DNA from: Selenobaculum gibii
Lineage (GTDB): Bacteria; Bacillota; Negativicutes; ICN-92133
Direction: 5' to 3'
Assembly (NCBI RefSeq): GCF_030273445.1
Contig: NZ_CP120678.1
Coordinates: forward strand, 2,209,501-2,273,500
Length of the DNA: 64,000 bases
Of this stretch, positions 1-64,000 are shown piece after piece (the stretch's first letter is position 1; each line of letters begins with the position of its first letter). Under the pieces are notes generated by a model that was not told the origin of the DNA, searched no databases, and saw only the letters and a list, made by a program, of their open reading frames with translations. The translations under genes were made by a program, and so were the position numbers.

Positions 1-63
1 GCCTATATTATATAATGTTCCTTTTCTGCTGTAAATGAAAGACGCATTGGTAAATTTACATAA

Positions 64-828
64 TTACCAACCCATATGCGCAGCAACATTTGCTCTCATA
101 AAACGCAATTTAAATTCCGTCAATCCAAAAAACGGTTGTGGAATGTTAATTCGATGCAGTTGATAAGGATTTGTTGCAAAAGTATTAAGGCCTGTATCTC
201 CAGTAAGTCCACCCAAATATTCACCATCTTTTAACATTTGTTCAACTTCTTTATCATAGCTTCCATTTGGATATGCCATAAAAAATACAGTTTTTAACCC
301 TTTCCATTCTAAAAGTAGCTTTGATTTATCTATTTCTGATTTTTTCTCTTCACTAGATAACGTTGCTAAAGGCAAATGATTAGCCGTATGCGAACCAATT
401 TCAATATTACGTTTTTCCAAATCCTTTAATTGATCAATCGTTAAGTAACGTTCTTTACCAATTTCATTCACTACCATAAAAATTGTACCACGCATACCAT
501 ATTTTTCCATAATAGGTACTGCATTTGTATAATTATCTACATATCCATCATCAAAAGTAATAATGATCGGTTTTTCCGGTAAATTAAATTTACCTTTTTT
601 CGCTTTTGCAAATTCAAGTAAAGAAATTGGGGCGTAGCCCTCTTCTTTTAAATATTTCATTTGCTCTTCAAAGTCGGCGATTGAAATACTATAATGATTA
701 TCTTCATCACTTACCATATGGTAAGCCAAAATTGGTATTCCATCCGCTGGAATGCTCCCTAATATTCCAAATCCAATGGCGAAAGCAACAGCTAACGCAA
801 TTGCCGTTATTTTATACTTTACTTTCAT
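64..828 (-). CDS. Polysaccharide deacetylase (NodB-type) with N-terminal membrane anchor
   Basis: Probable secreted or membrane-anchored carbohydrate esterase 4 enzyme that removes N-acetyl groups from a cell-wall or surface polysaccharide. A hydrophobic segment at about residues 6-25 is a signal or anchor. The NodB core follows: ILAYHMV, then ITFDDGYVDN with the catalytic and metal Asp pair, then EIGSHTANHLPLA with the HxxxH metal ligands. I chose the ATG at 828 because AAGGTG lies 6 nt upstream; the longer GTG start at 837 overlaps that ribosome site. The start lies inside the last codons of whiA (17-nt overlap), suggesting translational coupling. The polysaccharide substrate cannot be read from the sequence. 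Confidence 0.85.
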   Translation of the reverse strand: MKVKYKITAIALAVAFAIGFGILGSIPADGIPILAYHMVSDEDNHYSISIADFEEQMKYLKEEGYAPISLLEFAKAKKGKFNLPEKPIIITFDDGYVDNYTNAVPIMEKYGMRGTIFMVVNEIGKERYLTIDQLKDLEKRNIEIGSHTANHLPLATLSSEEKKSEIDKSKLLLEWKGLKTVFFMAYPNGSYDKEVEQMLKDGEYLGGLTGDTGLNTFATNPYQLHRINIPQPFFGLTEFKLRFMRANVAAHMGW

Positions 829-1768
829 GAATGTCACCTTCTACTAATTCCATAGCGATCTGTTCTAATTTGCGCAATCTATGATTTATCCCTGATTTCC
901 CCACGGTGTTTCCCATGACTACTACTAGCTCTTGTAATGTTGCTTCCGGATAATTTAAGCGTACCTTCGCAACCTCTTGCAAATTTTCTGGCAGCTTATC
1001 TAAGCCGATTTTTTCTTTAATTAAGTTGATTCTCTCCACTTGCCTGCAAGCTGCATTTACTGTCTTTTGAAGGTTCGCCGTTTCACAATTCACTAAACGA
1101 TTTACTTGGTTACGAACATCTTTTACATTTTTCGCAACTTCAAATTCAACTAAAGCCCCTTCAGCTCCAATAATGCCTAGAAAATCCATAATAGCATCAC
1201 TATCTTTTAAGTAGATAATATAATCATTTTTGCGGTCTGTGATACCAACTGGTAAATCAAGTTTCTTGAATAAAGAAACTAGAACTTGCGCAAAGCTATA
1301 ATTTCCTGTAACTAATTCTAAATGATAGTCACTCTCTGGCTTATTTACCGAACCTCCGCCAAGGAATGCTCCCCTTAAATAAGATTGCCGGCAGCATTCC
1401 CTGCGCAAAATACCAACATCTTTCCCAACATTAAGATTGTCTCCCTGCATAATTCCTAATGTGGTCAACAATTCATTCACAAGCGGAGATGGTGCAACTT
1501 TGATAAAGTAATGATTATTCTTTTTTAACCGACGCGCCTTACTCACCATTACAGAAGTCTCAACTGGATAACTTTCTTTTAACAGCGTTAACGTTTTCCT
1601 CGCAATTGCAGCATTTTCTGTAGTAAAATTCAAGCCAAAATTTCTACCGCCGATCGACATCGTTGCTCCCATGCGCATCAATGCAGCAAGTTCAGCAATT
1701 TTACAGCATTCTGTATCACTGATAAACCGCGCCAATTCATTTTTAACCTCTGTTGAAAACGATGGCAT
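812..1768 (-). CDS. whiA: DNA-binding protein WhiA
   Basis: WhiA-family protein: degenerate LAGLIDADG homing-endonuclease fold (residues ~1-210, including LRGAFLGGGSVNKP near residue 135) followed by a C-terminal helix-turn-helix around residues 265-305. In Firmicutes it is linked to cell division and chromosome segregation; in actinobacteria it is a sporulation regulator. Its 318 aa are normal for the family. It follows yvcK by 6 nt in the conserved rapZ-yvcK-whiA order. Confidence 0.95.
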   Translation of the reverse strand: MPSFSTEVKNELARFISDTECCKIAELAALMRMGATMSIGGRNFGLNFTTENAAIARKTLTLLKESYPVETSVMVSKARRLKKNNHYFIKVAPSPLVNELLTTLGIMQGDNLNVGKDVGILRRECCRQSYLRGAFLGGGSVNKPESDYHLELVTGNYSFAQVLVSLFKKLDLPVGITDRKNDYIIYLKDSDAIMDFLGIIGAEGALVEFEVAKNVKDVRNQVNRLVNCETANLQKTVNAACRQVERINLIKEKIGLDKLPENLQEVAKVRLNYPEATLQELVVVMGNTVGKSGINHRLRKLEQIAMELVEGDIHESKV

Positions 1769-1774
1769 TATGCT

Positions 1775-3148
1775 TCATTCCTTTTTAACTTTTTCTTTAT
1801 TCTCTTTCTTTAATTGTTCTTTAAGAAAGTAATAATCAAATAAACCTACCTTATCCGTCCCCGTTCTAAGTTTATAAATCATTTTCATAATAATATGCGA
1901 CAACTTTCTTGGATCATGACGAACCAAATTCGTTTCACTGACGATATCAGCTTTTATCGTCCGAATCCCTAAAGACTCTATTGCTTCTTCATCTACTCTT
2001 ACAGGATATGCTTCCTCTCTTGCGTATACTTGTCTTACATCATTGCCTAATTCATGAGAATTGACGATGATATAATCAATAACGCCCATACCAACGTGGT
2101 CAAGGATAGCTTTTGCATGCATAGATGCAGTATAACCATCTGTTTCTCCAGGCTGTGTCATTACGTTGCACACATAAACTTTCACTGCACTGCTGCTACG
2201 TAAAGCATCAGCGATGCCATCAACTAATAAGTTCGGCATAATACTCGTGTACAAACTTCCCGGTCCCAAAATGATTACATCTGCATTAAGAATTGCATCT
2301 ACCGAACTCTGTACAGGATCTACATCAGGCGGATAAAGATGAACGCGTTTAATTTTCTTTCCCGCGAGAGGAATCTTTGATTCCCCTTCAACGATACTTC
2401 CATCTTCCATTGTTGCCACTAAGCGCACTCTTTGTGTGCTCGCTGGTAAAACGCGCCCTTTTACCGCCAATACTTTACTAGCTTCAGTCAAAGCTATTTC
2501 TACATCACCCAGAACTTCAGTCATGGCAGCAATAAATAAGTTTCCAAAGCTATGTCCCTTCAAATCCCCATGTCCACCAAATCGATGCTGAAATAATTTT
2601 TCCATCAGAGGCTCCGTGTCAGCCAGAGCAACTAAACAATTCCGTAAATCGCCCGGCGGTATCATCCCCAAATCTTCACGTAACCTTCCAGATGATCCCC
2701 CATCATCGGCAACAGTTACAACGGCGGTAATATTATTTGTAATTCCTTTAATCCCCCGCAATAAAACAGATAAACCAGTTCCCCCACCGATTACCGTTAC
2801 TGCTGGTCCGCGGTTTAATTTGCGTTTTTCAAAAATCAAATCTACTAGTTTATCTGAACTTTCAGGAATTAACACACTAATTACCGAGCGAATAATCATC
2901 CGCGTTGCAAAGAGCATCGTAATCAATCCAAATAAAATAACCGTTATCCCTACGATTGCCGTAACTGTATAGTAATACGTTCCAGTCATCATATAAACGG
3001 TGCGAAAAATAAACTCTTCTAGATTGCCAATGTATTTATAGTTAAAAACAATCGCAATTCCAACACTTGCAACAATCGTACCAAGTGAAAATAAGAGTAA
3101 CCATCTTTTAAACTTCATTCCTGGATACAACCATTTCAATAAGTGCAT
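1775..3148 (-). CDS. yvcK: YvcK/GlmR family protein with N-terminal membrane segments
   Basis: Gluconeogenesis factor family (YvcK/GlmR, CofD-like fold), which in Bacillus links central carbon metabolism to cell-wall precursor synthesis and binds UDP-GlcNAc. The core starts with TVIGGGTGLSVLLRG and continues with VADDGGSSGRLREDLG. About 110 extra residues precede it and contain two hydrophobic stretches (roughly residues 12-32 and 55-85), so this version is probably membrane-tethered; the Bacillus protein of about 317 aa lacks them. I chose ATG at 3148 (AGGTGG 6 nt upstream) over a TTG at 3163. Confidence 0.92.
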   Translation of the reverse strand: MHLLKWLYPGMKFKRWLLLFSLGTIVASVGIAIVFNYKYIGNLEEFIFRTVYMMTGTYYYTVTAIVGITVILFGLITMLFATRMIIRSVISVLIPESSDKLVDLIFEKRKLNRGPAVTVIGGGTGLSVLLRGIKGITNNITAVVTVADDGGSSGRLREDLGMIPPGDLRNCLVALADTEPLMEKLFQHRFGGHGDLKGHSFGNLFIAAMTEVLGDVEIALTEASKVLAVKGRVLPASTQRVRLVATMEDGSIVEGESKIPLAGKKIKRVHLYPPDVDPVQSSVDAILNADVIILGPGSLYTSIMPNLLVDGIADALRSSSAVKVYVCNVMTQPGETDGYTASMHAKAILDHVGMGVIDYIIVNSHELGNDVRQVYAREEAYPVRVDEEAIESLGIRTIKADIVSETNLVRHDPRKLSHIIMKMIYKLRTGTDKVGLFDYYFLKEQLKKENKEKVKKE

Positions 3149-3159
3149 TGCACTCCACC

Positions 3160-4065
3160 TCAATCAATTACAGCAGTTATTTGTGGGTGTTCAATCCCTT
3201 CATTTTTAAATACATCACGATGCTCAATATTTACTCTATAGCCTTTATTGCAAAGCAACGTATAGACTCTATTCGCAATAAATACTGATCGATGCATTCC
3301 ACCCGTACAACCAATGGCGATAACTAGCTGGCTTTTACCTTCTTTAATATAATTTGGCACTAAAAACTCCACTAAATCATTTAGCTTTGCAACAAACTCT
3401 TTTGTTACCGGCCACTTCCAAATATACTCAGCGACCTCTGGCACAGCACCACTTTTATGACGCATAGAGTCAATATAATATGGATTCGGCAAAAACCTTA
3501 CATCCAGCATTAGATCGGCATCGAGCGGCATACCATGCTTAAACCCAAACGAAACAACCGTAATATTCATAGAATTAGATTCTGAAGAATTACCAAACCA
3601 ACGAATAATTTTTTCTTTCAAACTGCTTTTCTTCATATCGGAAGTATCAATAATATGTGTTGCTCTAGCTCTCACTCTCGCCAAACGTTCCCGTTCTTTT
3701 GCAATTCCTTCACTAATTCTGCTATTGGGTGCCATCGGGTGACGACGGCGTGATTCTTTGTAACGACGTATAATCGTTGCGTCAGAAGCTTCCATAAATA
3801 GCATTTCATACTTCATACCGCTTTCATCCATGCTATCTAAAATATGTATCATTTTATCGAAGAATTCACGTCCTCGCGTATCAACAACAAGCGCGACTTT
3901 ATGTACGCTTCCAGAAGAATGCGTACAAAGCTCTGCAAACTTAGGAATAAACATCGGCGGTAAATTATCAACACAAAAATACCCCAAATCCTCCATATGA
4001 CGGCTGACTTGTGTTTTTCCTGCACCTGACATACCAGTAATAATTACCAAACGAAAATCTTCCAT
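3160..4065 (-). CDS. rapZ: RNase adapter protein RapZ
   Basis: P-loop protein RapZ/YvcJ. Walker A GMSGAGKT is near the N-terminus. The C-terminal domain contains VVSFGFKHG and the conserved AIGCTGGMHRSV motif. In enterobacteria RapZ regulates glmS through small RNAs; in Firmicutes its role is less defined but it is encoded with yvcK and whiA, as here. Start ATG at 4065 is preceded by GGAGGTGG, so the in-frame ATG at 4080 (MEVVS...) lies within the ribosome site and is unlikely. Confidence 0.93.
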   Translation of the reverse strand: MEDFRLVIITGMSGAGKTQVSRHMEDLGYFCVDNLPPMFIPKFAELCTHSSGSVHKVALVVDTRGREFFDKMIHILDSMDESGMKYEMLFMEASDATIIRRYKESRRRHPMAPNSRISEGIAKERERLARVRARATHIIDTSDMKKSSLKEKIIRWFGNSSESNSMNITVVSFGFKHGMPLDADLMLDVRFLPNPYYIDSMRHKSGAVPEVAEYIWKWPVTKEFVAKLNDLVEFLVPNYIKEGKSQLVIAIGCTGGMHRSVFIANRVYTLLCNKGYRVNIEHRDVFKNEGIEHPQITAVID

Positions 4066-4121
4066 ACTTACCACCTCCATAATTCGCTTTTAATGAAAGC
4101 TACAACAATTATATGGCAAAA

Positions 4122-4166
4122 GTAAAAAAAAAGCAAAGTACAGAATTCTTCTTTCTCTACTTTGCC
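4122..4166 (-). terminator. Rho-independent terminator after the HAD phosphatase pair
   Basis: On the minus strand a GCAAAGTA...TACTTTGC stem is followed by a run of nine T. It lies just below the stop of the HAD gene at 4175. Confidence 0.8.
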
Positions 4167-4174
4167 TAATAAAT

Positions 4175-4975
4175 TTAATCGCCTAAAATATATTTTTCTA
4201 CAGCGGTTGCAAAACCATCTGCCTCTACATCATCCGTAATCGCATCAGCAACTGCTTTTATTGATTCAAATGCATTTCCCATAGCAACGCTGAAGCCAGC
4301 ATACCCAAACATTGCTAAATCATTATCGGAATCTCCAACTACCATAATTTCAGAAGGACGAATCCCATATTCTCTCGCTAAAACCTCAATGCCCTTTGCT
4401 TTATTCATCCCTATCGATACAACATCAATACAATGATCTGAAGTTATCGGTGTATCTAATCTTCCTGTAAACCTATCACGCACTTTTGGAGCGATGGATT
4501 GAATATGACCAGCTTTATCTAAAATAACCATCTGTACAATTCTTCTAGAATATTTATCCAACTGTCCTTTAGCTTCTTTTACATCAATTTTAAATACATT
4601 TTCGTACCCCGTCCACAAATCAGGTTTTATTTCATTTACATACAATTCATCATCAATATACCATTGAATATGCCAGTTATTTTCTAAACAGAATTCGATC
4701 GCTTCACGCGCAATTTTATCATCTATGTGATGTTCGAAAATCGTTTTACCATCACAAGATTTTATCACCGATCCATTACAGCTAATAATTGGTAAATCAA
4801 GATTCACTTCCTGGGCGAATCTAACTGCCGCTTTATGCATCCGCCCTGTCGCGAACGTTACCTTTACCCCTTTTTCCTGCGCTCGCTGAATCGCCAGAGC
4901 ATTTCGCGATGAGATTTTCTTTTCTCCATTTAATAACGTACCATCTAAATCAGTAACAAGTAATTTTATTGCCAT
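4175..4975 (-). CDS. Cof-type HAD-IIB phosphatase (paralogue 1)
   Basis: Haloacid dehalogenase phosphatase of the Cof/YidA type, usually acting on sugar phosphates or related small phosphoesters. Motif I is VTDLDGTL near the N-terminus, motif II is FATGR, and motif IV is VVGDSDNDLAMF near residue 212. It is 266 aa with the C2 cap expected between motifs II and III. It shares clear similarity with the gene 12 nt upstream, so the two are tandem paralogues in one transcript. The substrate is unknown. Confidence 0.88.
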   Translation of the reverse strand: MAIKLLVTDLDGTLLNGEKKISSRNALAIQRAQEKGVKVTFATGRMHKAAVRFAQEVNLDLPIISCNGSVIKSCDGKTIFEHHIDDKIAREAIEFCLENNWHIQWYIDDELYVNEIKPDLWTGYENVFKIDVKEAKGQLDKYSRRIVQMVILDKAGHIQSIAPKVRDRFTGRLDTPITSDHCIDVVSIGMNKAKGIEVLAREYGIRPSEIMVVGDSDNDLAMFGYAGFSVAMGNAFESIKAVADAITDDVEADGFATAVEKYILGD

Positions 4976-4987
4976 ATAGTCACCATT

Positions 4988-5794
4988 TTAACCTTGCTTT
5001 TGTAATACGTATTTCCTGATTGCAACGGCTACACCACTATGATTGTTGTCTTCAGTTACAACTTTTGCTACTGCTTTTGCTTTTTGATTTGCATTTCCCA
5101 TTGCAACACTTAACCCTGCCGCTTTAAGCATTGGCAAGTCGTTATTAGAATCACCTAATGCCATAACCTCTTCACGCGATAAGTTAAGCTTTTCAATCAA
5201 CCGATCTACTGCCGCCGCTTTATTTACGCTCGGATGAATAATTTCAATATAGGTTGGCATAGATTTCACTGCGGTTATTCTTCCCGCAAATTGCTTTTCG
5301 AGCAAAGCAACAATTTCATCTGTCTGCACTTCATTATCGGTAATCATTAGCATTTTAGGCGGACGTTTCGCATAATCAGCCAATTTTCCCCCTACAGCAT
5401 GCCCCTTTATCCCTGCTACACTTTCATAATACTTCGCTTTTTCATTATGTTCTTTAAAATACAAATTATCATCATCAATCGTTTGGATATACCAATCGTT
5501 TTCTTGGCAAAGTGTAATAATTTCTTGCGCAACCCCTGTGTCTAAACATTGTTCATATAAGATTTCACCAGAAACAGATTTAATTACTGCACCATTATAC
5601 GTAATAATCGGTACATCAACACCAAGCTGTTTTGCATAGGGAAGTGCTGATGGATACATCCTACCAGTCGCAATCGTGACTGTTACCCCCGACTGTACCG
5701 CCTCAAAAATTGCCGACTTATTCGCTTCAGATATTTGATGATCACAATCTAATAAAGTTCCGTCTAAATCACTAATGACTAGTTTTATTGCCAT
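4988..5794 (-). CDS. Cof-type HAD-IIB phosphatase (paralogue 2)
   Basis: Second Cof-type HAD phosphatase. Motifs are ISDLDGTL, IATGRMYPSA and ALGDSNNDLPML. AGGTTTAAG upstream of ATG 5794 fits a ribosome site. It starts the two-gene HAD transcript that ends at the 4122-4166 terminator. The paralogues have different cap-domain sequences, which suggests different substrates. Confidence 0.88.
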   Translation of the reverse strand: MAIKLVISDLDGTLLDCDHQISEANKSAIFEAVQSGVTVTIATGRMYPSALPYAKQLGVDVPIITYNGAVIKSVSGEILYEQCLDTGVAQEIITLCQENDWYIQTIDDDNLYFKEHNEKAKYYESVAGIKGHAVGGKLADYAKRPPKMLMITDNEVQTDEIVALLEKQFAGRITAVKSMPTYIEIIHPSVNKAAAVDRLIEKLNLSREEVMALGDSNNDLPMLKAAGLSVAMGNANQKAKAVAKVVTEDNNHSGVAVAIRKYVLQKQG

Positions 5795-5927
5795 AACTTA
5801 AACCTCCCCACTTTATTTTTATCATTTATTATTATTTCATATTTATTTTTATTACTTTTTTATTATACGGGATTTATATTATCAATACAAGAGAAATAAA
5901 TGGAGACTATTTGGGAATAGCATATAA

Positions 5928-5957
5928 AAAAAGCGACCTTAATAGGTCGCTTTTCAT
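5928..5957 (-). terminator. Terminator of the malate dehydrogenase gene
   Basis: AAAAGCGACCT and AGGTCGCTTTT form a perfect inverted repeat just after the mdh stop. Flanking A and T runs could make it work in both directions. Confidence 0.8.
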
Positions 5958-5974
5958 TGTTAATCAATTAAAAA

Positions 5975-6910
5975 TTATTTTAAAACATCAGCTAATGCAG
6001 CATTCATTGTACGAACAGCAGCTACACTTGCATCAAATAATTTTTGTTCTTCTTCATTTAATTTAACATCAACGATTTTTTCAATACCGTTTTTACCAAG
6101 AACAACAGGTACGCCAACACAAACGTCAGTTTCGCCGTATTCACCTTCAAGGTAAGCGCAGCAAGGAATTAATTTTTTCGCATCAGTAACGATTGCTTCA
6201 ACAACAGTAGCACCAGCAGCACCAGGAGCATACCAAGCAGAAGTGCCAAGAAGACCTGTTAATGTAGCACCGCCAACCATAGTATCAGCTACTACTTTAT
6301 CAATTGTTTCTTTATCTAAAAGTTGAGATACTGGAATACCTTTATATGTAGCAAAACGAGCTAAAGGAATCATAGTTTTATCGCCATGACCGCCAATTAC
6401 CATACCATCAACGTCAGTAGGAGTGCATCCTAAAGCTTGGCTTAAATAGTATCTGAAACGGCTGCTATCAAGCATACCACCCATACCGATAATACGGTTT
6501 TTAGGAACGCCACTTGCTTTAAGAGCTAAGTAAGTCATTGTATCCATTGGATTGGAAATAATAACGAAGATAGCATTTGGAGAATATTGAAGAACTTGAT
6601 CCACTACGCTTTTTACGATACCAGCATTTGTACCAATTAATTGTTCGCGAGTCATACCAGGTTTACGAGGAATACCTGAAGTAATAACAACCACGGAAGA
6701 ATCTGCTGTTTTGCTGTAATCATTAGTGCAACCAACAATTGTAGTATCAAAATTCATCATATGAGAAGTTTGCATCATATCCATAGCTTTACCTTCAGAT
6801 ACACCTTCTTTGATGTCCAAAAGAACTAATTCACTAGCAAATCCTTTTAATGCAATTACGTTAGCGACTGTAGCACCAACATTACCCGCTCCAACAACTG
6901 TAACTTTCAT
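5975..6910 (-). CDS. mdh: Malate dehydrogenase (LDH-like type)
   Basis: NAD-dependent 2-hydroxyacid dehydrogenase interconverting oxaloacetate and malate. The Rossmann motif VVGAGNVGA opens the protein, and the catalytic His is in GGHGDKTMIP. The substrate loop reads GIPRKPGMTR: Arg at the position where lactate dehydrogenases carry Gln is the classic malate/oxaloacetate determinant, so I call Mdh rather than Ldh. At 311 aa the length is normal. The start is ATG 6910, with AGGAGGG about 10 nt upstream; an in-frame extension to 6940 runs through that site. It is a single-gene unit with its own promoter and terminator. In anaerobic Negativicutes this step would fit reductive succinate or propionate formation (inference). 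Confidence 0.9.
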   Translation of the reverse strand: MKVTVVGAGNVGATVANVIALKGFASELVLLDIKEGVSEGKAMDMMQTSHMMNFDTTIVGCTNDYSKTADSSVVVITSGIPRKPGMTREQLIGTNAGIVKSVVDQVLQYSPNAIFVIISNPMDTMTYLALKASGVPKNRIIGMGGMLDSSRFRYYLSQALGCTPTDVDGMVIGGHGDKTMIPLARFATYKGIPVSQLLDKETIDKVVADTMVGGATLTGLLGTSAWYAPGAAGATVVEAIVTDAKKLIPCCAYLEGEYGETDVCVGVPVVLGKNGIEKIVDVKLNEEEQKLFDASVAAVRTMNAALADVLK

Positions 6911-7019
6911 AATAAATAAAACCCTCCTCTTATTTAGCAATGCATGTCCCTTTCCCTATAGAAAAAAACATTTTGCCTACAACAAGCCATAGAACCTATG
7001 GGATGAAGTCTCTCATTCA

Positions 7020-7048
7020 AGTATAGCAAATGGATTTTTAAAAATCAA
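7020..7048 (-). promoter_or_regulatory. Predicted sigma-70-type promoter of mdh
   Basis: On the minus strand TTGATT, 17 nt and TATACT are correctly spaced, giving a leader of roughly 100 nt before the mdh start. A small CCATAG/CTATGG hairpin (6989-7003) lies in the leader. Confidence 0.55.
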
Positions 7049-7221
7049 CAAGACAAGGTCTTTTTTCCGCTTTTTTAAGGAAAATAATATCAATAACTTT
7101 TGTGCATTTCTACGAAAAATTTGGTGATCCTATACCATAGGTACCTTGCTAAAATTTTAATAGTTTTTTGCAAAGTATCCATTTTTTCTCTTTATTATTT
7201 TAAATTTAAAGGAGGTCTATT

Positions 7222-7761
7222 ATGTCTATCCTTGACAAAATCAACTCTGAAACTCGCATGCTTTTCAACAACTTCTTTGATAAAGAACCGTTAAATTATC
7301 TTGAAGCAGCAAGTCTATACGGAGTCGTCGCACAAGGGCGATATAATGTAGCAATGCTAGAAATTCTCTATAATCATGCCCAAGATGAAGAATTGAAAGG
7401 CTTAATTAAAGAGGCGCTTAGCACCCAAACAAAAGCACTAATTTACCAGTCAGAAGAAATGCTACAAGAAAGCGGCTCACAAATTCCGTCTCTTACTTTC
7501 CGCCGTCGCACGCTGCACAAACGGCCGCTTGCTATTGATCCTGATGCAAAATTAAGTGACGCAGAGGTAGCCATTGCAATTGGTACAATGGCAAAAGCAG
7601 CTCAAACAGCTATGTTAGCAGCATTGCATCAATCTTATCAGCTTGATATAGCAATGATGTATCGCGAACTACTTGATAAAGGATTAGATTGGGACTACAA
7701 GTTGCTTCAACTTATGTTGAAACGCGGCTGGCTTCCAAGACTTCACAAAGCTTGTCACTAA
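7222..7761 (+). CDS. DUF3231-like protein
   Basis: All-alpha 179-aa protein resembling one half of DUF3231 proteins, which are related to ferritin-like or spore-coat (CotF-like) helical bundles. No catalytic motif is visible. Helical segments such as YGVVAQGRYNVAMLEILYNHA and AAQTAMLAALHQSYQ support a helix-bundle fold. The start has a strong AAAGGAGG site. It is one of only three plus-strand genes here, ends at a shared bidirectional terminator and faces rubredoxin convergently. Function unknown. Confidence 0.65.
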   Translation: MSILDKINSETRMLFNNFFDKEPLNYLEAASLYGVVAQGRYNVAMLEILYNHAQDEELKGLIKEALSTQTKALIYQSEEMLQESGSQIPSLTFRRRTLHKRPLAIDPDAKLSDAEVAIAIGTMAKAAQTAMLAALHQSYQLDIAMMYRELLDKGLDWDYKLLQLMLKRGWLPRLHKACH

Positions 7762-7896
7762 TTTTGTGCAGCTTCATTCTGTACAATTTTTAATATCCAT
7801 CTGCACCTTGGTCATATGTATCCAAGGAATTAGCCACTCACCTGCATCCTAGGGTATAACTTTTACTTGTAAAAATCAAAAATCTAACTGCAGATT

Positions 7897-7953
7897 AAGA
7901 ATAAGATAAAAACAGCCTGCTGATTTTCAGCAGGCTGTTTTTATCTTATTCTT
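7897..7953. terminator. Bidirectional terminator (27-nt perfect arms)
   Basis: Arms 7897-7923 and 7927-7953 are perfect reverse complements around a TTT loop, with the core CAGCCTGCTGA. A or T runs on both sides allow termination both ways. The right arm covers the rubredoxin stop codon and its last two codons. Confidence 0.9.
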
Positions 7954-8110
7954 TTACTTCTTCAAATTCGTCTTTACCTACACCACAAAGAGGACAAACA
8001 AAGTCTTCCGGTAATTCTTCAAATAAAGTCCCTGGTTCAATGTTATTATCTACATCGCCTTCCGCTTCATCATAAACGTAACCACAAACTACACAAGCCC
8101 ATTTTGCCAT
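7946..8110 (-). CDS. Rubredoxin
   Basis: Small electron-transfer protein of 54 aa. It carries the two rubredoxin iron-binding knuckles CVVCGYVYD (Cys6, Cys9) and CPLCGVGKD (Cys39, Cys42), plus the conserved PEDFVCP turn. The start ATG 8110 has GGAGGGGG upstream. In anaerobes rubredoxins feed electrons to oxygen- and peroxide-detoxifying enzymes; no partner gene is adjacent. The last codons and the stop lie inside the bidirectional terminator stem. Confidence 0.95.
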
Positions 8111-8320
8111 AAAAAATCCCCCTCTCCTTATTATGTATTCTAATATATAGATTATATTATTTTCAATAGAAAATCTACTGAAAATTTGGTAAAACTCAAA
8201 ATAATAGAAAATTTATCTAAGAACTATCTCAATTTCATAACATTCGAATTTTACCGTTTCCACTATTATATCCTATTTTATTCTGAAATATCTTCACAAT
8301 AAAAATTTTTTAAAAAATTT

Positions 8321-9073
8321 TTACCAATTACGGCTAGAGCCACCACCACCACTAGAGCCACCGCCATAACTTCCACCACCACCGCCGCCACCGCCACGCG
8401 ACCGACTAATTAAGATGAGAAGCATCCGTGTAATTGCTCCGCCAAAAAACACCCAATCTATAATGAGTAGCAATACAAAGCCCGCGATCATAAGATAATC
8501 AACAAACCCCAAATCTTGGTTTGTTTCCAGTTGTTTTGCTTGTGCTGGCTTAGCTTTTCCGTCAAAGGTTATTCCATATTCATTTGCCGTTACCTTAAGC
8601 AGTGATGCATATCCATTTAAAACACCTGCAGAATAATTTCCTTCACGGAAATATGGTAGCATATATTTATCTTGAATTTCACCCGTTTTACCGTCTGGCA
8701 AAGCACCTTCAAGACCATAACCAACTTCAATTTTTGACTTTCTATCTTCAACAGCGACAAGCATCAAGACACCATTGTTCATCTGTTTATCACCAATTTC
8801 CCAAGTCCGAAAAAGTTGTAATGCATAATCTTCTATTGCTTCCCCATCTAAAGACTTTATCGTTACCACGACGATTTGAGCTTTCGTTTGCGCTTCTAAA
8901 CTTTTCCCCCATTGATTCAGCTTCGCTTTATCCTCTGCTGTTAAAACCTGTGCATAATCTTGTACATATATATTATTCGTCGGTTTAGACGGAATATCTG
9001 CCGCAAACACGCTGATTGAAAAGCTCAAAAAAGCGAAAATCGTCATCATAAATGCCAACCATTTTTTTCGCAT
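8321..9073 (-). CDS. TPM-domain protein (YgcG family), glycine-rich tail
   Basis: Exported membrane protein with an N-terminal signal peptide (hydrophobic residues ~8-24, ending VFA/AD), a TPM domain (~35-160, with VQDYAQVL and KIEVGYGLEGALPDG), one C-terminal membrane segment (~195-220) and a Gly/Ser-rich tail ending SSRNW. TPM proteins are associated with photosystem repair in plants and with membrane quality control; the bacterial role is poorly defined. The start is ATG 9073 (TAGGTG 6 nt upstream), not the GTG at 9082. It lies directly downstream of a lemA-like gene, a pairing common in bacteria. Confidence 0.85.
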   Translation of the reverse strand: MRKKWLAFMMTIFAFLSFSISVFAADIPSKPTNNIYVQDYAQVLTAEDKAKLNQWGKSLEAQTKAQIVVVTIKSLDGEAIEDYALQLFRTWEIGDKQMNNGVLMLVAVEDRKSKIEVGYGLEGALPDGKTGEIQDKYMLPYFREGNYSAGVLNGYASLLKVTANEYGITFDGKAKPAQAKQLETNQDLGFVDYLMIAGFVLLLIIDWVFFGGAITRMLLILISRSRGGGGGGGGSYGGGSSGGGGSSRNW

Positions 9074-9175
9074 TTCTTTCACCTACTTAAAAAACCGCAA
9101 AGTCGCTCCGCACAAAAACCTACACCTACGTAACCCTTTGGCAAAACCGTATTCTTTGCGGCTTAATCTTCATTT

Positions 9176-9736
9176 TTAGAATTTCACTTGTGGTGTCTGT
9201 TTGCTTGCTTCATCCGCTTTAAAATATTCACGCTGCGAGAATCCAAGCATTCCAGCATAAATACTAGTTGGAATTGTTTTTACTTTTGTATTAAAGGATT
9301 GTACCACATCATTATAATCTTTCCGTGCAACTGCAAGACGATTTTCTGTTCCTGCCAATTCATCTTGAAGTGCTCTAAAGTTTTGATCAGCTTTTAAATT
9401 TGGATAATTTTCTACAACCATCAATAAACGACTCAGCGCGCTGCTAAGTTCATTATTTGCTTCAGATTTATTTGCAACACCTTCAGCTCCAGCTAATTTA
9501 GCTCGTGCTTCAGATACAGCTTTAATTGCTTCTTGTTCATGTGCTGCATATCCTTTTACGGTATTTACTAAATTAGGAATTAAATCAGCACGACGTTGTA
9601 ATTGATTTTCAACTTGTGCCCACTTGCTATTCACATCTTCATTTTGTTGTACAAGGCCATTGTAGCCCATGATAACCACAGCTGCAATTGCGATGATAAT
9701 CGCTGCAATTACACCGAAAATAGTCCACCCTTTCAT
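9176..9736 (-). CDS. lemA: LemA family protein
   Basis: Membrane protein with one N-terminal transmembrane segment (residues ~3-22, GWTIFGVIAAIIIAIAAVV) and a helical domain carrying LemA family signatures: WAQVENQLQRRADLIPNLV and a C-terminal FNTKVKTIPTSIYAG. It is 186 aa from the ATG at 9736, which follows GGAGGTG; the upstream in-frame extension is not supported. Likely co-transcribed with the TPM-domain gene about 100 nt downstream. Function uncertain. Confidence 0.88.
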   Translation of the reverse strand: MKGWTIFGVIAAIIIAIAAVVIMGYNGLVQQNEDVNSKWAQVENQLQRRADLIPNLVNTVKGYAAHEQEAIKAVSEARAKLAGAEGVANKSEANNELSSALSRLLMVVENYPNLKADQNFRALQDELAGTENRLAVARKDYNDVVQSFNTKVKTIPTSIYAGMLGFSQREYFKADEASKQTPQVKF

Positions 9737-9826
9737 ATAGCACCTCCGAAATTTGCAATTCATTTTCTTTAAGATCTTTCTCATTATATCATAAGCGATT
9801 ATACCGTGTAAAAATTTTCTCACATC

Positions 9827-10675
9827 TTAATAACGGCAAACTTCTTTAATTCTTTCAAACCATGCATATGGAATCTGCAAGGACCCATTTCCTATTCCCA
9901 ATTTATAGGAAGGACGATTATCCCCATGAAAATCTGTCCCACCAGTAGGGATTAAGCCGAATTTTTCCACCCATTTTTTTGCCAAACCTTCTTCCTCTGG
10001 TGTAAAGTTTGAATACATTGCCTCTAATCCGTTAAGCCCCATATGTTTTAATTCCTTTAACCATTTCTCTTTTTCCTCAATTGACAACCCTTTTAGTCCA
10101 ATACCTTTATGATAATGCGCCAATGAAGCAACCCCGCCTGCCTGGCGAATCATCACTATCGCCTCTTGGGTTGGTGTATTAATTTGTAATCCTTCTGTTG
10201 CTGGATTCAAGTATTCATCCCAAATATATTGCACATCAGCTTGTTTTTTATTTGCTGCAAAAAAACGCATAACAGCATAACGATCGAATTGATGATTCGC
10301 ATAGGGTGTTATTTTTTCTCGCGATATATCTACCCCGCGTTTTTGCAAGCGTTCAAGAATGGTATCCAAGCATTCTTCCTTGGGCGCACGAATTTTTTTA
10401 TATTGCTTTTTAAATTCAGAATCCTCTATATTCATACCTAAGCCTAAGATATGGAGCTTGCGCCCTTGGTAGATTGTGCTCATTTCAATTCCAGGTAAAA
10501 TTTCGATGCCAACTTTATCTGCTTCTACCTTTGCTTCAGTATAACCAATCAAATTGTCATGATCTGTAACAGCGATTGCCGATAAACCAATTTCTTTGGC
10601 TTTTCGCACTAGCTCTGCTGGACTATAACTTCCATCAGTATATGTTGAATGTAAATGTAAATCTATCGTTTTCAT
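9827..10675 (-). CDS. PHP-domain phosphoesterase (YciV/RNase AM-like)
   Basis: Metal-dependent hydrolase of the PHP family. The first metal motif is DLHLHSTYTDGSYSP, the second is VTDHD, and later ligands are LAHYHKG and GGTDFHGD. The length of 282 aa and the motif order match the YciV group, whose characterised members hydrolyse 3',5'-nucleoside bisphosphates or trim 5' ends of RNA. The substrate here is inferred from that resemblance only. One copy of the dispersed repeat lies upstream. Confidence 0.8.
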   Translation of the reverse strand: MKTIDLHLHSTYTDGSYSPAELVRKAKEIGLSAIAVTDHDNLIGYTEAKVEADKVGIEILPGIEMSTIYQGRKLHILGLGMNIEDSEFKKQYKKIRAPKEECLDTILERLQKRGVDISREKITPYANHQFDRYAVMRFFAANKKQADVQYIWDEYLNPATEGLQINTPTQEAIVMIRQAGGVASLAHYHKGIGLKGLSIEEKEKWLKELKHMGLNGLEAMYSNFTPEEEGLAKKWVEKFGLIPTGGTDFHGDNRPSYKLGIGNGSLQIPYAWFERIKEVCRY

Positions 10676-10723
10676 CTTGATAACCTCTTTTCCCAGATAT
10701 CTTACATGTACTTACTATTTTCA

Positions 10724-10826
10724 TTTATCCGATGACTTACCCGCAAGGCGAGCGGCTAAGTCCTTGGATAAGGGCGATTAAGATTCAGATAAAGTAAAAA
10801 TTCCATATGAATCAAGCCTACTTTAC
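10724..10826. repeat. Dispersed two-hairpin repeat, copy A
   Basis: Two consecutive inverted repeats. Hairpin 1 pairs TTATCC..GACTTA with TAAGTC..GGATAA. A GGGCGATTAA linker follows, then hairpin 2 with GATTCA..TGAATC, ending in CTACTTTA. Related copies lie at about 20855, 22760, 25010 and 27713. Confidence 0.75.
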
Positions 10827-10872
10827 AAGATAATTATATCATCAATTCTCTAAAAGTCCTTGTTTATAGATG

Positions 10873-10911
10873 AAAAATATCTCCTAGTGAAATTCACTAG
10901 GAGATATTTTC
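10873..10911 (-). terminator. Terminator of the PTS-aldolase-dhaKL operon
   Basis: AAATATCTCCTAGTGA and TCACTAGGAGATATTT form a near-perfect stem followed by T on the minus strand, immediately after the dhaL stop. Confidence 0.85.
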
Positions 10912-10936
10912 TATATAAAGGAGAGAGGAGCTACAT

Positions 10937-11566
10937 TTAATAGGTTTTCGCAATTCCTTGAAAAATATACATGACAGCTGTCGCACCCGGATCCTGCCGT
11001 CCAATTGATTTTTCACTATAATATGCTGCTCTGCCATGTACAGATTGCATTGTTTTTGTTTTTTCTACACCTTCCAGAGCCGCTTGATAAGCATCTTGAT
11101 GTGCCTCAATTAAATTTTTTCCTTCGTGATTGGCAGCGGCTAAAGCCTCAACTGCTGGATGAAGTGCATCAAGCATTGTTTTATCGCCAATTTGACTTTG
11201 CCCCCTTTGCATAACGCCTTCAACCGCCGCCCGTCCCATGGCAACCAAATCTGCTAATGTCAATTCCTGTTTTCCTTTGGCTTTTGCGGATGCTTTAATA
11301 AAACAAGTAGATACTAATGTCCCCATCGTCGATGGAACTACCGAATTCACTTTCATTCCGAGCTTCATTAAAAATTTTCCTAAATCCGGTTCATCTAATC
11401 TATGCGCTTCTTCGGCAACTGCATGGAATCCGCTATACATTGTCAGTCCTAAGTCGCCATCCCCCATTGCACCATCCAGTTCAATCAAATGCTCTTTTAC
11501 CTCAGCCATAGTCGCTTCAACACTATCTAAAATTCTAATCAATATTTCTTTTGTCACTGTTTCCAT
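10937..11566 (-). CDS. dhaL: Dihydroxyacetone kinase subunit L (DhaL)
   Basis: Nucleotide-binding subunit of dihydroxyacetone-type kinases. The ADP/Mg motif GAMGDGDLGLTMYSGF is near residue 33, and GDKTMLDALHPAVEAL and GRQDPGATA complete the family pattern. The length of 209 aa is normal. It follows dhaK by 11 nt. No dhaM (the PTS phosphoryl donor) is present in the window, so phosphoryl transfer could come from ATP or from a DhaM elsewhere. Because dhaK is interrupted, the kinase may not be assembled in this strain. Confidence 0.9.
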   Translation of the reverse strand: METVTKEILIRILDSVEATMAEVKEHLIELDGAMGDGDLGLTMYSGFHAVAEEAHRLDEPDLGKFLMKLGMKVNSVVPSTMGTLVSTCFIKASAKAKGKQELTLADLVAMGRAAVEGVMQRGQSQIGDKTMLDALHPAVEALAAANHEGKNLIEAHQDAYQAALEGVEKTKTMQSVHGRAAYYSEKSIGRQDPGATAVMYIFQGIAKTY

Positions 11567-11577
11567 CTGAACACCTC

Positions 11578-12582
11578 CTAGCGGCTCTGTTCAAAGAATG
11601 GCGAATATGCCGGCGCATCTATCAATTCTTTTAATTCTTCATCTAGTTTCAAAAGTGTAATTGACATTCCTGCCATTTCAAGTGAAGTCGCGTATTGCCC
11701 AATATATTTACGGTGGATATTAATGCCCTGCTCCATTAATATCTGATGGGTCTTCCGATACGCTAAATACAATTCTTCTTTTGGGGTCGCACCCAATCCA
11801 TTGACTAAAACCGCTACTTCATCTCCAGATTGATATGGCAAATCCTCAAGTATTTTTTTCAATATATCCTCAACTACACAATCTACCGATTGCAATTTCG
11901 TGCGGTGAATTCCTGGTTCACCATGAATCCCCATACCGATTTCCATTTCATCTTCACCGATACTAAACGTTGCTTTACCTGCTTCAGGCACAATACAAGG
12001 CGTAAGTGCAACACCCATCGTCCGCATCCGATCTACCGTTTTTTGCGCAATACGCGTAACCTCAGCTAACGAAAACATTTTTTCGGCTGCTGCACCTGCA
12101 GTTTTATAAGCAAAGAATAACCCAGCAACACCACGTCTTTTATCTGCTTTCTCCTTTGGTGCTGACGCTACATCATCCGTTACCAAAACTTCAGCAATTT
12201 CAATGTCATCCATCGCCGCCAAATCGGCTGCCATACCAAAATTCATAATATCGCCGCCATATCTTCCATATAAATGGAGTACACCTGCACCGTTATCAAT
12301 CGCTTTATCCACTTCATACATAGCTTCTGCACTTGGCGATGCAAAGACATTTCCAACCGTTACCCCATCTGCTAATCCATAGCCTACATATCATAAAAAC
12401 ACCGGCAAATGTCCCGAACCGCCACCCGTTGCAATTGCAACTTTTCCCGGCTTCTTTGCATCAGCTCGAACTAAACAATGATAACTGTCATTGAGCATTT
12501 TTAATGATTCTGGATGCGCAAGTACAATGCCCTCCACTGTTTCACGGGCAAAATCTTCCGGTTTATTGATTAATTTTTTCAA
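11578..12582 (-). pseudogene. dhaK: Dihydroxyacetone kinase subunit K, interrupted by one in-frame TGA
   Basis: The frame encodes a full-length DhaK (about 333 aa) except for a TGA at 12391-12393, where the family has Gly: ...GSGHLPVFL-stop-YVGYGLADGVTVGNVF. The two parts are in exactly the same frame and both match DhaK. The later part includes the substrate-binding His in GMGIHGEPGIHR. A GGA-to-TGA change explains it. The start is most likely TTG 12582 (MKKLINKPEDF), with GGAGGTG 6 nt upstream; the ATG at 12588 touches that site. Possible explanations are a nonsense mutation, a sequencing error or readthrough. An internal ATG at 12321 could restart translation but would lose the N-terminal substrate-binding segment. 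Confidence 0.9.
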
Positions 12583-12602
12583 TCTCATCACCTCCAATGC
12601 AT

Positions 12603-13268
12603 TTATTTTTTTAATAATTTTATTTCTTTTGGATACTCCCATTTTTGTAATTCCGCCAATGGAACCACTGGAGGTTCCTCTCCGCCATTGATCGTAAGCG
12701 CACGATAATACACCTCTGCAGTTTCTTCTACATAATGCGCTTTTAACAAAGCTTCTTTCAACTCTTTATCAACCGCTAATACACCATGGCTTTCCATCAA
12801 TACTGCATCAGAAATTTGCAAGGGTTCAACTATACTCTGGGCAAGTTCCGGCGTACCCGGGCGGCCATAATCGGCTACTGGAATATAGCCTTTTTTACAT
12901 CCTAAGCCAAGAATTTCATAAATCACTGCTGGAATTGGTTTATGCAATACGGCAAAGGCTGTAGCAAATCTAGAATGCGTATGCGCAACAGCATGGACAT
13001 CACTACGACATTTATAAGCCGCTAAATGCATTAAACTTTCACTTGTTGGGCGCAATCCAGTTTCTGCTTCTATTACATTTGCTTCTAAATCAATCACACA
13101 AATATCATGATAACTTAACTCTTCACGATCAACACCTGTCGGTGTAATACATACATAACCAGTTTTTGGATCACGAACGCTAAAATTTCCCGCTCTATGT
13201 TTGCAAAGGCCAGAACGATCTGCGCTTAATGCATATTGAACAACCTGTTTTTTTAAATCTTCTAACAT
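12603..13268 (-). CDS. Class II aldolase/adducin family protein (fuculose-phosphate aldolase-like)
   Basis: Zn-dependent aldolase of the FucA/AraD family, which cleaves ketose 1-phosphates to dihydroxyacetone phosphate and an aldehyde, or epimerises pentulose 5-phosphates. The phosphate-binding AGNFSVR is near residue 26. The zinc and catalytic residues are visible: Glu in PTSES, His-x-His in AHTHSRF and the third His in ESHGVLAV. It is 221 aa. It sits between EIIC and dhaK, so it should act on the phosphorylated product of the PTS sugar. The exact substrate cannot be read. Confidence 0.85.
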   Translation of the reverse strand: MLEDLKKQVVQYALSADRSGLCKHRAGNFSVRDPKTGYVCITPTGVDREELSYHDICVIDLEANVIEAETGLRPTSESLMHLAAYKCRSDVHAVAHTHSRFATAFAVLHKPIPAVIYEILGLGCKKGYIPVADYGRPGTPELAQSIVEPLQISDAVLMESHGVLAVDKELKEALLKAHYVEETAEVYYRALTINGGEEPPVVPLAELQKWEYPKEIKLLKK

Positions 13269-13319
13269 GATATATCTCTCCTATCTGCTCTACAAAATTT
13301 TCTATTCCCAAAACTCTTC

Positions 13320-14666
13320 TTATTTTTGATCTAATTGCGCATTTACTTTTTGCATATATTTGTAATACCATGCAAAGGCAACAGCAAAAATCGCTAACGC
13401 TCCAATTCCCAGCAACTCACCATTAAACGCATGCGCAATTGCCCATCTAAATTCAGGAGCTTCTAATTGAATCCAAGTAATAAATTGTCCTGCCGTAACT
13501 TGTAATGTCCCAGTTTTCGCCGCCATATCTGTAATCATTGGCGCAAAACTTGTTGCAACAGCCAAATACATCGGCGTAGCAATCGTTGAGATAATAATCA
13601 TTCTAAATAAATTTCCACCTGCTACAATTAAGGCTGGAACTGCTACCACAACGTTGATAATTGACGCTAATGGAATAACATTGTTCATTCCCATTTGACT
13701 CATCACTAAAGCTAAGATAAGCTCAATCGGCACAAGAACGATTGCTGTAACCCATATTTCCGCTTGTCCTGCTAAAAATGGCCAATCAAGACCAACATAA
13801 AATTCTCTGCCTTTAAATTTACTTTTCATAAAGGAGCTCGTTGCATCAGCAATAGGTGCTAATGCTTGCATAAACAATTTTGCTACCATTGGGAAAAGCA
13901 CTAAAGCTGTAGCAACTTGCATTGCAGTAGTTAGAATTCCTTTTGCATCATAACCACCCATAAAAGCAATCAAACCACCAACCAAAAAGCCCATAACGCT
14001 GTTTTCCCCAAAAATACCAAGTTTTTCTTTTAATTGCACTGCATTCATGTTTATTTTGTTAATCCCAGGAATAAAGTCTAACATTCTATTAATTAATCCT
14101 AAGAAAGCACCTTGTAGCATCATTGGATGTGTACAAGTAACACCAGGAATTTTTGTGATTCCATGCAATTGTTTTTGCATCACATCTGCATTGAGTAACT
14201 CTAAAACAATTTGTATACCTGCAGCAATGAATCCGAACATCAAGTTACCTGTTAAAGCTGCTACTACAGAAGCTGTGAAAATTTTCCCCCATACATTCCA
14301 TAAATCAACATTTAGGCAGTTCGTCCATTTAAACCCTAACATGCATAGATTAATACCAATTTGTAATGGGAATAAAACTAATGCATACGGCCATGCCCAA
14401 GCAATCGCAGCCATTGGCGACCATCCAACATCAATTGCAGTCAATTGAAGTCCTGTTCTTTCTACCAAAGCAGTAGCCGCTGGGCTTATTGCTTCAAACA
14501 TAAAGCCTAATACTACATTCATTCCTGTAAAAGCTACTCCTAAAGTCAAGCCTGCAATCAACGCTTTTTTCAATTTCATTCGCATTGCTAAACCGAGTAA
14601 AATCATGATGACAGGTAAAAAAATTGCTGCGCCCAACCCCAAGATATAATTTAAAATTGTATCCAT
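13320..14666 (-). CDS. PTS EIIC component, galactitol type
   Basis: Polytopic membrane permease of the phosphotransferase system, 448 aa with about ten hydrophobic segments. It fits the GatC family (e.g. GLGAAIFLPVIMILLGLAMR near the N-terminus and GGLIAFMGGYDAKG in the middle). It imports and, with EIIB, phosphorylates a polyol or sugar. The start has AAGGAGAG upstream. It is encoded after EIIA and EIIB in the same direction, with a ~185-nt gap to EIIB that holds a hairpin. Confidence 0.88.
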   Translation of the reverse strand: MDTILNYILGLGAAIFLPVIMILLGLAMRMKLKKALIAGLTLGVAFTGMNVVLGFMFEAISPAATALVERTGLQLTAIDVGWSPMAAIAWAWPYALVLFPLQIGINLCMLGFKWTNCLNVDLWNVWGKIFTASVVAALTGNLMFGFIAAGIQIVLELLNADVMQKQLHGITKIPGVTCTHPMMLQGAFLGLINRMLDFIPGINKINMNAVQLKEKLGIFGENSVMGFLVGGLIAFMGGYDAKGILTTAMQVATALVLFPMVAKLFMQALAPIADATSSFMKSKFKGREFYVGLDWPFLAGQAEIWVTAIVLVPIELILALVMSQMGMNNVIPLASIINVVVAVPALIVAGGNLFRMIIISTIATPMYLAVATSFAPMITDMAAKTGTLQVTAGQFITWIQLEAPEFRWAIAHAFNGELLGIGALAIFAVAFAWYYKYMQKVNAQLDQK

Positions 14667-14808
14667 CTCTCAACTCTCCTTATCATTATTAAATTTTAAA
14701 TCCGAAACTATCTCACTCTATAATCATTTCTACTAATAACCACGAATACGAAATTCACGTTTACTGATACCAAAAAAGTTTGTTATAATATTTATGTGAT
14801 CTCATTCT

Positions 14809-14850
14809 AGCTTCTCTGGCAACTCGAATTGCCGAGAAGCTTTTTTCTTT
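14809..14850. other. Strong hairpin between EIIB and EIIC genes
   Basis: AGCTTCTC.GGCAA and TTGCC.GAGAAGCT pair around CTCGAA. The T-run is on the plus-strand side, so it does not look like a terminator for the minus-strand operon. It may stabilise or separate the EIIA-EIIB message. Confidence 0.6.
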
Positions 14851-14851
14851 T

Positions 14852-15133
14852 TCAAGCTCTAATATATTCTTGTAACTTTTCAAATTCTTCTTCCATTCCT
14901 ATCCCTGTCAAAAATGGAATTCCGCTAATTGTTGGTACATTCCAATTATTTGCTCCACTAGATACGATAGAAACATAAATATCACATTGATCAATAATAC
15001 TTTCTAACGACTTGATATCTACAGCTTCCACCATTACTTCCAAACCATAATCTTCACACATACTGGCGATTTTCGATGCTACCGTTTGAGATGTTGCTAC
15101 CCCTGATCCACATGCCACAAAAATTCTTTTCAT
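14852..15133 (-). CDS. PTS EIIB component, galactitol type
   Basis: Cytoplasmic phosphocarrier of 93 aa with the EIIB phosphocysteine loop VACGSGVATSQ (Cys7 or so), passing phosphate from EIIA to the sugar carried by EIIC. The start is ATG 15133 with GAGGAG 8 nt upstream; a GTG at 15142 overlaps that site. It lies 37 nt downstream of the EIIA gene. Confidence 0.9.
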   Translation of the reverse strand: MKRIFVACGSGVATSQTVASKIASMCEDYGLEVMVEAVDIKSLESIIDQCDIYVSIVSSGANNWNVPTISGIPFLTGIGMEEEFEKLQEYIRA

Positions 15134-15170
15134 AATAAACACTCCTCATCCTTATTTATGTTTGCTTAAA

Positions 15171-15641
15171 TTAAGCTAAAATACGGCTTAACTTTTCGAT
15201 AAATGCTTGCTTCGTCAATGAATTATATAAATCCGTTAATTTTTCACCATCAGAAAAAATCGCCATTAACTTACTCAATGTTTGTAAATGCCCCTGCGGA
15301 TCAGTAACGGCTAACATAAATATCAATTTTGCTTCTACATCTTTACCGCTATTGCCCATCTCTTTAAACGTCACCGGGGATTTTAGTTTCACTGCTAAAA
15401 TTGCCGCTTGATTTACGTGCTGTGGTGCTGCATGAGGGATAACAACTTTTATCCCCGGAGTATTTAAGCCAGTTGGATACTCCCGTTCGCGCGTTAAAAT
15501 CGCCTCCAAATAACTTTCCTTCACATAGCCTTCTCTTTGTAAAATCCCCGCTAAATTCGTTAAAAGAGTTTCACGGTCATCTTCGCTTTCGTAATCAAGC
15601 AACACCAAATTCTCATGTAATAAAGATACATTCTCTGCCAT
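15171..15641 (-). CDS. PTS EIIA component (fructose/mannitol-type fold, galactitol family)
   Basis: Phosphocarrier of 156 aa, PTS_EIIA_2 type. The phosphorylated His is in VVIPHAAPQHV, followed by the conserved GKDVEAKLIFMLAV. It is the first gene of the operon, about 40 nt below the predicted start site of the sigma-54 promoter. AGGAGGAGC precedes the ATG. Confidence 0.9.
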   Translation of the reverse strand: MAENVSLLHENLVLLDYESEDDRETLLTNLAGILQREGYVKESYLEAILTREREYPTGLNTPGIKVVIPHAAPQHVNQAAILAVKLKSPVTFKEMGNSGKDVEAKLIFMLAVTDPQGHLQTLSKLMAIFSDGEKLTDLYNSLTKQAFIEKLSRILA

Positions 15642-15688
15642 ATCTCTGCTCCTCCTTTACTTGAATTTTGTTACTCACCCTTTATATA

Positions 15689-15706
15689 ATGCAAATGCTG
15701 TGCCAA
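15689..15706 (-). promoter_or_regulatory. Sigma-54 (-24/-12) promoter of the PTS operon
   Basis: On the minus strand TTGGCAC, 5 nt and TTGCAT match the sigma-54 consensus TTGGCACNNNNNTTGCW exactly. It lies upstream of EIIA and opposite a gene for a sigma-54 activator. The 385 nt between it and the activator start should hold the activator binding sites; I see no unmistakable one. Confidence 0.9.
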
Positions 15707-16091
15707 CTTAGTGCATAAAAAGGTTTAAATTTCTTAAAAATCTCTAACAACAACTAAAATCAGATAAAATATAAAAAGTTTATCGCTCTATCTATCCTTG
15801 TAAGTGAGCAAAAACTATAGCCTCCAAACTATAAAATTTTTTGATAACAGAATTTAATCATCCTATCATTATCCATATTTTTTAAACAAAAATTTTTTTG
15901 TTTAAATTTTACTTAGACACTAAATAGATAAAAAATTCAGAAATCTATATACGAAATCAAAAATTATGCACTAACATTACCACATTTTATTACTGCATAA
16001 TAAAGAAAATAAAATACTACGAAAAATTCTTTACTTAGTAAAAAATCAATTATATGATTATGCTAGATATGATCATACGAGGTATTTTACA

Positions 16092-18872
16092 ATGAAAAAA
16101 ATTGATCTAATTATGCAGTGCATAGAAAATGAGCTTTGTCTCGACTCATTTCTTAAACGGATTGAGGCAAGAGAAAACCCAGGAATTACCGCTAACTTTA
16201 TTCAAGACAAACTCGGTATCATTCGAAATAATGCCAGCACGTTGTTGAATCAATTATGGAAAGAGCATAAGCTAATTAAAATTAATACTCGTCCCGTTTC
16301 ATTTATCCCGGTATCCCTTATTCTTAATTCAGCAGCGAACAAATCCCCAAAAGATACTTATACACTAGAAGAACTTTACCAACTAGTAAATTATGTAGAA
16401 ACTAAAGAAAGTGTCGACCCTTTCGCCAAACTCCTCGGCAATAATAACAGTCTGATGAATCAAATCGGACAAGCAAAAGCTGCCATCGTTTATCCACCAA
16501 AAGGCTTGCATACATTAATTCTCGGCGAAAGCGGTGTCGGTAAAACGACTTTTGCCTGTGCAATGCATGAATACGGAATGCAAATTCGTCAAAAAACGAA
16601 AGAAGAATATCCTTTTGTTACATTTAACTGCGCTGACTACTTTAATAACCCGCAACTTCTATTATCCCAACTATTTGGTCATGCCAAAAATGCTTTTACT
16701 GGCGCTGATAAAGATAAAGTTGGTCTCGTAGAAAAAGCGAATGGGGGAATCCTATTTCTAGATGAAATCCATCGATTACCTCCCGATGGGCAAGAAATGC
16801 TCTTTTATTTAATTGATAAAGGCGAATATAATCGCCTAGGCGAAATTGGTATAAGACGCAGCAGCAATGTTTTGATTATCGCTGCGACCACAGAAGACCC
16901 GAGTGATACTTTGCTAGCAACATTCATTCGACGTATTCCAGTTAATATTACCCTTCCTTCCTTTCATGAAAAACCAATCGGCGAAAGAGTTGAAATCGTT
17001 GACCATTTCTTCTATTGTGAAGCATTAAATCTGAACCGAAAGATTATGATCGCCCCAGAAGTTCTTAAAAGTTTAGCGATTTTTGAATTTCGTATAGGCA
17101 ATATCGGACAATTGCGCTCTGAAGTAAAATTGCTCTGTGCCAAAGCTTTTCTCCAACACTTACAAAACCAAAAAGAAATTATTATCGACTTTCAAATGCT
17201 CAACCGTGAAATTCGCGAAGTTTTATTTGACTATGCAAAGCTGGATAACAATATAAAAAATTATCTTAATATGTTTTCCGAAGATATCGTAATCTTTCCC
17301 GTAAAAGAGCGAGAATCGTTTACCTTTGATTTAAAAAATAATATCTATGAAGTAATTCTAAAGAAACTTGATTCACTCAAAAAACAAGGAATTGATCAAG
17401 AGCTAATTCATGCCGAGCTTAGTGATGAAGTCGAAAATCACTTCAAGCAAGTTATGGATAAATTCAACAACACCCGCACCAATATCCAGAACCTTTACAA
17501 GATTGTGCCAAAGGAGACTGTAGATACAGCAACTTTATTAATTGAACTCGCACAAGATCAACTCAAAACCAAACTAAACAATAAATTTATTTTCGGCCTT
17601 TCCTTCCACTTGCAAGCATTATTCAAACGGATTGAAGAGCAAAAAATTATTTTCAATCCGCATCTCCAAAGCATTAAAGAATCCCACCCAAAAGAATACC
17701 AAGCGGCCGAACTTCTCGTAAATCAACTTTCAACCTCGTTTGCGATGAAAATTCCTGAAGACGAAAAAGGATTTCTCACCTTATTGCTTGTCCATAACAA
17801 AGTGGAATCACCACAAGATGAAAAAATCGGACTGATTATCGTCTGTCACGGTGATAGTACTGCAAGTAGTATCGCTAATGTAGTAAACGCTCTGCTAAAT
17901 ACCGAATGGGTCAAAGCAATCGATATGCCATTAAGCACAACAATTTCCGAAACTTATCAAAAAGTCCGTACAGCTGCAATTGCGGTCAATCGAGGCAAAG
18001 GCGTCTTATTACTTGTAGATATGGGATCACTTTTAACCTTCGCTGAAAAACTTCGTAATGATGCCGGAATCTACAGCCGAGTAATAGATTACGTATCAAC
18101 CCCACTTGCATTGGAAGCTTTACGCAATATCCTTTATAAATTAGATGATATTGACACACTTTATACAACGTTAACACAAAAAATCAATCATACCTTTGAG
18201 CCAGCCACCGATACAAAACAACCTGCAATCTTATCGGTTTGCGCTACTGGCGAAGGTTCTAGTAAAATGGCAAAATCAATCTTAGAAACACTCCTTGAGG
18301 AAAATCATCTAGCCACAATCCCTATACTTGTTACAAATACAACAGAAGTCAAAAATAAGATGCTAGAATATACAAAGGCCTACAATATTCTCGCCATCGT
18401 AGGAAATGCTAACCCGAACCTTGGCATCCCCTATTTTCCAATTCATCAATTACTAGAACCAACCTTTCAAAAGAAATTTATCCAAGTCTTATCTGGCGGA
18501 ATTGAAATAGCACAAACGACATTAATTCCACCAAAATCAATTTATGACAAATCTCAAGCCCTCCTTGAACAATACGTAAAATATATTAATCCCAAATTTG
18601 CTATCAAACACATCAAAAAATTTCTTGAACAAATCAACTACACTACAAAAAACGACAATGATGCAATTGATTTTATTGTTCATATGGGATGCATGCTCGA
18701 TCGCTGCCGGCACAATTACTTCGTCCAATTCGATGACCGTGACACCTTCATCAAAACACATAAAAAAGAATTCGATAAAGTTCGTTTTGCCGTTAATCTT
18801 TTGGCAAAAGAATATCAAGTAACCATTAACGATGATGAAGTTTGCTATATTTTAAAAATTCTTTGGCGCTGA
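16092..18872 (+). CDS. Sigma-54-dependent PTS-regulated activator (LevR family)
   Basis: Transcriptional activator of 926 aa. Order: N-terminal winged-helix (1-75); AAA+ domain (~110-340) with Walker A GESGVGKT (145-152), the sigma-54 contact loop AFTGA (201-205) and Walker B GGILFLDEI; a PRD region; an EIIA-mannose-like domain with the candidate phospho-His in IIVCHGDSTAS; an EIIB-like domain with the candidate phospho-Cys in VCATGEGSS; and a C-terminal PRD with HMGCMLDR. PTS-dependent phosphorylation of such domains couples activity to sugar supply. It is divergent from the PTS operon and almost certainly drives the promoter at 15689-15706. It faces the transketolase genes convergently. Confidence 0.93.
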   Translation: MKKIDLIMQCIENELCLDSFLKRIEARENPGITANFIQDKLGIIRNNASTLLNQLWKEHKLIKINTRPVSFIPVSLILNSAANKSPKDTYTLEELYQLVNYVETKESVDPFAKLLGNNNSLMNQIGQAKAAIVYPPKGLHTLILGESGVGKTTFACAMHEYGMQIRQKTKEEYPFVTFNCADYFNNPQLLLSQLFGHAKNAFTGADKDKVGLVEKANGGILFLDEIHRLPPDGQEMLFYLIDKGEYNRLGEIGIRRSSNVLIIAATTEDPSDTLLATFIRRIPVNITLPSFHEKPIGERVEIVDHFFYCEALNLNRKIMIAPEVLKSLAIFEFRIGNIGQLRSEVKLLCAKAFLQHLQNQKEIIIDFQMLNREIREVLFDYAKLDNNIKNYLNMFSEDIVIFPVKERESFTFDLKNNIYEVILKKLDSLKKQGIDQELIHAELSDEVENHFKQVMDKFNNTRTNIQNLYKIVPKETVDTATLLIELAQDQLKTKLNNKFIFGLSFHLQALFKRIEEQKIIFNPHLQSIKESHPKEYQAAELLVNQLSTSFAMKIPEDEKGFLTLLLVHNKVESPQDEKIGLIIVCHGDSTASSIANVVNALLNTEWVKAIDMPLSTTISETYQKVRTAAIAVNRGKGVLLLVDMGSLLTFAEKLRNDAGIYSRVIDYVSTPLALEALRNILYKLDDIDTLYTTLTQKINHTFEPATDTKQPAILSVCATGEGSSKMAKSILETLLEENHLATIPILVTNTTEVKNKMLEYTKAYNILAIVGNANPNLGIPYFPIHQLLEPTFQKKFIQVLSGGIEIAQTTLIPPKSIYDKSQALLEQYVKYINPKFAIKHIKKFLEQINYTTKNDNDAIDFIVHMGCMLDRCRHNYFVQFDDRDTFIKTHKKEFDKVRFAVNLLAKEYQVTINDDEVCYILKILWR

Positions 18873-18877
18873 AAAAT

Positions 18878-18916
18878 AAAAAACGCGAGAACGTTTTTAA
18901 CGTCTCGCGTTTTTTT
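18878..18916. terminator. Bidirectional terminator between the activator and transketolase genes
   Basis: CGCGAGAACGTT and AACGTCTCGCG pair with one bulge, flanked by A and T runs on both sides. It serves the two convergent genes. Confidence 0.85.
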
Positions 18917-18925
18917 ATTTAATTA

Positions 18926-19843
18926 TTATAATCCTTTTGCTGCTGCTACGATATCTTTTGCTGTTAAACCGTACTTTTCAAGCAATAATTTAGGACTGCC
19001 TGAAGCACCAAATTGATCTTTCACACCAATTCTCGCCATTTTTGTTGGACATTTTTCCGATAAAACTTCAGCAACTGCAGAACCTAATCCACCGATAATG
19101 CTGTGTTCTTCTGCTGTCACAACTTTACCAGTCGCTTTAGCAACTTTGATTACCAACTCTTCATCTAAAGGCTTAATTGTTCCGATATTAACGACTGTAG
19201 CTTCGATGCCTTCTTTTGCAAGTTCATCTGCTGCTTCTAAACATTTCGCTACCATAATACCAGTACCAATTAACGCTACATCTTTACCTTCACGTAAAAT
19301 TTCGCCTTTACCAATTTCAAATTTATACCCTTCGCCATGTACATCAGGTGTTGCTGCTCTACCCAAACGAATGTATACAGGACCATAATACTCTGCCGCT
19401 GCTTTTACTGCTTGTTTAGCTTCTGCATCATCGGCTGGATTTAATACAACCATATTAGGGATGCTTCTCATTAAAGAAATATCTTCAATCGCTTGATGGC
19501 TACCACCATCTTCCCCTACAGTAATCCCCGCATGAGTAACAGCAATTTTCACATTTAATTTAGGATACGCTACAGAATTGCGAATTTGCTCAAACGCACG
19601 ACCTGCCGCAAACATTGCAAATGTACTTGCAAATGGAATTTTCCCACAAGTTGCAAGACCAGCTGCTGTACAAATCATATCTTGTTCAGCAATTCCCATA
19701 TCAAAAAATCTTTCCGGACAAGCTTTTTTAAAAGCACCGGATTTTGTTGCTGCCGCTAAATCAGCATCTAATACTACAATACTAGGATTATTAGAAAGCT
19801 CAACAATAGCTTCACTATAAGATTGTCTAGTTGCTACACTCAT
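18926..19843 (-). CDS. tktC: Transketolase, C-terminal subunit
   Basis: Pyrimidine-binding and C-terminal domains of a split transketolase, 305 aa. Recognisable motifs are FDMGIAEQDMICTAAGLA with the catalytic Glu, and THAGITVGEDGGSHQAIEDI. Together with the N-terminal subunit, whose stop overlaps its start by 4 nt, it forms the thiamine-diphosphate enzyme that transfers two-carbon ketol units. It may be a second, substrate-specific transketolase connected to the neighbouring sugar operon (inference from location). Confidence 0.92.
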   Translation of the reverse strand: MSVATRQSYSEAIVELSNNPSIVVLDADLAAATKSGAFKKACPERFFDMGIAEQDMICTAAGLATCGKIPFASTFAMFAAGRAFEQIRNSVAYPKLNVKIAVTHAGITVGEDGGSHQAIEDISLMRSIPNMVVLNPADDAEAKQAVKAAAEYYGPVYIRLGRAATPDVHGEGYKFEIGKGEILREGKDVALIGTGIMVAKCLEAADELAKEGIEATVVNIGTIKPLDEELVIKVAKATGKVVTAEEHSIIGGLGSAVAEVLSEKCPTKMARIGVKDQFGASGSPKLLLEKYGLTAKDIVAAAKGL

Positions 19844-20664
19844 GCTTGAACACCTCTTTTTAACTCAGCGATTGCTTGTTCTTTTTGTTCTTGATTCGGC
19901 GCAGAACCATGCCAGCTCACTTGGTTTTCCATGAAAGATACGCCTTTACCTTTTACCGTTTTTGCAACGATTGCAGTTGGTTTATCTTTCAGCGTTTTTG
20001 CCATATCAACAGCTGCACTAATCTGTTTTAAATCATGTCCATCAATTTCAATTACATGCCAACCGAACGCTTTAAACTTATCTCCAATTGGATCTACACC
20101 CATAACTTCACTATTTGAACCATCAATTTGCAAACCGTTATTATCAATAAATACAGTTAAATTATCTAATTTATAATGCGAAGCACTCATTGCCGCTTCC
20201 CAAATTTGGCCTTCTTGAATTTCACCATCACCACAGATTGCATAAACACGATAATCTTTTTTGTCTAATTTTCCTGCAATTGCCATACCATTTGCTACGG
20301 ATAAGCCTTGCCCAAGGGATCCTGTTGACATGTCAATCCCTGGAGTACCTTTCATATCTGGATGACCTTGTAACATTTCACCACATTTACGGAGTTTCAT
20401 CAACTCTTCCTTAGGGAAAAAGCCTTTTTCCGCCAATGTACCATATAAACCAGGCGCACCATGACCTTTAGATAAAACTAAACGGTCACGATCTTCCCAT
20501 TTTGGCTCAGATGGACGAACATTCATTTTATCAAAATATAATACTGTTAAAATATCAGTCATGGATAAAGAACCACCTGGATGTCCGGAACCTGCTTCCG
20601 CTAACATTTCAATAATATTAATTCTAATCTGCTTAGCCTTCTTTTCTAATTCAAGAAAATCCAT
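19840..20664 (-). CDS. tktN: Transketolase, N-terminal subunit
   Basis: Pyrophosphate-binding domain of a split transketolase, 274 aa. The thiamine-diphosphate motif runs from ICGDGEIQEGQIWEAAM to FIDNNGLQ, and GSGHPGGSLS lies near residue 27. It ends in ATGA overlap with tktC, implying coupled translation and equal amounts of the two subunits. Confidence 0.92.
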   Translation of the reverse strand: MDFLELEKKAKQIRINIIEMLAEAGSGHPGGSLSMTDILTVLYFDKMNVRPSEPKWEDRDRLVLSKGHGAPGLYGTLAEKGFFPKEELMKLRKCGEMLQGHPDMKGTPGIDMSTGSLGQGLSVANGMAIAGKLDKKDYRVYAICGDGEIQEGQIWEAAMSASHYKLDNLTVFIDNNGLQIDGSNSEVMGVDPIGDKFKAFGWHVIEIDGHDLKQISAAVDMAKTLKDKPTAIVAKTVKGKGVSFMENQVSWHGSAPNQEQKEQAIAELKRGVQA

Positions 20665-20793
20665 ATAATCACCTCATCATTATGCTATACACATATTTTA
20701 CCGTTCTACCCGTCATTTCGCTTGACTCGCTTCAAAACAGTCTGTTTTTATTATACTCTTATCAGCTAAAAATTATCAAGTCAAATCAAGACA

Positions 20794-20836
20794 AATCTCC
20801 TATTATTTCAACAAAATCAAACAATAATAGGAGATT
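20794..20836. terminator. 14-bp perfect hairpin downstream of the rpiR-type gene
   Basis: AATCTCCTATTATT (20794-20807) and AATAATAGGAGATT (20823-20836) are exact reverse complements. The following minus-strand sequence is only moderately T-rich, so termination is plausible but not certain. Confidence 0.5.
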
Positions 20837-20854
20837 CATTATATTCTCAAATCA

Positions 20855-20968
20855 TTTGTCTGCTGACGAATCTAATCAGCTAACAAAGCAAGCAGATTCA
20901 CCAGCAGATAAGAGCGACTAGGATTCAGCTAGAGCAGAAACTCCATCTGAATCCTAGTCTGCTATAAT
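20855..20968. repeat. Dispersed two-hairpin repeat, copy B
   Basis: Hairpin 1 pairs TCTGCTG..GAATCT with AGATTC..CAGCAGA. Hairpin 2 has a long stem built on GACTAGGATTCAG and CTGAATCCTAGTC. Stem sequences differ from copy A but complementarity is kept. It lies between the rpiR-type gene and tktN. Confidence 0.75.
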
Positions 20969-21013
20969 ATATTTATTTTAAATAACCACATTAATACTTT
21001 TAAACATACGCTC

Positions 21014-21862
21014 TTAATATTGACCAGTCTTATTTAAGTATTTTTCGATGCGCTTTAAGCGTTGGCTACTTTGCTTTTCATTTTGCTTCGCCACAAGGCT
21101 TACTACCACTTCAATAGATAATATTAAATTGATAAAAGAATTCGTAAAAGTAAGTGAATCAATGTTATTTGCAATTACCTTTGTTGCGCCATTTGTAATC
21201 GGCGAAGTTAACTTATCAGTAAAGACAACAATTCTTGCTCCTGCTTCTTTTGCCATTTCCAGTGCATAATATGCCCCTTTACTATACCTTGGATAACTAA
21301 TGAGAATCATCACATCGCTTTCATCTATATCCATGAGTTCATCGACCATGCTACTCACACTCGTTACATGATTCACGAAAGGAAAAACAAAAGATAACAT
21401 ATTTGCAAAATATTCCGCCATTCCCGAACATGTGCGAAATCCAACTACATAAATTTTTTTCGCTTTTTTTAGCAGATTTGCAACTTCAATATATTTTTCT
21501 GACTGATTTGTCGTCAAGTCCTGCATGATTTTTACTTTTGCACTCTCATGAATGGCTTCAATTAATTCGAATTCTGACAACTTATCTACTTGCTTTAATT
21601 TTTTATAGGGAACATTCGTTTTCTGTAAAGTAAACGATTTTTGAGAAACTTCATTTTGCAAATCTTTTTTTAGTTCAGCAAAACTACCATACCCTAGCTT
21701 TCTCGACAAGCGAATCACTGATGAATCGCTCACATTAAGCTCCGTTGCAATATCTGTAGAAGTCAAAAAACAAGCCCGTTCTTTTTCTTTCATAATGAAT
21801 TCGAAAACAAGACTTTCATTTTTCGAAAGTTTCGCTTCATAACCGCGCTCTTCTATCGTCAT
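21014..21862 (-). CDS. RpiR/MurR-family transcriptional regulator
   Basis: Regulator of 282 aa with an N-terminal HTH_6 domain (TSTDIATELNVSDSSVIRLSRKLGYGSFAELKKDL near residues 38-70) and a C-terminal SIS sugar-phosphate-binding domain (YVVGFRTCSGMAEYFANML, and later ILISYPRYSKG). Such proteins sense phosphosugars. It lies downstream of the racemase gene and upstream of the transketolase pair, so control of tktNC or of the sugar operon is plausible but unproven. Confidence 0.88.
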   Translation of the reverse strand: MTIEERGYEAKLSKNESLVFEFIMKEKERACFLTSTDIATELNVSDSSVIRLSRKLGYGSFAELKKDLQNEVSQKSFTLQKTNVPYKKLKQVDKLSEFELIEAIHESAKVKIMQDLTTNQSEKYIEVANLLKKAKKIYVVGFRTCSGMAEYFANMLSFVFPFVNHVTSVSSMVDELMDIDESDVMILISYPRYSKGAYYALEMAKEAGARIVVFTDKLTSPITNGATKVIANNIDSLTFTNSFINLILSIEVVVSLVAKQNEKQSSQRLKRIEKYLNKTGQY

Positions 21863-21926
21863 TTTTACACCCGTTTCTCATTTTTCTTAATTATATAAAG
21901 AAATCTTTACCTACGTCAATAATCTG

Positions 21927-22622
21927 CTAGCTTACAATCATCTTCCCAGCTGCTCTGATAGCACTACGCGCCAAAACTTCCGTCGGGTCAATCACATTTG
22001 CTTTTATTTGATACATTTGAAAGGCTACTGGTAATTCCGTACATCCTAAAATAAAGGTATCTACACCTTGCATTCTCATTGCAGATAACACTGCTTGAAT
22101 TCCATCTAACGGATAATCTTTTCTTCCGGCTTTAACCCCATGGTAAATCAAGTCCATAATATTTTTTTCCATGTCTGTTGGTGCGTTCACAATTTCGATG
22201 TCATATTGATAAAAAAACTTTTCATATAACCCCGTTCGGTATGTGCCGCTTGTTGCAAGCAATCCAACTTTAGATAGCTTTCTGCGCTTTGCTTCTAATG
22301 CAGTTTCTTCAATCATATTAATCATATCTGCTTGAACAGCCTGCTTGATTTCATCAAAAAAATAATGTGCTGTATTACATGCCATAATAATAATATCGGC
22401 ATCCAAAGATTCGAGATTATGCGCTGAACGAACCAAGGCAGGCACTGGATTTGTCCCACCTTCTAATATTGCCTTCGTTCGATCAGGAATCTCCGGATTA
22501 CTGTCGACAAAAACATGAATATGTTCCTGATCAGAGCTTGCCATTGTAAGAGCTGTAATTTTTGCAAATAAATCTACTGAAGCCATTGGCCCCATTCCGC
22601 CAATAATTCCTATATTTCTCAT
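21927..22622 (-). CDS. Aspartate/glutamate racemase family protein
   Basis: Cofactor-independent racemase fold, 231 aa. It starts with GIIGGMGPMASVDLF, the signature of the aspartate racemase branch. Both catalytic cysteines are present, in IIMACNTAHYFF and FILGCTELPVAF. The probable reaction is L-Asp/D-Asp (or L-Glu/D-Glu) interconversion. It is transcribed ahead of the rpiR-type regulator with a ~65-nt gap. Confidence 0.85.
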   Translation of the reverse strand: MRNIGIIGGMGPMASVDLFAKITALTMASSDQEHIHVFVDSNPEIPDRTKAILEGGTNPVPALVRSAHNLESLDADIIIMACNTAHYFFDEIKQAVQADMINMIEETALEAKRRKLSKVGLLATSGTYRTGLYEKFFYQYDIEIVNAPTDMEKNIMDLIYHGVKAGRKDYPLDGIQAVLSAMRMQGVDTFILGCTELPVAFQMYQIKANVIDPTEVLARSAIRAAGKMIVS

Positions 22623-22721
22623 CTCATCGCGCCCCTAAAATGAATATTATTATTTATATTATTAAAAAAGAAGAATATTATTATTCAAGTAAATAGTAGC
22701 ATACTTTTAAGTATTTGTATA

Positions 22722-22757
22722 TAAAAAATGACCATCTAAAATAGATGGTCATTTTTC
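22722..22757. terminator. Terminator downstream of uvrC
   Basis: AAAATGACCATCTA and TAGATGGTCATTTT form a perfect inverted repeat flanked by A and T runs, upstream of the racemase gene. Confidence 0.8.
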
Positions 22758-22759
22758 AA

Positions 22760-22955
22760 TTTATCCGATGACTAATCTTCTAATCTAACGAAATAAGCGC
22801 TTCACACAAAATCAGAGATTTTTGTCCTCTGCTTATAAGACAGTTCTATAAATGAGAGTTATACCCACAAGGACATACAAACAGATTAGCTCTTGGATAA
22901 GGGCGGCTAAGATTTAGCTGGAGTAAAAATTCCGGCTAAATCAAGTCTACTTTAT
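22760..22955. repeat. Dispersed two-hairpin repeat, copy C (expanded loop)
   Basis: It opens with TTTATCCGATGACTAATCT, which pairs with AGATTAGCTCTTGGATAA about 110 nt later, so the loop of hairpin 1 is longer than in copy A. After GGGCGGCTAA, hairpin 2 pairs GATTTAGCTGGAG with ..CCGGCTAAATC and ends in TCTACTTTA. Confidence 0.75.
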
Positions 22956-22966
22956 TTATTTTACAT

Positions 22967-24778
22967 TTATTCAAAATTCACACGACTAGCAAAGAAATTA
23001 TATACAGCTTGTGCCGAGGTAAAATTCATGCCATCAAGCGATGCCATCTCCTCTACCGTTGCCGCTTTTATTTTTTCAATTGAACCAAAATGTGTCCATA
23101 AAACTTGTCGCCGCTTTGGGCCAATCCCAACGATATGGTCAAGAACAGATACCATATTGCGCTTACTGCGCAGCTTGCGATGATACGTAATTGCAAAACG
23201 ATGTGCTTCATCACGAATTCGTTCAATTAAGTAAAGCGCTTGCGAATTTCGCGGTAAAATTACAGGCTCACTCTCCCCCTCTGTAAAAATATATTCAAAT
23301 TGTTTAGCAAGTCCAACTACAGGAACTTTTGTATGACCTGCCCCGCGAATAATTTCAAGTGCGGAACTCAGTTGTCCTTTACCACCATCAATGATAATTA
23401 AATCTGGTAGCTCCTCTGGCGAAGCTTCTCCATACCGCCTACCGACAACTTCGCGCATAGATTTGAAATCATCTGGCTTTCCTTCTGCCGTCTTAATTTT
23501 ATAGCGCCTGTAATCGCTTTTCTTTGGGATTCCCCCTTCAAAAACTACCATCGAAGCAACAGTTTCCGCCCCTTGAATATGAGAAATATCAAAACACTCC
23601 ATACGATTTGGCGGTTTAGGTAAATACAGATATTTTCCCAACTCTTCTACTGCTCCTAATGTTTTCGCATGCTCTACCGATAATTTCATTTGCTGCTCTT
23701 TTAACACAAGTGCCGCATTGTTATTTGCCATTTGCACAACATCTTTTTTCGTGCCTCGTTTTGGTGTATCTACGGCAACCTTTGCTTGTTTGACTCCGCT
23801 GAGCCAATCTGCGACCAGCTCTTGCTCTTCGATTTCCATTGGTAATAATATTTCACGTGGAATAAACGTCACTTGATTATAATATTGTTTCAAAAATGCA
23901 GTTAGTGCAGCTTCGTCACTTTCTTCTTCTGTCCCTTTTAATAAGAAGTGATCTCTCCCTACCATCTTCCCACTGCGAATAAAAAATACCTGCATGCAAA
24001 TACCGAGATCCGAACGCGCCATCCCAAGGGCATCTTGATCGCCTGAACCTGTAATTATATTTTGTTTTTCCGTAATCTTTGCAACTGATGTTAACTGATC
24101 TCTTAGTTTTGCAGCCAATTCAAATTCAAAATTTTCTGCTGCCTCTTCCATTTGTTCTTTTATGTGATCTTCCACTGCTTCGCTACGCCCCTCTAAAAAC
24201 AGGCACACACTTTTTATCATCGCTTGATACTCTTCAGGACTTATTTTCCCCGCACATGGTGCTAAACAACGTTTAATATGATATTCCAAACAGGGACGAA
24301 CAGCATCTAATCGCTTACAACTTCTTAGCGGAAATAGTTTTTTTAACACTTTCAAACTATCGTGCACCGCTCCTACATTCGTATAAGGTCCAAAATAGCG
24401 AGCCCCGTCTTTTTGTACACGCCGCGTAATAAACACTCTAGGATAAATTTCATTTATGGTAACTTTGATGTATGGATATGTTTTATCATCTCGCAGACTG
24501 ATGTTATATTTCGGATGATGTTTCTTGATTAAGTTACATTCTAAAATCAAAGCTTCAATCTCTGAACCAGTAATAATATATTCAAAATCATCAATCTTAG
24601 CAACCATAGATTGTACTTTCGTAGAATGATTTCGACTACTCTGAAAGTACTGTCTGACACGATTTTTTAATATGACCGCTTTACCAACATAAATTATCTT
24701 AGAGTTTACATCTTTCATGAGATAGACCCCGGGTTTATCAGGTAATAATTGTAACTTTTCTTGCACCTTATTATTCAT
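22967..24778 (-). CDS. uvrC: Excinuclease ABC subunit C
   Basis: Incision nuclease of nucleotide excision repair, 603 aa. The GIY-YIG domain is at the N-terminus (GVYLMKDVNSKIIYVGKA). A UVR motif is near residue 205, the UvrC RNase H-like domain carries CFDISHIQG and IIDGGKGQL, and a helix-hairpin-helix at the C-terminus includes IVGIGPKRRQVL. Length is normal. The UvrBA genes are about 8 kb away, so the three subunits are not in one operon. Confidence 0.96.
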   Translation of the reverse strand: MNNKVQEKLQLLPDKPGVYLMKDVNSKIIYVGKAVILKNRVRQYFQSSRNHSTKVQSMVAKIDDFEYIITGSEIEALILECNLIKKHHPKYNISLRDDKTYPYIKVTINEIYPRVFITRRVQKDGARYFGPYTNVGAVHDSLKVLKKLFPLRSCKRLDAVRPCLEYHIKRCLAPCAGKISPEEYQAMIKSVCLFLEGRSEAVEDHIKEQMEEAAENFEFELAAKLRDQLTSVAKITEKQNIITGSGDQDALGMARSDLGICMQVFFIRSGKMVGRDHFLLKGTEEESDEAALTAFLKQYYNQVTFIPREILLPMEIEEQELVADWLSGVKQAKVAVDTPKRGTKKDVVQMANNNAALVLKEQQMKLSVEHAKTLGAVEELGKYLYLPKPPNRMECFDISHIQGAETVASMVVFEGGIPKKSDYRRYKIKTAEGKPDDFKSMREVVGRRYGEASPEELPDLIIIDGGKGQLSSALEIIRGAGHTKVPVVGLAKQFEYIFTEGESEPVILPRNSQALYLIERIRDEAHRFAITYHRKLRSKRNMVSVLDHIVGIGPKRRQVLWTHFGSIEKIKAATVEEMASLDGMNFTSAQAVYNFFASRVNFE

Positions 24779-25009
24779 TGCTTCTCACCTTTTTTTATCG
24801 AAAATACCTTTATTTTTTAATACAAAACGCATCAAAAATATAGATAATTAATATGCATTTTGTATTCAAATATTTACTGAATTTTCATTATAATTAATCT
24901 TTGTTAATCTTTTAAAATTAACAAAAATTACGCTTGACCATAGCTAAAATAAATGATTAAATAGATATTGCGTATTGAATAAGTTATTTAAATCACATAT
25001 TTATATTTC

Positions 25010-25137
25010 GTCCGTTAAGTGCCTATGCTAAGACTCTTCTCTTCTATAACCAGGAGTAAAGAATAGCTAAGTTTCTGGATAAATATAACCAGGATTCAGG
25101 AGGCTAAAATTCCTCTTAAATCAACTCTTGCTTTATT
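25010..25137. repeat. Dispersed two-hairpin repeat, copy D (degenerate)
   Basis: The right half matches copy A clearly: GCTAAGTTTCTGGATAA, then AGGATTCAGGAGG paired with CCTCTTAAATC, ending in CTTGCTTTATT. Hairpin 1 is mostly eroded. It sits in the 409-nt gap between the divergent uvrC and biotin carboxylase genes. The rest of that gap is AT-rich and I see nothing else definite in it. Confidence 0.6.
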
Positions 25138-25187
25138 CTACACGCGAAATGCAACAAAATTCAAGTGCAAATGGGAGGTATATTTAG

Positions 25188-26600
25188 ATGTTCAAACGAC
25201 TCCTTATCGCAAACAGAGGCGAAATTGCGGTCAGAATTATCCGTGCCTGTCAGGAGCTGGGGATTGAAACAGTTGCTGTCTATTCAGAAGCTGATAAAAA
25301 CGCTATGCATGTGCAGCTTGCCGATTTATCTTATTGTATTGGTCCAGCTGACGCAACGCAAAGCTATTTGAATATGGAAGCAATCCTTACAGCTGCTGCG
25401 GCAACAAAAGCCGAAGCAATCCATCCCGGGTATGGTTTTCTCTCTGAAAACGCTGACTTTGCTGAAAAAGTTACAGATTCAGGTTTAGTATGGGTAGGAC
25501 CTTTAGCGGAAACAATCCGTCAAGTTGGTGACAAAGACGTAGCAAGAGAAGCGATGCTTGCTGCTGGTCTTCCAATGACTAAAGGGAGCAAACCATTAAA
25601 AAATAATGAAGAAGCACCAATTCTTGCAGAAGAAGTTGGTTATCCTGTAATCATTAAACCGGTTTCTGGTGGCGGCGGAAAATCCATGTTCGTCATTAAC
25701 AACGAAAACGAATTACTTAATACATTACAAATTATCGACGTAACAAAAGTACCATTCTATTTTGAACATTATATTGCCCAATCTCGTCATATTGAAGTAC
25801 AAATTATGGCTGATAATTATGGCAATATCATTCATTTAGGGGAACGCGAATGTTCTGTACAACGCCGCAATCAAAAAATACTTGAAGAATCACCATCTAC
25901 AGCGCTTACAAAAGATATGCGTGAACGAATTGGCGCCTTAGCAATTAAAGCCGCAAAAAGCGTTCACTATACGAATGTAGGTACCGTAGAATTTTTAATG
26001 GATGTAAAAACCGGTGAGTTTTTCTTTATGGAAATTAATCCGCGCATTCAAGTTGAACACGCTATAACAGAAGCAGTCACTGGTGTAGACTTAGTTCGTC
26101 GCCAGATCAGAATTGCTGCTGGCGAACCGCTTAATAAAGATCAAAATGATATTAAAATTGTTGGTCATGCAATTGAATGTAGAATCAATGCCGAAGATCC
26201 TGATAATAACTTTATTCCATCTCCAGGCATGATTGATTTCTATCATGAGCCGGGGGGGCCACGCGTTCGCGTTGACAGTGGTGTATCTGCCGGTCTTGCC
26301 GTAGAACCTTATTATGATTCTTTAATTGCAAAAGTAGTCGTCCACGGTCGTACGCGTGGTGATGCAATAAAAATTATGCAACGTGCATTGAATGAGTTCC
26401 GTATCGATGGAGTAAAAACAACGACCGAACTTCATAAACGCATTCTTGCTGATACTTGTTTCTGCACTGGAAATATTGATACACAATTTATCAAAAAACG
26501 TCTTCCTGTGTACGAGCAAACTCCACCAAAGCCAAAACTTAAAGATACACAAAAAGAATTGGCAAATAATCTTCAAAAACTAGAACAATATTATATCTAG
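25188..26600 (+). CDS. Stand-alone biotin carboxylase (AccC-like), divergent
   Basis: ATP-grasp carboxylase of 470 aa that would carboxylate biotin on a carrier protein. N-terminal LIANRGEIAVRIIRAC, HPGYGFLSENADFA and the catalytic region EINPRIQVEHAITEAVTGVD are typical. Departures are a glycine-rich loop reading GGGGKSMF where AccC has GGGGRGM, a lid about six residues shorter, and a ~20-aa C-terminal tail. No biotin carrier or carboxyltransferase gene is adjacent. The start follows GGAGGT. It could be the ATP-grasp subunit of pyruvate, acetyl-CoA or another acyl-CoA carboxylase; I do not assign a symbol. Confidence 0.8.
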   Translation: MFKRLLIANRGEIAVRIIRACQELGIETVAVYSEADKNAMHVQLADLSYCIGPADATQSYLNMEAILTAAAATKAEAIHPGYGFLSENADFAEKVTDSGLVWVGPLAETIRQVGDKDVAREAMLAAGLPMTKGSKPLKNNEEAPILAEEVGYPVIIKPVSGGGGKSMFVINNENELLNTLQIIDVTKVPFYFEHYIAQSRHIEVQIMADNYGNIIHLGERECSVQRRNQKILEESPSTALTKDMRERIGALAIKAAKSVHYTNVGTVEFLMDVKTGEFFFMEINPRIQVEHAITEAVTGVDLVRRQIRIAAGEPLNKDQNDIKIVGHAIECRINAEDPDNNFIPSPGMIDFYHEPGGPRVRVDSGVSAGLAVEPYYDSLIAKVVVHGRTRGDAIKIMQRALNEFRIDGVKTTTELHKRILADTCFCTGNIDTQFIKKRLPVYEQTPPKPKLKDTQKELANNLQKLEQYYI

Positions 26601-26607
26601 TGCCATA

Positions 26608-26645
26608 GACAGAAAAATGGAACCCAAGGGGTTCCATTTTTTTGT
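26608..26645. terminator. Bidirectional terminator between biotin carboxylase gene and rbsB
   Basis: AAAAATGGAACCC and GGGTTCCATTTTT pair around a short loop, with A and T runs on either side, between two convergent genes. Confidence 0.85.
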
Positions 26646-27587
26646 CTATTTTTTTGTAATCAATTCTAATTTCACAGGAATAAATGTATCTACTTGTTCT
26701 TTTGCTAAGATTTTCTTTGCGATTTCAATACTGACTTTCCCCATTTCTTTTGGTTGCTGTGCTACAGTTGCAAGCATTGATCCCGCTTGAACTGCTTTTT
26801 GTGCGTCATCTGTCGCATCAAAGCCAACAATGATAATATCTTTACGATTTGCCGCTTGAATTGCTTCCATTGCACCTAACGCCATTTCATCATTTTGAGC
26901 AAAAACAGCTTGGATATCTGGAGTTGCTTGCAGGATATTTTCCATTACCTTCATCCCTTTAGCACGGTCAAAATCTGCTGGTTGTTTTGATACTAGGGTA
27001 ATTCCACTTACTGCTTTAATCGCATCATCGAAACCTTTCCCACGATCATTCGCTGCTGAAGTTCCTGGAATACCTTCAAGTTCCACAACATTGCCTTTAT
27101 TACCTAATTTTTCGGCAATTAATTCTGCTGCCATTTTACCACCGGCTATGTTATCAGAAGCAATATTTGTTACAACAACACCGCCGTCAGCACCACGGTC
27201 TACTGTAATGACAGGAATATTCGCCTTATTTGCAGCCTCAATCGCTGGAACAATTGCTTTGGAATCCACTGGGTTCACGATTAAGACACTGACTTTTTGT
27301 TGAATCATATTTTCAATGTTCGACATTTGTTTTGATGCATCATTTTGTGCATCCATAATCATCAATTTTGTACCATCTTTATCAGCCGCTTCTTTTGCCC
27401 CATCTCTAACATCAACAAAGAAAGGATTATTCAGCGTCGATACGGAAAAACCGATAGTTACTTCCCCCGACGCAGCCTCTTGTTTTTTCTCGCTCTGGCT
27501 GCCGCCACATCCTGCAAAAAGAATACTGCCTGCTAATAATGCACATGTAAAAACCGCATAACTTTTCTTTTTAAAGCTTGAAAACAT
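26646..27587 (-). CDS. rbsB: Ribose ABC transporter substrate-binding lipoprotein
   Basis: Exported sugar-binding lipoprotein of about 313 aa. The signal peptide ends at the lipobox ILFAGCGGS. The mature part is a periplasmic-binding-protein type 1 fold (GFSVSTLNNPFFVDVRDGA, VNPVDSKAIVPA, VFAQNDEMALGAMEA). The start is ATG 27587, preceded by GGAGGAAAG; the in-frame extension to 27689 is not supported. It is last in the rbs operon, about 200 nt after rbsC; that gap holds a copy of the dispersed repeat. Confidence 0.93.
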   Translation of the reverse strand: MFSSFKKKSYAVFTCALLAGSILFAGCGGSQSEKKQEAASGEVTIGFSVSTLNNPFFVDVRDGAKEAADKDGTKLMIMDAQNDASKQMSNIENMIQQKVSVLIVNPVDSKAIVPAIEAANKANIPVITVDRGADGGVVVTNIASDNIAGGKMAAELIAEKLGNKGNVVELEGIPGTSAANDRGKGFDDAIKAVSGITLVSKQPADFDRAKGMKVMENILQATPDIQAVFAQNDEMALGAMEAIQAANRKDIIIVGFDATDDAQKAVQAGSMLATVAQQPKEMGKVSIEIAKKILAKEQVDTFIPVKLELITKK

Positions 27588-27712
27588 AAATCTTTCCTCC
27601 TTAAATCTGTTTAAAGACTCCCCTGTAGAATTCCTCTGCCCTCCTCCATCTTTATTCTCATCCAAATCCTGATCCACTTTTAACCTCATATTTTATCAGT
27701 TTTTGAATAATA

Positions 27713-27795
27713 TCTTATCCTATGGCTAACCCGCTCTAGGGTCAGCTAGGATTCAGATGGAGTGAAAACTCCACCTAAATCAAATCTATTTTATT
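27713..27795. repeat. Dispersed two-hairpin repeat, copy E
   Basis: Hairpin 2 is nearly perfect: GATTCAGATGGAGT and ACTCCACCTAAATC around GAAA. Hairpin 1 is shortened to TTATCC..GGCTAA remnants. It lies between rbsC and rbsB, touching the rbsC stop codon, so it must be transcribed within the rbs operon. Confidence 0.7.
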
Positions 27796-28753
27796 TTCCC
27801 TGTTTCCGATCCATTAAAACCGCAAGCAGGATAACAACACCTTTAGCAACCTGTTGATAAAAAGATGATACATTTAATAAGTTTAACCCATTATCTAAAA
27901 CTCCAATGATCAATGCACCAACCAAAGTGCCAACAATTGTGCCACGACCACCTGCAAGACTTGTCCCTCCTAATACAACCGCAGCAATCGCATCCATTTC
28001 GAACGCTGCCCCTGCCGTTGGTTGCGCGGAGTTTAACCGCGATGCCAAAATAATTCCACTAAGAGCAGCCAAAAGCCCCGCTATACTATAAACACCAATC
28101 AAATTTTTCCTTGTGTTAATTCCTGAAAGTCTTGCCGCCTCTTCATTACCACCAATCGCATAAATATAGCGACCAAATTTATTCTTCTTTAAAATCAACC
28201 AAGCAAGAATAAAGATTACTATCATGATAATCACGGGAATTGGCACACTGCCAACATAACCTCCACCAAGCGAACGGAACCCTTCACTAAATCCAGTAAT
28301 CGGTCGTCCATCTGTATATACAAGTGTATAGCCACGCACGATAGTCATCATGCCCATCGTGGCAATAAACGGTGGTATTTTTCCATAAGTAATGAATATC
28401 CCATTCATCATCCCAATAAATGTTCCAAGCAGTAAACCTGCCAACACAGCCATCGGAATGCTAAGTCCACCAACTAATAATCCCGCAGTTACACTACCGG
28501 CAAACGCAACGATAGAACCTACCGAAAGGTCAATCCCACCAGTTAAGATAACGAGCGTCATTCCCACTGCAATCACCGCATTAATGGATACTTGTCGAGT
28601 TACATTCAACAAATTGCTAACAGTAAGGAATTGCTCAGAAACAATAGATAGCACAATACATAAAATTATAAATCCTAATAAAGGACCTAATTTTCGCAAC
28701 ATATTTTTATAGCGATTTGATCCACTTGCCTTTTCTACATTTACCTGCATCAT
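27791..28753 (-). CDS. rbsC: Ribose ABC transporter permease
   Basis: Membrane permease of 320 aa with about eight to ten hydrophobic segments and the family signature GGIDLSVGSIVAFAGS near residue 72. AVVLGGTSLAGGRGTIVGTLVGALI toward the C-terminus is also typical. It starts 2 nt after the rbsA stop, indicating coupled expression. Confidence 0.93.
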   Translation of the reverse strand: MMQVNVEKASGSNRYKNMLRKLGPLLGFIILCIVLSIVSEQFLTVSNLLNVTRQVSINAVIAVGMTLVILTGGIDLSVGSIVAFAGSVTAGLLVGGLSIPMAVLAGLLLGTFIGMMNGIFITYGKIPPFIATMGMMTIVRGYTLVYTDGRPITGFSEGFRSLGGGYVGSVPIPVIIMIVIFILAWLILKKNKFGRYIYAIGGNEEAARLSGINTRKNLIGVYSIAGLLAALSGIILASRLNSAQPTAGAAFEMDAIAAVVLGGTSLAGGRGTIVGTLVGALIIGVLDNGLNLLNVSSFYQQVAKGVVILLAVLMDRKQGK

Positions 28754-28755
28754 TT

Positions 28756-30249
28756 TTAATTCCCCCCTGCAGCATATGCCATGATTTTTTCCTGCGTAGC
28801 CTCTTCACGCGCAAGTTCAGTGGCAACACGCCCTCTACACATGACCAAAATTCGATCACTCATCCCCAATACTTCTGGCAACTCAGAAGAAATCATCAAG
28901 ATTACAACACCACTCGCAGCTAGCATATTCATAATGTTGTAAATCTCTACTTTCGCGCCGATATCTACACCACGTGTTGGTTCATCCATAATTAAAACAC
29001 GTGGTTTCGTCGAAAGCCATTTTGCAATAACCACTTTTTGCTGATTGCCACCAGATAAGTTTCTTACAATCTGCGCTTCACTCGGCGTCTTGATTTTTAA
29101 ATCATCAATTTGCTTGTGAATTAACTCCATTCTTCGCTTGCCAGAGATAAAAGATCCCTTTGATAGTTCTCCTAAAACCGCCAAGGAAATATTATCACCG
29201 ACTGACATTGGAAGTACAAGTCCTTGATGCTTGCGATCTTCTGTAATCAATCCAATCCCCGCTTGAATCGCATCTTGGCAAGAACGTATCCTTTGCTCTG
29301 CTTTATCCACTGAAATCGTTCCTTTATCCAAGGGATCAATTCCAAAAATAGCACGTGCCAATTCTGTACGTCCTGCTCCCATCAAGCCTGCTACACCTAC
29401 GATTTCACCAGCTTTTACAGAAAAAGAAATATCCCTCAAAGAATCTCCCCTACATAATCCTTTTACGTTTAATACTTCATTACCAATATCCGTAATTTTG
29501 CGTGGATATCGTTCTGTCAATTCACGCCCAACCATTAACTTAATCAAGTCATCAAACTGTGTTTCTTTCGTTACAACAGTTCCTGCATACGCACCATCAC
29601 GCATGACAGTGATGCGATCACTAAGCGCAAACAACTCTTCCATACGATGTGAAATGTAAATAATTCCAACCCCTGACGCAGCAAGCTGCCGAACAATCTT
29701 AAAAAGATGTTCACTTTCTCTCTCTGTTAAAGCTGCTGTTGGTTCATCCATAATTAAAATTCGAGTTTCATAAGAAAGCGCTTTTGCGATTTCGACCATT
29801 TGCTGCATTCCTATACTCAAATCACTAATGATATCATCTGGTTGAATCTCTGTGCCTAAACGTTTAAGTATTTCAAAGGATTCTTTGCGCATCTTATCCT
29901 TATCTACAAAACCAAATAATTTTTGTGGTTCTCGCCCAAGAAAGATATTTTCCATCACAGTAAGTTCAGGTACAAGATTAAGTTCCTGATGAATAATTCC
30001 TATCCCCATCTTCTGTGCTTCACGCGGGCCATGAATTTCAACAGAATTTCCATCTATGAAAATTTCGCCTGCATCTTTTTTATATACTCCACTAAGCACT
30101 TTCATCAACGTCGATTTTCCTGCGCCATTTTCGCCTAATAACGCATGGATTTCACCCCTTTTAATTGAAAAATCTACTTGGTCAAGAGCTTTTACGCCGG
30201 GAAACGATTTGCAAATTCCTGTCATCTGTAATAAACATTTACTTTGCAT
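28756..30249 (-). CDS. rbsA: Ribose ABC transporter ATP-binding protein
   Basis: Double ATPase of 497 aa. The first nucleotide-binding domain has GENGAGKSTLMK and DEPTAALTERE. The second has a degenerate Walker A (GLMGAGRTE) but keeps LSGGNQQKV and DEPTRGVDIGAK, as usual for this family. It energises ribose uptake through RbsC. Confidence 0.95.
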   Translation of the reverse strand: MQSKCLLQMTGICKSFPGVKALDQVDFSIKRGEIHALLGENGAGKSTLMKVLSGVYKKDAGEIFIDGNSVEIHGPREAQKMGIGIIHQELNLVPELTVMENIFLGREPQKLFGFVDKDKMRKESFEILKRLGTEIQPDDIISDLSIGMQQMVEIAKALSYETRILIMDEPTAALTERESEHLFKIVRQLAASGVGIIYISHRMEELFALSDRITVMRDGAYAGTVVTKETQFDDLIKLMVGRELTERYPRKITDIGNEVLNVKGLCRGDSLRDISFSVKAGEIVGVAGLMGAGRTELARAIFGIDPLDKGTISVDKAEQRIRSCQDAIQAGIGLITEDRKHQGLVLPMSVGDNISLAVLGELSKGSFISGKRRMELIHKQIDDLKIKTPSEAQIVRNLSGGNQQKVVIAKWLSTKPRVLIMDEPTRGVDIGAKVEIYNIMNMLAASGVVILMISSELPEVLGMSDRILVMCRGRVATELAREEATQEKIMAYAAGGN

Positions 30250-30267
30250 AATTTTATCCTCCGCAGA

Positions 30268-30663
30268 CTAAAATACGACGCCAGACTTTAAGATGATATT
30301 TGCATATGGCGTAAATTCTCCCGTACGAATTACAGCAACTGCTTTTTGGCTCATCGCTTTTAACTCTTCATGCGATACGAGTTCAACTTCTACACCATCA
30401 AGTTCATTCAAGGTTTTCTTATATAACTCCGGGCTGACTTCTTGCATCTCACTTGCTACAACGACGCTTTGCAGTTTCAATTCACTTAATACTACACGTA
30501 AAGTTTGAATAAAACTTGGCACCCCTTGACAAAGCGCAAGATCAATTCTCCGTACCCCAGGCGGTATTGGCAGTCCTGCATCACCAAGCATCAGCATATC
30601 ATAATGTCCCATTTTCGCTATGACTTCACTAATAGGGCCATTTATTACTCCAATTTTTTTCAT
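30268..30663 (-). CDS. rbsD: D-ribose pyranase
   Basis: Converts beta-D-ribopyranose to the furanose form used by ribokinase. It is 131 aa, starting MKKIGVINGPISEVIAKMGH; the catalytic His is in KMGHYDML and the conserved tail is GEFTPYANIILKSGVVF. The start is ATG 30663; a longer in-frame reading only runs into rbsK in another frame. It lies 2 nt after rbsK. Confidence 0.93.
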   Translation of the reverse strand: MKKIGVINGPISEVIAKMGHYDMLMLGDAGLPIPPGVRRIDLALCQGVPSFIQTLRVVLSELKLQSVVVASEMQEVSPELYKKTLNELDGVEVELVSHEELKAMSQKAVAVIRTGEFTPYANIILKSGVVF

Positions 30664-30665
30664 CT

Positions 30666-31604
30666 TTACATCCCCTTCTTCTGCGCTGCAAATGCTTCTA
30701 CTTCTTGCCGTGTAGGCAGTGAAGACTGGGCACCATGACGAGTTACTGCAATCGCTGCTGTCTGCGCCGCAAAGCGAAGTGCATCTTGCATAGATTTTCC
30801 CTCGGCTAACGCCACTGCAATGGCCGCCGTATAGGAGTCTCCAGCAGCAGTCGTATCTATCGCTTGCACTTTGTAAGCCAGAGAATCTTCTTGTCCCTCT
30901 GCATGTACCCATACAGCACCAGCTTCGCCAAGCGTAATCACCACTTCTTTTATCCCATTTTCCCGTAACTTTTGCGCTGCTATAATTGCCTCTTGCTTGG
31001 TGCCAATAGGAGTTTTTGCAAGTGCTGCTGCTTCGCTTTCATTTGGTGTTAATAAATCAATTTTTGGATAAAGGGTAGGCGAAATTTCACGCATTGGTGC
31101 CGGATTTAAAATGACCATCCAGCCTAATTCTTTGGCTTTATGAATTGCATATTCCACTGTCGCTTTCGGTATTTCATGTTGCAAAAGTAAAATTCCCGGA
31201 TTAGTAAATGCGTGTAAGGAACGATCGACATCTGCCGCATCACAACAACCATTTGCCCCAGCAACCACTACAATCGTATTCGCACCAGTCTCATTTACGG
31301 TAATCAAAGCTGTTCCCGTTGCAGTATCTACAGTTCGTACAAATTTTGTAGCAATACCATTCGATTCTAGTTCAGAAATTAAGGCTTTACCAAATCCATC
31401 TTTTCCAACACAGCCCGCCATGTAAACTTCAGCACCTAATTTGCCTGCTGCTGCTGCTTGATTCGCTCCTTTTCCCCCAGGAAAAGTAGCAAAACTTTGA
31501 CCAAAAACGGTTTCGCCTTCTTTCGGCAATTGCGTTGCCGTTGCAACCAAATCCATATTCAGACTTCCTATGACTAAAATTGGTTTTGCTTTCCCTCGCT
31601 CCAC
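30666..31604 (-). CDS. rbsK: Ribokinase
   Basis: PfkB-family kinase phosphorylating ribose to ribose 5-phosphate, about 312 aa. VIGSLNMDLV opens the fold, GGKGANQAAAAGKLG is the substrate motif, and DTTAAGDSYTAAIAVAL has the catalytic Asp and anion hole. The start is probably GTG 31604, 8 nt after AAGGAG; the GTG at 31613 overlaps that site and the rbsR stop. Confidence 0.93.
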   Translation of the reverse strand: MERGKAKPILVIGSLNMDLVATATQLPKEGETVFGQSFATFPGGKGANQAAAAGKLGAEVYMAGCVGKDGFGKALISELESNGIATKFVRTVDTATGTALITVNETGANTIVVVAGANGCCDAADVDRSLHAFTNPGILLLQHEIPKATVEYAIHKAKELGWMVILNPAPMREISPTLYPKIDLLTPNESEAAALAKTPIGTKQEAIIAAQKLRENGIKEVVITLGEAGAVWVHAEGQEDSLAYKVQAIDTTAAGDSYTAAIAVALAEGKSMQDALRFAAQTAAIAVTRHGAQSSLPTRQEVEAFAAQKKGM

Positions 31605-31609
31605 TCTTC

Positions 31610-32662
31610 TCACTCCTTACTTTTTTTCATCGTTGAATCACGAATAATCAACTGTGGTAAAAAGCGCATTTCTAAAACTTTAGGCTCAGTTTTTTCCCTA
31701 AGGTTAAGCAATAAATTTACCGCAGCCTGTCCTATTTCTGCTACTGGCTGACAAAGTGTAGTCAGTGAAGGATTATACCCTTTCGCCATCCATATATCAT
31801 CAAATCCAACGACTTGTATGTCTTGTGGTGTATTCATTCCATGACTTTGCAAGCAAGCAATTGCCCCAAATGCCATAACGTCATTTCCCGCAAAGATTGC
31901 ATCAAACTCAACTTTCTCTTTTAATAAAGCTTCGGTTCCTTTATAACCGCCATCAAAAGTAAATGGCTGTGACTGGATAAGCTTTCGATTTATTTCTATA
32001 TTTTTATCGTTTAACGCTTCGCAATAGCCATTGAATCTTTCTTCTGCTGACGAAAGCGATCTTCTGCCAATAAACGCAATCTTTTGGCATCCACAAGCAA
32101 GTAAATATTCTACCGCCAGTCGCCCACCATGTGCATTGTCTAAAAAAACGGCAGGCAGTTTTTTCCCTTTTACTCTTCTATCCAACAGAACAATTGGCAT
32201 CTGTAACGATTCTGCCAGCTCCACACTCTTATTACTTTGCTGTCCACCAATCAAAAGTATTCCATCGACACGTTTCCCATGCAAAAATCTGATATACCTC
32301 ATTTCCTGCTCCACATCACCATCAGAGTTACAAAGCAAAACTGCATGATCCGATGCATGAGCAGTGTCCTCAATACTACGCACAAGTGCAGGAAAAAAAG
32401 GATTTTGAATATCTGGAATAATCAAACCGATGCTAAATGAATTCTTTCCTTTTAATGTTCGAGCAGCATCATTCGTTGAGTAGCCTAACGTTTCAATCGC
32501 CTCGCGTACTCGAGCTTCTAATGTTTCCGATACCCCTGCTGTATGATTCAAAATTCTTGATACCGTCGCGATTGATACGCCAGCAGTTTTTGCAACATCT
32601 TTAATCGTAACAAAAGTACGATTCCCCAATTTTCCTGAATTCATTACATCCCGCCTCATCAA
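31610..32662 (-). CDS. rbsR: LacI-family ribose operon repressor
   Basis: LacI/GalR regulator of up to 350 aa. HTH: VTIKDVAKTAGVSIATVSRILN. The effector domain starts SIGLIIPDIQNPFFPALV. It is the first gene of rbsRKDACB, and a LacI-type operator lies in the promoter just upstream, so autorepression relieved by ribose is likely. The exact start is uncertain: ATG 32644 (MNSGK) or the ATGs at 32659-32662. Confidence 0.9.
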   Translation of the reverse strand: MMRRDVMNSGKLGNRTFVTIKDVAKTAGVSIATVSRILNHTAGVSETLEARVREAIETLGYSTNDAARTLKGKNSFSIGLIIPDIQNPFFPALVRSIEDTAHASDHAVLLCNSDGDVEQEMRYIRFLHGKRVDGILLIGGQQSNKSVELAESLQMPIVLLDRRVKGKKLPAVFLDNAHGGRLAVEYLLACGCQKIAFIGRRSLSSAEERFNGYCEALNDKNIEINRKLIQSQPFTFDGGYKGTEALLKEKVEFDAIFAGNDVMAFGAIACLQSHGMNTPQDIQVVGFDDIWMAKGYNPSLTTLCQPVAEIGQAAVNLLLNLREKTEPKVLEMRFLPQLIIRDSTMKKSKE

Positions 32663-32711
32663 AACCTTAATTTATATAAAATCCAAATAAATTCTTCCAT
32701 ATAATAACCAA

Positions 32712-32740
32712 ATTATTACTTGAAAACGTTTACATTGCAA
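32712..32740 (-). promoter_or_regulatory. Predicted rbs operon promoter
   Basis: Minus-strand TTGCAA, 17 nt and AATAAT. The whole spacer is occupied by the LacI-type operator. Confidence 0.5.
32721..32734. promoter_or_regulatory. RbsR/CcpA-type operator
   Basis: TGAAAACGTTTACA matches the LacI-family/cre consensus TGWAANCGNTNWCA on both strands. Placed between -35 and -10, it would block RNA polymerase when bound by RbsR, or by CcpA if present. Confidence 0.75.
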
Positions 32741-32815
32741 TCATACCATATTTTATCAAGAAAAACACTGATTTTTTTAAATTTTCAAAATATTTTTTCA
32801 TTTAATTAAAATAAT

Positions 32816-32862
32816 AAAAAAGCTTCAGTAAAAGAATTCTATCTTTCACTGAAGCTTTTTGT
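32816..32862. terminator. Terminator of uvrBA
   Basis: AAAGCTTCAGT and ACTGAAGCTTT enclose a second CTTT/AAAG pairing, with T-runs, 60 nt below the uvrA stop. Confidence 0.8.
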
Positions 32863-32924
32863 TCTTACCTAAAGAATTTTAATAGATAACTCCTTCTTAT
32901 AGAAGAGGAGAGTCTTAACGTGGG

Positions 32925-35777
32925 TCAGTTATCGGAAAAAGCTTTTGCTGCTTCAACCTTTTCTTCTAGCAACGGTTTTAAAAATTTTCCCGTATACGAG
33001 TTAGGTTCAGCAGCAATTTCTTCTGGTGTTCCTTTAGCGATAATTGTTCCACCTCTAAAACCGCCCTCTGGTCCTAAATCTATGACATAATCTGCTGTCT
33101 TAATCACATCGAGATTATGTTCAATGACGACGACAGTATCTCCAGATTCAAGCAATCTTTTTAATACCTCAAGCAACTTATGGATATCCGCTGTATGGAG
33201 TCCTGTTGTTGGTTCATCGAGGATATAAAGAGTTTTTCCCGTACTGCGGCGTGCAAGTTCTGTTGCCAGTTTGACGCGCTGAGCTTCTCCGCCCGAAAGA
33301 GTTGTTGCAGGTTGTCCCAATTTAATATAACCAAGCCCGACGTCCTGCAAAATTTGCAATTTACGTTCTAGTTTCGGGATGTTTCGGAAAAATTCCAGCG
33401 CTTCGTCGACTACCATATCAAGAACATCAGCAATCGTTTTCCCTTTATATCTTATTTCTAATGTTTCACGATTATAGCGCGCGCCTTTGCAGACTTCACA
33501 CGGCACATAAACATCCGGCAAAAAGTGCATTTCAATTTTAATAATACCATCGCCGCGACAGGCTTCACAACGTCCGCCCTTTACATTAAAGCTAAACCGC
33601 CCCGGTTTATATCCACGCATTTTCGCTTCATTCGTCTGACTGAACACATCGCGAATCGTATCAAACAATCCAGTATACGTCGCTGGATTTGAACGCGGCG
33701 TACGACCAATCGGTGATTGGTCAATATCAATGATTTTATCAATATACTCAAAGCCACGAATCTCTTTATGCTCACCGGCTTTGCCTTTGCCTGTATACAG
33801 TTTACTTGCCAGCCCTTTATATAAAATTTCATTGACTAAAGTACTTTTACCAGATCCTGATACACCAGTAACCGCCGTAAATAATCCAAGGGGAAACTTC
33901 ACCGAAATATTTTTCAAATTATTTTCTTTTGCACCAATGACTTCAAGCCATTTTCCATTTGGACTTTTGCGTTCTTTCGGTACAGGGATATACTTTTTAC
34001 GGCTCAAATACTGTCCAGTAATGGAGTTCTCGTTCGCTTTAATTTCTTCAACTGTACCTTGCGCTACCACGTAGCCACCACCAGCACCGGCAACCGGGCC
34101 GATATCAATGATATGATCTGCCGCGTACATTGTATCTTCATCATGTTCAACAACAATTAACGTATTGCCAACATCACGCAGATGTTTAAGTGTTGCCAGC
34201 AAGCGATTGTTATCGCGTTGGTGGAGTCCAATACTGGGTTCATCGAGAATATAAAGCACGCCGACTAGCCCCGAGCCAATCTGCGTAGCTAAACGAATCC
34301 GCTGTGCTTCTCCCCCCGAAAGCGTACCTGCCGCGCGATCAAGCGTAAGATAATCTAGTCCAACATCCAGCAAAAAACCTAATCTGGCATTGATTTCTTT
34401 TAAAATCTGCTGGGCAATCTTCTTTTCCCGTTCCGTTAGCTCTAGCTGCGCATAAAATTCTTTACATTCAGCAATAGTAAAGCAGGTTACTTCATAAATA
34501 CTTTTTCCGCCCACTTTAACTGCCAAAGTCTCAGGTTTTAATCTTGCGCCTTTACAAACTGGACACTTCTTACTGCTCATATACTTTTCATACTCTTCGC
34601 GATACGTATCAGAAGTACATTCACTATAGCGGCGATTTAGCATCGGCAGAACACCTTCAAATGGGGAATGATACTGCTTGACTTCACCATACATATTTTC
34701 ATATTCATAATCAAACTTTTCTTCGCCTGACCCATACAGTAAAAGGTCCTTTAAAGAATCATTTAATTCATTCCAAGTATTCTCAATCGTATAGCCGTAC
34801 TTTTTCACTACGGCATCAATTTGGCACATCGCATAGGAATTGATATTTTTCGATAATGGCGCAAATAACCCCTCTTCAATCCTAAGGTTTAAATCAGGCA
34901 TAACCAAGTCCATATCAAATTCCATATTTTCGCCCAGTCCACTACAGGCTGGACAAGCACCAAATGGATTATTAAATGAAAACATCCGCGGTGCAAGTTC
35001 AGGAAGGCTGATTCCACAATCGATACAAGCGAAGTTTTCACTAAACATCAGCTCTTCACCATCAATAATCTGAATAAGTACGACACCTTCCCCAAGTTGT
35101 AAGGAAGTTTCGAGTGAATCCGCCAAACGCTGATTGATTCCTTCACGTACAACAAGACGATCAACAACCACTTCAATCGTATGTTTTTTCGTTTTCACCA
35201 ACTTGATTTCTTCATTAACGTCTTGGATTTCTCCATCAATCCTCACTCGCACATAACCATCTTTGCGAATTTGCCCAAGAATTTTCTGATGTTCGCCTTT
35301 TTTTCCGCGCACCACCTGCGCCATTACCATAAACTTCGTACCTTCCGGTAATGCTAAAATCTGATCTACCATTTGCTCTACCGTTTGCTGCGCAATTGGT
35401 TTTCCACATTTTGGGCAGTGTGGTCTGCCTGCTCTGGCAAACATTAAACGCAGATAATCATAAATTTCCGTTACCGTACCAACGGTCGAACGCGGATTGC
35501 GACTCGTCGTCTTTTGGTCAATAGAAATCGCTGGCGATAATCCCTCGATATAATCTACATCAGGCTTATCCATCTGCCCTAAAAACTGACGTGCATAAGC
35601 GGATAAGGACTCTACATAACGACGTTGCCCTTCGGCATAAATCGTATCAAATGCCAAAGAAGATTTTCCTGATCCACTAAGTCCCGTTACAACAACGAGT
35701 TCATCACGCGGTATTTCTATATCAATATTTTTTAAATTATGTTCCCTTGCCCCTTTTACAACAATTTTATCTTTCAC
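32925..35777 (-). CDS. uvrA: Excinuclease ABC subunit A
   Basis: Damage-recognition ATPase of nucleotide excision repair, about 950 aa. Two ABC ATPase modules: Walker [15 protein letters not shown] and [12 protein letters not shown], each with LSGGEAQR. Zinc modules are [14 protein letters not shown] and CEACRGDG...CEVCKG. The likely start is GTG 35777 ([18 protein letters not shown]), the usual family start; ATG 35798 overlaps the GGAGG site. It follows uvrB in the same transcript. Confidence 0.96.
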
Positions 35778-35807
35778 TACTTTATCCCTTTCCTCCATCT
35801 ATTTCTT

Positions 35808-37862
35808 TTAATTTTTCTGACGCTTCTTAGCATTTGATTTCTTTGCAGGCAAACTTCCTTTTAATTCTACAATCATATCACGCAGTTTTGCTGCCCGTTC
35901 AAATTCAAGTTTTCTAGAGGCTTCGCGCATTTCATTTTCAAGAGATATCAATAATTCATTTTTTTCCTGTGACGACATCTTCATCCCTTTACTTGTTTTA
36001 TACTCAGCCTTCTCTTCGGCAACTTTCGTCGTTTCAATTAAATCTTTTATCCGCTTTTTCACCGTTTGCGGCGTAATTCCATGTTCTGTATTATAAACCT
36101 CTTGTATCTGACGACGCCTTTGCGTTTCATCAATTGCACGTTTCATCGAGTCAGTTTTGCGATCCGCATACATGATTACCTTCCCACTCGCATTACGTGC
36201 TGCCCTACCAATCGTTTGAATAAGCGACGTATCAGAACGCAAAAAACCTTCCTTATCCGCATCAAGAATCGCTACTAACGATACTTCTGGCATATCAAGG
36301 CCTTCTCTTAATAAGTTAATCCCCACAAGCACATCAAAAACACCCGCACGCAAATCGCGGATAATTTCTGCCCGTTCCATTGTCACAATATCTGAATGAA
36401 GATAACGAACTTTTATCCCCATTTCTTTTAAATACTCCGTTAAATTCTCCGCCATTTTTTTCGTCAATGTAGTAACAAGTGTACGCTCTTTTAAGGCGAT
36501 ACGCTTTTTAATTTCTGTTAATAAATCATCCATCTGACCTTTAAGTGGACGAACTTCAATCTCTGGATCAAGAAGTCCCGTTGGACGAATAATCTGCTGT
36601 ACTACCTGGTTTGCCTCTTCTAATTCAAATTTAGCCGGTGTTGCTGATACATAAACAATTTGATTAATACAATCACAAAATTCTTCAAAGCGAAACGGGC
36701 GATTATCATAAGCAGATGGCAGACGAAATCCATTTTCCACCAACGAATCTTTACGCGATCGATCGCCTGCATACATCGCACGAATCTGCGGCAAAGTAAC
36801 GTGTGACTCATCAATCACAATTAGAAAATCCTCGGGGAAATAATTAACTAATGTAAATGGAGCTTCCCCCGTCTGACGTTTCGTCAAATGTTTTGAATAA
36901 TTTTCAATGCCAGAGCAATATCCCATCTCTTGCATCATCTCAATATCATAGCGCGTGCGCTGTTCTAAGCGTTGTGCTTCCAGCAATTTGTTATTTGCTT
37001 TAAAGTAAGCCAACCGTTCTTCTAACTCTGCCTCAATATCTTGAATTGCACGCTGCATATTTTCTCTCGATGTAACATAGTGAGAAGCCGGATATACACT
37101 AATATGCTTGCGTTCTCCTAAAATTTCTCCCGTCAATACATCCACTTCTAAAATCCGATCAATTTCATCTCCAAACAATTCCACGCGTATCGCCCGTTCA
37201 TTGTAACCAGCAGGAAAAATTTCAATAACGTCTCCACGCACACGAAATTTACCGCGAATAAAATTGATATCGTTACGTTCATATTGAATACTAACCAACT
37301 TACGCAAAATCGAATCACGGTCATACGTCTGCCCCTGGCGAAGCGATAAAACTAAATCGTGATATTCGTCCGGGGAACCTAAACCATAAATACATGACAC
37401 ACTAGCAACAATAATTACATCACGTCGTTCAAATAACGAACATGTCGCTGAGTGTCGTAATTTATCAATCTCATCGTTAATCGATGCATCTTTTTCGATA
37501 TAAGTATCTGTATGCGCAATATACGCTTCCGGTTGGTAATAGTCATAATAACTAACAAAATACTCTACCGCATTATTCGGAAAAAATTCTTTAAACTCGC
37601 TGGCAAGCTGCGCAGCCAGCGTTTTATTATGTGCAATCACCAACGTCGGTTTTTGTACGCGTTCAATCGTTTTTGCAATCGTAAAAGTCTTTCCTGTTCC
37701 CGTTGCGCCTAATAATACCTGTGCAATTTGTCCATTTTCAATGCCCCCTACCAGCATATCAATTGCCTGCGGTTGATCTCCTGTCGGCTCAAAAGGTGCT
37801 ACAACTTTAAAAGGCGTGCCGCCGTCCTGATGCACTGTATTTAAATGAGGTACTTTTGCCAT
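35808..37862 (-). CDS. uvrB: Excinuclease ABC subunit B
   Basis: Helicase-like damage verification subunit, 684 aa. Walker A is [12 protein letters not shown], the beta-hairpin region reads [11 protein letters not shown], the DEAD-like box is IDESHVT, and the C-terminal UVR motif ([23 protein letters not shown]) contacts UvrC. AGGTG lies before the ATG. Predicted SOS-type promoter upstream. Confidence 0.96.
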
Positions 37863-37909
37863 GAAAACACCTACTTTGTCTATTCTAATTAATATTAATT
37901 ATCCGTTAT

Positions 37910-37937
37910 ATTATAACACAAAACATATGTACGGCAA
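37910..37937 (-). promoter_or_regulatory. Predicted uvrBA promoter
   Basis: Minus-strand TTGCCG, 16 nt and a perfect TATAAT, about 50 nt upstream of uvrB. Confidence 0.65.
37920..37933. promoter_or_regulatory. LexA-like SOS box in the uvrBA promoter
   Basis: Minus-strand CGTACATATGTTTT resembles the Firmicute LexA box CGAACRNRYGTTYG, with a few mismatches and a palindromic ACATATGT core. It lies in the spacer between -35 and -10, where LexA binding would repress. Confidence 0.5.
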
Positions 37938-37977
37938 ATAGAAATTACCTTATTTTCCCCAATAAAGCAGGACTTCA

Positions 37978-38014
37978 TGCAAAAATGGTAGCTGCTTTAT
38001 CGCAGCTACCATTT
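37978..38014 (-). terminator. Terminator of ctpA
   Basis: AAATGGTAGCTGC and GCAGCTACCATTT form a perfect stem followed by TTTTTGC on the minus strand. It touches the ctpA stop codon. Confidence 0.85.
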
Positions 38015-39143
38015 ATTTTCCTTGCAATACTTCAATTGCTTTTTCTAACTGATTATCTTTTTCTTTATCTAATTCTATCGTTATATCCGGTTCTATACCG
38101 ATTCCATCAATACAGCGATCATTTGGCGTATAATATTTGGCAATCGTAAGTTTCATTCCGTCTTTATTTGCCATTGGAATAACCGCCTGCACAGACCCTT
38201 TTCCATACGTCTTCGTACCAATTAACGTACCAACGCCAGTATCTTGAATAGCACCAGCTACAATTTCAGATGCACTTGCACTTCCTCCATTGACTAATAC
38301 AACAAGCGGATATTTTGCTTCCGGCAAACTAGAACGAAAAACCTCTTGATTACCAGCACGGTCACGCGTTGAAACGATTACACCTTCCGGGACAAATTTT
38401 TCAGCAATCTTTGTACATACTGTTAAAATTCCTCCTGGATTATCACGCAAATCCAGAATAACTTTCTTCATACCTTTTTCTTCTAGTTCATGATAAATCT
38501 TATTAAATTCTGTCGCCGTATGCTCGTTAAAAGAAGCGATGCGAATATACCCAATATCTTCACGCTTCATTGAACCTGCAACAGATATTGTTTCAATATT
38601 TGAGCGAGTCAAAATATAATCAATATCTGCATTATCACGACGAATAGTCAACACAACTTGCGTTCCAATTTCACCACGAATTTTTGCGGCAACTTCTTCA
38701 AACGGTAACACTCGTGTATCTTGGCCATCAACTGAAATAATCTGATCTCCACTTTTAATTCCCGCAAGTTCACTCGGCGAGCCTTCAATCGGTGCAATTA
38801 CCATAGGGATCTTATCTTCCCGCATTCCCATAACAACACCAACACCACCAAAAGATCCATCTGTATGTTCTAACAATAATTTATACATCTGTTCATCCAG
38901 GTAAACTGAATGTGGATCGTCTAGTGAATTCACCATTCCCTTAAGCGCGCCAGTAATTAACTTTTCATTATCTACTTCATTCACATATTGCGTTTGAATG
39001 AATCTGAGTGCATTCACAAATCGAAACACTTGCAAAGAATTCGTATTTCCAAGTCCCAATAAATAATAAAGCCCTGCAATCGTACTGAAGCAAGTCAGCA
39101 AAATTAATACAATTGCCCCCAAAAACAAATACCGCTTTTTCAC
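38013..39143 (-). CDS. ctpA: C-terminal processing peptidase (S41 family)
   Basis: Exported serine protease of 376 aa with an N-terminal membrane anchor (residues ~6-28), a PDZ domain (~90-175, GGVGVVMGMREDKIPMVIAP), and the S41 catalytic core with the Ser in GGSASASEIVAGA and the Lys in YGKGSVQAV. In other bacteria such proteases trim or degrade cell-wall hydrolases and their activators. Here it directly follows an M23 factor and ftsEX, which supports that role. Start is GTG 39143, after GAGGTGG. Confidence 0.92.
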   Translation of the reverse strand: MKKRYLFLGAIVLILLTCFSTIAGLYYLLGLGNTNSLQVFRFVNALRFIQTQYVNEVDNEKLITGALKGMVNSLDDPHSVYLDEQMYKLLLEHTDGSFGGVGVVMGMREDKIPMVIAPIEGSPSELAGIKSGDQIISVDGQDTRVLPFEEVAAKIRGEIGTQVVLTIRRDNADIDYILTRSNIETISVAGSMKREDIGYIRIASFNEHTATEFNKIYHELEEKGMKKVILDLRDNPGGILTVCTKIAEKFVPEGVIVSTRDRAGNQEVFRSSLPEAKYPLVVLVNGGSASASEIVAGAIQDTGVGTLIGTKTYGKGSVQAVIPMANKDGMKLTIAKYYTPNDRCIDGIGIEPDITIELDKEKDNQLEKAIEVLQGK

Positions 39144-39167
39144 ATTTCCACCTCTATTCTCTTCAAA

Positions 39168-39206
39168 GAGAAAGCCACAGAGGGGTCTACCTGCTCTGTG
39201 GCTTTT
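39168..39206 (-). terminator. Hairpin terminator or attenuator just upstream of ctpA
   Basis: AAAAAGCCACAGAG and CTCTGTGGCTTT pair and are followed by a T-rich stretch on the minus strand, 25 nt before the ctpA start. It would end the ftsEX-M23 transcript or attenuate readthrough into ctpA. Confidence 0.7.
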
Positions 39207-39260
39207 TAAACTTACTTTACTTTCGCTATATTCTATGCATTCTGCTCTATATTATGCATT

Positions 39261-39399
39261 ATAACTCCATTGTTAAAGGTTTCCCCCAGGAAAACCTACC
39301 ACTCAGGGTTTCAACGAGGCGAAAGATTATACTCACCGCCTGTTATTTACAGTTATGCCTGCCACCTATAGATGTAGGGAAAATCTTGCTTAGAGTTAT
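39261..39399 (-). ncRNA. Candidate structured RNA between the M23 gene and ctpA
   Basis: ATAACTC (39393-39399, at the M23 stop) pairs with GAGTTAT (39261-39267), closing ~139 nt. Inside are AAGATT/AATCTT, CTGT/ACAG, AGGCG/CGCCT and AGGTTT/AAACCT stems. No open reading frame uses the segment. I do not recognise a known riboswitch class. The evidence is pairing only. Confidence 0.4.
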
Positions 39400-40517
39400 A
39401 GATAGCCGTATGGATCAACCGGTTCCCCATTTACACGAACTTCAAAGTGACAATGCGGGCCTGTAGAATAGCCTGTAGAACCGCAAATCGCAATTAACTG
39501 CCCTTGACTTACTTGCTGTCCTACTCCAACTACCAAGCTGTCATTATGTCCATAAAGCGTAGTAATTCCACCACCATGGTCAATAATAACCGCATTACCG
39601 TAACCGCCCATCCAATCGGCGTAAATGACTGTTCCACCATCAGCGGCCACAATCGGATCACCGTAATCAGCACCAATGTCAAGTCCACTATGATAACGTG
39701 AAGTTCCAAAGATCGGATGGGTACGCCAGCCATATTCTGAAGTAATCACACCATGCACAGGCCAGATCATCGCACCTGTCGAGCCAGTAGCGCGTCCACT
39801 TCCCATTGCCTGCGCGCGAATCATCCGTTCAATCTGTTTCGACGTTTCAATTAGTTCTTGATAAGTACGTTCTGCTTCATCGCGATCATTTACTGCACGG
39901 TCTAATACTTCTTGTTTTCTTGCCGTACGCTCTTTCACTTCTTGCCGCTTTATTTCTGCCGCTTTTTTTAATTCAACAATCGCGGCTCTATCATTTTCCA
40001 ATTCAGTTTTCTTCTGCAATATCAACTCACGTTCAGCTTTTACTTTCATAATCAATTCATAATCATGCTTAATTATGCGTTTTAACAAGTCCATTCGCGT
40101 TAGTAAATCATTGAAGTCAGTTGCGCCAAACAATACATCGATATAATTAATCTGCCCATTTTGGTATATATCACGGATTCTTTTATTTAGTACTTTCATC
40201 CGTTTAGCGAGGTCTCGTTCTGTTTTTTCTAAGATTTCCGTATTTTTTTCAATTTGTTCTTCTTTTTCTTGCAATTGTGCTTGAATCGATTCATACTCAT
40301 CCGTTGCAGTTTTTAATTCGCTCTGCAAAATTCTCAGCTGATTTGAAACAGTGTCAACTTCCTGCTGCGCTTGATTTCTCTTACTTTCTTGACTTGACAT
40401 TCGATTTTGAACATCATTCAATTGACTGTCCAAAGATTCAGCATATACGGTTAGAGTAAACATTACTAGTAAAACGATTGCATTAAAAGCTAAGAACCAT
40501 CGTCTTAAATTTTTCAT
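39396..40517 (-). CDS. Murein hydrolase activator / M23 peptidase, EnvC-like
   Basis: Exported protein of 373 aa: signal or anchor segment (~10-27), long coiled coil (~30-240) and a C-terminal LytM/M23 domain with HSGLDIGADYGDPIVAADGG, YGHND and HCHFEVRVNGEP. The HxxxD and HxH zinc ligands are present, so it may be an active endopeptidase rather than only an activator. It lies 12 nt after ftsX, matching the FtsEX-EnvC type partnership in which FtsEX controls septal cell-wall cleavage. Start is ATG 40517, after AGGAG. Confidence 0.9.
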   Translation of the reverse strand: MKNLRRWFLAFNAIVLLVMFTLTVYAESLDSQLNDVQNRMSSQESKRNQAQQEVDTVSNQLRILQSELKTATDEYESIQAQLQEKEEQIEKNTEILEKTERDLAKRMKVLNKRIRDIYQNGQINYIDVLFGATDFNDLLTRMDLLKRIIKHDYELIMKVKAERELILQKKTELENDRAAIVELKKAAEIKRQEVKERTARKQEVLDRAVNDRDEAERTYQELIETSKQIERMIRAQAMGSGRATGSTGAMIWPVHGVITSEYGWRTHPIFGTSRYHSGLDIGADYGDPIVAADGGTVIYADWMGGYGNAVIIDHGGGITTLYGHNDSLVVGVGQQVSQGQLIAICGSTGYSTGPHCHFEVRVNGEPVDPYGYL

Positions 40518-40529
40518 GTTCAACTCCTC

Positions 40530-41417
40530 TTATACATTCATAAAGCGTTTTAATGAAATCGTACTACCAAGCGCTCCAATTGCTGTTCCCACGACTAAAA
40601 GCAACAATGTAATATGATTTAAAAACGGATATTCTGGAATGAGTGGCAAAAACGCTAATGTTGAATAAATTTTTGCCGTAACTGCACTATATAAATTTCT
40701 CAATAACACGGTCGCGACAATTGCACCTAAAAATCCAAGAACCATTCCCTCCATCAAGAATGGCCAGCGAATAAACCAATTCGTTGCACCTACATATTTC
40801 ATAATACCTATTTCTTTACGTCGTGCAAATACTGTTAAACGAATTGTATTTGAAATAATAAACAATGTAGCCATCGCTAAAAACACGATAATAAAGAAGC
40901 CAAAAATACGAACCATTTTCGTTAGCTCAAACAGTTGCTCAACGACATCTTGTCCAAATTTAGCCGTCTCCACACCCTCAAATTCATTAATTTTATTTGC
41001 AGTTGCTTTCACTTCTTCCGGACGTTTCAGCTTTACTTCAAAAGCATTCGGTAAAGGGTTTGTATCTTCTAATGCCTCTAATAATGTTTTTTGATCACCT
41101 AGGCGTTCTTTAAAGCGATCCATTGCATCTTTTTTGTCGACAAATTTTATCTCCTCTACAACAGACATCGCTTGAATTTTCTCACCAATCTCCTTCATTT
41201 CCCGATCGGACAAATCATCATGCAAGTACACGTTAATTTGTACTTGCGACTCCAGTGCACTTGCCATATTATTTAAGTTCAAAACAATAATCAGAAACAT
41301 CCCTAAAATCAATAGTGATAAAGCCACTGTACTAATAGATGCAAAAGTCATCCAATTATTTCTCTTTAGAGAAATAAAAACTTCACGAATAAAATATTCC
41401 CAAGTTCTAATCTTCAT
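40530..41417 (-). CDS. ftsX: Cell division protein FtsX
   Basis: Permease-like division protein, 295 aa with four membrane segments: one near residues 22-45, then a ~120-residue extracellular domain, then three segments (FFIIVFLAMATLFIISNTI, FLGAIVATVLL and the C-terminal LLLLVVGTAIGALGSTI). It transmits FtsE ATP hydrolysis to the extracellular hydrolase factor. The start overlaps the ftsE end by 11 nt. Confidence 0.94.
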   Translation of the reverse strand: MKIRTWEYFIREVFISLKRNNWMTFASISTVALSLLILGMFLIIVLNLNNMASALESQVQINVYLHDDLSDREMKEIGEKIQAMSVVEEIKFVDKKDAMDRFKERLGDQKTLLEALEDTNPLPNAFEVKLKRPEEVKATANKINEFEGVETAKFGQDVVEQLFELTKMVRIFGFFIIVFLAMATLFIISNTIRLTVFARRKEIGIMKYVGATNWFIRWPFLMEGMVLGFLGAIVATVLLRNLYSAVTAKIYSTLAFLPLIPEYPFLNHITLLLLVVGTAIGALGSTISLKRFMNV

Positions 41418-42102
41418 AACCGTATGCTCCCTTCACTTCATCTCGGATAATACGGCCATTTTCAATTGCAATTACACGCTTTTTCATCGTGTCTACAATC
41501 GTCTTATCATGCGTTGCCATAACAATTGTCGTCCCTGACTTATTGATTCGTTCAAAAATCCGCATGATGTCCCAGGAAGTTTCAGGATCCAAATTTCCTG
41601 TAGGTTCATCGGCAATTACAATCATCGGATTATTTACAATTGCCCTAGCTATTGCAACCCGTTGCTGCTCTCCCCCTGATAACTGACTAGGAAAGCTTTT
41701 CAATTTATCATTTAAGCCAACTAAGTCAAGTACACTATTTACTCGTTTTTGCATTTCACGACGCGGTGCCTCAATAACTTGCATAGCAAAAGCTACATTT
41801 TCATACACCGTTTTTTCTGGTAACAACCGATAATCCTGAAAGATAATCCCCAATCCGCGTCTTAAATACGGCACATCGGATGCAGACATCGCCAATGTAT
41901 TGCGTCCATTGACGATTAATTCTCCTTCCGTTGGCAAAACTTCACGGAAAATCATTTTTATAAAAGTCGATTTACCAGCCCCACTTGGTCCGACGATAAA
42001 AACAAATTCACCTTTATTAATATCAATATTAATATTCGACAATGCTATAGATCCATTATCATAGCGTTTTGAAACATTCTTCATATGTATCAACTTGAAC
42101 AT
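41407..42102 (-). CDS. ftsE: Cell division ATP-binding protein FtsE
   Basis: ABC ATPase of 231 aa: Walker A GPSGAGKSTFIK, signature [15 protein letters not shown] and Walker B VIADEPTGNLDPE. It forms the FtsEX complex with the overlapping downstream gene. Start taken as ATG 42102 (MFKLIHMKNV) after GAGGGGG; a TTG extension to 42123 is unlikely. Confidence 0.94.
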   Translation of the reverse strand: MFKLIHMKNVSKRYDNGSIALSNINIDINKGEFVFIVGPSGAGKSTFIKMIFREVLPTEGELIVNGRNTLAMSASDVPYLRRGLGIIFQDYRLLPEKTVYENVAFAMQVIEAPRREMQKRVNSVLDLVGLNDKLKSFPSQLSGGEQQRVAIARAIVNNPMIVIADEPTGNLDPETSWDIMRIFERINKSGTTIVMATHDKTIVDTMKKRVIAIENGRIIRDEVKGAYGYED

Positions 42103-42209
42103 ACCCCCTCTTTCAGGTCCCAAATTACTTCATGACTTTATATCTTTAGACATTTTTATCGAAAAACCTTTTTCATTTGAAAAAATATTTTGTAAAATTT
42201 TGTACAACA

Positions 42210-42938
42210 TTAATACAATAGATTTGCAATATATAGTGTCAAAAGAGATAGGATTCCAACTAATCCCACATACCAAATAAATACTTTAAAGCGCTCACAT
42301 TTTGGGAGTGCATAATACGAATCTTTTGTATCAATTCCCGAACTACGCCATAAAAAAAATAAAGAAAAAGCTAAAATAATAAACACGATTTCGTTTTGTG
42401 AATAAAGAAATAAAGCAAATAAAATAAACGTCCCTACTGTCCATAAATGTGGAGAAATCGCCCCCATGATTTTTCCGCCATCAAAAGGTTCACAAGGAAT
42501 TAAATTTAATAAATTTAAAATTGCAGCTGTATAGGATAATACCAATAAAATAATCGAATTCGTCCAAAAATACCAAATGAAACAGACAATTGCGCTAATC
42601 GTCCCTAACGCCGGGCCACCAATCGCAATATTGGCTGCCATTTTTGCATTGATTGGCAAACGATTCAGCGATACTGCCGCACCAATAAACGGAATAAAAA
42701 TTGGAAGACCGGCACGAATGCCGACTACTCTGGCTGCAATTACATGTCCAAGCTCATGAATAAAGAGTAGGATTAAAAATCCAGCCCCATAAACGACACC
42801 AAAAGTTAAAGCATACGCCCATAGAGAAATAAGCATGCTGATAAACATCATCCCGATACTATTTACTTTTATTATTGCCAACATTGCAATGAATAACACC
42901 ACAACCCTTTTTATAATACGTTTAGCTAAAAAAAGCAT
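42210..42938 (-). CDS. Site-2 protease family (M50) membrane metalloprotease
   Basis: Integral membrane protein of 242 aa with about six hydrophobic segments. The zinc motif HELGHVIAA is in the second segment (near residue 63) and NLIPCEPFDGGKI supplies the third ligand Asp. M50 enzymes cleave membrane-embedded regulators or signal peptides. The substrate is unknown. GGAGG lies before the start. Confidence 0.85.
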   Translation of the reverse strand: MLFLAKRIIKRVVVLFIAMLAIIKVNSIGMMFISMLISLWAYALTFGVVYGAGFLILLFIHELGHVIAARVVGIRAGLPIFIPFIGAAVSLNRLPINAKMAANIAIGGPALGTISAIVCFIWYFWTNSIILLVLSYTAAILNLLNLIPCEPFDGGKIMGAISPHLWTVGTFILFALFLYSQNEIVFIILAFSLFFLWRSSGIDTKDSYYALPKCERFKVFIWYVGLVGILSLLTLYIANLLY

Positions 42939-42957
42939 AATAAATCCTCCATCAAAA

Positions 42958-43001
42958 ACAAAATAGCTGTTATATGCATATGCATATAACAGCTATTTTA
43001 C
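42958..43001. terminator. Perfect palindromic terminator after yitT-like gene
   Basis: AAAATAGCTGTTATATGCAT is followed by its exact reverse complement, a 20-bp palindrome flanked by A/T. It lies 12 nt below the YitT stop. Confidence 0.8.
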
Positions 43002-43013
43002 GATTCGATAAAT

Positions 43014-43856
43014 TTAATGCTTGTATTGGTTAAACCCTTCGCCAACAACTTCATGCGCATCACTAATAATAAAAAATGCTTTTTCATCATGGTCGTGGAT
43101 AACTTCTTGAAGTCTAGTTACTTCACTCGTTTCCACAACACAAAGCAGCATTTCTCTTTCCTTACCTGTATATCCGCCACGACCCGAAAGATAAGTTACA
43201 CCACGCTCTACTTCCTGAAAAATTTTTTCAGCAAGCACATCCGGACGTTCTGCCATAATCCAAAAAGCTTTGCTTGTGATTGCACCCTCTTGGACTAAAT
43301 CGATAATTTGCGTAGTGACAAAAATAGAAATTGCTGCATAAAGTGCAAGCTCCGGACTTTTAAATGCAAAACCAGCAAATATAACGATACATCCATCTGC
43401 AATAAGTAAAGCCCGTCCAATACTCACCTGAAACAAATGATGGGAAATCGCTGCTACCAAAGAAGTTCCTGCCGTATTTCCTTTAAACCGAAAAATTAAT
43501 CCCATTCCAATTCCTGTCAATACACCGCCATATAGAGTATTTAATAAAATATCCTCAGTTAATACTGGCGTATAAGGTGATGTCAGATCAATAAAAACCG
43601 ACAACATTGTTGCACCATATAACGTTGTTAGACCATAACGTGAACCTAACAATTTAACACCAATAATAAAAATTGGGATATTAAATATTAACATTAAAAC
43701 TCCAACTGGCAACCCAAATAAATAATGAAGTACTGTAGCCAAACCACTTATGCCGCCACTGGCAATCTTATGTGGAATAAAAAACATATTAAGTGCAATT
43801 GCGGTAATCAAAATCCCAAGTGTCATCCCAATGTACTGCCGCACTTTCTTCTTCAC
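43014..43856 (-). CDS. YitT family membrane protein (DUF161/DUF2179)
   Basis: 280-aa protein with five or six membrane segments (NMFFIPHKIASGGISGLATVLHY is the family signature) and a cytoplasmic C-terminal DUF2179 domain (from about residue 215, TYLSGRGGYTGKEREMLLCVV). Function in most bacteria is unknown. It begins 5 nt after csaB. Confidence 0.9.
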   Translation of the reverse strand: MKKKVRQYIGMTLGILITAIALNMFFIPHKIASGGISGLATVLHYLFGLPVGVLMLIFNIPIFIIGVKLLGSRYGLTTLYGATMLSVFIDLTSPYTPVLTEDILLNTLYGGVLTGIGMGLIFRFKGNTAGTSLVAAISHHLFQVSIGRALLIADGCIVIFAGFAFKSPELALYAAISIFVTTQIIDLVQEGAITSKAFWIMAERPDVLAEKIFQEVERGVTYLSGRGGYTGKEREMLLCVVETSEVTRLQEVIHDHDEKAFFIISDAHEVVGEGFNQYKH

Positions 43857-43860
43857 TTTA

Positions 43861-44967
43861 TCACCTCTTGGTTTTGCCGCGTGAAATTAATTCAAGCGCT
43901 AATTCAGCATTAACGAAAGCATCTCTTCTCAGTTTAGAAATTACAGGTTCAACAGTTTTAGCAAAGGAATCTTTTTCCTGCCACTCTTGATGAATTTTCT
44001 CCATTAATTTCTCTACTGTAACATTTTGCAAATCGCTAACACTTTCATCACCCATTGATTTTAAAAATCGATCAATTTTCGGATCATAAGACATTCCAAT
44101 CATCGGAATGCCCATCACACCTGCAAAAATTAAAGCATGTAAACGAATACCAATTAATAAGTCCAAATTTCCTACTAGAGACAATAGCTCACTCGTTGTA
44201 TATTCTTCATCAAGTAATACGATTGATTTCGGCATATCAACAGCAATTTTTTTTGCGACCTCAACATCTTCAGGATACTGCATTGGCAAATAGACTACGC
44301 GCGCGCCAAGCTCATCAACAATCCTTGCTGTTACTGTTGAAATAATATCTTTATAATGAGACCAATCCCGCCATTCGCGGACTGAAATACCAACCAGCGG
44401 TTTAGCGCCTTCAATTCCATATCTGCGCAAAATTTTTCTGCCAATCTGCCGATCTACTGGATGAATCCCTAAGACCGGATCCGCAGTAACACGAATCGGC
44501 GTTTTTTTTACCCCTAAATTATCAAGCTCTTCAAGTGATCCTTCATCACGAACGGTGATTAAATCTATTTTATTTCCAAGCCACCTCATTGCTTTACGAG
44601 CAAAAGAGCCACAAATTGGGCCAATCCCCTGCGCATAAAGCATCGTTGGCTTTCCTAGCATTTTCGCCAAAAATAAAATGCTCATATAGTAATAAATACT
44701 TCGTACACTCGTAACATCTTGCAGTAAACTGCCACCGCCACTAATGACTAAGTCACTCTTGCGAATCACTTTCGCAATCTGCCAATAATTTAACCAATAT
44801 ACAGCATGCACACCATGTCTGCGTTTAGTATCTTCAGGATTTGCAGAAATAACCGTAATATTTAATTTAGGATCCAAATCTGATAGAACTTCTATCATGG
44901 CAGCTAACATGGCTTCGTCTCCAGCATTTCTGAAACCATAGTAGCCAGAAACTACAATACTACTCAT
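43861..44967 (-). CDS. csaB: Polysaccharide pyruvyl transferase CsaB
   Basis: Adds pyruvate ketals to a cell-wall or secondary polysaccharide, a modification that SLH-domain surface proteins bind in several Firmicutes. It is 368 aa: VSGYYGFRNAGDEAML at the N-terminus and SGGGSLLQD and GIRLHALIFA further on, as in the PS_pyruv_trans family. Start is ATG 44967, overlapping the upstream DUF5693 stop by 8 nt. The coupling suggests these two proteins act in one pathway. Confidence 0.9.
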   Translation of the reverse strand: MSSIVVSGYYGFRNAGDEAMLAAMIEVLSDLDPKLNITVISANPEDTKRRHGVHAVYWLNYWQIAKVIRKSDLVISGGGSLLQDVTSVRSIYYYMSILFLAKMLGKPTMLYAQGIGPICGSFARKAMRWLGNKIDLITVRDEGSLEELDNLGVKKTPIRVTADPVLGIHPVDRQIGRKILRRYGIEGAKPLVGISVREWRDWSHYKDIISTVTARIVDELGARVVYLPMQYPEDVEVAKKIAVDMPKSIVLLDEEYTTSELLSLVGNLDLLIGIRLHALIFAGVMGIPMIGMSYDPKIDRFLKSMGDESVSDLQNVTVEKLMEKIHQEWQEKDSFAKTVEPVISKLRRDAFVNAELALELISRGKTKR

Positions 44968-47020
44968 CTTTCGTTGTTCCCCTTCCCACAAAGGAAGACA
45001 AATTATACAAAAGATGTGCCAGTAACATTGCAATCATGCCTACCCCTGCTCCCAAAACCAAGCCGCCTAAACCACGCATAAAGGACATAAAAACAGGCGT
45101 ACGCAAATGAGCAAATGTCTCTACAAGTGAACCTTGCCCTATCGTTGCAACAATAACCAATACAAAGAATAAGAAATTTGGCCATTTCTTATACACTGCC
45201 ATAACTGCTAACATAAAAGCAGGATGTCCAATAAACAATTCTTTTGAACGAGGTCTTGCATAAAATACCTGTTCAAGGAAAGCTCTTAACTTTAGTTCAA
45301 TTGCCGGCACTGGAACACCCATAGTATGCCCAGAACGACCAATAAAAATTAATGCACCTACCGCTGCAACTGCAAAAAAGATTAAACTTTTTACATATAC
45401 AGGGCAATCTAAAATTTTCTTCACTTGACCAAGAATATTCCCTGAATACTCTTCGCCACCAAACAAATTAAATCTACGTAAATAAGCAATGGTAACTAAA
45501 ATTATCGGCAATATAAATGTCAACTTTACGCCACGGAAAATATAAATTTCTAAGAAGTATTCCACATCCCCCAAAATAGAAGCTACATACGCGCCGCCAA
45601 TAAAAGAAAGGAAGCCGGTTGTAATTAAAGCAACTGCACCAGCTACCATAATTTTTGCAAGTGACGTATTCGATGAAAATTTCCCAGTACGCCAACGATC
45701 CATTTGCCAAATTACAGCGAGTGCAGGGAACAAATTCGCACTAGCTAATGCAACAGCGCTACGAACTATAGCTCCTTTGCCTAAAGCTAATGGGGTAATT
45801 AAAATTGCTGAAATTAAAATTAACAACATATACTGATAACGATTTCTCATTGGGAAAACTAAGGATAAATAAAGAACTCCCGCCGCTACTGCGCCAACCG
45901 TTAATAGAATAAAACAGATTTTTTGCGGATAATAAAGCTCATACGTACCTGCACGGCCAATAGTAAATCCTTTTTCCTCTAGACCATCTTTTACATATTT
46001 TACATATTTAAGATTTGTCTCTAAAAGAGTCATACCACTTTCTGGTTTCTCAAAAATCCGCATCAAATTAATGCGAACATTGCGTTCTTCGTCAGTTAAA
46101 ATCAAGCGTTCAACAGCTTGATTGACTTTCATTTTCACTTGTTCATCTTTTGGTATTGAATATACCCGCGCAGCTTTATAATGATTCTTTTTAACAAGCT
46201 CCATTAAACCTTCTTGTTTAAAGAACTGCAATTGCTGCGGATGCTCAATCAAACCTAAAGTAAGCTCATCTGCCTGAAAAGCATTTGCTGTATCTGTAAT
46301 ATAGTCTGGGTGTCCCAAAACTTCATCCCCAGAAAAAATAATATCAGAAACATTAAACCCTTTTAAACGATCAAATACAGAGCCAATATCTGATTGAGTT
46401 ACTGCCTGATAATTGCTTGGTCGAGCGACAATATAAAAACCAGCTTCATTCACAATTCGCATTTCTTCTGTGGATAAACCTAAATTCCACTTCAATACTT
46501 TTTCTGAATTTGCTTTTGCTGAAATTACTCTTACATTTCCAGCTTGAAGAATGCTTATTCTATCTTCACTGAGTCTTCTTTCTAAATCTTCCTTAACTTC
46601 TTTAAACGTAGTTTCATCATGACAAACAATATAGATGTTTTCTGGTACGATTAGACCCTTTTCAATAAGCTGGCACCAACTCGGCTCTGTAAGCAGGCCG
46701 CTGTAATAACTATTTAGCAGTGCACTGCCAGAAACAGTCGCTGCCTTTCCATTCTCACTTAATTTTTTTAATGTAGACTCATAAACAGCTAACGAAGATA
46801 CCCCAGTATCTTTCATTTGTTCCATAACAGTTTGCATTGGAACGCCTTCAATACGAGCCAATTCAACGATATCATCGTAATCAAAAACCAGCTCTACTGT
46901 CATATTGTTTTCTTCCACAATATGACGATTCCAGCCTATATATAACGCCGCTATTAACCCTACAATAATACACCCAATCAGCCATCGATTGTATTTGAAA
47001 TTCGTCACTACTTTCTCCAC
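44960..47020 (-). CDS. DUF5693 family membrane protein
   Basis: 686-aa protein: one N-terminal membrane segment (~14-32), a ~330-residue extracytoplasmic domain (VELARIEGVPMQTVMEQMKDTGVSSLAVYE), and about eight membrane segments in the C-terminal half (from ~370). It matches DUF5693, which I recall being encoded beside csaB in Firmicutes. This suggests a role in export or modification of the pyruvylated polymer, but that is inference. Confidence 0.8.
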   Translation of the reverse strand: MEKVVTNFKYNRWLIGCIIVGLIAALYIGWNRHIVEENNMTVELVFDYDDIVELARIEGVPMQTVMEQMKDTGVSSLAVYESTLKKLSENGKAATVSGSALLNSYYSGLLTEPSWCQLIEKGLIVPENIYIVCHDETTFKEVKEDLERRLSEDRISILQAGNVRVISAKANSEKVLKWNLGLSTEEMRIVNEAGFYIVARPSNYQAVTQSDIGSVFDRLKGFNVSDIIFSGDEVLGHPDYITDTANAFQADELTLGLIEHPQQLQFFKQEGLMELVKKNHYKAARVYSIPKDEQVKMKVNQAVERLILTDEERNVRINLMRIFEKPESGMTLLETNLKYVKYVKDGLEEKGFTIGRAGTYELYYPQKICFILLTVGAVAAGVLYLSLVFPMRNRYQYMLLILISAILITPLALGKGAIVRSAVALASANLFPALAVIWQMDRWRTGKFSSNTSLAKIMVAGAVALITTGFLSFIGGAYVASILGDVEYFLEIYIFRGVKLTFILPIILVTIAYLRRFNLFGGEEYSGNILGQVKKILDCPVYVKSLIFFAVAAVGALIFIGRSGHTMGVPVPAIELKLRAFLEQVFYARPRSKELFIGHPAFMLAVMAVYKKWPNFLFFVLVIVATIGQGSLVETFAHLRTPVFMSFMRGLGGLVLGAGVGMIAMLLAHLLYNLSSFVGRGTTKDE

Positions 47021-47076
47021 CTTATGACAAAAATTAAAATTCAGCTATTACTCCGTTTGATAGCTGCCAAAAACTC

Positions 47077-47766
47077 TTAAGGATGATTATCTGCTACAAT
47101 TACAGCCCGACCTTGCTCTAATACCACAGATTTTACTTCCACATTAAACGGAAGTTGTTTCAAATCTAACAATACCAAATCAGTAAATAATTTTCCACTA
47201 AAATTTCCAATCATTCCATTATCAATATAAAATTTTTCCGTTTTAAAAACAATTTTGCCAGCTTCACTTGCAATTGTTCCTTCCAAACGAATTTCCGCAT
47301 TAATTAATCCACCAATATTTAAAATGCTCGAGACTTTCACCTGTTCTGGCGTAATCTCTACTTTTGCATCTTTCGCACCTTTTACTGATTGATTAATTGC
47401 ATGTGCCAATTCTGCCTGGGAAACATACGCGCGAAGGACTACATCCTCGATTGAAGCATTCCCCAGTTGATATGTTTTCATTAACTCTCCCATATCAATG
47501 CGAACATTATGTAAATTTATATCAAATTGATCAAAAATAACTTTGTCCGTTTTTGCTCTTTCCGCTTTAATTACTATATCATCAAATTGACCCGTAAGCA
47601 TCAATAGCGCTGGATCCTTTTTTACCTCTACATCCACTTTCTCCGCATTTGTCAAAGTCACAATTGATTTATTAATTACATTGGAAACTGCTTTAGGTAT
47701 TAAGATTTGACCGAAAATGAGGAACAAAATGATTATACCACCGATTATCCCTAACCGTCTTGCCAT
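47077..47766 (-). CDS. DUF2993 family protein
   Basis: 229-aa protein with an N-terminal membrane segment (~5-24) and a DUF2993 domain (LMLTGQFDDIVIKAERAKTDKV, HNVRIDMGELMK). The actinobacterial relative LmeA takes part in lipomannan elongation; whether that applies here is unknown. It sits between prfB and the DUF5693-csaB pair. Confidence 0.75.
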   Translation of the reverse strand: MARRLGIIGGIIILFLIFGQILIPKAVSNVINKSIVTLTNAEKVDVEVKKDPALLMLTGQFDDIVIKAERAKTDKVIFDQFDINLHNVRIDMGELMKTYQLGNASIEDVVLRAYVSQAELAHAINQSVKGAKDAKVEITPEQVKVSSILNIGGLINAEIRLEGTIASEAGKIVFKTEKFYIDNGMIGNFSGKLFTDLVLLDLKQLPFNVEVKSVVLEQGRAVIVADNHP

Positions 47767-47833
47767 TTTTCCTTCCTCCTATCAAAATATCTCCAGACCG
47801 CACAAAAGGAGACGGAATAAATCCGTACCCCTT

Positions 47834-48947
47834 TTATGCATGATTTTCATTTGCAGCAGCGTTTAAATAAGCTTCAATAAACATATCTAACTCGCCATCC
47901 ATAACCGCTTGTGTATTTCCTGTTTCCGCATTCGTACGATGATCTTTTACCATATTATACGGATGGAATACATAAGAGCGAATTTGACTACCCCATTCTA
48001 TTGCTTGATATTCACCAGCAATCTCTGCCTTTGCATCTGCCTGTCTCTTTTGCTCCAATTCAAACAATTTCGCTCTTAATAATTTCATACACTGTTCACG
48101 ATTCTGAATTTGCGAACGTTGATTTTGACATTGTACAACAACACCCGTTGGAATATGCGTCATGCGAACGGCCGAGTCGGTTTTATTGATATGCTGTCCA
48201 CCGGCACCGCTTGCACGATATGTATCTACTCTCAAATCCGCTGGATTAATTTCAACTTCAACATTGTCATCAATTTCCGGCATAACATCACAAGCCGCAA
48301 ACGACGTATGCCGCCGTGCATTAGAGTCAAACGGTGAAATTCGCACTAGCCGATGTACACCTTTTTCCGCTTTTAAATAACCATAAGCATTGTGACCTGA
48401 AATCATTAAAGTAACGCTCTTAACACCGGCTTCATCACCTGGAAGCAAATCCATTGTTTCCACTTTAAAATTCTTTCGCTCTGCGTAGCGTCCATACATT
48501 CTAAGTAGCATTTGCGTCCAATCTTGCGCTTCAGTACCACCTGCACCGGCATGAAGTGTCAAAATTGCATTATTTGCATCATATTCACCTGACAGCATCA
48601 ATTCTAATTCTAAAGATTCCATGGCTAATTTGAGATTGTCTATCTCTTCAACTACTTCATCATAAACACTTTCATCACTGTCTTCCATACCCATTTGCCA
48701 CAAAATATTCATATCCTCATATTTTGCTCGCATCCCTTGGTATTTAACAACACTTTCTTTCACTGCATTTAATTCTTGTGTAGTAATTTGCGCCTTTTCA
48801 GGATCGTCCCAAAAAGTAGGTTCACCCATTTTATATTCTAGCTCAGCAATCTGTTGCTCTTTGCCAGCAATGTCAAAGAGAAGTCCCCATTTCGTCAAGC
48901 TTTTTCTTTATCTCTACGATTGTTACTCGCAAGTCTTCTAAAAGCAC
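47834..48947 (-). CDS. prfB: Peptide chain release factor 2, programmed +1 frameshift
   Basis: RF2, about 370 aa over two frames. Frame 1 starts at GTG 48947 (AGGGAG 8 nt upstream), encodes [20 protein letters not shown] and then GTSL, and stops at TGA 48873-48875 in the context CTTTGAC, with an internal GGGGA a few nt before. A +1 slip on CTT continues as [24 protein letters not shown]. The GGQ motif (SGAGGQHIN) and stop-codon motif RISPFDS are present. This is the autoregulatory circuit known from other bacteria: low RF2 favours frameshifting at its own UGA codon. Confidence 0.95.
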
Positions 48948-48980
48948 GTTTTCATCTCCCTAAATGCATTGGCAAGAAAC

Positions 48981-51494
48981 TTATTCCTTGCCGCAACATT
49001 TTTTGTATTTTTTCCCTGAACCGCATGGACACAAATCATTTCTTCCTGTTGTGTCATGATTTACATACGGTTTCTTCGGATCTTCTTCCACTTCATCTCC
49101 ATGAACTTCTTTTGCACCTTCTAAGTGACTCTGTGGTTTTGCTTCCGTCGCGATATTTACTCTAAACATTAATTTTGCGATATCTTCTTGAATGTTCGCA
49201 ATCATCCCTTGGAACATATCAAAAGCTTCTACTTTATATTCAATCAATGGATTACGTTGACCATAAGCACGCAAATTGATTCCTTCACGTAACATATCCA
49301 TCTGATCCAAATGCTCCATCCATTTGCTGTCAACCACTTTAAGCATAATTACTTTTTCAAGTTCACGCATGCTGTCTTCACCAAATAACAATTCGCGTTC
49401 TGCATAAGCATCTTGTGCTGCTTTTTGTAAAGTTTCTTTAAGTTCATCACGGCTCATTGCTTCAAGCTCAGACTGCACTAACTTGCCTTCTGGCGCAAAT
49501 AAAGCTTCACAAGCTTTGATTAACTTATCTACTTCCCACTCCTCTGGATAAAGCTTTTCATTTGCATAAACGTCCATTTCTTGGTCAATCAATTTATAGA
49601 TCATATCCATGATATTTTGTTTTAAATTATCACCCATTAGTATTTGACGACGTTGTCCATAAATGACTTCACGTTGTTGATTCATAACATCATCATATTC
49701 TAACACGTGTTTACGAATATCAAAGTTACGCGCTTCGACTTTCTTTTGCGCTTGTTCAATTGAACGCGTAATTAATGCATGCTCGATTGGTTCATCCTCT
49801 TCCATACCAAGTTTATCCATAATGTTAGCAATATTATCAGAACCGAATAAACGCATTAATTCATCTTCTAATGATAAGTAGAACCGCGATGAGCCTGGAT
49901 CACCTTGACGACCGGCACGTCCGCGAAGCTGATTGTCAATACGACGACTTTCATGGCGTTCTGTACCAATGATATGCAGTCCACCGAGTTCTTCTACACC
50001 TTCACCAAGCACAATATCCGTACCACGACCTGCCATATTTGTCGCAATCGTTACCGCGCCCAATTGTCCTGCTCCGGCGATGATCTGCGCTTCCATTTCA
50101 TGATATTTCGCATTCAATACATTATGTGCTACGCCGCTCTTTTTCAACACGCGGCTAAGTTCTTCTGATTGTTCAATCGACGTTGTACCAACCAACACCG
50201 GCTGCCCTTTGCGATGCGCTTCAATAATCGCATTCACAACCGCTTTGTATTTTGCCCGTTTTGTTTTATAGATAACATCTGGGAAATCAACACGCGCAAC
50301 TGGCTTATTCGTTGGAATCACAATAACAGGAAGACCATAAATTTTAATAAATTCATCTTCCTCTGTTTTTGCCGTACCTGTCATCCCACTTAATTTATCA
50401 TACATTCTAAAATAGTTTTGGAATGTAATCGCTGCTAGTGTTTGACTTTCACGCTCAATTTTTACGCCTTCTTTTGCTTCAATTGCTTGATGTAAACCAT
50501 CTGAATAACGGCGTCCAAACATTAATCGTCCTGTAAATTCATCGACAATAACTACTTCTCCATCACGTACTACATAATCTCGGTCACGTTTCATTAAGGC
50601 TTTGGCACGCAATGCTTGATTAAAGTGATGTGATAACGCAATATTTTCACTATCGTACATATTTTTTACTTGCAAACGTTTTTCAATTTTCGCTACACAT
50701 TCCTCTGTAGGTAATACAGCTTTTGCTTTCTCATCAATTGTATAGTCCACGCCTTCTTCTAAATCATTTACCGTTTTTGCCATAACCGCATACATCTCGG
50801 TAGATTTATCCCCTGCGCCAGAAATAATAAGCGGTGTACGAGCTTCATCAACTAAAATACTATCTACTTCATCGACAATCGCATAGTTTAGTTCACGTTG
50901 CACCATTTGATCTTGATAAATCACCATATTATCACGTAAATAATCGAACCCAAACTCATTATTCGTACCATACGTAATATCCGAAGCATATGCATTCTTA
51001 CGTTGATTAAAATCAAGTCCATGGGCAATTAAACCAACGCTTAATCCTAGGAAATTATATAATCTGCCCATCCATTCACTATCACGACGAGCTAAATAAT
51101 CATTTACCGTAATAACATGAACACCTTTACCTGTTAATGCATTTAAATATGTAGGCAATGTACCAACTAAAGTTTTACCTTCACCAGTACGCATTTCTGC
51201 GATTTTACCTTCATGCAAACAAATTCCGCCTAATAATTGCACATCAAAATGGCGCATTCCTAATACGCGACGTGATGCTTCTCTTACAACAGCAAATGCC
51301 TCTGGAAGTAAATCATCTAGAGTTTCCCCTTTATCTAAACGAAGTTTAAAGTCTTTTGTCTTAGCCGCCAATGATGCATCGCTCAAATTTTGCAAATCTG
51401 CCTCTAAAGCATTGATTTGTTCCACTCGTTCCATCATCCGTTTTATTTCTTTTTCGTTGCCATCACCAAATATTTTTTTTATAAAACCGAACAA
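48981..51494 (-). CDS. secA: Preprotein translocase ATPase SecA
   Basis: Motor of the Sec pathway, 837 aa. The DEAD motor starts with [20 protein letters not shown] (Walker A) and continues with [16 protein letters not shown]. The second motor half has [12 protein letters not shown] and [10 protein letters not shown]. The C-terminal zinc motif is [16 protein letters not shown], the SEC-C tail that binds SecB or ribosomes. The next gene on the strand is prfB, 33 nt downstream. Confidence 0.97.
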
Positions 51495-51664
51495 ACTGTA
51501 TCACTCCTTGAACTATGTACGCATATACTCATACACTATTAGCCTATTTTAGAATTTTATCAAACTATGATCAATAAGTCAAAACTATATAGGTAAAAAA
51601 TTCAATCATTTTCCCTTTCTTATTGTATACCAAAACACAAAATTATATTTTTATTTTTTCCACA

Positions 51665-51697
51665 TAAAAAGACCTCGCATTTGCGAGGTCTTTTCGC
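51665..51697 (-). terminator. Terminator of hpf
   Basis: AAAAGACCTCGCA and TGCGAGGTCTTTT form a perfect stem directly below the hpf stop. Confidence 0.85.
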
Positions 51698-51704
51698 TTT
51701 AATT

Positions 51705-52241
51705 TTACTCTGGTTCAATTAAGGCATATCTGCCATCTTTACGGCGATACACAACATTGACTTCTTCACTCTTCGCATTTCTAAATACAAAGAAATCGTG
51801 ATTAATTAAGTTCATTTGCATAATCGCTTCTTGAACATCCATCGGTTTTACTGGGAATTTTTTCGTCTTTGCGACTGGATATTCTTCTGATTCATCATTT
51901 TTTTCTACAACAGGAGCTGTTGCGGTTTCAAATTTAAACCCGCCTGTACGAAAACGTTTCGTTAATTTTGTTTTATGTTTATGAATTTGACGTTCTAATT
52001 TTTCAATCACAAGATCAATGGAAGTATACATATCCATTGTGGATTCTTCTCCTCGAAGCAACATACCATCTACAGGTACAGTTACCTCAACAATATGCCG
52101 TCCTTTCGTCACAGTAAGTAATGCGGTAATTGCCCCAACATCATCAAAATATTTTGTTACTTTGCCAACTTTTTTTTCTACATAATCTTTTAATGCTGGA
52201 GTGATTTCAATGTTTTTTCCTCTAATAGTGAATGTTGCCAT
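51705..52241 (-). CDS. hpf: Ribosome hibernation promoting factor, long form
   Basis: Ribosome-associated factor of 178 aa that dimerises 70S ribosomes in stationary phase. The N-terminal S30AE domain starts TFTIRGKNIEITPALKDYVEKKV. A linker (~100-120) leads to the C-terminal dimerisation domain with MQEAIMQMNLINHDFFVFRNA-type sequence and the tail YRRKDGRYALIEPE. Start ATG 52241 has AGGGG 9 nt upstream; the ATG at 52250 touches that site. Confidence 0.94.
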   Translation of the reverse strand: MATFTIRGKNIEITPALKDYVEKKVGKVTKYFDDVGAITALLTVTKGRHIVEVTVPVDGMLLRGEESTMDMYTSIDLVIEKLERQIHKHKTKLTKRFRTGGFKFETATAPVVEKNDESEEYPVAKTKKFPVKPMDVQEAIMQMNLINHDFFVFRNAKSEEVNVVYRRKDGRYALIEPE

Positions 52242-52263
52242 AGCACCCATCCCCTTTCCTGTG

Positions 52264-52575
52264 TCCTATGCTATTATATATTCTGCATAAAGAAAAAAAC
52301 CCCTTCTTTTTATAAACGAATATTCTGAAACTTTACACAAAATTTTATATTTTTCGCCAAAATAATCATTTCACTATCAAAAGTTTACATTTTTAGTGAT
52401 GAAATTATGCAATTCTTTTGATTCTAGAGAAGAGTAAAATTCTATTTACTTTAAAAGAATTTAGGACAAGAAATAAATACAACATAAAGACTTCCGCATG
52501 ATTAAACTACAAATTGTTTTCATAAAATATAAAACCCGGCCTACTTTCATAAGCCGGGAAAAATAATTCTATTTA
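52264..52575. other. 312-nt AT-rich gap between hpf and cspA
   Basis: Apart from the cspA terminator and a TATAAT-like sequence at 52273-52278 (minus strand) that could belong to the hpf promoter, I see no gene, structured RNA or repeat here. Confidence 0.4.
52529..52563 (-). terminator. Terminator of the cold-shock gene
   Basis: CCCGGC and GCCGGG pair, followed by TTTTATATTTT on the minus strand. Confidence 0.8.
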
Positions 52576-52776
52576 TTAAGCTGTTTTTGTAACGTTAGAA
52601 GCTTGTGGTCCACGTGCGCCATCAACGATTTCAAACTCAACGCCTTGACCTTCAGCTAGAGTTTTAAATCCTTCATCTTGAATAGCGGAAAAATGTACGA
52701 AAACATCGCCACCATCTTCTCTTTCAATAAATCCGTAACCTTTTTCTGCGCTAAACCATTTAACTTTACCAATCAT
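52576..52776 (-). CDS. Cold-shock protein (CspA family)
   Basis: 66-aa nucleic-acid chaperone. RNP-1 KGYGFIERE and RNP-2 VFVHFSAI are both present, and the fold ends VTKTA. Start is ATG 52776 (MIGKVKWF), with TAGGAGG upstream. Confidence 0.94.
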
Positions 52777-52878
52777 TATGAAATTCCTCCTAGAAATAAA
52801 CTGGCACATCGAACTCGATGACCACGTTATCCATTATATCCATGATGGAACTATTTGTCAACCTCAAAAACCTTGTGT

Positions 52879-53598
52879 TTAAAGGATTTTTGATAAAAAT
52901 GTTTTTGTCCGTTCCTCTTGTGGCGATTCAAAAATCGCTTTCGGAGATCCTTCTTCAACAATTTTACCTTCATCGACAAAAAGCACCCTGTCACCAACCT
53001 CACGAGCAAATCCCATTTCGTGAGTAACTACGACCATTGTCATCCCCTCTTTTGCAAGGCTCTTCATAACATCAAGCACCTCGTTTACCATCTCTGGATC
53101 AAGCGCAGAAGTAGGTTCATCGAAAAGCATAATTTTAGGCTTCATCGCCAGTGCTCTAGCAATTGCTACACGTTGTTGCTGCCCTCCAGATAATTGAGAT
53201 GGATATGCATTCGCTTTATCTTCAAGCCCGACTTTTCTAAGCAAACTCAATGCAGTTTCTTTCGCTTCCTCTTTGGAAATCATTCTTACTTTCATCGGTG
53301 CTAATGTAATATTTTCCATCACCGTCATATGTCCAAATAAATTAAAGCGTTGAAAAACCATCCCTACTTCAGTACGAACTTTATTGATATTTGATTCATT
53401 GCTCAATGGAATTCCGTCCACAATAATTTCGCCATCTGTCGGCTGCTCCAAATAATTAATGCAACGCAATAACGTACTTTTCCCGGAACCACTTGGTCCG
53501 ATAATAACAACGACTTCTTTTTCTTCTATTTCTACATTAATACCTTTTAAAACTTCAATCTTACCAAAAGCTTTATGCAAATTTTTAATACTTATCAT
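52879..53598 (-). CDS. Polar amino acid ABC transporter, ATP-binding protein
   Basis: ABC ATPase of 239 aa: [29 protein letters not shown] and [13 protein letters not shown], typical of the GlnQ/HisP branch. It overlaps the permease gene by 14 nt. The specific amino acid cannot be read. Confidence 0.93.
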
Positions 53599-54250
53599 CT
53601 ATTTTGTACCTCCGCTCCAAATACGCAACTAAGCGGGAAATAGTAAGTGTCATAATCAAATAAATAAAAGCTACACTAATCCAAATTTCCAACGAACCAT
53701 ATGTACGCGCAATAATTAGCTGCCCACGACGTGTAAGCTCTTCAAATCCGATAACTGAAACTAGTGAAGAATCTTTTAACATCGCAATAAACTCGTTACC
53801 AAGTGGTGGAATAACACGTTTAAATGCCTGCGGTACAATAATATAACGCATCGTCTGCCCCCAACTCATCCCAAGTGAACGTCCTGCCTCCATCTGACCT
53901 TTATCAATTGACTCAATCCCAGCCCGAAAAATTTCTGCAACATAGGCACCACTATTAATACTACAAGCAGTAATCGCAGCAATAAACGGATCAACCCTCA
54001 TACCAGTAATTATCGGTAATGCAAAATACATAATAAAAATCTGCACTAAGAGTGGCGTTCCACGAATAAAGTCAACATAAACTGCCGCCAGCGTCCTTAT
54101 CGGCCAAAACTGTGCTAATCGTGCAATTCCCGCAAATAAGCCGATAAACAAACCTAACCCAACACTAATTAGCGTGATTTTTATCGTTACTATTGCACCT
54201 TCTAATAATAATGGCATTGAATTTGCCACCAAGGAAAAATTAAAATCCAT
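53585..54250 (-). CDS. Polar amino acid ABC transporter, permease
   Basis: 221-aa permease of the HisM/GlnP type with about five membrane segments and the EAA-loop sequence [34 protein letters not shown]. Start is ATG 54250, after AGGATGG. A terminator-like hairpin separates it from the binding-protein gene, which would give less permease than binding protein. Confidence 0.92.
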
Positions 54251-54419
54251 ACATATCCATCCTAACAATTCATAATTACTAACCATTCTTGTATATTCAT
54301 ACTAATGATTATAGTAAAAAGGAGAAAACGTGTCAACGAAAAAAGTGGCTATAGATCTTTTATTCAAGGCTTAATAAAAGATTTTCTCTCTACTTTACCT
54401 TAAAACGCTCCAAAACTCT

Positions 54420-54668
54420 CTACGATTTACACCTATGCATAAAAACTCTCTCAAGATATGCATGCGAAAGGGGTTGCAGTACTATGCAACCCCTTTTCGT
54501 TTTATGTATTTTACTTTTGACCAAACCATTTTGATAGATTTTATCGTACTCACCATTTGCCTTTAATTCAGCTAATGCCTTGTTAACTTTTGCTACAAGC
54601 TCTGTATTGTTTTTATCAAAAGCAATTCCATAATCTTCCGAAGTCAATGCAAGTAATCTTTTTGACAT
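54420..54668 (-). pseudogene. Truncated and frameshifted duplicate of the amino acid binding-protein gene
   Basis: The frame starts like the neighbouring binding protein (MSKRLLALT after GGAGGTG; compare MSRKLISLL) and jumps at once to its C-terminus (SEDYGIAFDKNN..NGEYDKIYQ; compare AEDYGIAISKKN..NGEYDKIFEKWFG). About 190 residues between are gone. One base is then missing: restoring it reads KIYQKWFGQK and a stop at 54511-54513, right before the terminator hairpin. The present frame instead runs through that hairpin to 54420. The shortened product could not bind substrate. This is a decayed tandem copy. Confidence 0.85.
54470..54499 (-). terminator. Terminator after the binding-protein genes
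   Basis: AAAGGGGTTGCA and TGCAACCCCTTT pair perfectly, with a short loop and T-rich flank, upstream of the permease gene. Confidence 0.8.
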
Positions 54669-54743
54669 AAATACACCTCCAAAGACATAATCTATAAGCT
54701 TTTGAAAGTTCATTAACAATAAAATTTATTTAATATTTAGCAG

Positions 54744-55517
54744 TTATTTTACTTGCTTACCGAACCATTTTTCAAAAATTTTATCGTATTCACCATTTGC
54801 CTGTAATTTTTCTAATGCTTCATCAATTTGTTTTGCAAGTTCAGGATTTTTCTTAGAAATTGCGATTCCATAATCTTCAGCTGTTAGGATTTCAGGGAAA
54901 GTTTTTGCGTCTTTAGTTCCACCTTGTGCTAGGAAATAATCATTTACAGGTCTATCATTTACAACTGCATCTACACCACCAGCTTTTAATTCTAAGAAAG
55001 TATCTGCAGAGCTGTTAAATTCTTTTACCGTAGCATCTTTAATTTCTCTTGCTTTATTTGCACCAGTCGTTCCAATTTGAACTGCAATTGTTTTTCCTTC
55101 TAAATCTTTAAAACTTTTAATTGTATCGTTGTCATTTCTAACAACAAATGTTAAACCTGATTGGTAATAAGGTTTTGAAAACGCTACTTTTTGTTTACGT
55201 TCTTCTGTAACTGTCATTCCACTAATAATCATATCAATATTACCAGCTTCAAGCGCAGGAATTAAACCATCAAAATTTACATTTTGAATATCTGCTTGAT
55301 AACCCATTTCTTTTGCAATTGCTCTGGCTAGATCCATATCAAAACCAACGTATTCTTTTCCATCAACATCTTGGAATTCAAACGGAGCAAAATCTGCATT
55401 TGTCCCAATTCTTAAAACTTTTGCATCACTCTTTTTCGTATCTGATCCACAACCTGTTACTAAAGCCATAACAACAAAAACACTAAGCATCAAAAGAGAT
55501 ATTAACTTTCTTGACAT
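54744..55517 (-). CDS. Polar amino acid ABC transporter, substrate-binding lipoprotein
   Basis: 257-aa exported lipoprotein. The signal peptide ends at lipobox ALVTGCGSD. The mature part is a family 3 binding protein: RIGTNADFAPFEFQDVDGKEYVGFDMDLARAIAKEM and ADIQNVNFDGLIPALEAGNIDMIISGMTVTEERK. Start is ATG 55517, after AGGAGG. It heads the transporter operon. The amino acid specificity is not determined. Confidence 0.93.
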   Translation of the reverse strand: MSRKLISLLMLSVFVVMALVTGCGSDTKKSDAKVLRIGTNADFAPFEFQDVDGKEYVGFDMDLARAIAKEMGYQADIQNVNFDGLIPALEAGNIDMIISGMTVTEERKQKVAFSKPYYQSGLTFVVRNDNDTIKSFKDLEGKTIAVQIGTTGANKAREIKDATVKEFNSSADTFLELKAGGVDAVVNDRPVNDYFLAQGGTKDAKTFPEILTAEDYGIAISKKNPELAKQIDEALEKLQANGEYDKIFEKWFGKQVK

Positions 55518-55579
55518 AAAAAAACCTCCTAATAATAATATATTTGATAATAATTTCTTAAAAAACATCCAACAAACAC

Positions 55580-55604
55580 TCAAAGCCCGGATTTTACTCC
55601 GGGC
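55580..55604 (-). terminator. Terminator of the zinc-ribbon gene
   Basis: GCCCGGA and TCCGGGC pair around GTAAAA, followed by TTT on the minus strand. Confidence 0.75.
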
Positions 55605-55634
55605 CTAAGGGACACAACATCAATATATAATTAT

Positions 55635-55925
55635 TTATTGGCGTTGAGCGTTGAAGCAATCACGACAATAAACAGGACGATCATTGCGTGGTTGGAATGG
55701 TACTTGAGTAGTTACGCCACAGTTAGCGCAAACAACATCGTACATTTCACGTTGTGGTCTAGATTCGCCACCATCACGGTTACGTCTTCTAGAATCGCGG
55801 CAGTCGCGACAACGTACTGGTTCGTTTTCGAACCCTTTTTCTGCGTAGAATTCTTGTTCACCTGCGCTGAAAATAAAATCTTTTCCGCAGTCTTTACATT
55901 GAAGAGTTTTATCCTCGAAAGCCAT
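55635..55925 (-). CDS. Small zinc-ribbon protein
   Basis: 96-aa protein with two zinc-ribbon units: CKDCGKDF...CRDCRDSRRR and CANCGVTTQV...CYC-type YCRDCFNAQ. The first is of the zf-trcl kind. The linker is rich in Arg and Gly (RRRNRDGGESRPQRE), which suggests nucleic-acid contact. Function unknown. It follows a large structured RNA by about 30 nt and may share its transcript. Confidence 0.8.
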   Translation of the reverse strand: MAFEDKTLQCKDCGKDFIFSAGEQEFYAEKGFENEPVRCRDCRDSRRRNRDGGESRPQREMYDVVCANCGVTTQVPFQPRNDRPVYCRDCFNAQRQ

Positions 55926-55954
55926 TAAAAAAATCCCCTCACCTTTTGAGTTTT

Positions 55955-56197
55955 AAGAATATGCCTAGCCGACCTGGTTTTTGACCCCACACTCGCCTGC
56001 TGGAAAGTTCGCTACTAGAAAGTCCTTCCCTCACTACTAAATCTCTCGGGTATCACATCAATTATGTACAAATAAATCCCGGCAGGTCTTACCTCTAAGC
56101 TGCACCATGATCAGAGCCTCTTTGGACTCCTTACGTGGATCGTTTTGCCTGCAACTGGCATCGACTTCCAACCACGGACCTAAGCAAATTGTTCTTA
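55955..56197 (-). ncRNA. Large structured RNA (~243 nt) upstream of the zinc-ribbon gene
   Basis: The ends pair: TGCTTAG near 56180-56187 with CTAGGCA near 55962-55968, extended by AAGAA/TTCTT. Inside are CGTGG/CCACG enclosing TGCC/GGCA, CCTGC/GCAGG, CGGG/CCCG and GGAAG/CTTTCC stems. There is no coding frame of note. A promoter with correct -10 and -35 lies so that transcription starts at the first base of the closing helix. It could be an independent RNA or a long leader of the zinc-ribbon mRNA. Size and ends recall classes such as raiA RNA, but I cannot confirm this. Confidence 0.7.
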
Positions 56198-56203
56198 ATC
56201 ATA

Positions 56204-56232
56204 AGTATAAATTTTTCCTACAAAAAAAGCAA
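56204..56232 (-). promoter_or_regulatory. Predicted promoter of the structured RNA
   Basis: Minus-strand TTGCTT, 17 nt and TATACT. The expected start site is at about 56197-56198, the 5' end of the RNA closing helix. Confidence 0.7.
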
Positions 56233-56255
56233 GATTTTTTTCTGTATACAGCAAT

Positions 56256-56678
56256 CTATTTGACAAAATTATCAATCACAAAGAATGTTCCTCGCGCTTT
56301 TGCACATAGGTCTCCTTTTTCACTTAGAATCTTTGCCTCAGAAACCATCGTCTTTCCTCCATTGTGTAAAACCTCAGCAACTGCAATCACATTTTCCCCA
56401 AGTTTAGCCGCCCTAATAAAGTTGATATTCAAATCCATTGTTACTACTTTTTTATTTACACTCATACACGATGCTCCCATCGCAGTATCCGCAAGTGACA
56501 TTAATACCCCACCATGTGCAATTCCATGTGCATTCGTATGCTTCTCGGTAATCGGCATCCCTAGCGTCACTTGTCCATCTTCGATATTTACAAGTGACAT
56601 ATCAATTACATGAATAAATGGATCATTCTCATAAAACTGCTCCATTTTCTCCATAAATTCTTCCGTAAACTCCGCCAA
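56256..56678 (-). CDS. PaaI-type hotdog thioesterase
   Basis: 140-aa hotdog-fold acyl-CoA thioesterase. The motif NAHGIAHGGVLMSLADTAMG contains the active-site Gly and Asp region. Start is probably TTG 56678, 7 nt after GGAGG. Substrate unknown; it probably releases CoA from stalled or toxic acyl-CoA esters. Confidence 0.87.
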   Translation of the reverse strand: MAEFTEEFMEKMEQFYENDPFIHVIDMSLVNIEDGQVTLGMPITEKHTNAHGIAHGGVLMSLADTAMGASCMSVNKKVVTMDLNINFIRAAKLGENVIAVAEVLHNGGKTMVSEAKILSEKGDLCAKARGTFFVIDNFVK

Positions 56679-56819
56679 AACAATTCCTCCAGCTATTTAT
56701 AATACTTTTATTTTTTCTGTTAAAACAAAGTTAATACAAAAATAATTTTTTACAATTACCTTTAATTATTTATTACTATACACAAAATAAGTTTTATTTG
56801 CAATTTATAGATTAAAGGC

Positions 56820-56856
56820 AAAAAAATACCGTCTGCCAATGCAAACGGTATTTTTA
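56820..56856. terminator. Terminator of the YjfB gene
   Basis: AATACCGTTTGCA and TGCAGACGGTATT-like arms pair (AATACCGT/ACGGTATT core), with A and T runs, directly below the stop. Confidence 0.8.
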
Positions 56857-57048
56857 TTACGCAATAATATCAAAATTAGAGCCAAGATACGGCTGTGCAG
56901 CATGTTGTTCAGCCATAACACTATTCAACATATCCGCAGTGCTTTCCGCACTCCCCATCGCCATCTTTAGCACTGAAGTACCCATATCTTGCGCTACCTT
57001 TTGATTGCTCATTCCAACCGACATTGCTGCAATAGACATTGTATCCAT
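56857..57048 (-). CDS. YjfB family small protein
   Basis: 63-aa protein matching the YjfB family annotated as putative motility protein: MSIAAMSVGMSNQKVAQDMG...LKMAMGSAESTADML. It has no signal peptide or catalytic motif. It marks the border of the glycan locus. Confidence 0.75.
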   Translation of the reverse strand: MDTMSIAAMSVGMSNQKVAQDMGTSVLKMAMGSAESTADMLNSVMAEQHAAQPYLGSNFDIIA

Positions 57049-57129
57049 AAAAGCACCCCATTTATTATGTAATCACTAAATACATTCTATCATAAAAGGC
57101 TATAAAGAAATATACTTTTTCTTAATTAA

Positions 57130-57761
57130 ACCTTATAATATGACCTTCACCAAAGATATGTACCATTTTATGCTCTGTTGCTTATGAGATAAATGCCAAC
57201 TTATTATTATGAATCATCTTTACTTTATTAGCAATTATAACTTTAGCTGCTCCAACAAGAATACTCCAATGTTCATATAATGATGATCCCGCTTCAATCC
57301 TAATTTACTTTTTGGATTTATCCGAAAATTTTTCATTCTACATCCTAAGCTTTCACCTATATTATTCCAATAATAAAATTCTTAATTTATATATTTTCTT
57401 ACTAAATCAAACTTGCCTTTTCCTTAAAAGATTCTACTAAGTAATAATTACCTAAAATTTCTCCTACCTTAATATACCCATAATCAGTTTTAGGCACATC
57501 CATTTTTATCCCACAAATAACAAATTAAATTTATTTTGACAACTCTAGTCCAAACTTTAATGAGTTTATAAATGTATTTTCATTTTGAATTATCAAGACA
57601 AAATTTTATTACTAAAGCAGTTGCTGATGCAAGATTCTTTCTCTCAGGCTCTAAAATAATACGAATTCCCTTTGCGCCACATTCTCTAACTTCATTTTCA
57701 ACATAATATAGCTACTCGATATTCATCATAATAAGAACATCTTTTCGCTGTCCCAAAATCA
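57130..57761 (-). pseudogene. manC: Remnant of mannose-1-phosphate guanylyltransferase gene
   Basis: No frame is open, but pieces in shifting minus-strand frames match a ManC-type bifunctional enzyme in order: DVLIMMNIE.LYYVENEVREC and ILEPERKNLASATALVIKF (nucleotidyltransferase), then VPKTDYGYIKVGEILGNYY and VESFKEK, then HWSILVGAAKVIIANK of the C-terminal cupin. Stops and frameshifts separate them and the N-terminal GTP-binding region is missing. The enzyme would have made GDP-mannose. Confidence 0.75.
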
Positions 57762-58329
57762 TTTCTTCTATCATCACTTTACATAATTGCTGTAATAATG
57801 TTTTTGGGCTTCATCCTAAACTTTCCTTGCAATTAGCTAAAGACGAATCAGCTTCGACTAGTACATTTCCATTACTTTATCTATTCCTATTTCCTCGACA
57901 CCTTCCTCCTGCCATTCAATTTCTACTTCAACTATTTAACCGCTACTTCAAGAAACGCGCGAACTTCGTGTAATTACAAGTATAAATTCCATAAATACTA
58001 CCAATAATTCACTGTAATCCAATGCTCGTATAATTTCGCAACAGCATATGGACTGCGCAGATAAAAAGGGTTGCTTCTTTCTACGGAATTTCCTGTACTA
58101 ATCCATATAATACACTCGTCGCTGCCCGATAAAATTTTGTTTTCTTCTCTAACTTCAAGAAACGACTTGTCTCTAAAAGTCTAAGCGTTCCTAAAGCATC
58201 TGCATTTTGCAGTATACTCCGTAGTTCCAAAAGATACCTGTACATGACTCTGTCCAAAATTCCATCTGGTTGAACTTCTTGTATGACACGAATCAAATTC
58301 TTACGCATAAAAATCCTCCAATAAAACAC
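57762..58329 (-). pseudogene. gmd: Remnant of GDP-mannose 4,6-dehydratase gene
   Basis: A short open frame (ATG 58308 to 58081, 75 aa) looks hypothetical but reads [33 protein letters not shown] and LYGLVQEIP, the middle of Gmd, with the usual VAVSFE stretch scrambled. After its stop, with a frameshift, come RSPYAVAKLYEHWITVNY and YGIYTCN, then a jump of about 120 residues to FLEVAVKYL, EIEWQEEGVEEIGID and SPKTLLQQL of the Gmd C-terminus. Catalytic Tyr and Lys survive but the frame is destroyed. It runs into the manC remnant at about 57761. Confidence 0.85.
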
Positions 58330-58379
58330 TAATCAAAAACAAGTAAACTTTACAATCTCTAAAACGATAAGATTTTACA

Positions 58380-59585
58380 TTAGTTAATTTCCGTGCAATC
58401 AAAGTTCATTTCATTCATAAAATTTGTTGATGGATAAAGATAAAAATCTTTTCCTTCTATTAATCCCAGTTGTTTTAATTCTTCCCCCATTTCTTCATTA
58501 TGAAAAGATCCAACAACTAAAACAATAAATTTATCATTAAAATTCTTTAAATATTTAGGCATTTTAACTAACTTTCCACAAAACCCTTCTTTTTGGCGTC
58601 TATGCGAATTGTCAATAAAAAAATCTATTTCAAAATTTTTTTCACTTAGAATCCTATACACCATTTCACCAAATTCACCCGCACCAAAAATAACCAATTT
58701 GCGTTTTTGGAAAATTTGTTTCATCAATATATCCCTATCACTATGTTGCAATATGTAATTGCAAATCATAGTATTTCGGTAGCGTGCATGCACATTTTTT
58801 GTCTTTTGTACAGCTTTTTTTCTGTCCTCATCACACATTTGCATTCTTTTATATGTATTTAGCCATATTTCTTCTAAGCCATCGTAATAATACATTTTAT
58901 GCGGATAAGAAATAAACTCATGACATCCACTGGCTTCTCTAATGACATAAATAAATAAATACTCATCAATAAAGCCACATTTATAATTATACGCCATTGG
59001 TAAACTGACTTGTATATCTTGTATTGTGTTTTTATCATTAACATAAATCGTTTGCTCTGGAATAACTTTTTTTTAATCCTCGCCCCTAAATAAATACGGC
59101 AAAAGAAACGTACTTATTTGTCTATTAACAATCCGCCAAAACAAATTCTCTTCCTCTTTAGTTTGCATCCAATAGACATCATGTAATGTTTCTAAATCTT
59201 TCTCATCAGCTTCCCAACCTTTGCTTGTTACCATACTATATTTAAGATTATGATCAAGGAATTCAACTCTTTTTTCAATGCACTCAGGTACAAGAATATC
59301 ATCTGAATCCACACTCATTACATAATCTCCAGTAAAAACCTTCAACCCTTTATTCAAAGCCTCTGCTTGTCCTGCATGTTGCTGAATAATATAAATAAAT
59401 TGAAAGCCTCTCTTTTTAATTATTGGTTCATATTCATGAATTTTTTCTATAACGCCATCCGTAGATCCATCATCTATAAAAATAAGTTCAATATAAGAAT
59501 ATGTTTGTGCCAATATCATCTTCATATAACGATCAACAAAGGTAATGCCATTATACCATGGAGTAATAACACTTACTTTTTTCAT
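58380..59585 (-). pseudogene. Family 2 glycosyltransferase with C-terminal nucleotide-binding-like module, interrupted by one TAA
   Basis: A 401-residue frame broken only at 59073-59075. Before the stop is a GT2 domain with VSVITPWYNG, DDGSTD and SVDSDD ending LPYLFRGED. After it, in the same frame, the typical continuation resumes (KKVIPEQTIYVNDKNTIQD, LPMAYNYKCGFIDE) and leads to a Rossmann-like domain (KLVIFGAGEFGEMVYRIL, FFIDNSHRR). A TAT-to-TAA change would explain it. The GT core alone might be translated and partly active. Alternatives are a sequencing error or a recent nonsense mutation. Confidence 0.8.
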
Positions 59586-59596
59586 ATTGAAAACCT

Positions 59597-60667
59597 CTAT
59601 TTCTGTAAAATAGCATAGAACTCTAGCTGACCTGGTGCAGTTTCCGATATTTCTATCAGGGATAAATGGATTAGTCCCAACTGATTTAAAATTTCAATTA
59701 TATTTTTAAATGAATCTGGAGTGAAAAACCATGCATGCGCATCTATATATTGTTTATTAGAATCTTTATATTGCTTAATGATTTCTTTAACTTTTTCTAT
59801 CGAAAATTTTGGCAAATCACCATGATTTCCTTTCCAATGATTCCTTGCATTATTATGAGTTCTTCTTAAATAAGACAATAATATTTTCAAACTATGTATC
59901 TTTGCTTCTTGGTAATAAGAATCTAAAATATCCTCAATTAACGTTAACTCCTGATAGTGATCATAGCAGTATCGTTTATCAGGAATAATCATGATATATC
60001 TTCCATTGCTTTGTAATATTTTTTCTACTTTTATAAGATGTTCTACAAAATTGGGTTGATGTTCTATTACATGAGAACTAAAAACGACTGGAAATGATTT
60101 GTCAACTATAGACAAATCTCCACTTTCCGAAATATAATCTATTTTTTGAGGAACTCCAAACGGATCCACATTCCATGATTGAGCTTTGCTACGCAATCCT
60201 TCTATACCTAGAACATCAAAATATTTAACATTTTTACCTATGAAATTCGGATTATTTAGTGGACCTATTTCCAGTATAGATGTATTTGTGAATTTCAACA
60301 AAAATTCCTGATATGTGTATATTTCATCGTTTCTAAATTTATCATTCAATTGCTTTCTGATTTGAGCACTATTTGAACTATTGGCGATTAAAATAACATA
60401 GTTATCTTTAGTCTCTAAAAATTCATTAGGATTTTTAACCTCAATACCTTCAAAAATCATGCCTTGTTTTTTTTCATCATTATCAAAAAAAAATTTTATC
60501 ATCATATTTTCATTTTTTAATATATGACATAATGCTTTCCCATCGTAACCTGCAGAAAAAATTATAAATTCACGTTTTTTGAATTTTTCAAACGCCATTT
60601 TATCAAAATCTTCTCTTATAAGCTGATTCCAAATAAACTCTACTCTACTAATAATATTTCCGTCCAT
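59597..60667 (-). CDS. Methyltransferase with N-terminal nucleotide-binding-like module
   Basis: 356-aa protein. Residues ~28-130 form a Rossmann-like module (EFIIFSAGYDGKALCHIL, IKFFFDNDEKKQGMIFEGIEV, YVILIANSSNS). Residues ~130-356 form an SAM methyltransferase-like domain with motif I ILEIGPLNNPNF and VVFSSHVIEHQPNFVEHL. The Gly-rich loop is atypical, so activity is uncertain. It probably modifies a sugar or glycan intermediate. It follows the GT gene at 60699 by about 30 nt. Confidence 0.7.
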   Translation of the reverse strand: MDGNIISRVEFIWNQLIREDFDKMAFEKFKKREFIIFSAGYDGKALCHILKNENMMIKFFFDNDEKKQGMIFEGIEVKNPNEFLETKDNYVILIANSSNSAQIRKQLNDKFRNDEIYTYQEFLLKFTNTSILEIGPLNNPNFIGKNVKYFDVLGIEGLRSKAQSWNVDPFGVPQKIDYISESGDLSIVDKSFPVVFSSHVIEHQPNFVEHLIKVEKILQSNGRYIMIIPDKRYCYDHYQELTLIEDILDSYYQEAKIHSLKILLSYLRRTHNNARNHWKGNHGDLPKFSIEKVKEIIKQYKDSNKQYIDAHAWFFTPDSFKNIIEILNQLGLIHLSLIEISETAPGQLEFYAILQK

Positions 60668-60698
60668 AATTCATCCCTCATATAACAATTAATAAAAA

Positions 60699-61808
60699 TT
60701 ATTTTATAATCCACGTATGCAATCTTTCTATGTACCTATCAACAATATAGTTTTCATCGAAACATCTTTTAGCATTGTCCGAATAATCTTGATAATCTTC
60801 TTTTATCTTATTTATAGCATCTTTTAATTGAAAAATATCCGATATTACAATCCCAAATTTATATTTTTCTACCAATTTACTTAAATTCATGTTCCCCATT
60901 ATGATAACAGGTTTCCCCATTCTTAGAAATTCACATAACTGTCCACAAGCATTTGCCATAAAAAAGCTGTTCATATCACCACGTATCATATAAGAAATAA
61001 TGCCAATATCACATTCATCTATAATTTTATATACCTCATTAGGTACAATCAAGTCTAGTGATAAAATTGGTTTTATTTCTATTTTTTTTAACAACAAACT
61101 AAAATTTTCTGATATTTTGCCATGAAACATTAAATTATACTCAAGATAATGCTTTTGATAATGTTCTGTGAAAAAATGACTATTTCTAATGAAACCAATA
61201 TATCCACATTGTAGTAATAACGGTTTATCGCGTAAATTTTTTCTTTTATTATACTGTAATGGAATATCTTCAATACATACAGGCAAATAAAATATATTTA
61301 TATCCTGATTTTGAATATTCACCGTGTCTTTTAATAATTGAAATCTCTCATCATCTTGAATAATGATATATTTATGTTTTTGTATAATTAGTGGGAATAA
61401 TCTCAAAATTAATTTTATCCATAATTTCGAATAATAAGGTCCTTTTTTTACAATAATATCATAACTCCATAATATATATTTCGTTTTTTTGTTACACATA
61501 AACAAACTGACTAAAACATATATATAATGGTCTATAGCAATTACATAATTATAATCATTGATAATTTTTGACAATCTTTTTAAATTTCGTATAGCTTCTA
61601 TAATTAATCTAATTGTAGAAGCAAAAGATTTTATATAATCTTTTATATGATAGTCTTTTTTTATCCACAAAAATCCTCTTTGCTTAAAGTTAAAATATTC
61701 AACTTTTTGCACTTGCCCAAGTTTATCTATTATCGCTTTCGTATGAGGATACATATTATTGTCATATTCCTCATAACCAATAATCAAAATCTTACTTTTT
61801 TCTTGCAA
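60699..61808 (-). CDS. Glycosyltransferase (GT4-like)
   Basis: About 369 aa. The likely start is TTG 61808, 9 nt after AAGGAG, giving MQEKSKILIIGYEEYDNN; the longer frame to 61943 overlaps the upstream methyltransferase. The C-terminal half resembles GT-B transferases: LLLQCGYIGFIRNS, DECDIGIISY and CEFLRMGKPVIIMGNMNLSKLV followed by FGIVI. Sugar donor and acceptor are unknown. Confidence 0.65.
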   Translation of the reverse strand: MQEKSKILIIGYEEYDNNMYPHTKAIIDKLGQVQKVEYFNFKQRGFLWIKKDYHIKDYIKSFASTIRLIIEAIRNLKRLSKIINDYNYVIAIDHYIYVLVSLFMCNKKTKYILWSYDIIVKKGPYYSKLWIKLILRLFPLIIQKHKYIIIQDDERFQLLKDTVNIQNQDINIFYLPVCIEDIPLQYNKRKNLRDKPLLLQCGYIGFIRNSHFFTEHYQKHYLEYNLMFHGKISENFSLLLKKIEIKPILSLDLIVPNEVYKIIDECDIGIISYMIRGDMNSFFMANACGQLCEFLRMGKPVIIMGNMNLSKLVEKYKFGIVISDIFQLKDAINKIKEDYQDYSDNAKRCFDENYIVDRYIERLHTWIIK

Positions 61809-61843
61809 AGTAAAATACTCCTTTTCGATAACTAAGCTTACAT

Positions 61844-62599
61844 TTACAACTCTTTTCGTACCACAAAACAACTTCCCCAGGTAGACATACTTAAAGATTT
61901 TCCCGTCATAAATTCGAAACCATCGATATAAGAAAAACCACATTCAGAGACAAATTTTTCAATTTCTTTCTTAAATAAATATCGCATTATATGTGTTTCC
62001 TGTATTTCTTTAATTACATCATCTTTCTTATTTCGTACAAAAACATCATAATGTACTTCCACTATATTATTGTTTTCTCGCATTACAGGTTCCGCAATTC
62101 TAGTTATTCTTATTTTTTCATTTTCTAATCGTTTTACCCGAATTTCTGGTTTTTCTGTTAATACGGTTGGTCCATACCAACAATCAAAAATAAAAACACC
62201 ATCCTTCTTTAAGTGCTTGTGTACATTTAACAGTACATTTTTTATTGCCTCATCTGTAACTTGGTAACTCATAACATGAAATAGTGCCGTTACTATATCA
62301 TATTCTTCCTTTAAATCAAATTTTTGAATATTTGACAGCGTAAACGCTAGTCTATCATTGCTTTCAGCCCTTTGCAGTGCTTTTTTTAACATTTCCCTGC
62401 TCATATCAACGCCATGTATATTATAGCCATATTGAGATAAAATCTCTGCATGCCTTCCTGTTCCACAACCTAAATCAAGGACTTTTTTCGCCTTATTGTG
62501 ATACTTTGTTATTAGTGCGTCAATATACTTAACCTCTCCATCATAATCTTTATCTTTATATAACAAATCATAATATTGAGCATATTCGTTAAATAGCAT
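61844..62599 (-). CDS. Class I SAM-dependent methyltransferase
   Basis: 251-aa methyltransferase. Motif I is VLDLGCGTGRHAEIL and the acidic loop is GVDMSREML. FHVMSYQ is the post-II region. It is probably a sugar or glycan methyltransferase given its position in the locus. AGGAG lies before the start. Confidence 0.85.
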   Translation of the reverse strand: MLFNEYAQYYDLLYKDKDYDGEVKYIDALITKYHNKAKKVLDLGCGTGRHAEILSQYGYNIHGVDMSREMLKKALQRAESNDRLAFTLSNIQKFDLKEEYDIVTALFHVMSYQVTDEAIKNVLLNVHKHLKKDGVFIFDCWYGPTVLTEKPEIRVKRLENEKIRITRIAEPVMRENNNIVEVHYDVFVRNKKDDVIKEIQETHIMRYLFKKEIEKFVSECGFSYIDGFEFMTGKSLSMSTWGSCFVVRKEL

Positions 62600-62629
62600 T
62601 ATATTTATCTCCTTCTAAAATTATATAAT

Positions 62630-63907
62630 TTATCGATAGATATAAAGAATAAATTTTAAATAAATATTCTCATTAATTGATTTTTCATTGACTACCCGGT
62701 ATATTTTGTATCTTAACCCAGAATTAATTATTGGCAATATCACTCTTTCCTTTAAGGCTTTCATATCATAGTGGCGTGCAAAAGGTATTCCAAAATATTC
62801 ACTATAATACAATTGTGCACCTAAATCATGATATTGATTTTCGTATATATAGTCAGGTGAAGAATATCCACAATAATGGGTATGCATGTACAAGGGAGCT
62901 ATAACGCATCTACCTTTTTTAGCTAACACTCGTGCCAACTCTTTAATTAAATTGGTATCAGAATCTCCCAAAAACATTTCATATGCACATTGTAAAGATA
63001 CTGCGTCTACAGAATGATTAGTAAAGTCAGTGTTCGTAGCATCTGCAACCCTATAAATATTTGAATCAGCAAATTTAGTAGACGGATTCAGATCAATTGC
63101 CATAGAATCATAACCCTTATTATGCAATAAAAAAGCAAACGGACTATTGCATGCAGCAACATCAATATAAAAATCAGATTTTTCTAAGTGTAATATTTCG
63201 AAAGCAACAAAATGTTCTAAAATTTTTTCTTCTTTAATTGCTTTATCCCAACTATAAAAATCTTCTCCAAAATCAAATTCCTGTTTAAACTCATTATATT
63301 TTTTTAAATCAATTTGATAATCTTCTATTACTATTTCAGACAATTTCAATTGGTCATATATTTTTACTAACTCATCTTTGGATGGATTTTGATACAATTG
63401 AAAATCTTTTTGGATCTGCTTAGATTTTTCAAAAGCTTCAAACTTTCTTTTTTTATCAAATTCGTAATAAGTCTCAGGCATCCCTGCCAAAGCCATTGTA
63501 TTATCCTTTTTATTACACCAATCTATAATCATCTCAAAAAATTTTGTATGAGATATATAATCTTTATTTTCAGCCAATCCATATTGAGATAATTGAACAC
63601 TAATAGGATTATAAAATTTACAAGTTGCAACAACAATCATAGATTTGCTATTTTTACCCTGCAGACATTCTGGAGAGCATATTTTCTTTCCATATAAACA
63701 TTTTCCTTGCTTATCTTTGTTATTATCAACTATAAAATCAATGTGTTCTTCAAATTCACCCAAATGATAAAGAGTAAATAAATAATTGATATTAGCAAGA
63801 ATCCCTTCAAAATCTTCCCCTGTACCAAAAATAATAACTTTGAATTTTTTTTGAATATCCATATGTATTTTACCATGATCAATTAAGGGTTTCTGCTGAA
63901 AACTCAT
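62630..63907 (-). CDS. Methyltransferase with N-terminal nucleotide-binding-like module (large)
   Basis: 425-aa protein from ATG 63907 (AGGA 8 nt upstream). Residues ~22-130 are a Rossmann-like module (KVIIFGTGEDFEGIL, IDFIVDNNKDKQGKCLYGKKI, SMIVVATCKFYNPISVQL). The C-terminal half has SAM-binding-like DFYIDVAACNSPFAFLL and SVDAVSLQCAYEMFLGDSD, resembling methyltransferase type 11. Function unknown; it follows the DegT-type aminotransferase gene. Confidence 0.65.
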   Translation of the reverse strand: MSFQQKPLIDHGKIHMDIQKKFKVIIFGTGEDFEGILANINYLFTLYHLGEFEEHIDFIVDNNKDKQGKCLYGKKICSPECLQGKNSKSMIVVATCKFYNPISVQLSQYGLAENKDYISHTKFFEMIIDWCNKKDNTMALAGMPETYYEFDKKRKFEAFEKSKQIQKDFQLYQNPSKDELVKIYDQLKLSEIVIEDYQIDLKKYNEFKQEFDFGEDFYSWDKAIKEEKILEHFVAFEILHLEKSDFYIDVAACNSPFAFLLHNKGYDSMAIDLNPSTKFADSNIYRVADATNTDFTNHSVDAVSLQCAYEMFLGDSDTNLIKELARVLAKKGRCVIAPLYMHTHYCGYSSPDYIYENQYHDLGAQLYYSEYFGIPFARHYDMKALKERVILPIINSGLRYKIYRVVNEKSINENIYLKFILYIYR

Positions 63908-63921
63908 TTTACACATCCTTT

Positions 63922-64000
63922 TCACTTCATTGCATTACTCAAACATACTTTTAATTGCTCTACAACATACTTAATCTGTTCATCCGCTAAGGTAATGCCA
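63922..64000 (-). CDS. DegT/DnrJ/EryC1-type aminotransferase, C-terminal end (partial)
   Basis: The last 25 codons of a gene that continues beyond the window: GITLADEQIKYVVEQLKVCL, then SNAMK and a stop. The pattern (TxEQIxYVVEQLK) is typical of the end of PLP-dependent sugar aminotransferases that make amino sugars for surface glycans. The assignment rests on this short tail only. Confidence 0.5.
   Translation of the reverse strand, partial: GITLADEQIKYVVEQLKVCLSNAMK

Follow-up and report, generated by a model that had tools for sequence, protein, structure and literature searches.

The window, a 64,000-nt stretch of the Selenobaculum gibii genome, carries on its minus strand a structured RNA lying between a promoter and a small zinc-ribbon gene. 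In the direction of transcription, the features are:

56204..56232, minus: promoter TTGCTT-N17-TATACT, read from the sequence
56192..56196, minus: extended P1, 5' strand AAGAA, at the predicted transcription start
55960..56188, minus: raiA (ModT) RNA, full length, RF03072 match of 229 nt
55955..55959, minus: extended P1, 3' strand UUCUU, outside the Rfam P1
55935..55945, minus: ribosome-binding site AAGGTGAGGGG of the zinc-ribbon gene, read from the sequence
55635..55925, minus: zf_Tbcl gene, 96 aa, PF13451 + PF23477 / CxxC-x17-CxxC (TIGR04272)
54744..55523, minus: amino-acid ABC transporter substrate-binding protein (SBP_bac_3), by domain match; the cluster recurs in relatives
53585..54286, minus: amino-acid ABC transporter permease
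52879..53598, minus: amino-acid ABC transporter ATPase
52576..52809, minus: cold-shock protein
51705..52250, minus: hpf (raiA-family ribosome hibernation factor)

A cmscan of the window against Rfam, one of the checks proposed in an earlier note on this DNA, returned a sole match, to the raiA motif RF03072, which covered the model from end to end (positions 1-209 of 209) with 186.5 bits and an E value of 1.3e-47; the gathering cut-off of this family is 101.3 bits. The RNA is present in a single copy in the genome. In the Rfam alignment, the core stretches AAGUCGA, GUAAG, GCGAGUGUGGGG and CCAGGUC and the P1 and P3 helices are all present. By inspection, AGUUGC in the P3 loop can pair with GCAGCU in the P5-P6 junction through six pairs, one of them G-U, corresponding to the pk-1 pairing described between these two elements (PMC11751092). 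Folding energy offered no support of its own: the predicted value of -62.1 kcal/mol had a z-score of +1.99, and 196 of 200 shuffles folded at least as well. The several nested stems described in the earlier note were thus right in substance, but energy does not count in their favor, and the reality of the feature rests on homology. Energies no better than in shuffles are also what a chance fold behind a chance promoter would give; that reading is ruled out by the strength of the RF03072 match and by the finding of raiA in 181 of the 380 genomes examined from the class, and we assign it a negligible probability. Judged by its sequence, the segment is a raiA/ModT RNA, a class that had been suspected but not claimed and is now established, and this copy is an ordinary, new member of an already known family.

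The positions given in the earlier note for the segment, for its complementary ends and for the promoter are correct. TTGCTT occupies 56232-56227 and is separated by a 17-nt spacer from TATACT at 56209-56204, with a predicted start at ~56197 that coincides, as had been proposed, with the foot of the closing helix (AAGAA, 56196-56192). A simple consensus scan missed this promoter, being tuned to the stricter TTGACA-like boxes. Across zf_Tbcl-linked loci the -10 box lies 10-18 nt from the Rfam start, so the predicted start falls at the base of the extended P1 or close to it. The extension itself is supported as a helix by comparison among 38 zf_Tbcl-linked relatives from 25 families: flanks past P1 pair with their own partner at a mean of -6.39 kcal/mol, whereas permuted strands reach a mean of -4.38 and, in the best of 300 permutations, -5.05. 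None of the 300 was as good as the own-genome pairing, a count that is not a strict probability, as the sequences are related and non-independent. No likely gene on the same strand overlaps the segment, as the earlier note had held, and 34 nt separate its end from the ATG of the two-zinc-ribbon gene, close to the ~30 nt originally estimated.

The TIGR04272 match of the 96-aa protein falls within its PF23477 region. The best sequence matches in the PDB were eukaryotic-type zinc fingers, which covered only the cysteine-rich stretch and were not accepted as relatives. A GTGAGGGG motif similar to the ribosome-binding site of the window occurs in most zf_Tbcl-linked Negativicutes and in short-raiA loci. 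Parts of the gene order zf_Tbcl, ABC transporter, cold-shock protein and hpf recur in relatives; the hpf gene, noted earlier as lying 4 kb downstream of the RNA, therefore belongs to a recurring cluster and is not a chance neighbor. Beyond hpf, an 837-aa open reading frame reads from its sequence as a probable secA. Adjoining the full SBP_bac_3 gene, a 99-aa open reading frame (54420-54719, minus) matches only the C-terminal part of that family and may be what is left of a second copy; two full SBP_bac_3 genes seem to be present in some relatives. The genome has a second zf_Tbcl gene (G000:C1:1042647-1042787, minus), which lacks raiA and has a different leader.

Searches restricted to the family and the order of this genome found no genome other than itself. 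We assessed the conservation of this arrangement in 90 raiA loci, 60 from the class (about one per genus) and 30 sampled evenly across the phylum. An HMM match to zf_Tbcl lay within 150 nt downstream of raiA in 39 of the 90. Two further loci bring the linked set to 41 of 91: L060, where the zf_Tbcl start follows raiA and the contig stops inside the gene, and L227. The latter (G547:C21:8444-8702) is a divergent 259-nt raiA scoring 50 bits before zf_Tbcl, in a family represented in this comparison by one genome. Approached from the protein side, raiA was found just upstream in 38 of 80 public-genome zf_Tbcl loci from Negativicutes and Clostridia, which is not an unbiased rate because these loci were the best by similarity to the protein of the window. 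In linked loci a gap of a few tens of nucleotides separates RNA and gene. In all 41 a promoter match precedes the RNA, and in none does a terminator precede the gene, compared with terminators within 130 nt in 16 of 49 unlinked loci, by a scan that is crude and searched a shorter stretch in linked than in unlinked loci. Promoters in all linked loci and terminators in none make it likely, from sequence, that raiA and zf_Tbcl share a single transcript there. The comparison of upstream zf_Tbcl regions, also proposed earlier, found the arrangement of RNA and gene conserved across Bacillota. Of the two possibilities first offered, a free-standing RNA or a very long leader, the leader is supported as anatomy by the shared strand, the 34-nt gap, the lack of a terminator and the conserved arrangement.

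A half-size raiA of ~110-121 nt (loci L234-L252) occurs in two families of Bacillota; it was detected in 8 of 9 genomes of family f71 and 11 of 13 of family f124 with scores of 39-59 bits, all below the Rfam cut-off. This form retains P1, the P1 extension, P3 and the CCAGGUCAGC end, and has a short replacement in place of the P4-P8 region. It stands directly before zf_Tbcl in 19 of 19 copies, with the start codon 44-49 nt past a conserved CAGC in 16; for the other three, the script had picked an upstream in-frame GTG as the start. A search for a pseudoknot by the longest complementary run was not above shuffles in these RNAs; in most copies the P3 loop contains GCCG, with a CGGC further downstream.

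Such frequent adjacency might suggest that the RNA and the zinc-ribbon protein form an obligate functional pair, for instance an RNP, but the distribution rejects this. Within the 380 genomes of the class zf_Tbcl occurs in 288. Families f33-f35 keep raiA with zf_Tbcl almost absent, and genus g2 has raiA and no zf_Tbcl. Conversely, most Selenomonadaceae (family f20) have zf_Tbcl, and no raiA from this family was among the matches listed. Each partner is thus found without the other, the two need not coexist, and we consider an obligate pair very improbable. Several Selenomonadaceae keep zf_Tbcl, the transporter and hpf in order, and several of their zf_Tbcl genes have a short leader preceded by a promoter resembling TTGC..TATAAT, which is what one would predict if raiA and zf_Tbcl are served by the same promoter.

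Other leaders upstream of zf_Tbcl were observed in passing. Short, raiA-free leaders of Selenomonadaceae (L255, L258, L264) share GACGUUCU and GGACAUCU stretches, which, judged by sequence, might pair as a closing helix at the start site. Leaders L158 and L177 have P1-like ends, CUUGUUCAG / CUGAGCAAG or similar, and no Rfam match; they are perhaps a further diverged raiA relative. Leaders L166, L174 and L178 looked tRNA-like by eye, and no tRNA was found in them by ARAGORN or at the Rfam cut-off, nor in L178 at a loose threshold.

In Clostridioides difficile, raiA/ModT is an abundant trans-acting RNA expressed from a SigA promoter that affects growth transition and sporulation (PMC11706538), and raiA adopts a compact monomeric fold (PMC11751092, PMC12286853). 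By extension, RNA polymerase would start at ~56197 and make the raiA RNA, which would take its compact P1-P8 fold while transcription reads on into zf_Tbcl, so that the stable RNA would head the zf_Tbcl transcript. We assume a processing step in which raiA is then cut out, or survives decay, as a distinct RNA, which would act in trans as in Clostridium, from which this role is carried over; the one promoter would supply zf_Tbcl as well. We put the probability at roughly 80% that raiA is made from one promoter, leads the zf_Tbcl transcript and is released as a trans-acting RNA, a reading drawn from sequence and from analogy. Unlinked raiA occurs by itself, at some loci followed by a terminator of its own, which indicates that raiA can function without the zf_Tbcl link.

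The leader position also makes it plausible that raiA controls zf_Tbcl in cis, as a leader that is autoregulated or works like a riboswitch. The fold and the extended P1 would then govern either how accessible the ribosome-binding site is or whether transcription continues into zf_Tbcl. The short, terminator-free gap is conserved, and the half-size RNA lacks most of the fold and is found only before zf_Tbcl. Rfam files RF03072 as Cis-reg; riboswitch, and a survey described transcription termination of a riboswitch-like kind for loci from families that include raiA (PMC12121620). For the 3' strand of the extended P1 (GGUCCUU), pairing with the ribosome-binding site is a conceivable alternative in many Negativicutes, and Shine-Dalgarno pairing in 22 Negativicutes linkers exceeded that in shuffles (0.66 vs 0.53, p 0.008). 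However, this pairing was non-significant outside Negativicutes, a purine-rich Shine-Dalgarno element will in any case be matched by a strand under selection for pairing with AAGAACC, and linker folding energy was no better than in shuffles (p 0.12 and 0.32). As a general switch, then, a Shine-Dalgarno-masking hairpin is a weak candidate, confined to Negativicutes. ModT works in trans in C. difficile (PMC11706538), and many raiA loci have no zf_Tbcl. On balance we lean somewhat against control in cis as the explanation of the arrangement. It is rather unlikely, in our estimate, that raiA has a second role, old and widespread in Bacillota, as a cis-acting zf_Tbcl leader, and that the half-size form kept only that role.

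The closest known system is the raiA motif itself (RF03072; ModT of C. difficile and C. acetobutylicum raiA, cryo-EM structures 9CXF and 9ELY). Like known members, the RNA of the window matches the model end to end, with P1, P3 and the conserved single-stranded stretches, a promoter at its 5' end and hpf (the raiA gene) in the downstream cluster. Unlike them, it directly precedes zf_Tbcl with no terminator between, and has an extended P1 and a larger variable loop after UGCCG. Its upstream gene encodes a hotdog thioesterase and is not comFC; an upstream comFC, like a downstream raiA/hpf, is common at known loci but not defining. It resembles riboswitches and other cis-regulatory leaders in its likely 5' leader position close to a ribosome-binding site, and differs from riboswitches in that the candidate expression platform is not convincing, no ligand has been shown and the work published on the family describes action in trans. 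We found no paper joining raiA RNA to a zinc ribbon in the literature covered, which did not extend to the synteny study of Soares et al. 2024; the word "zinc" is absent from PMC11706538.

The leader position was less expected, and together with the half-size variant is the part worth following. RNAs of the raiA family are among the most conserved in bacteria with a biochemical role still to be found. A second role in cis, if true, would separate a cis part (P1, P3 and the gene-near region) from the rest of the fold. The conserved single-transcript link, and a half-size raiA found only there, offer a defined gene and a reduced RNA on which function can be tested.
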